A stretch of DNA of 9,082 bases from an uncultured Verrucomicrobiota bacterium (GTDB lineage: Bacteria; Verrucomicrobiota; Verrucomicrobiae; Opitutales; Opitutaceae), in assembly GCA_946481225.1 (NCBI GenBank), contig CAMLNJ010000088.1:1-9082 (forward strand), in the 5' to 3' direction. Both the position numbers and the translations under genes were made by a program. The notes beneath the pieces were generated by a model. The model searched no databases and was not told the DNA's origin. It saw nothing but the letters and a program-made list of their open reading frames with translations. This document shows positions 1 through 9,082 of the stretch, in pieces (the first letter of the stretch is position 1; each line of letters begins with the position of its first letter).

Positions 1-163
1 GCCGCAGAAAGACAATCAGCGCAAAAAAGACAGAAAATGGACTAAGCTTGGTGAACGGAAATTGGGAATTCCTCCGCGACCTTGGCATTCTTCTGGTTGC
101 CAGTCGGTTTTCTGGCTCGGGCTCTATCCTCTCGGCTGTGTTTTCACCCGGCTTGGGTCTGGC
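1..163. other. Intergenic left edge, no gene recognised
   Basis: This stretch is visibly richer in A and T than the rest of the window, especially bases 1-75. Short reading frames cross it, but none has a recognisable motif or a convincing start. It lies downstream of the minus-strand dehydrogenase. A small inverted repeat (GCCAG at 99-103, CTGGC at 112-116) is present, but no T-run follows it on either strand, so it is not called a terminator. The A/T-rich part may hold the promoter or end of a gene lying left of the window. Confidence 0.5.
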
Positions 164-1597
164 TTAGTCGGCGGGCACTAGGCGGATGATGCTGCCGGGG
201 TCGTTGACGGCGACCCAGATGCTGCCGTCGGGCGCGCACTGCACGTCGCGCAGGCGGCCGATGTCCTTGAGCACGACTTCCTGACTCACGACTTGGTCGC
301 CGTTGAGGACGAGGCGGCGGAGTTCCTGCTGCGCGAGTGCGCTGACGAAAAGGTTGCCGGTCCACTTCGGGAACAGCGTGCCTTCGTAGAAATCGATGCC
401 GCACACGGCGATCGAGGGCACCCAGTAGGTGACGGGCTGCTCCATGCCCGCGCGCGCGGTGTCGCCGGTGATGGGCGAGCCGTCGTAGTTCATGCCGTAG
501 GTGATGACGGGCCAGCCGTAGTTCACGCCGCGTTTGATCAGGTTGAGTTCGTCGCCGCCGCGCGGGCCGTGCTCGGTTTCCCAGAGCAGGCCGGTGCGCG
601 CGTCGAAGTCGAGGCCCTGCGGGTTGCGGTTGCCGTAGGTCCAGATCGAGGGGAACGCGCCGTGCGTGTTGACGAACGGATTGTCGGCCGGGATGCGGCC
701 GTCGTCGTGGATGCGGTGAATCTTGCCGTTGGGGCGCTTCAGGTCCTGGGCCTCGTTCATCGAGCCACGATCGCCGATGCCAAAGTAAAGGTAACCCTGG
801 TCGAAAACGAGGCGGGTGCCAAAGTGGACGCCGCCGCGTTTGTAGAGGGCTTTCGGGGCGCGGAAGATGTCTTCCTGGTCCATCCATTTTCCGTCGCGGA
901 TGCGGCCGCGCACGATGGCGGTCATGGCCGAGCCGTTTTCACCGGGGTCGCTGAAGGCGAGGTAGAGCCAGCCGTTGTCGGGCTTGGCGTAATCGGGGTG
1001 GGGGGCGACGATCATGAGGCCGCCCTGGCCTTGGGCCCAGACGCGCGGCGTTCCGGCGACGGGCTCGGGCAGGCGTTTGCCGTCGCGGATGACGAGAATG
1101 CGGCCGTCGCGCTCGGCGACGAGGACATCCTGGCCGCCCGGCAGGAAGGCGATGGACCACGGGACATCGAGGCCTCCGAGGACGGTTTCGACACGGAAGG
1201 TGGCGGCCTCGCTTTTCACGAGCTGGTTTTCGACCGGTTTGGCGTAGTCGGTTTTGGTTTCCTTGGCGCGGGTTTCCTTCTCGTGGATAAAGACGCTGAG
1301 GGCGCGGATGCGAGAGGCGTCGAGCACGGGGCCGAACGGGGGCATGCCGAGCTCGGGTTTTCCGGCGGTGATCATGCGGGCGAGATGCTCGTCGCCGCCG
1401 TCGCCGTGTTTCCAGACGCCGTCGATCAGGCTGCCGCCGGCGCCGCCCTCGAGGTTTTGTCCATGGCAGGAGGCGCAGAGCAGCGCGTAGAGCTTGGCGG
1501 AGTCGCGCGGGAGATCCTGCGCGGGGGCGAGGGCGGGCGCGAGGGCCAGCGAGGCGAGAAGGGCGGCGGCTGGCGTGAAGCGGGGTGAAGACGGCAT
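164..1597 (-). CDS. Cytochrome c / PQQ-dependent sugar dehydrogenase fusion, periplasmic
   Basis: This is probably a periplasmic quinoprotein that oxidises an aldose or similar sugar and passes electrons to its own haem; the substrate cannot be read from sequence. The 477-residue protein begins with a signal peptide (about residues 1-27, hydrophobic Ala/Leu core). A small cytochrome c domain follows, with haem motif CASCH at 40-44 and a likely axial Met at 84 (GMPP). From about 135 to the end is a glucose/sorbosone dehydrogenase beta-propeller: DVPWSIAF near 143, QGQGG near 188, GGVHFGTRL near 254, IGDRG near 273, RNPQG near 323 and TEHGPRGGDE near 340. His257 aligns with the catalytic His of soluble glucose dehydrogenase, and the Arg of RNPQG with its PQQ-binding Arg. 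The frame stays open upstream to 1738, but the ATG at 1597 was chosen because it starts directly with the signal peptide. No PQQ synthesis gene is in the window. The family call is firm. Confidence 0.9.
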   Translation of the reverse strand: MPSSPRFTPAAALLASLALAPALAPAQDLPRDSAKLYALLCASCHGQNLEGGAGGSLIDGVWKHGDGGDEHLARMITAGKPELGMPPFGPVLDASRIRALSVFIHEKETRAKETKTDYAKPVENQLVKSEAATFRVETVLGGLDVPWSIAFLPGGQDVLVAERDGRILVIRDGKRLPEPVAGTPRVWAQGQGGLMIVAPHPDYAKPDNGWLYLAFSDPGENGSAMTAIVRGRIRDGKWMDQEDIFRAPKALYKRGGVHFGTRLVFDQGYLYFGIGDRGSMNEAQDLKRPNGKIHRIHDDGRIPADNPFVNTHGAFPSIWTYGNRNPQGLDFDARTGLLWETEHGPRGGDELNLIKRGVNYGWPVITYGMNYDGSPITGDTARAGMEQPVTYWVPSIAVCGIDFYEGTLFPKWTGNLFVSALAQQELRRLVLNGDQVVSQEVVLKDIGRLRDVQCAPDGSIWVAVNDPGSIIRLVPAD

Positions 1598-1666
1598 GGG
1601 GCAGACGCATACGTGCCTGCGCTTGCGCCGCAAGGCGGGGCGCGCCTGAGTGCCGGTTTTTCCCCC
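1598..1666. promoter_or_regulatory. Divergent intergenic region, presumed promoters
   Basis: The 69 bp between the two divergent starts must carry or border the promoters of both the dehydrogenase and the DUF5069 gene, unless transcription starts inside the neighbouring gene. An inverted repeat CTTGC-gcc-GCAAG lies at 1622-1634 and could be a regulator site or simple GC-rich coincidence. No clear -35/-10 pair was found. Neither start codon has a Shine-Dalgarno sequence; both are preceded by C/T-rich DNA. Confidence 0.4.
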
Positions 1667-2128
1667 ATGCCTTCGAAACCCATTCCCGGCTCCACCGGCG
1701 AGGTGTTGACCTGCCTGCCTTCGCCTTATTTGCCGCACCCGGCCACGGGCCTGCTTTATCTGCCGCGTTTCCTAGCCAAGTGTCGCTACGCCAAGGAGCA
1801 CGGGGCGTTGCCGAAGAGTTATGCCAAGAACTACAAGCGCGGGCTGGACCGCTTCCTGTGCATGCACCTTGGCATAGATCCGGCCGCGGTGGAAAAGATC
1901 GTGCACGAGAGCGCGACGGAAACAGAAGTGGAGGAAAAGCTAAAGGGGCTGCTTCCGGCCGACGTGCGCGCGATCAAGTGGAACCGCGAACTCGTGCAAA
2001 AAGGCATGAGCGAAGAGGGGCGGAAGTTTCTCGCCGAAGCGCTCACCGCGATGGGCTGCGCGGACCGGATCGGGCAGATCGTCAGCGTGCCGGACTTGAT
2101 CGACTTCGACGAGGGTCGGATCGAGTAA
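1667..2128 (+). CDS. DUF5069 family protein
   Basis: A 153-residue soluble protein with no signal peptide or membrane segment. It resembles the DUF5069 family, a small group of unknown function common in Verrucomicrobiota and relatives. Signs are the N-terminal stretch LYLPRFLAKCR (about 37-47), a helix rich in Lys and Arg, the GLDRFLCMHLGID region (about 65-77) and the following acidic helix (ETEVEEKL). The frame is open from an ATG at 1613, but the 18 extra residues look non-homologous, so the ATG at 1667 is preferred; that gives the usual family length of about 150. It lies 60 bp upstream of rlmN on the same strand and could be co-transcribed with it. No function is assigned. The family call rests on recognition of the pattern without a search. 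Confidence 0.75.
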   Translation: MPSKPIPGSTGEVLTCLPSPYLPHPATGLLYLPRFLAKCRYAKEHGALPKSYAKNYKRGLDRFLCMHLGIDPAAVEKIVHESATETEVEEKLKGLLPADVRAIKWNRELVQKGMSEEGRKFLAEALTAMGCADRIGQIVSVPDLIDFDEGRIE

Positions 2129-2188
2129 GCGAGAACCGCGCTTGAGGAACCGCGCCCCGGCCGGTTCTACATAGCCTGAATCCAAGCC

Positions 2189-3331
2189 ATGTCCGAAGCC
2201 GCCGAAAAAACCGCCCGTCCGCATTTGCTCGGGCTCACTCGCTCCGAACTCGCGGAGCGCGCGGTCGAGTGGGGCTTCGCGCGCGTGCATGCGGCGTCGC
2301 TTTGGAACGAGCTTTACCTGCAAGGGCGGCGCGCGCCCTCGGAGTTTGTTCCGCACGACCAGATGCCGGCGCGTTTTCTCGATCGCGTGTTCGCGGAGTG
2401 CGATTTCGATTTCCCGGTCGTGGCGCGCGAGACGCATTCGGCGGACGGGTTCACCCGGAAATATCTGCTCGGGCTCAAGGACGCGCACCGGATCGAGACG
2501 GTGTTGATGCGCTACAGCGGGCGCACGACGGCCTGCGTGAGCTCGCAGGTGGGCTGCGCGATGGGCTGCGTGTTTTGCGCGACGGGACAGATGGGCTACA
2601 CGCGCCACCTCACGGCGGCGGAGATCGTGGCGCAGGCGCTGCACGTGGATCGCGTGCTGCGCGCGACGGCGGAGTCGGATCCGCAGGCGGGCGGCGCCAC
2701 GCCCGCGCTGGCGGAGCCGGACCATGCCTCGCCGCACCATCGGCACGAGCGGCTGCGCAACATCGTGTTCATGGGCATGGGCGAGCCGCTGCACAATTAC
2801 GACGCGGTGATGCAGGCGATAGACATCCTGCGCGATTCGGCGGGGCTGGCGCTCGGCGCGCAAAAAATCTCGGTCTCGACCGTGGGCGTGGCGCCGGGCA
2901 TCCGGAGGCTCGCCGCGGAGCGACGGCCGGTGCATCTGGCGGTCTCGCTGCACGGGGCGACGCAGGAGGAGCGCGCGGCGCTCGTGCCGGCGGCGCGGAA
3001 GTGGAAACTCGACGAGCTGATGGACGCGTGCCGCGAATACACGGCGACGCTCGGGCGGCGGATCTTCTTCGAGTGGACTTTGATCGAAGGGAAAAACGAC
3101 GGCGCGGAGCACGCGCATGCGGTCGGGGCGCTGCTCAAGGGCATCCCGGCGCAGGTGAACCTGATTCCGTTGAACCCGACGGTCGGCTACGACGGCCAGC
3201 CGACGCGGCCGGCCGGGGCGCGCGGTTTTCAGGACGTGTTGGCCACCTATGGCATACCTTGCACGGTGCGCCAGCGGCGCGGCATCGACATCGCGGCGGG
3301 CTGCGGGCAGCTGGCGGTGGCGGAGCGGTGA
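2189..3331 (+). CDS. rlmN: Dual-specificity RNA methyltransferase RlmN
   Basis: Radical-SAM enzyme that makes 2-methyladenosine at A2503 of 23S rRNA and, in studied bacteria, at A37 of some tRNAs, in the cytoplasm. The 380-residue protein carries the 4Fe-4S motif CAMGCVFC (Cys123, 127, 130), the SAM-binding GMGEP at 196-200, and the two catalytic cysteines expected from E. coli RlmN: Cys116 (seven residues before the cluster) and Cys372 (GCGQL near the C-terminus). RRGIDIAAGCGQL at 363-375 is a typical RlmN ending. The N-terminal helical domain is present, so the protein looks complete and active. Compared with the E. coli enzyme it has about 20 extra residues at roughly 159-188, between the cluster and GMGEP, including a His-rich stretch. 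The upstream 60 bp show no Shine-Dalgarno sequence. It probably forms a pair with the DUF5069 gene before it. Confidence 0.96.
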   Translation: MSEAAEKTARPHLLGLTRSELAERAVEWGFARVHAASLWNELYLQGRRAPSEFVPHDQMPARFLDRVFAECDFDFPVVARETHSADGFTRKYLLGLKDAHRIETVLMRYSGRTTACVSSQVGCAMGCVFCATGQMGYTRHLTAAEIVAQALHVDRVLRATAESDPQAGGATPALAEPDHASPHHRHERLRNIVFMGMGEPLHNYDAVMQAIDILRDSAGLALGAQKISVSTVGVAPGIRRLAAERRPVHLAVSLHGATQEERAALVPAARKWKLDELMDACREYTATLGRRIFFEWTLIEGKNDGAEHAHAVGALLKGIPAQVNLIPLNPTVGYDGQPTRPAGARGFQDVLATYGIPCTVRQRRGIDIAAGCGQLAVAER

Positions 3332-3346
3332 GAAAACGGCGGCCAC

Positions 3347-3361
3347 GGAGGCCCGCCCTCC
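3347..3361. terminator. Possible weak terminator hairpin between convergent genes
   Basis: GGAGG (3347-3351) and CCTCC (3357-3361) form a 5-bp stem with a 5-base loop, between the stop of rlmN (3331) and the stop of the opposing transglycosylase gene (3378). The site and symmetry suit termination of both convergent transcripts. No clear T-run follows on either strand, so an intrinsic terminator is only a guess. Confidence 0.25.
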
Positions 3362-3377
3362 ATTCAAAAGGAAGATG

Positions 3378-4409
3378 TCACGACTGCGGAGTCGGCGCGC
3401 GCAGCTCGGCGGGGCCGATGCCTTCGCGGACTTTTATCGTGGCGAGGACGCGGGGGACGTAGAAACGCGTCACGACGGGGAGATGGCGGGCGATGGAAGC
3501 GAAGTCGGCGGCGTCGCGGCGCTGGAGTTCGCGGGCGACGCGGCTCTCGCCGGCGTTGTAGGCGGCGAGGGCGAGGGGCCAGTCGCCGAAGCGCTCGTGG
3601 AGGTAGCGGAGGTAGGATGCCGCCGCCCGGGCGCTGCGCACCGGTTGGACGCGTTCCTCGGGCCGCAGGCCGAGCCCGCGGGCGGTGTCGGGCATGAGCT
3701 GAAAAAGGCCGCGTTCGCCGGAAGTGCCGCGGGCGCGGGGGTCGAAGGCGCTTTCGGTCTCGGCGATCCAGACCAGTTCGGGCGGGATGCCCTCGGCGAC
3801 GAAGGCGGCGCGGAGACGGGGAAGATAGTGGTCGGCCCGGCTGGGGCGGGGGCGTTCGGCGACGCGTTCCAGCCAGAGATCGTAATACGGCACGTGGACG
3901 CGGGGCGAGGGCCGGGGAGGCGGGGGAACGAACATCGGAGCCGGGCGCCTTCGCGCGGCGTCCGCGGCCTCGGCTTCGTCGAGCCGGTTTTGCAGCCAGG
4001 CGGCGTAGTCCTCGGAGCCTGGCCGGGCGCGGAGCGAAGCGACGGCGCGGCGGGCGGCGGGGGCGAATGCGGCGAGTTCGTCGAGATCGTCGGACTGTCC
4101 GGCGGAGCAGAGGCGTTGGACGAGGGTGGCGAACTCCTCGGGCGGAAGCAGCTCGTGTTTTTCCTTGGAGGCATCCGGCGCGAGGTTGTCCCAAAGCGAT
4201 TGGGCGAGGGAGTGGAGTCTGGCTGCGTTGCCGGCGGCGGGCGCCGTGTCCGGAGACGGCAGCGTGGCGGGAGCGGGTTTAGCCGGCAGCGAAAAGGTCA
4301 CGGCGCAGAGAACGGGGCTCGTGTCCGCCCGAAGCGGCGCCGTCACGGCGGTCAGGACGAGGCACGATAGGATCCCGGCGACCGTCGGATTGGTATCGCG
4401 GGAGTTCAT
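3378..4409 (-). CDS. Lytic transglycosylase (SLT domain), exported
   Basis: Probably cleaves the MurNAc-GlcNAc bond of peptidoglycan in the periplasm, forming a 1,6-anhydro end, for wall turnover or remodelling. The 343-residue protein starts with a signal peptide (hydrophobic about 11-24, likely cut after PLRA near 28). The middle (about 30-170) is Ala/Pro-rich, with no known domain and a PPPPRPSP linker near 162. The catalytic SLT (family 1) domain occupies about 192-325: the ETES motif with catalytic Glu219, GLFQLMPDTARGLGL at 234-248, AAYNAGESRV at 282-291 and the closing ETRFYVP-like TRFYVPRVLA at 314-323. The motifs are nearest to MltD-type enzymes, but the C-terminal LysM repeats of MltD are absent. 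The Cys at 16 lacks a lipobox context. The gene is alone on its strand, converging on rlmN and divergent from miaB. Confidence 0.9.
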   Translation of the reverse strand: MNSRDTNPTVAGILSCLVLTAVTAPLRADTSPVLCAVTFSLPAKPAPATLPSPDTAPAAGNAARLHSLAQSLWDNLAPDASKEKHELLPPEEFATLVQRLCSAGQSDDLDELAAFAPAARRAVASLRARPGSEDYAAWLQNRLDEAEAADAARRRPAPMFVPPPPRPSPRVHVPYYDLWLERVAERPRPSRADHYLPRLRAAFVAEGIPPELVWIAETESAFDPRARGTSGERGLFQLMPDTARGLGLRPEERVQPVRSARAAASYLRYLHERFGDWPLALAAYNAGESRVARELQRRDAADFASIARHLPVVTRFYVPRVLATIKVREGIGPAELRAPTPQS

Positions 4410-4612
4410 GGTGCGGCGTCATTTCTGAACTGGAAGAAGCGACGCGACGGGCGCGGCGCTTGAACTAGATCATGTCGGGGCGACGATATTGCCCGGCCGC
4501 GGCCCCGGCCGGAACGGGGCGGGGCTCAGTCATGGGTGTCGGGGATTCCACTCCCGGCGCAAACCGGGGTTGCGGAGCGGCGAAAGGTTCCGCATGGGTT
4601 CCCGTTCACCGA
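4410..4612. promoter_or_regulatory. 203-bp divergent intergenic region upstream of miaB
   Basis: This region separates the minus-strand transglycosylase from miaB and should hold promoters for both. Seen directly: a 10-bp palindrome GGCCGCGGCC at 4495-4504 inside a very GC-rich patch, and a possible hairpin GCGGA (4572-4576) with TCCGC (4589-4593) just before miaB. A weak sigma70-like pair is TTGAAC at 4460-4465 with GATATT at 4485-4490; the 19-bp spacer is longer than ideal. The miaB frame is open through part of this region from an ATG at 4472, but that extension does not look like protein of the family. No small gene was recognised. Confidence 0.35.
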
Positions 4613-5980
4613 ATGAACCGCGTCTACATCAAGACCTACGGTTGCCAGATGAACGAGCGCGACAGCGAGGCTGTCGCGGCGATGCTGCGCGGCCGGGGCT
4701 ATCGTATCGTCCAGAGCGAGGACGACTGCGACATCATGCTTTTGAACACCTGCTCGGTGCGCGACGCGGCCGAGCAAAAGGCCTTGGGCAAGGCGGGTTA
4801 CGCCGCGCAGCGCAAGAAGCGCAACCCGGACTTCGTGCTCGGTATCCTCGGCTGCATGGCGCAGAATCGCGGCGCGGAGATTTTGGAGCGTTTGCCGGAC
4901 GTGGACCTCGTTATCGGCACGCAGAAGTTCCACCAGGTGCCGGGTTATCTGGATAACATCCGGGCGGCGCGCGAGGCGGGGCTGCCGGTGGGCAGCAGCA
5001 TCGTGGACATCGCGGAGGAGGCGGGGTCGCAAAACACGATTCGCGAGCACCTCGAGCCGGAGGTCGACGCGACGCCGCAGATAACGGCCTTTGTTTCGAT
5101 CCAGCAGGGCTGCAACATGGACTGCGCCTTCTGCATCGTGCCGAAGACGCGGGGCGACGAGCGCTCGCGGCCGATGGAGGACATCGTGGCGGAGTGCCGG
5201 GCGCTGGCGGCGCGCGGCGTGCGCGAGATCACGTTGCTCGGGCAGATCGTCACCTCCTACGGGCGGCGCGACTACACCCACACCGACGGCGTCTCGCCCT
5301 TCGTGCAGCTGCTCGAGAAGATCCATGAGATCGAGGGCATCGCGCGCATCCGGTTCACCTCGCCGCACCCGCGCGGCTTCAAGCAGGACCTCGTGGACGC
5401 CTACGCGCGCCTGCCGAAGCTGTGCCCCTACGTCCACCTGCCGCTGCAGAGCGGGAGCAACCGCATCCTGAAGGCGATGAACCGGCCGTATTCGCGGGAA
5501 CGTTACAAGGAGATCGTGGACGCGCTGCGCGCCTCGCGGCCGGGCATGTATTTTTCGACGGACGTGATCGTGGGTTTTCCCGGCGAGACCGAGGAGGAGT
5601 TTCTCCAGACGAAGGAGCTGTTTGAGGCCTGCGACTACGACATGGCCTACATCTTCAAGTATTCGATCCGCACGGGCACGCCGGCGGCGGAGCTGGGCGA
5701 CCAGATTCCCGACGAGGTGAAGGAGCGCCGCAACCAGGAGCTGCTCGAGGTGCTGAAGCGCAATTCGGAGCGCCGCACGGCGACGCTGGTCGGCACCGTC
5801 GAGGAAGTCCTTGTCGACGGGCCGGACAAGACCGGCGAGCGTTTCACGGGCCGCACGCCGGGCAACCGGGTGTGCGTGTTCGACGCGAATCCGCGGCTCG
5901 TCGGGCAGATCGTGCCGTTGAAGATCACGCGGGCGAGCGTGAGCACGCTGTATGGGGAGCTGGTCCTGGCGGGGGCGTAA
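4613..5980 (+). CDS. miaB: tRNA-2-methylthio-N6-dimethylallyladenosine synthase MiaB
   Basis: Radical-SAM methylthiotransferase that converts i6A37 to ms2i6A37 in tRNAs reading codons starting with U, which stabilises codon-anticodon pairing. The 455-residue protein has all three expected parts. The N-terminal methylthiotransferase domain carries cluster cysteines Cys11 (TYGCQMN), Cys47 (NTCSVRD) and Cys81 (LGCMAQ). The radical-SAM core has CNMDCAFC (Cys167, 171, 174), then KTRGDERSRP, LPLQSGS near 276 and GFPGET near 321. A C-terminal TRAM RNA-binding domain spans about 388-452. The start MNRVYIKTYGCQMN is the classic family start, so 4613 is preferred over the in-frame ATG at 4472. One variation is GQIVTSYG at 210-217 where many homologues have GQNVNSY. 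CNMDCAFCIVP and the TRAM domain favour MiaB over MtaB or RimO. It heads the plus-strand run ending in gmk. Confidence 0.95.
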   Translation: MNRVYIKTYGCQMNERDSEAVAAMLRGRGYRIVQSEDDCDIMLLNTCSVRDAAEQKALGKAGYAAQRKKRNPDFVLGILGCMAQNRGAEILERLPDVDLVIGTQKFHQVPGYLDNIRAAREAGLPVGSSIVDIAEEAGSQNTIREHLEPEVDATPQITAFVSIQQGCNMDCAFCIVPKTRGDERSRPMEDIVAECRALAARGVREITLLGQIVTSYGRRDYTHTDGVSPFVQLLEKIHEIEGIARIRFTSPHPRGFKQDLVDAYARLPKLCPYVHLPLQSGSNRILKAMNRPYSRERYKEIVDALRASRPGMYFSTDVIVGFPGETEEEFLQTKELFEACDYDMAYIFKYSIRTGTPAAELGDQIPDEVKERRNQELLEVLKRNSERRTATLVGTVEEVLVDGPDKTGERFTGRTPGNRVCVFDANPRLVGQIVPLKITRASVSTLYGELVLAGA

Positions 5981-5986
5981 TCGAGG

Positions 5987-6016
5987 AAATCTTTCTCTTT
6001 TTCTTAATCTTTCTCT
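5987..6016 (+). repeat. Left end repeats: two direct copies of AATCTTTCTCT
   Basis: AATCTTTCTCT occurs at 5988-5998 and again at 6006-6016, 18 bp apart start to start. Both copies are inverted relative to the AGAGAAAGA copies at the other end of the block. The tract from 5991 to 6048, up to the IVP start codon, is almost wholly C and T. Confidence 0.85.
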
Positions 6017-6049
6017 GTCTCCCCGTCCTTGTTTCCCGTTTTTTCCGCG

Positions 6050-6421
6050 ATGCGCCGCTCCTTTGATCACGAAAAGCTCAAGGCTTACAACGAGGCGGTG
6101 GCATTTGTCGGGTGGGCGGGGCCTTTGTTGGATGAGTTGCCGGCGAAGCTGGCGGCTCGAGATCAGCTTGATCGCGCGTCCACCAGCATCGTGTTGAACA
6201 TAGCCGAGGGTAACGGGAAGCGTTCGCATCCCGAGCGATGCCGCTTCTTTGACATCGCGCGCGGATCCACGGTCGAGTGCGCGGCCTGCCTGGATGTCCT
6301 GGTTGCCCGGAGAAAATTGGCCGCGGAAAAGGCCGAAGAAGGAAAGGGCAAGCTGGTCGAGGTCGTATCAATGATCGCCGGTTTAATCGCTCGGTTCTCG
6401 CCGGAAGGGGAGAAAGAGTAA
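6050..6421 (+). CDS. Four-helix-bundle protein, 23S rRNA intervening-sequence (S23/IVP) family
   Basis: A 123-residue protein of the family first seen encoded inside 23S rRNA intervening sequences (Leptospira, Coxiella) and structurally related to the Avd accessory protein of diversity-generating retroelements. These form four-helix bundles, often pentameric, with a basic surface; the cellular role of stand-alone members is unknown. Family signature: STSIVLNIAEGNGKRS (about 44-59), FFDIARGSTVE (66-76) and the helix ECAACLDVLVARRK after it. The length is typical. The ATG at 6050 was chosen because MRRSFDHEKLKAY matches the usual family start; an in-frame ATG at 6029 adds only seven residues. 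Here the gene is not in an rRNA gene; it lies between miaB and a membrane-protein gene. Inverted repeats surround it and the right repeat begins within its last codons. No reverse transcriptase is near. Confidence 0.9.
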   Translation: MRRSFDHEKLKAYNEAVAFVGWAGPLLDELPAKLAARDQLDRASTSIVLNIAEGNGKRSHPERCRFFDIARGSTVECAACLDVLVARRKLAAEKAEEGKGKLVEVVSMIAGLIARFSPEGEKE

Positions 6422-6446
6422 GAGAAAGAATTTTAGAGAAAGATTT
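6410..6446 (+). repeat. Right end repeats: three AGAAAGA copies
   Basis: The core AGAAAGA occurs at 6411-6417, 6423-6429 and 6437-6443; the second and third extend to AGAGAAAGA (6421-6429, 6435-6443). The first copy lies inside the last codons of the IVP gene, giving its Gly-Glu-Lys-Glu ending. The last copy plus TTT is the perfect inverse of the left end at 5987-5998. Confidence 0.85.
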
Positions 6447-6451
6447 TTCCC

Positions 6452-6985
6452 ATGTCCCTCTTCCTCGCCATCCTCCTGGTCGGCATCGCGTTTTTTGTCC
6501 TGGGCCTCGCGCTCATCGCCGACACCACGGTCGTGCGCTCGTCGCTGAAGGCCTTCCCGCGGTCGCAGGCGGCCGCCTACGTGCTCTTCGGCGGGGCTGC
6601 GGCCTGGTTTTTGTGCCGCGTGTCGGTGCTGTCGGAGGCGGATTTCGGCGAGTATCGCAACATCCTCTTCGTCGGCTTCGCGCTCGTGGCGGTGCTGTCG
6701 TTTTTCTATGTCGCCGAGTTTCTCGCGGTGCGCGGGCTGGCGGCGCTGATCCTTCTGTCGGCCGGGCCGTTGCTTTTCGCGGGCTACGGCAGCTATGGCA
6801 TCGCGCTGGTCTACAAGGTCGCGGTCTACCTCGCGCTGAGCGCGGCGCTTTGGCTGGGGGCCCAGCCCTGGCGGATGCGCGACGCGATCGCCTGGCTGCA
6901 ACGCGTGCCGGGCCGGGCGCGGTTCGTGGGCGCGGGCTTCGCGATCGCCGGCGCGGTCGTGGGCGGCACGGCGTTTTTGCTCTGA
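6452..6985 (+). CDS. Conserved-looking integral membrane protein, unknown function
   Basis: A 177-residue, strongly hydrophobic protein that I cannot assign to a named family. Six membrane segments are apparent at about 4-22, 39-55, 70-92, 94-111, 116-137 and 156-176, with short loops. The segment 1-2 loop carries Arg and Lys (VVRSSLKAFPR) and the 5-6 loop carries Arg (WRMRD, RVPGRAR), suggesting both face the cytoplasm. No catalytic motif is visible. The start is 5 bp after the right repeat of the IVP block, so the block supplies its entire immediate leader (AGAGAAAGATTTTTCCC before the ATG). The stop is 41 bp before the gmk start, so co-transcription with gmk is likely. GC-rich codon use matches the chromosome, unlike the IVP gene before it. 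Confidence 0.8.
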   Translation: MSLFLAILLVGIAFFVLGLALIADTTVVRSSLKAFPRSQAAAYVLFGGAAAWFLCRVSVLSEADFGEYRNILFVGFALVAVLSFFYVAEFLAVRGLAALILLSAGPLLFAGYGSYGIALVYKVAVYLALSAALWLGAQPWRMRDAIAWLQRVPGRARFVGAGFAIAGAVVGGTAFLL

Positions 6986-7026
6986 GCGGCTTCACCTTCG
7001 GTTTCGATCTCGACTTTCTTTCTCGT

Positions 7027-7641
7027 ATGTCCGCCGGCACGTCCTCGACACCCGTTTTGCTTGTTCTCGCCGGCCCGGCCGGGTCGGGAAAAACCACGCT
7101 TTGCGAGCGCATGGTGGCGGAGGTGCCGGGCTTCACTCGCGTGATCACGAGCACCACGCGAGATCCGCGGCCGGGCGAGGTGAACGGCGTGCATTATCAC
7201 TTTTTCACGCCGGAGCAGTTCGACCGGAAGGTCGCGGAGGGGGCGTTTCTCGAGTGGGCCTGGGTCCACAAAAAGAACCGCTACGGCACGCTCGCTTCGT
7301 CGGTGCTCGAGCCGTTGGCGGCGGGCCGGAGCCTGATCATGAACGTCGATGTGCAGGGGGTGGATAACTTCCGTCGCGCGGCGGCGGAGAACCCCGTGCT
7401 GGCGCGGCATTTCACCGACGTGTTTATCGACGTGCCGATCCCCGAGCTGCGCACGCGGCTGGGCGGGCGCGGAGAGAGCGAGGCGGAGATCGCGCACCGG
7501 ATGCAGACGGCCGAGATTGAGCTGCGCGAAAAACACACCTTCAGCCACGTGATCGTGAGCCGGGACAAGGAGCACGACTTCGCGGCGCTGCTCGCGGTTT
7601 ACGAGCAGGCCAAGGCGAAGGTCGCGGCTGGGCGGGGCTGA
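7027..7641 (+). CDS. gmk: Guanylate kinase
   Basis: Phosphorylates GMP to GDP with ATP, an essential cytoplasmic step in guanine nucleotide synthesis and recycling. The 204-residue length is typical. The P-loop is GPAGSGKTT at 16-24. The GMP-binding region follows: TSTTRDPRPGEVNGVHYHFF at 41-60, FLEWAWVH at 74-81 and RYGT at 85-88. NVDVQG at 106-111 and the lid region with RLGGRGESEAEIAHRM (about 144-159) complete the fold. The usual P-loop form is GPSGxGKST, so Ala and Thr here are mild variants, as is KKNRYGT where many have GNYYGT. The frame is open far upstream (to 6277), but that stretch overlaps two other genes out of frame; the ATG at 7027 gives the normal N-terminus. The leader is C/T-rich with no Shine-Dalgarno sequence. 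Confidence 0.92.
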   Translation: MSAGTSSTPVLLVLAGPAGSGKTTLCERMVAEVPGFTRVITSTTRDPRPGEVNGVHYHFFTPEQFDRKVAEGAFLEWAWVHKKNRYGTLASSVLEPLAAGRSLIMNVDVQGVDNFRRAAAENPVLARHFTDVFIDVPIPELRTRLGGRGESEAEIAHRMQTAEIELREKHTFSHVIVSRDKEHDFAALLAVYEQAKAKVAAGRG

Positions 7642-7658
7642 GCCGGTGGAACCGCGGC

Positions 7659-7701
7659 ACGGGGCCCCGTCCGGGCTCGGCTCCGGAGGGCGGTTTTCGC
7701 C
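7659..7701. terminator. GC-rich palindrome cluster between convergent genes
   Basis: Between the gmk stop (7641) and the opposing stop (7732) lie a perfect 12-bp palindrome ACGGGGCCCCGT (7659-7670), an 8-bp palindrome CTCCGGAG (7681-7688) and a hairpin GGCG-gtttt-CGCC (7689-7701). Their place between convergent ends suits transcription termination in both directions. No classical T-run is present, so the mechanism is uncertain. Confidence 0.35.
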
Positions 7702-7731
7702 GACGGGATGGTCGACGATGCCGCCACGCGA

Positions 7732-8685
7732 TCAGCGGAGATTGGGGCTGTCCGCGAGGTAGAGCAGATCGCGGATCCTCATCTGATCCGAGTAGTCGAC
7801 GGTGACGGCGGTGGTCAGCGCACGGAGGGTGTTGGCGAACTCCCGCAGGCGCGCGGCGAGCGTGAGGACGGTGGGATCGTTGGGCAGGAGGTGCCGGGGG
7901 GGCAGAGAAGCGCCGATGCGGTCGAGCGAGGCGGCGGTGTTTTCGAGCAGGACGGGATTCGTTTTCACGAGCTCGAAAAGCTCGCGGCGGTCTTGGGTGG
8001 CGACGCCGTCGGTGCGGGAAAGGGTGTCGAGGATGCGGCGCGGGGAGGTGGTGAGCTCGTCGGGGCTGAAACGGGTCTCGGTGACCGTCCTGTTGTTCTG
8101 GGAGACGACGGGTGGGCGGTTGACGATTATGCCATCGTAGACGACGGGCAGCTGAGGGGTGATTGCCGTCGTGCTGCTCGCGGTGGTGGTGGTGCGGTAG
8201 CGCACCGGCACCTTCACGGTGACCGTTTCGTCGAGCACGCGGCGGAGCTCGGAGCCGGCCTGGGCGGGGGTGAGGAGGCCGGCGAAGAGGCCGAGGTTGA
8301 TGGGCTGGGGGCTGCGGAGGAAAATCGCGCGCTGGCGGGCGGCGTCGATCGCCGGTTGCTCGTCGCGGAGGCGGGCGAGATCGAAGCGGTTCCAGGCGAC
8401 GGTGGAGACGGGGGCTTCCGCGTCGATGAGCACGACGAGGCCCTCCGGGCGGGCTTCCCAGATGCCGGCGAAATCGACTTCGCGGCCGTTGGCGCCGGCG
8501 AGCCGGATCGAGCCGGGCGGGGCGGAAACGGGAGTGGCCGTCATGGTGCTGGCGGCGACGGGCGCGGGCGGAGTCTCGGCGGAGGAGGCGGAGGAGGCGT
8601 TGGCGGTTTCTTCGGCGCTATAGCCGAGATTGCCGGCGAGGGCCGCCAAGCCGAGGAGGGCCAGGCGTGGGTGCGGGATCTTCAT
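7732..8685 (-). CDS. Secreted protein of unknown function
   Basis: I do not recognise this 317-residue protein. It begins with a clear signal peptide (MKIPHPRLALLGLAALAGNLGYSA, probable cut near 23-24). A low-complexity Ala/Ser/Thr/Pro linker follows (about 25-57). Residues 58-105 (from GSIRLAGANGREVDFAGIW to the Leu-rich end) have the beta-strand pattern of small SHD1-like repeats, common in secreted proteins of Verrucomicrobiota and Planctomycetota; that resemblance is tentative. A Thr-rich stretch (TTTTASSTTAIT, 165-176) precedes a charged, mostly helical C-terminal half (about 205-317). There is no catalytic motif, lipobox or C-terminal sorting tag. The frame continues upstream to 9078, but the ATG at 8685 begins the signal peptide. 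It lies 125 bp downstream of the aldo/keto reductase on the same strand and converges on gmk. Confidence 0.75.
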   Translation of the reverse strand: MKIPHPRLALLGLAALAGNLGYSAEETANASSASSAETPPAPVAASTMTATPVSAPPGSIRLAGANGREVDFAGIWEARPEGLVVLIDAEAPVSTVAWNRFDLARLRDEQPAIDAARQRAIFLRSPQPINLGLFAGLLTPAQAGSELRRVLDETVTVKVPVRYRTTTTASSTTAITPQLPVVYDGIIVNRPPVVSQNNRTVTETRFSPDELTTSPRRILDTLSRTDGVATQDRRELFELVKTNPVLLENTAASLDRIGASLPPRHLLPNDPTVLTLAARLREFANTLRALTTAVTVDYSDQMRIRDLLYLADSPNLR

Positions 8686-8742
8686 GGGGGCGAGCCCGGT
8701 GGGACACGGGAGCGGGCGCGGTGTTTCGTTTTGGGGGAAACA

Positions 8743-8761
8743 GCCCGGCCGCCGGTCGGGC
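8743..8761. repeat. GC-rich hairpin between two minus-strand genes
   Basis: GCCCG (8743-8747) pairs with CGGGC (8757-8761). A competing inner CCGG/CCGG stem is possible. On the minus strand it follows the aldo/keto reductase stop by about 50 bp and precedes a stretch with little T-run, so a weak terminator or an intergenic REP-like repeat are both possible. The rest of the 125-bp gap (8686-8810) shows no gene. Confidence 0.3.
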
Positions 8762-8810
8762 CTACACGTTCGGAGCCGCGACGGGCGGAGCTCGGGGTGG
8801 CTACGGCCGG

Positions 8811-9082
8811 TCAGGTGGCGGCGGAGCGGGTGAGGTGGTCGAGGCGGGCGAGAATTTCGGGGGTGAGCTTGGGCAACATCTCCAAGGCGCCGAGGTTTTC
8901 GGCGAGCTGGGCGGGCTTGGAGGCGCCGAGGATGACGGTGCTGACGCGCGGATTGGCGAGGCACCAGGCGACGCCGAGGCGGGGCAGGGTGGTGTCGAGC
9001 TCGCGGGCGAGCTCGGCGACGGCCGGGACGAGCGCGAGTTTGGCCTTTTGGGCGTCGGTCACGCGGTCGCGCAGCCACTCCA
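8811..9082 (-). CDS. Aldo/keto reductase, C-terminal part (cut by window edge)
   Basis: Only the last 89 residues are visible; the start lies beyond the right edge. Aldo/keto reductases reduce carbonyl compounds with NADPH in the cytoplasm. The visible part matches the end of the family barrel: LARELDTTLPRLGVAWCL (helix), then NPRVSTVILGASKPAQLAENL, where the GASKPAQLAEN segment is the standard NADPH phosphate and adenine-binding site, then the closing helix LPKLTPEILARLDHL. The pattern is closest to the potassium-channel beta-subunit-like / YghZ group, but the catalytic Asp-Tyr-Lys-His residues lie outside the window, so substrate and subgroup are open. The frame is read from the stop at 8811 to the window end without interruption; the GTG at 9060-9062 is internal, not a start. 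Confidence 0.88.
   Translation of the reverse strand, partial: EWLRDRVTDAQKAKLALVPAVAELARELDTTLPRLGVAWCLANPRVSTVILGASKPAQLAENLGALEMLPKLTPEILARLDHLTRSAAT

Follow-up and report, generated by a model that had tools for sequence, protein, structure and literature searches.

IVP proteins are annotated as 'four helix bundle protein', with their role unassigned, and have long been familiar from inserts within rRNA genes. The stretch of DNA analyzed here (the window; 9,082 nucleotides from an uncultured bacterium of the Opitutaceae) carries an IVP gene in a different setting, between two protein genes and enclosed by inverted repeats. It was originally predicted that this block might be a small mobile cassette of the same kind as the intervening sequences of 23S rRNA, living outside rRNA. 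The locus raises the question of what sort of unit this is, and whether it, or the class to which it belongs, moves.

The repeat-ended block beside miaB

The block extends from position 5987 to about 6448 and fills the gap between miaB, which ends at 5980, and a gene for a membrane-type protein, which starts at 6452. Its features and neighbors are as follows:

4472..5980, + strand: miaB, the upstream neighbor (TIGR01574, 460 bits against a cut-off of 355.3)
5987..6022, + strand: 5' arm, a hexamer array of TCTTTC type, starting 6 nt past the miaB stop codon
6050..6421, + strand: IVP gene (PF05635), 123 aa, predicted four-helix bundle (profile match and structure model), stop codon within the 3' arm
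6411..6448, − strand: 3' arm, mirroring the 5' arm in inverted orientation (repeat match, fold and lag self-match)
6452..6985, + strand: membrane-type protein of 177 aa, the downstream neighbor, which stays beside miaB in relatives

The original prediction described a perfect 12-bp inverted repeat, extra copies of its core at both ends and a single IVP/S23 gene in between without any transposase, and all of these were recovered. The repeat lies at 5987-5998 and 6435-6446, with the arms 436 nt apart. Four copies of TCTTTCTCT occur in the 9,082 bases, two per block end with the two ends in opposite orientation, compared with a mean of 0.04 and a maximum of 1 in 200 shuffles. The IVP frame, which runs from an ATG at 6050 to a TAA (6419-6421) falling in the 3' repeat, belongs to both PF05635 (E-value 8.8e-21, 74.6 bits, cut-off 33.8) and TIGR02436 (2.2e-18, 66.5 bits, cut-off 24). 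PF05635 was the sole domain detected by profile search in the one gene of the block, and no known transposase was found there. The 5' end is a hexamer array with a self-match of 0.67 at lag 6; regularity is lower at the 3' end, where the self-match is 0.47, 0.62 and 0.71 at lags 6, 12 and 14. In the predicted RNA fold, the ends close the whole block as a terminal stem (minimum free energy −199.5, mean of 100 shuffles −174.1, z −3.57). A search of the window against Rfam gave no RNA match, and the block sits between protein genes, outside rRNA. The 177-aa downstream protein had no match in a Pfam and NCBIfam profile search. A separate observation, made by eye, is an rlmN-like frame at 2189-3331 of the window, which places two radical-SAM RNA-modification genes close to each other.

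The structure model of the IVP protein is a confidently predicted four-helix bundle (pLDDT 93.2), which is most similar, among solved structures, to the IVPs 2gsc and 2rld (TM 0.73-0.82). Next nearest is Avd of diversity-generating retroelements, both free and within its ribonucleoprotein (8ub7 and 4dwl; TM 0.72-0.79 by query length among the matches listed, with ∼14% identity in the structural alignment). Profile search by sequence recovers only 2gsc and 2rld among solved structures. Across 57 sequences there is no variation at the positions of S46, N50, E53, G54 and S73 in the window protein. Phage records searched with this protein gave no match.

Complementary ends in the IVP family

IVP genes, a subset of all IVP matches, were gathered from Opitutaceae, other Verrucomicrobiota, the phylum of a planctomycete genome and cyanobacterial plasmids, and each 5' flank was compared with the 3' flanks, taken as reverse complements, of the same locus and of others, using thresholds chosen after a first look. 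In a first set of 91 copies, which includes fragments of one gene (L092, L109 and L168), the scores of 76 passed the 95th percentile of mismatched pairs and those of 58 also passed the 99th. A larger set started from 222 profile matches, representing 202 copies, 198 of them with both flanks; 25 of these, from genomes G089 and G101, were separated after inspection. Among the remaining 173 copies, inverted ends exceeded the 95th percentile in 138 and the 99th in 115, and 35 had no matching ends. By group, the test was passed by 76 of 92 copies in Opitutaceae and near relatives, 21 of 26 in other Verrucomicrobiota and Lentisphaerota, 2 of 3 in the planctomycete G028, 36 of 48 in the rest of its phylum and 3 of 4 on cyanobacterial plasmids. 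The feature is more general than the original prediction had assumed. In direct orientation, 29 of the 198 flank pairs exceeded the 99th percentile, 13 of which came from G089 and G101. The proposal that arm-negative IVPs are located in rRNA was rejected, as two tRNAs were all that emerged when 20 of the 35 loci without matching ends (G089 and G101 aside) were scanned.

None of the 25 IVP copies in G089 and G101 passed the inverted-end test. Loci L243-L262, L188 and L190 of these genomes represent a different, multi-copy kind of IVP (25 and 21 matches per genome), in which an inverted repeat was seen by eye ahead of the start codon, inverted arms are lacking and, in G101, direct repeats often lie on both sides. 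Two observations concern the cyanobacterial plasmids: in Picosynechococcus sp. PCC 7003 a type III-B CRISPR operon carries an IVP with a modest end score of 29 between its cas10 and cmr3 genes (L171), and in Calothrix brevissima NIES-22 the same stretch, bearing a phage-type integrase and an IVP, is found on both plasmids 1 and 2 of the one strain (L169 and L173).

IVP genes with complementary ends (IVP elements) have a median length of 473 nt. For 129 arms, the self-match was 0.58 (lag 7) and 0.56 (lag 14), compared with 0.25-0.33 at the remaining lags up to 16; the best lag was 7 in 92 arms, 8 in 20 and 6 in 9, the last including the window and its close kin. The units vary between clades and mirror each other within one element, with 84 distinct consensus words in 98 arms. 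Unit similarity climbs with IVP protein identity (rho 0.199 over 2,660 pairs without related flanks; none of 500 permutations as high). A strong heptamer common to all arms was rejected, the information being 2.91 versus 2.40 (largest 2.79) in letter shuffles, that is, weak at best.

The two arms of an element change together. The comparison covered 75 elements in 20 groups flanked on either side by homologous genes; in 45 of them (20 expected), the element's own 3' arm fitted the 5' arm better than any 3' arm of an ortholog, with median fits of 36 (own) and 22.6 (ortholog; Wilcoxon P=3e-12). Such joint change of both ends points to arm pairing, a shared reader or templated correction. In addition, DNA similarity with E-values below 1e-20 links 16 pairs of IVP elements whose loci are unrelated, and none of the 32 alignment ends passes an arm by more than 15 nt. 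In the nine longest alignments (at least 380 nt), no more than 5 nt separate 15 of the 18 ends from the end of an arm; these pairs are not independent, since eight of the nine involve five GTAGCG-type elements (L084, L154, L155, L162 and L237). The IVPs of L084, L154 and L155 are 85-92% identical, and by eye the neighbors look like gatA and gatB at L084 and pheS and pheT at L154. In these alignments the arms mark the edges of a unit.

Placement was analyzed for the 128 elements with both neighbors called (gene calls used frame length and third-position GC; 10 of the 138 positive elements were dropped for a short flank or for lack of a called frame). The elements occupy junctions within operons, directly behind a stop codon. 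The IVP was in sense orientation within a co-directional pair in 107 elements, antisense within such a pair in 8 and otherwise arranged in 13. The distance from the stop codon of the gene to the array had a median of 3 nt (quartiles −3 and 13; 133 distances), and the spacer left outside the element a median of 14.5 nt (114 elements), both taken without a comparison with random sites.

The miaB site in relatives and dispersed gene-less arrays

A MiaB scan yielded 80 loci. The analyzed set contains eight IVPs of the window's clade, all of them at the miaB junction, and a second IVP gene with AAATCTTTCTCT-type ends was not found at an unrelated locus among the fetched ones; the copies with the same ends that the original prediction had anticipated did not materialize there, other IVPs having the same architecture and other units. 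The empty sites it had anticipated do exist. In a site survey based on the 30 best of 144 family matches to the downstream gene (150 genomes), 28 loci had miaB adjoining: the IVP was present at 11 of these junctions, where the miaB stop and the following start are 486-575 nt apart, and absent at 17, where the distance is 13-115 nt. On a MiaB tree of 21 rows, IVP presence required three changes, below every one of 500 shuffles, and a single ancient gain followed by losses is a possible account of the distribution of this clade. Neither a target duplication nor a fresh insertion was seen, and occupied and empty junctions are too diverged for a duplication to be read.

Within the window's group, both ends are TCTTTC-like in the window and L003, and both are CGTTCT-like in L005. 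By eye, several IVP-less miaB junctions hold other arrays: inverted GTCGAGA-type arrays in L289 and L308, GTCACTC in L304 and TTTCAAC in L312 and L004. A one-sided array, GAGAACGGGAACGAATAGGAGAACGAG, was also observed directly before the membrane gene in the IVP-less L007 (6480-6520), where it is possibly a remnant of the window's element.

The dispersed feature of the window clade's unit is the gene-less array and not the IVP gene. With at most one mismatch, the window-clade end AATCGTTCTCGTTCTC matched 49, 6, 38, 32, 31, 45, 21, 37, 39 and 55 times in ten genomes whose miaB site is known to hold this IVP, as opposed to 3, 0, 1 and 0 times in four other genomes (exact P=0.001, the genomes being related), three of which (G034, G044 and G048) have no PF05635 match and one of which (G200) was judged by its empty miaB site alone. 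The reversed pattern had no match in any of the 14 genomes. Thirty places with AATCGTTCTCGTTCTC were fetched: 11 rows (9 distinct) were IVP-less inverted pairs, 2 had an IVP and 17 were single or unclear. Among the matches listed for G053, there were at least 11 plus/minus pairs, 47-98 nt apart. Gene-less copies cognate to a resident IVP are thus present for the window clade in ten relatives; for the GTAGCG unit the picture is mixed. Genomes with a GTAGCG-type IVP had 168, 58, 11, 5 and 2 GTAGCG matches; G050, G069 and G080 had 61, 29 and 20, with no GTAGCG-unit IVP among those fetched there; and G034 and G073, which have no IVP even at E 0.5, had 48 and 40. A rank test over 25 genomes weakly favored those with a GTAGCG-type IVP (P=0.022). 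Many of the GTAGCG copies in G073 are inverted pairs, and five retain GTAGCGAGCAT, the boundary that bears the IVP start in L084 and L155, which would suit deletion derivatives of a lost gene.

In G047, GTCNAGA arrays, the most frequent array type tested for that genome, occur at ten places, nine of which were inspected and seven of which are inverted pairs by eye; this unit is found at none of the five IVPs of that genome, each of which has ends of its own. In several genomes the backwards-read control for GTCNAGA outnumbered the forward pattern (26 matches versus 8 in G033, for instance), the backwards word being a repeat unit in its own right there. It should be noted that counts of arrays and IVPs are not independent, because the compared genomes are related.

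Strict period-7 arrays numbered 20 in 396 kb from 10 IVP-rich genomes and 2 in 340 kb from 10 IVP-free genomes (P=0.0002), the IVP-rich contigs being already known to carry IVPs save where the choice was made by genome. Other periods gave 8 versus 2 (period 6), 1 versus 0 (period 8) and 5 versus 1 (period 10); under one of four settings period 10 differed as well (10 versus 2, P=0.035). An inverted partner accompanied 11 of the 27 arrays in IVP-rich stretches, compared with 0 of 6 in IVP-free stretches; at least two of the 27 (L367 and L382) flank an IVP. As for the predicted mobile cassette akin to intervening sequences outside rRNA, the idea gains support for the class, with complementary ends in 138 of 173 copies, homology confined between them and IVP-less sites in relatives, but not, as worded, for this copy.

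Explanations and known systems

The reading that we favor, and regard as somewhat probable, is a pair of the REPIN/RAYT kind, in which a resident IVP is associated with dispersed cognate hairpin repeats and rRNA intervening sequences are a special case. In the window, the block would be the resident form of a repeat-ended element, the form that has the gene. The IVP protein, with its Avd-like predicted fold, might recognize, at the level of RNA or single-stranded DNA, the hairpin of its own arrays and promote the copying of this hairpin into new junctions, as a RAYT would for REPINs. Once the arms pair, RNase III may be able to remove the insert from transcripts, which is what has been reported for 23S intervening sequences, and the insertion would therefore be tolerated. 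That the IVP drives the spread of the repeats is what we infer. We count in favor of this explanation the matching of own ends, the lag-7 arms, the concerted change of arms, the tracking of protein by unit, the limits of homology and the sense bias, together with the window-clade end counts, the gene-less pairs, the period-7 excess in IVP-rich genomes and the Avd-like predicted fold. Against it we count the GTAGCG arrays in IVP-free G034 and G073, the GTCNAGA arrays in G047 without a cognate IVP, the backwards-word control, the 35 of 173 and all 25 G089/G101 copies that are arm-negative, the confinement of the window clade to one site, the failure to see either a target duplication or a fresh insertion, and the relatedness of the genomes.

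Another explanation, rather unlikely and still to be reckoned with, is that the hairpin arrays form an independent mobile family that relies on another enzyme for movement, with the IVP riding in their loop as a passenger. The plentiful arrays of G034 and G073 without any IVP and the GTCNAGA arrays of G047 would suit it. However, the array unit tracks the IVP clade, the window-clade unit tracks the presence of its IVP, and several gene-less G073 copies retain the boundary of an IVP start. Moreover, 71 of 112 IVP loci have such arrays, compared with 2 of 30 Y1 transposase loci, and Y1 genes are absent from G047, on which grounds a RAYT was also rejected as the mover.

We consider it improbable that nothing moves, the IVP being part of an operon, its mRNA ends pairing to regulate or protect, and its presence and absence reflecting old gain and loss. 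This would fit the single junction of the window clade, the sense orientation in 107 of 128 elements, the concerted arms and the strong fold, but homologous copies at unrelated loci stop at the arms, gene-less arrays are dispersed, and relatives show different array types at the same junction. Slightly less credence still is given to the idea that the arms match through replication slippage and template switching between inverted repeats, one arm being copied onto the other and the repeats being inert. Concerted arms would be expected from this, and mirrored order of variant units, another candidate that was rejected, reached the 5% level in 20 of 108 elements only, which also speaks for it; the link to IVP and not Y1 genes, the period of 7 and the homology stopping at the arms are left unexplained. 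Slippage and template switching may nevertheless act in combination with the other readings. Movement via an RNA copy, with a reverse transcriptase in trans and the IVP acting like Avd, is likewise improbable: the predicted Avd fold, the sense bias and the reported commonness of PF05635 near reverse transcriptases of diversity-generating retroelements (in passages of PMC10053308) speak for it, whereas PF00078 was found in 6 of 15 IVP-carrying genomes, being missing in 9 of 15, and in 3 of 10 IVP-free ones, which speaks against dependence on reverse transcriptase.

More broadly, and more tentatively than the pairing of a resident IVP with its repeats, IVP may represent a class of bacterial mobile systems consisting of a small hairpin-binding protein without a known catalytic domain and its own inverted arrays of 6-8-nt units, gene-bearing and gene-less, in which case rRNA intervening sequences would be copies that inserted into rRNA, and the heptanucleotide repeats would, at least in part, be gene-less descendants; we would put this at somewhat short of even. 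Two old puzzles, the spread of IVP-bearing intervening sequences and the origin of bacterial tandem heptamers, would then meet, and the cognate repeats would provide a concrete candidate ligand for the IVP family. Among the papers listed by searches of open-licence literature, none was recognized as connecting IVP genes with tandem-repeat ends outside rRNA.

With regard to known systems, the window block resembles an insertion sequence or DNA transposon in its terminal inverted repeats, which were demonstrated as the bounds of a unit in relatives and not for this copy, and differs in encoding no known transposase. Avd of diversity-generating retroelements is predicted to have the same fold as IVP, whereas IVP has no general reverse-transcriptase partner and shares only the low identity given above. 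Among bacterial tandem repeats, STRR heptanucleotide repeats were reportedly described by Mazel in 1990, and small dispersed repeats are said to have been treated by Elhai in 2008. Passages of two sources describe heptamer repeats in Xanthomonas and Nostoc (PMC4692102) and in Beggiatoaceae (PMC4679880), with ∼70 inverted pairs in each of two Xanthomonas genomes (PMC4692102, PMC4679880). Such repeats are like IVP arms in having a period of 7, in being intergenic and in lying near the upstream stop, and the terms IVP and S23 are absent from the heptamer accounts there. The window block has its best lag at 6 and lacks this period, which is found in 92 of the 129 arms of other IVP elements.

The intervening sequence in the 23S rRNA of Coxiella burnetii, as described in part of PMC4990558, is 428 nt long, with 5' tandem heptamers, a 28-bp stem, processing by RNase III and an IVP frame, and its authors discuss ideas of a mobile origin. 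Such 23S intervening sequences share with the window block an IVP frame flanked by complementary ends and a comparable total length. In contrast, the window block lies between protein genes, the units of IVP elements are clade-specific, and relatives hold gene-less dispersed copies. Finally, in REP/REPIN and RAYT systems, as outlined in passages of PMC3733652, repeats flank a resident gene and small palindromic, gene-less copies are spread between genes, as with IVP elements; IVP elements differ in having no Y1 transposase and in having arms that are tandem arrays of 6-8-nt units. By analogy, REP/RAYT would be the best functional parallel for IVP elements.
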